This document shows, piece by piece, positions 1-5,517 of a DNA stretch of 5,517 nt. The translations under genes were made by a program, and so were the position numbers. Source of the DNA: Candidatus Heimdallarchaeota archaeon (GTDB lineage Archaea > Asgardarchaeota > Heimdallarchaeia > Hodarchaeales > LC-3); the NCBI GenBank assembly GCA_027364495.1, contig DAHXPE010000044.1:1-5517 (forward strand), given 5' to 3'. Positions within the stretch are counted from its first letter, which is position 1. Every line of letters begins with the position of its first letter. The notes beneath the pieces were generated by a model. That model made no database searches, was not told the origin of the DNA, and saw nothing but the letters and a program-made list of their open reading frames with translations.

Positions 1-30
1 ATATTTAAGTTTTGGCGTTTGGAAAAATCA

Positions 31-828
31 TTATGAAGCAAACCCCAAAAAAACCCTCTTTCCTTCTTTATATTTGAAATTATTATAAATTGTGGACAAA
101 GCCAATTTTTGTTTTTTCGTGGATTTGTCTTGCAAATCTGATTGAAACCCCCAGATCCAAATTAATTGTTTATATAATCCATAACCAATCCAATAACCGC
201 CTACGAGAATATTTATTATAATTGTTATGATTACGTAACTAATTATAAACTCTTTTGTCAAAAAATAAAAAGCAATTAAAGGTAGAATGAAAACTAAAAT
301 GATTGAGAGTATTTTTAGTGCAAATGTCGTTTCAAAATCATTAGATAAATCACCGATCATTTTATTGAGAAATTTAAAAATATAGGCATTTGGTCTTTCT
401 AGTTGCTTAAAAACTCCATTAAATTGAATGAGAAGAATTAAATTATTCAGAGTGATGAACAAAAGTAATAAATAATAGATATATGATGATGCGGTTATAG
501 AATTAATATACCAATAAATCAAAATTAAAATTGAAATAAAGTAAAATGAAGAAAAGTAAAAACTAGCTAAAAGAATTTTGTTGGATGGAGTTTTGCCATT
601 TTTGTCCAATTCATTATCCGATTTAAAATCTAGTTTATATTTTAACCAAAAATTAGTCAATATTATTAAAAATAAAAATGAAAAAACTAATAAAATAATT
701 AAAAAAATATATTTAGTTTTTGTTTGAGGCTTAAGAACTAAAAAAGCTGTAAATAAAATTATGGTCAATATAGTAATAATAATAATGAAATATCTATTTG
801 AGAAAGAATTTTGTTTTAAATTGGACAT
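31..828 (-). CDS. Six-helix integral membrane protein of unknown function
   Basis: I do not recognise a family. The 265-residue product (ATG at 828) is strongly hydrophobic. Hydrophobic segments suggest six membrane helices, roughly at residues 13-32, 39-61, 84-107, 115-136, 171-190 and 194-218. They fall into three pairs separated by polar loops at about 62-83 (Asp/Lys/Asn-rich) and 137-170. The C-terminal 45 residues are polar and Lys-rich (…STKKQKLAL…) and probably cytoplasmic. No catalytic or ligand-binding motif is visible, and no signal peptide separate from the first helix. The reading frame extends upstream to a TTG at 843, but the ATG at 828 is preferred because the five extra codons add nothing recognisable. 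The high Ile/Phe/Asn/Lys content partly reflects low GC. It is transcribed divergently from the small GTPase gene. A transporter component or membrane scaffold is possible but unsupported. The reading frame is convincing; the function is unknown. Confidence 0.75.
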   Translation of the reverse strand: MSNLKQNSFSNRYFIIIITILTIILFTAFLVLKPQTKTKYIFLIILLVFSFLFLIILTNFWLKYKLDFKSDNELDKNGKTPSNKILLASFYFSSFYFISILILIYWYINSITASSYIYYLLLLFITLNNLILLIQFNGVFKQLERPNAYIFKFLNKMIGDLSNDFETTFALKILSIILVFILPLIAFYFLTKEFIISYVIITIIINILVGGYWIGYGLYKQLIWIWGFQSDLQDKSTKKQKLALSTIYNNFKYKEGKRVFLGFAS

Positions 829-890
829 GGTAATGAAAACCAACTTTAATTCAAAAAATAAATTTACCTTTTATTAAAATAAATTTTTAG

Positions 891-900
891 CTATTATAAA
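891..900 (-). promoter_or_regulatory. Candidate TATA box for the membrane protein gene
   Basis: Read on the minus strand this is TTTATAATAG, preceded by an A-rich stretch that could act as a BRE. It lies about 65 bases upstream of the ATG at 828, which would give a 5' leader of roughly 40 bases if transcription starts about 25 bases downstream. The surroundings are so AT-rich that a chance match is quite possible, and an alternative (ATTTTAATAAAAGG, 868-881) exists closer to the gene. Confidence 0.3.
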
Positions 901-1022
901 TTGAATTTTGCATACTTTTAAGAGGCAGATAAAAAAGAAATAATTTAATATCAGGAAATAAGGAAATAAATATAATTCTATATCCACGATTTTTTTGGAA
1001 ATCTACTAATACAAGTAAAGGC

Positions 1023-1035
1023 TATTTAAAAAAAT
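1023..1035 (+). promoter_or_regulatory. Candidate archaeal TATA box/BRE for the GTPase operon
   Basis: TATTTAAAAAAAT is preceded directly by the purine-rich AAGTAAAGGC (1013-1022), a fair BRE plus TATA arrangement. Start of transcription about 25 bases downstream would fall near 1054, giving a leader of roughly 28 bases that includes the AGGAA ribosome binding site at 1068-1072. The spacing is consistent; identification rests on pattern only. Confidence 0.45.
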
Positions 1036-1067
1036 AATTCATTTCTAAAGATTTTATGAAACAGAAC

Positions 1068-1072
1068 AGGAA
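1068..1072 (+). promoter_or_regulatory. Ribosome binding site of the small GTPase gene
   Basis: AGGAA lies nine bases before the ATG at 1082. It supports that start and matches the usual anti-Shine-Dalgarno pairing. It is the clearest ribosome binding site in the window; the other genes have weak ones or none. Confidence 0.55.
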
Positions 1073-1081
1073 CATTAATAT

Positions 1082-1666
1082 ATGGCACAAATAACAAGAA
1101 AGAAAAAGGGTGAAAGAGTATTAAAGGTCATTCTAATCGGGGATCCTGGTGTAGGGAAATCATCATTGATCAATACTTATGTACATGGTAAATTTAAGCA
1201 TAGCTATCAAGTTACCATTGGTTTAGACGTTAGTTCTAAAATAGTTGAACTTACAGGTCAAGATGGCAAAAAAGAACTAGTTAAGCTTTCTATTAATGAT
1301 ATTGGTGGTCAAGAACGATTTAATACTATCAGACATTTATTCTATCCTGGTGCTCACCTAGTAATGTTTGTCTATGATGTAACGAGATTGCAGTCCTTAA
1401 AAAATCTGAAAACTGTTTGGGAATCTGAATTAGCTCAATATAACCCTCCTGAGGAAGGTGGTGAGAATATTCAAAAAATACTTGTGGGTAACAAAGCAGA
1501 TTTAGAAGATCTTAGAGTAATAACTGATGAGGAAGCTGAACAGACTTCTCGTGAGTTAGGTTGTCTTTCACAGATCTTGGCCTCAGCAAAAGAAAATAAA
1601 AATGTTGATGAAGCATTTACCCAATTAGCACAAGCATTTCTTGTTAAAACCGGAGTATTTAAATAA
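1082..1666 (+). CDS. Rab/Ras-like small GTPase
   Basis: A 194-residue GTP-binding switch protein of the Ras superfamily, closest by eye to Rab. All five G motifs are present: P-loop GDPGVGKSS (20-28), switch I Thr45 in VTIGLD, switch II DIGGQE (73-78) with the catalytic glutamine Gln77, NKAD (137-140) and SAK (168-170). The stretch from GQERFNTIR to FVYDVT (76-101) is typical of Rab proteins. Three points are odd: Pro22 occupies the Ras Gly12 position, the switch II motif is DxGGQ as in Arf and G-alpha rather than DTAGQ, and the C-terminus (KTGVFK) has no cysteine, so no prenylation is expected. The N-terminal extension is basic (RKKKGER), which might touch membrane or a partner. The start at 1082 is supported by AGGAA upstream. 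The gene precedes 1690-2391 by 23 bases, suggesting co-transcription and a possible partner. Such GTPases are numerous in Asgard archaea; the particular role is unknown. Confidence 0.96.
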   Translation: MAQITRKKKGERVLKVILIGDPGVGKSSLINTYVHGKFKHSYQVTIGLDVSSKIVELTGQDGKKELVKLSINDIGGQERFNTIRHLFYPGAHLVMFVYDVTRLQSLKNLKTVWESELAQYNPPEEGGENIQKILVGNKADLEDLRVITDEEAEQTSRELGCLSQILASAKENKNVDEAFTQLAQAFLVKTGVFK

Positions 1667-1675
1667 TTTTTTTTT
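1667..1675 (+). terminator. Oligo-T run between GTPase and downstream gene (possible partial terminator)
   Basis: Nine consecutive T directly follow the GTPase stop codon. Archaeal intrinsic termination depends mainly on U-rich tracts without a required hairpin, so this run could end a share of transcripts before the second gene. The gene start 15 bases further on and the short spacing favour partial read-through rather than complete termination. Confidence 0.4.
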
Positions 1676-1689
1676 ATGGAAAGATTAGA

Positions 1690-2391
1690 ATGGAAGCTGA
1701 AACTGAAATTAGTCAAGAAGAATCCCAATTGGATTCAAAACTATTAGAATGGGCATCTTACTTCTTACCATTTCAAGTACCATTAAAAGAGAAATGGAAA
1801 GAAATTCTCTTAGTCTTAAATGGTAGTTCCTGGCCAGTTAAAAGTTTCCTTAAGAGTAATGCTAGAGCAAGAGGAACTTTACATGTCCTTGAGCTATTTG
1901 AAGGTGTTTTGTTAATTGCACCTGAAGTTGTGTCTAGAAGTGCAACCACGAGAGGGATTTTTAGAATTCTTCTTTTCAATGATATTGCTTTGATACAAGA
2001 TGATGCCGATCAAGTTTCAAAAAATTTCTTTAAAGATTATTTATTACCAATATTAGAACTTACTGAAGAAGAAATTAAGGAAATCAGGATAAATGCAATG
2101 AGAATTCGAAGCTTAGCAAGAAAAATTACCCCAATTAAACTTACATTACTAGTTAATAATCAAACAGCTGGAGTTGATGGTTTAGAACAAATTACGTTAT
2201 CCGGGCATAATGTAATACGTGGTATTCAAACATTGAAGGATCGACAAGAAGTTGATCTTAAAGCCGATTCTATTGGTCCATGGATTGACATTGAAACAAC
2301 TTCCTTGCGTTTTACTATGGGAAAAGGTATTTTATTAAAAGAGGGTGCGTCAAAAGAAGTTATAGATGTCGTAAAATCGACTTTAGCATAA
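1690..2391 (+). CDS. Conserved-looking hypothetical protein in operon with the small GTPase
   Basis: I do not recognise a family. The product has 233 residues, is soluble, and has no signal peptide, membrane helix or cysteine. The first 20 residues are acidic (MEAETEISQEE…), followed by a probable amphipathic helix and a Trp/Pro-containing segment (21-49). Residues 60-105 alternate hydrophobic stretches like beta strands (TLHVLELF, GVLLIAPEV, IFRILLFNDIALI). An acidic helix follows at about 118-133, then a basic stretch (138-147), a strand (LTLLVNN), and a C-terminal part containing SGHNVIRGI and GPWIDIETT. The ATG at 1690 follows GGAAAG (1679-1684), a weak ribosome binding site. The gene starts 23 bases after the GTPase stop. 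That position makes a GTPase effector, regulator or scaffold an attractive guess, but the sequence itself shows no GAP, GEF, longin or roadblock signature that I can identify. Codon use matches the neighbours, so it is probably a genuine resident gene. Confidence 0.85.
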   Translation: MEAETEISQEESQLDSKLLEWASYFLPFQVPLKEKWKEILLVLNGSSWPVKSFLKSNARARGTLHVLELFEGVLLIAPEVVSRSATTRGIFRILLFNDIALIQDDADQVSKNFFKDYLLPILELTEEEIKEIRINAMRIRSLARKITPIKLTLLVNNQTAGVDGLEQITLSGHNVIRGIQTLKDRQEVDLKADSIGPWIDIETTSLRFTMGKGILLKEGASKEVIDVVKSTLA

Positions 2392-2403
2392 AAGTAACAA
2401 GTT

Positions 2404-4848
2404 TTAGATTTTTTTATGTTTTCTTTTTATTATTACAATTGCAGAGACAATCAGAACAGTAGCAATTAAAGAGAATGAAAATAGGTTTTGCATAGATGAT
2501 GTGGATGAGGAAGAGGATGATGAGATTATATAAGTAGTCGGATTATTATTAAATGTTGGGTAGTAGGTGGGAGAATAGCTAGTTATTTGAGAAATAAGTG
2601 ATTCATTGCCTTTAAGCCAAGTTAGAAGGTTCAATAAAAATTTACAATCATTTCTATAATTTCCATTTGAATAGGGGTTGAGCATGTAATTTTCTGCAAA
2701 ATACGCACTGCCACTTACAATAATCCTTCCACTATCTGGTGTTGTCCTAGACAAATTATTGAGTAGTAAAAATTTATTATTTTCCAGGGCAATTGTGTTA
2801 TTATTCGTATTTAAAGAGGTAAATGAGGTTCCATAATAATCAAGACTTGAAACGGAATTAAAAATTGCATTTGAACTATTGATCTGTAATGGTTCATTGT
2901 CATAAATTGCACCTGAAGTTAAATTATATCCTATATTAAACGAACTCAATATTGAATTAAAAGCTGTTGTATTAGTAAACCTTTGATCAGACGTCATAAT
3001 TAAAATACTTTTTGAATCTTCCTTAACATAGGCATTCAATGTGGATAGCTCAGTTGATGTAAACAAGAGGGTTGGTTCTGTTAATTTAAACAAATTTCCA
3101 AATAATGGATCATTATACCAATCAGTAAATGGATTTGTTACCATAGAATTTGGGTAAGAAAATATGATTTCATCGAAATTTTGCAAATAGGTCAGGTTAG
3201 TATATTGACCAGTATAAAATGGAGTGATTGATATATTGTTTAATGCCATAATATTATAGAATTCTCGATATTGACCAAGCAAGAATGTTGAAAAACCCCA
3301 TGGATCTTGTAAAGCCGGATCATGTGTCGTTGCTAATTGATATTGCCCATGCGGTTTTTTTTCGTTTATAAAACCATTTTTTGTCTCATCAAATAACACT
3401 TTAATAACAGGAATTTTCACCGTGAATTCTATAGAGACATTTACAGTAGGACCCAGAGAAAAATCAAGTAATAAAAAGCCTTTATATAATCCAGGTTTTG
3501 TGGTAGATGTCGGATGAAATAATAAACTTAATCTATCACTAGCATTAAAATATTGAATTTTGTTAAAACTCATGGTATCGGTTGGTATGCCATGAAGGGA
3601 TATAGTTGCACTATTATATATTGATGAAATAACAGTCAAATTAAAAGGAACCGTTTGGTCAATGAAAAGATTATTGAGGGGGATTACAGGTAATTGAGTT
3701 GGAAAAGCTGTTGCTATTATCGGGACATTATTTGAAGATTTTGGTTCGCTCATTAATAAATTGAAGGCAGCTGTAAAGTTCACCATTCCAGCTCCTTGAT
3801 ACCAGATAGGATAATTAGGAATTGGATCAGCAGTTTTAATTAAAGCAGCTTTAATCGCACCAACTGTATAACTTCGACCATTTTTTGCAAGTGCTTGTAT
3901 TAATACTGCAATTCCACCAGCTACAATTGGAGCTGATTCTGAGGTACCAGACTCTAATCCAAGTATGGTATTAACTCCAACCCCAGGTGCACTTACATCA
4001 GGTTTCATAGTATAATCGCTTCTTATACCAGATGAACTAAAACTAGCCATGTTATACCGTCCGTTTGACGCTGCAACTGTTATGGCTTGAAAAGATGTCC
4101 CAGGAGTGCCAATAGATGCTCCGTCTACACCACTTAATCCATCGTTTCCAGCGGAAATAGTGAATATGACATTATATTTTTTACTCATTTGATCGACTAT
4201 ATATTGACGTCCATCATTTACAATATTAGAGTATTGACCAAATGATAAGTTGATGACAGAAGCACCATGTTGTACACAATATAAAATGCCATTATAAACG
4301 CCACGCGTGGTTTCTTCACCCTGATACCCTGCATTGCCAGCTATACCGTTGCTATATATTTTGGCTGCGACTAGTTTAGCTCCTTTAGCCATACCATAAG
4401 TATTTCCAATTAATAAACTAGCTACCTCAGTACCATGACCAAAAGAATCAGTAATAGTAGAATCATTGCCCGCATAATTATTAGCTGTCGAAACGAAACT
4501 TTTAGTAGCAATAACCCTTGATCCAAATTCACTTGCAAATGTTGTATTAGAAATGAAATTATAAACACCAGTGTCGACTAATCCAATGATCACACCTGTT
4601 CCATCATAACCTTGATTTATTAGCCCAGATAGACCAACGGCTAGTTGAATCTGTCCTGTTGTCATATTAATTTCATTAGTTGAACCCACTGACGCTAAAT
4701 CAGTTTTTGATGTAGAATTAGCTGATTCATTTTTATTAGAAAGAATAGTTAATGGTAAAGAACTAGATGAACAATCAGCAAGAGAAAAGATAGATATTAA
4801 TAAAATAATATTGATAAAAATTACGATAAAAAAACTAGCTTTGTGCAT
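2404..4848 (-). CDS. Membrane-anchored subtilisin-like serine protease with site-1-protease-like architecture (S8 family)
   Basis: This 814-residue protein is a secreted subtilase held on the outer membrane face. Residues 5-22 form a signal sequence. The S8 domain (about 62-365) carries Asp92 (GLVDTGV), His138 (FGHGTEVA), oxyanion Asn235 (ISAGNDG) and Ser303 (GTSESAP), so it should be active. A beta-rich domain follows (about 373-480), then an alpha/beta Rossmann-like domain (480-745) beginning VLFDETKNG and ending with SGRIIVSG and NDCKFLLNLL. A Ser/Thr-rich stalk (776-785), one membrane helix (789-807) and a basic tail (RKHKK) complete a type I topology. Order and local motifs recall eukaryotic MBTPS1/SKI-1, judged from memory rather than alignment. 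About 17 Asn-X-Ser/Thr sites imply heavy glycosylation. Only about 35 residues separate the signal from the catalytic domain, too few for a standard I9 propeptide. The ATG at 4848 is right because it opens the signal sequence. It converges on 1690-2391 and diverges from guaB. Substrates are unknown; a general extracellular peptidase is the alternative. Confidence 0.95.
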   Translation of the reverse strand: MHKASFFIVIFINIILLISIFSLADCSSSSLPLTILSNKNESANSTSKTDLASVGSTNEINMTTGQIQLAVGLSGLINQGYDGTGVIIGLVDTGVYNFISNTTFASEFGSRVIATKSFVSTANNYAGNDSTITDSFGHGTEVASLLIGNTYGMAKGAKLVAAKIYSNGIAGNAGYQGEETTRGVYNGILYCVQHGASVINLSFGQYSNIVNDGRQYIVDQMSKKYNVIFTISAGNDGLSGVDGASIGTPGTSFQAITVAASNGRYNMASFSSSGIRSDYTMKPDVSAPGVGVNTILGLESGTSESAPIVAGGIAVLIQALAKNGRSYTVGAIKAALIKTADPIPNYPIWYQGAGMVNFTAAFNLLMSEPKSSNNVPIIATAFPTQLPVIPLNNLFIDQTVPFNLTVISSIYNSATISLHGIPTDTMSFNKIQYFNASDRLSLLFHPTSTTKPGLYKGFLLLDFSLGPTVNVSIEFTVKIPVIKVLFDETKNGFINEKKPHGQYQLATTHDPALQDPWGFSTFLLGQYREFYNIMALNNISITPFYTGQYTNLTYLQNFDEIIFSYPNSMVTNPFTDWYNDPLFGNLFKLTEPTLLFTSTELSTLNAYVKEDSKSILIMTSDQRFTNTTAFNSILSSFNIGYNLTSGAIYDNEPLQINSSNAIFNSVSSLDYYGTSFTSLNTNNNTIALENNKFLLLNNLSRTTPDSGRIIVSGSAYFAENYMLNPYSNGNYRNDCKFLLNLLTWLKGNESLISQITSYSPTYYPTFNNNPTTYIISSSSSSSTSSMQNLFSFSLIATVLIVSAIVIIKRKHKKI
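2409..2434 (+). terminator. T-rich terminator of the GTPase operon, embedded in the protease 3' end
   Basis: After the stop at 2391 the plus strand runs into T7 (2409-2415), then ATG, TTTT, C and TTTTT with further T-rich sequence. This suits archaeal U-tract termination. It lies inside the opposite gene: the T tracts are the antisense of the Lys/Ile codons for the protease's basic tail. No strong hairpin precedes it. Confidence 0.45.
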
Positions 4849-4902
4849 TAATGAACAGTTCCATATTAAGTTATCTTATTACATTGGTCTAATGAAATGT
4901 TT

Positions 4903-4912
4903 TTTTTTATAA
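4903..4912 (-). promoter_or_regulatory. Candidate TATA box of the protease gene
   Basis: On the minus strand this reads TTATAAAAAA, within a longer A run. It is centred about 60 bases upstream of the ATG at 4848, implying a leader of roughly 34 bases. No convincing Shine-Dalgarno precedes the start (GGAAC at 4857-4861 is the nearest purine group). This is a pattern match in AT-rich DNA. Confidence 0.4.
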
Positions 4913-5000
4913 TTATATTGATTTAAGTTGTAAATGAAAATTTAAGTATCCTCTCATTTATTTTTAATTGAATAAATTGAAATTAATATTAAAATTTTTT

Positions 5001-5010
5001 AATTATAACT
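5001..5010 (+). promoter_or_regulatory. Candidate TATA box of guaB, implying a leaderless transcript
   Basis: AATTATAACT is centred about 25 bases before the ATG at 5030. Transcription from it would begin at or very near the start codon. No purine-rich ribosome binding site is visible between this element and the ATG, which agrees with leaderless translation, common in archaea. The AT-rich background weakens the call. Confidence 0.35.
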
Positions 5011-5029
5011 TATTAAATTGTGCTTCATT

Positions 5030-5491
5030 ATGAATCCATTAGAAACTGCATTAACTTTTGATGATTTATTATTAGTGCCTAAACGTTTTCGCGGTACCAG
5101 CCGTTCTGAAATCTCGACTGCTACTAAATTCACCAAAAAAATTTCTTTAAATATACCAGTTGTGTCTTCAAATATGGACACAGTAACAGAGTCAGAAATG
5201 GCTATCGTAATGGCTAGAAGTGGTGGTATTGGCGTAATTCATCGTTTTTTGCCCATTGAAAAACAAGTCAAATTGATCAGGCAAGTAAAACGTGCTCAAA
5301 ATTACATTATTGAGAAACCTTATTCTTTGCCAATATCTTCGACTATAAATGATGTCAGAAATCTTATGAATCAATACCATGTCTCAGGAATTTTGATTAC
5401 AGATAAAAATGAAATTCTTAAAGGAATAATTACTAATAGGGATCTAAGGTTCACTGAAAATAACGGTGCTGATAATGTAGAATGTCCATGA
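5030..5491 (+). CDS. guaB: IMP dehydrogenase, N-terminal part only (frame stops early near window end)
   Basis: IMP dehydrogenase oxidises IMP to XMP with NAD+, the first committed step of GMP synthesis in the cytoplasm. The family signature is clear: ALTFDDLLLVP (7-17), NIPVVSSNMDTVTE (41-54), ARSGGIGVIHR (62-72), then the first CBS module of the Bateman domain (about 96-142) ending GIITNRDLRF. The usual protein is about 480-500 residues; here a TGA at 5489-5491 ends it at residue 153, before the second CBS module and the catalytic cysteine loop, so this fragment could not be active. The stop lies 26 bases from the window end, and the in-frame codons after it (AISITNAS) could continue the linker into CBS2, so a sequencing or assembly error, or a recent nonsense mutation, is likely. 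The ATG at 5030 is preferred over a TTG at 5018 because the family starts just before this motif. Its divergent neighbour is the protease. Confidence 0.9.
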   Translation: MNPLETALTFDDLLLVPKRFRGTSRSEISTATKFTKKISLNIPVVSSNMDTVTESEMAIVMARSGGIGVIHRFLPIEKQVKLIRQVKRAQNYIIEKPYSLPISSTINDVRNLMNQYHVSGILITDKNEILKGIITNRDLRFTENNGADNVECP

Positions 5492-5517
5492 GCTATATCG
5501 ATAACTAATGCATCCAC

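Follow-up and report, generated by a model that had tools for sequence, protein, structure and literature searches.

Does an Asgard archaeon encode a relative of the eukaryotic site-1 protease (S1P; MBTPS1, SKI-1), built from the same kinds of domain in the same order? The question is raised by a single open frame of 814 codons with an ATG start (2404-4848, minus strand) in a stretch of 5,517 nucleotides from a Candidatus Heimdallarchaeota archaeon, the whole of which we call the window. S1P, which in humans turns on genes of cholesterol and stress responses, is a luminal, membrane-anchored protease that cleaves membrane proteins behind RX(L/V)X motifs and controls ATF6 signalling; the intramembrane protease is S2P, and an earlier note on this DNA had wrongly given that label to S1P. 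SREBP signalling is also under S1P control, and the GIFT domain distinguishes S1P within the proprotein convertase family (PMC11231238). Asgards were linked with neither site-1 protease nor the GIFT domain in the open-licence PubMed Central literature, a scope that leaves most subscription papers and bioRxiv outside; there was no co-mention of Asgards, small GTPases and subtilases there, and the one of Asgards with MBTPS1 concerned fish feed.

Five likely protein genes are found in the window. A hydrophobic membrane ORF (31-843, minus) comes first; a Rab-like small GTPase of Ras type (1082-1666, plus; Pfam Ras, 1.6e-43) and an orphan protein of 233 residues, p233 (1690-2391, plus), precede the protease, and an IMP dehydrogenase gene (5018-5491, plus), present only with its start, lies last. 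After 157 residues this last frame ends, 26 bases from the window end and directly past its CBS match, either because the gene is truncated or because of a sequence error. The protease frame is no chance ORF, since 11 homologues of similar length, one of them named Odinarchaeota, are 33-81% identical to it.

The predicted protein, an S8-GIFT membrane-anchored subtilase, begins with a signal sequence (residues 1-25; 4774-4848; hydropathy 2.89 from residue 6, helix 3-20 in the model), which is followed by an S8 catalytic domain (64-368; 3745-4659), a beta domain at the position of the S1P P-like domain (379-480; 3409-3714; strands in the models), an alpha/beta, GATase1-like GIFT domain (481-746; 2611-3408), a stalk rich in Ser, Thr, Asn and Pro (747-788; 2485-2610), a single membrane helix (789-807; 2428-2484; hydropathy 2.77, helix 790-813 in the model) and the short basic tail KRKHKKI (808-814; 2407-2427), all on the minus strand. 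Five of the last 12 residues are K or R, and one C-terminal membrane helix with a basic tail is also what S1P has, as judged from hydropathy only. Peptidase family S8 (PF00082) matched residues 83-341 at E 2e-39, and Asp92 (4573-4575), His138 (4435-4437), Asn235 (4144-4146) and Ser303 (3940-3942) supply the catalytic triad and oxyanion Asn of that family. These parts had all been named in the earlier note, and the model, hydropathy and Pfam agreed with it throughout. Among 62 aligned Asgard relatives, counting rows with a letter at the position, Asp was kept in 59/59, His in 60/60, Asn in 61/62 and Ser in 60/61. The sole deviant at both of the last two was L048 (2032-5868, minus), which is itself an Asgard S8-GIFT protein and has the top score to PF23090, the curated model of the fourth S1P domain; since Ala replaces its catalytic Ser and Asp its oxyanion Asn, it is likely a pseudoprotease. 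N-glycosylation motifs were not enriched in the window protease (18 counted; shuffled sequences averaged 15.1).

The earlier note had claimed the full S1P domain order, which holds from the catalytic domain onward but not ahead of it. The model of the S1P inhibitory prodomain (PF23001) found no match in the window protease, and a prodomain of that type is absent because just ~40 residues separate the signal sequence from the catalytic domain. An Odinarchaeal relative (P0012) has a longer N-terminal part that by eye resembles a protease prodomain; given that N-terminus, the window lineage may once have had a prodomain and lost it.

The structure of the protease was modelled from 12 sequences with moderate confidence (pLDDT 69.7, pTM 0.72); the model shows strands in residues 379-478, followed by an alpha/beta domain that spans 482-746. 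A Foldseek search with the whole model placed S1P (PDB 8UW8, 9CSD) on top at 1.8e-29. Cucumisin, SBT3 and streptococcal proteases reached alignments of like length only with rmsd of ~10-14 and TM of ~0.3, and among the 50 structural-alignment entries listed, only two S1P entries aligned past residue 478, an outcome that bore out the structural likeness proposed by the earlier note. In the model, the ectodomain superposes on S1P over its whole length, and the domain behind S8 and the beta domain is predicted to have the GIFT fold, as in S1P, of the alpha/beta type of IFT52 and OST48. With the C-terminal model, structural alignment of the Foldseek top 1000 put two IFT52 entries first and then two of S1P, and the beta domain lay inside the S1P alignment, though it has no profile match. 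S1P was missing among the best 50 Foldseek matches of the C-terminal model alone, where glycosidases, HYDIN-type and other beta domains stood instead. IFT52 and OST48, which have no protease domain, share the GIFT domain with the window protease; Vpr, Tk-SP and the high-mass S8 subtilases of Streptomyces and Bacillales share its catalytic domain, and against the S8-part profile Vpr and Tk-SP outscore S1P. S1P is the best structural match of the whole protease model, with S8, beta domain, GIFT domain, stalk, one helix and basic tail in the same order. The window protease differs from S1P in having no inhibitory prodomain, a short tail and a beta domain unmatched by profile, in falling below the S1P Pfam models and in having no supported tree position beside S1P.

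Sequence comparison brought the S1P likeness out through relatives. The window protein by itself could not be matched to the S1P tail by sequence, nor did any S1P Pfam model match it; at E up to 1, PF23090 matched neither it nor the 12 family members. A tail-only homologue search with P0147 listed eight proteins, query included, without S1P. Aligning 12 Asgard with 27 animal S1P tails by hhalign (E 0.05 for both domains, 0.02 for the last and 0.26 for the beta domain) was of no use because both sides are narrow. A pool of 62 Asgard proteins matched the GIFT domain of animal S1P by hhalign (a single comparison without a database: P 99, E 2.1e-18) and, as a GIFT profile, by hmmsearch (5.7e-20, database size set to 177,635); in the PDB, the broad profile A4 (26 rows) found IFT52 at 2.4e-20, S1P at 2e-17 and OST48 at 0.02. 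The pool and A4 matches to S1P are partly circular, since some loci were picked via PF23090. The 34 proteins reached only via the window family gave a best S1P match of 1.1e-4 and an hhalign P of 97 (E 4e-11), the unbiased profile A3 (18 rows) found IFT52 at 1.6e-6 and S1P at 0.0026 in the PDB, and the nearest 20 of the window family alone had a best S1P match of 0.26, which is not significant. At the sequence level, then, GIFT homology to S1P is significant with the broad family, with the circularity just described, and weaker with the unbiased set; it is carried by relatives and is common to IFT52 rather than special to S1P. The IFT52 GIFT model PF23355 matched 1/12 members, weakly (E 0.08).

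The beta domain had no hmmsearch profile match to S1P, and PF23094, the model of the third, P-like beta domain of S1P, matched 2/227 Asgard genomes at E up to 0.01 and 0/227 over its cut-off. The profile match to S1P that the earlier note proposed to look for in the tail thus stands for the GIFT domain, via relatives, but not for the beta domain or for the window protein itself. A human motif quoted alongside it as VLWDQFHN actually reads VLWDQYHN. As to the worry that the tail is of a generic DUF4350-like kind, DUF4350 at E up to 1 matched 7/12 members, the best of them at 8.6e-5, and this DUF4350-like tail has the GIFT fold in the model. Together, these data suggest that the window protease most likely shares the build of S1P, its serine protease head being held at the membrane and braced by a GIFT domain. 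The note's archaeal S1P relative with its topology intact survives in order and fold, but not in prodomain, beta-domain profile or S1P Pfam models. We do not class the protein as S1P, because it lacks the prodomain, goes unmatched by the curated S1P model and has no supported place beside S1P in the tree.

What might such a protein do? We consider it reasonably probable that it is an S1P-like, type I membrane-anchored Asgard subtilase with a site-1-type role, gated by its GIFT domain and working in a pathway with the neighbouring GTPase and p233. The architecture and fold match come from prediction, and we infer the topology, gating, substrates and GTPase link. The protein would be exported via its signal sequence and held at the outer face of the membrane by its one helix, with the short basic tail in the cytoplasm, and the protease, beta and GIFT domains would sit together as a single head atop a flexible stalk. 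The GIFT domain could pack onto protease loops beside the oxyanion hole and gate substrate access, as reported for S1P. Because access would be gated in this way, the head may cut other proteins of the surface or membrane at juxtamembrane sites (as site-1 cleavage, shedding or surface-protein maturation) rather than bulk food protein. In the window lineage, the protease would probably share one pathway with the Rab-like GTPase and p233 on the cytoplasmic side.

The proposed pathway draws on the gene neighbourhood. The GTPase has Rab proteins as its nearest solved structures (best Ypt7, 3.4e-31, then Sec4, Rab10 and Rab1B), and p233 had no Pfam match and no PDB match below E 1.6. In eight sister-clade genomes with a full-length protease (L132-L138, L171), a GTPase, a p233 homologue and the protease follow one another in that order on the same strand with gaps of 3-74 bases. 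The window has the same three genes side by side with the protease inverted, which leaves it outside the GTPase-p233 transcript because it is convergent to both. Homologues of p233 in relatives are about 290 residues long, and p233 had one match per genome in 67/227 Asgard genomes. All 11 strong p233 matches have the GTPase adjacent and eight have the protease too; in the other three (L173-L175, 3/11 sister-clade genomes), no protease was found in the 2.6-4 kb beyond the pair. In L001 the GTPase-p233 pair lies at a contig end, its GTPase 49% identical to that of the window. Among 17 distant p233 loci (L176-L192), a nearby GTPase above 100 bits occurred in one (L184) and a 47-bit fragment in another (L179). 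This survey makes the GTPase and p233 the core pair and the protease a third partner. With the same profile, no GTPase above 50 bits occurred in the stretches read, some of them short, at 17 other S8-GIFT loci (L155-L170, L172), with L164 giving 17 bits. At L139, a different S8-GIFT gene follows two GTPase-like genes. A scan of genome contigs found two loci with the window GTPase and no relative with protease profile A1. As background, an archaeal vesiculating GTPase of Haloferax acts with two operon partners (PMC10927574), and the small GTPase genes of Asgard strain MK-D1 are reported to lie generally outside roadblock/longin/TRAPPC3 operons (PMC10933270).

That the three genes lie together by descent only, without shared function, is a serious alternative to the pathway, and we put it somewhat short of an even chance. 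The eight linked genomes are one clade (the tree contains seven of their proteases, in one starred clade), so that the linkage amounts to two lineages, window and sister clade, and not to eight cases; the inverted protease in the window and the three pairs without one point the same way. Set against this, adjacency has been kept between lineages whose proteases are just 30-33% identical (GTPases 54-57% and p233 27-32%, window versus seven sister loci), whereas the IMP dehydrogenase fragment and membrane ORF of the window had no match at 1e-3 in the 8.5-10 kb sister loci.

How widely the S1P-like build occurs bears on where it came from. The 227 genomes surveyed make up the phylum of L001; a protease of this phylum has a close relative named Promethearchaeota, and we take the phylum to be Asgard. 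Profile A1 matched 210/227 Asgard genomes at 1e-10; among the matches listed, many reach the model end and many others hardly pass the S8 domain. PF23090 matched 92/227 at E up to 1 and 14/227 over its cut-off, compared with one match (Bacillus subtilis) and none over the cut-off in 14 control genomes. Thirteen of the 14 frames over the cut-off were fetched, and in 11/13 the frame also contains a subtilase motif (it is missing in G160 and G076). At Asgard loci fetched by the S8 model only, a GIFT domain stood behind the protease in 12/30; four of these 12 genes are also in the GIFT profile, and six of the other 18 loci are end-cut. Related S8-GIFT proteases are widespread in Asgards. Unlike the window protease, 13 bacterial homologues and four plasmid loci (three of them end-cut) had no GIFT domain behind S8, nor did any of 25 cyanobacterial loci. 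The 611 plasmid records that match P0147 include none that covers 80% of it in one place, and the best 20 of the 611 stop at residue 568 or earlier; the tail of L049 had no match in plasmids, and viral contigs gave no relative.

The two domains also meet in another form. In the phylum of the Calothrix genome (L002), PF23090 matched 19/221 genomes, with one over the cut-off (G246), a split gene, and the broad tail profile matched 63/221. At seven of nine cyanobacterial-phylum loci fetched for their GIFT matches (L146-L152), an S8 gene is followed on the same strand by an adjacent GIFT gene, with five overlaps of 11-17 bases, one 2-base gap and, in L151, an ambiguous second start. L153 had no S8 in its stretch, and the GIFT frame of L154 was not recovered. 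By eye, both products of L146-L150 have lipoprotein-like starts. Like the window protease, the L146-L152 pair encodes S8 and GIFT side by side on one strand, but as two polypeptides instead of one membrane-spanning chain. This suggests that S8 and GIFT act together in a partnership wider than Asgards and eukaryotes.

We built an S8 tree in a careful IQ-TREE run of 85 domains, thinned by identity from 159 kept by an S8 filter (which dropped P0009, P0022 and P0148, among others), with five S1P rows, all animal. In the free tree, S1P sat on a branch of 1.77 with eight bacterial subtilases, weakly (83/71, unstarred), and these nested in a 61-row clade (92/94) containing every Asgard S8-GIFT row. 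AU tests, whose groups were named after inspection of the tree, gave p-AU 0.066 for S1P with the window's 15-row clade, the grouping that the earlier note had looked to a tree to decide, 0.369 with a 26-row clade and 0.203 with another Asgard clade of 14 rows. Joining S1P to all Asgard rows of the 61-row clade without the bacteria cost 0.66 log units (p-AU 0.325); in that 53-row group, five rows had no GIFT found, three of these being incomplete. Deep branches of the GIFT tree were weak and left S1P unplaced.

One tentative account of these data is direct descent, in which eukaryotic S1P came from an Asgard S8-beta-GIFT protease and the window protein is an archaeal relative of that ancestor. 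The shared composite order and fold argue for it, as do the low cost of the S1P-Asgard grouping and the broad tail profile, which matched 226/227 Asgard genomes (fusion to S8 checked for part only); the bacterial neighbours and long branch of S1P in the free tree, its unplaced position in the GIFT tree, and a sampling confined to animal S1P and, among archaea, to the Asgard phylum speak against it. It is possible to a like degree that S1P and the Asgard proteins each fused a subtilase to a GIFT domain independently, from common parts. GIFT and S8 also exist apart, some bacteria have them as separate adjacent genes, the beta domains have no profile homology, the tail profile is at least as near IFT52 as S1P, and the catalytic domain is closer in identity to Tk-SP (37%) than to S1P (27%). 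Independent fusion is harder to reconcile with the identical order, intervening beta domain included, and with superposition across the whole ectodomain. We regard as improbable the strongest version of descent, that the S8-beta-GIFT protease was assembled in Asgards before eukaryotes, that S1P descended from it and that the window lineage was already coupled to a Rab-like GTPase; if true, a small-GTPase membrane system would have included this protease, later used in endomembrane signalling, at a time when endomembranes did not yet exist.

It is unlikely that the protein is a plain nutritional subtilase of the cell surface, breaking down protein nearby with a tail that is a mere spacer, for although S8 proteases are many in Asgards (55/59 genomes had matches at E up to 1e-20, one of them as many as 14) and the C-terminus is faintly like a surface anchor (Heimdall-CTERM NF045529, 15.1 bits against a cut-off of 24; 2/12 family members at E up to 0.1), digestion needs neither the kept GIFT domain nor a place by the GTPase-p233 pair in two lineages. 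The membrane-anchored, site-1-type protease is the reading that we prefer. A whole-ectodomain counterpart of S1P, together with its Asgard-wide relatives, opens the origin of site-1 cleavage to testing and offers mechanistic studies archaeal enzymes free of a prodomain; it also means that the archaeal parent group of eukaryotes possesses GIFT domains resembling those that S1P and IFT52 carry.

Other Asgard S8-GIFT proteins differ at the C-terminus. Ten of them (L021, L022, L024-L026, L029, L030, L032, L034 and L038; 656-702 residues) have their C-terminus directly behind the GIFT domain, and neither a stalk nor a membrane helix was seen in them. Three large ones (L049, L051 and L064; 1257-1308 residues) carry a C-terminal CxxC...CxxC stretch that by eye is zinc-ribbon-like. 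Directly upstream of its S8-GIFT gene, L049 also encodes a stand-alone GIFT protein with a membrane helix (471-1673; GIFT match 71.6 bits).
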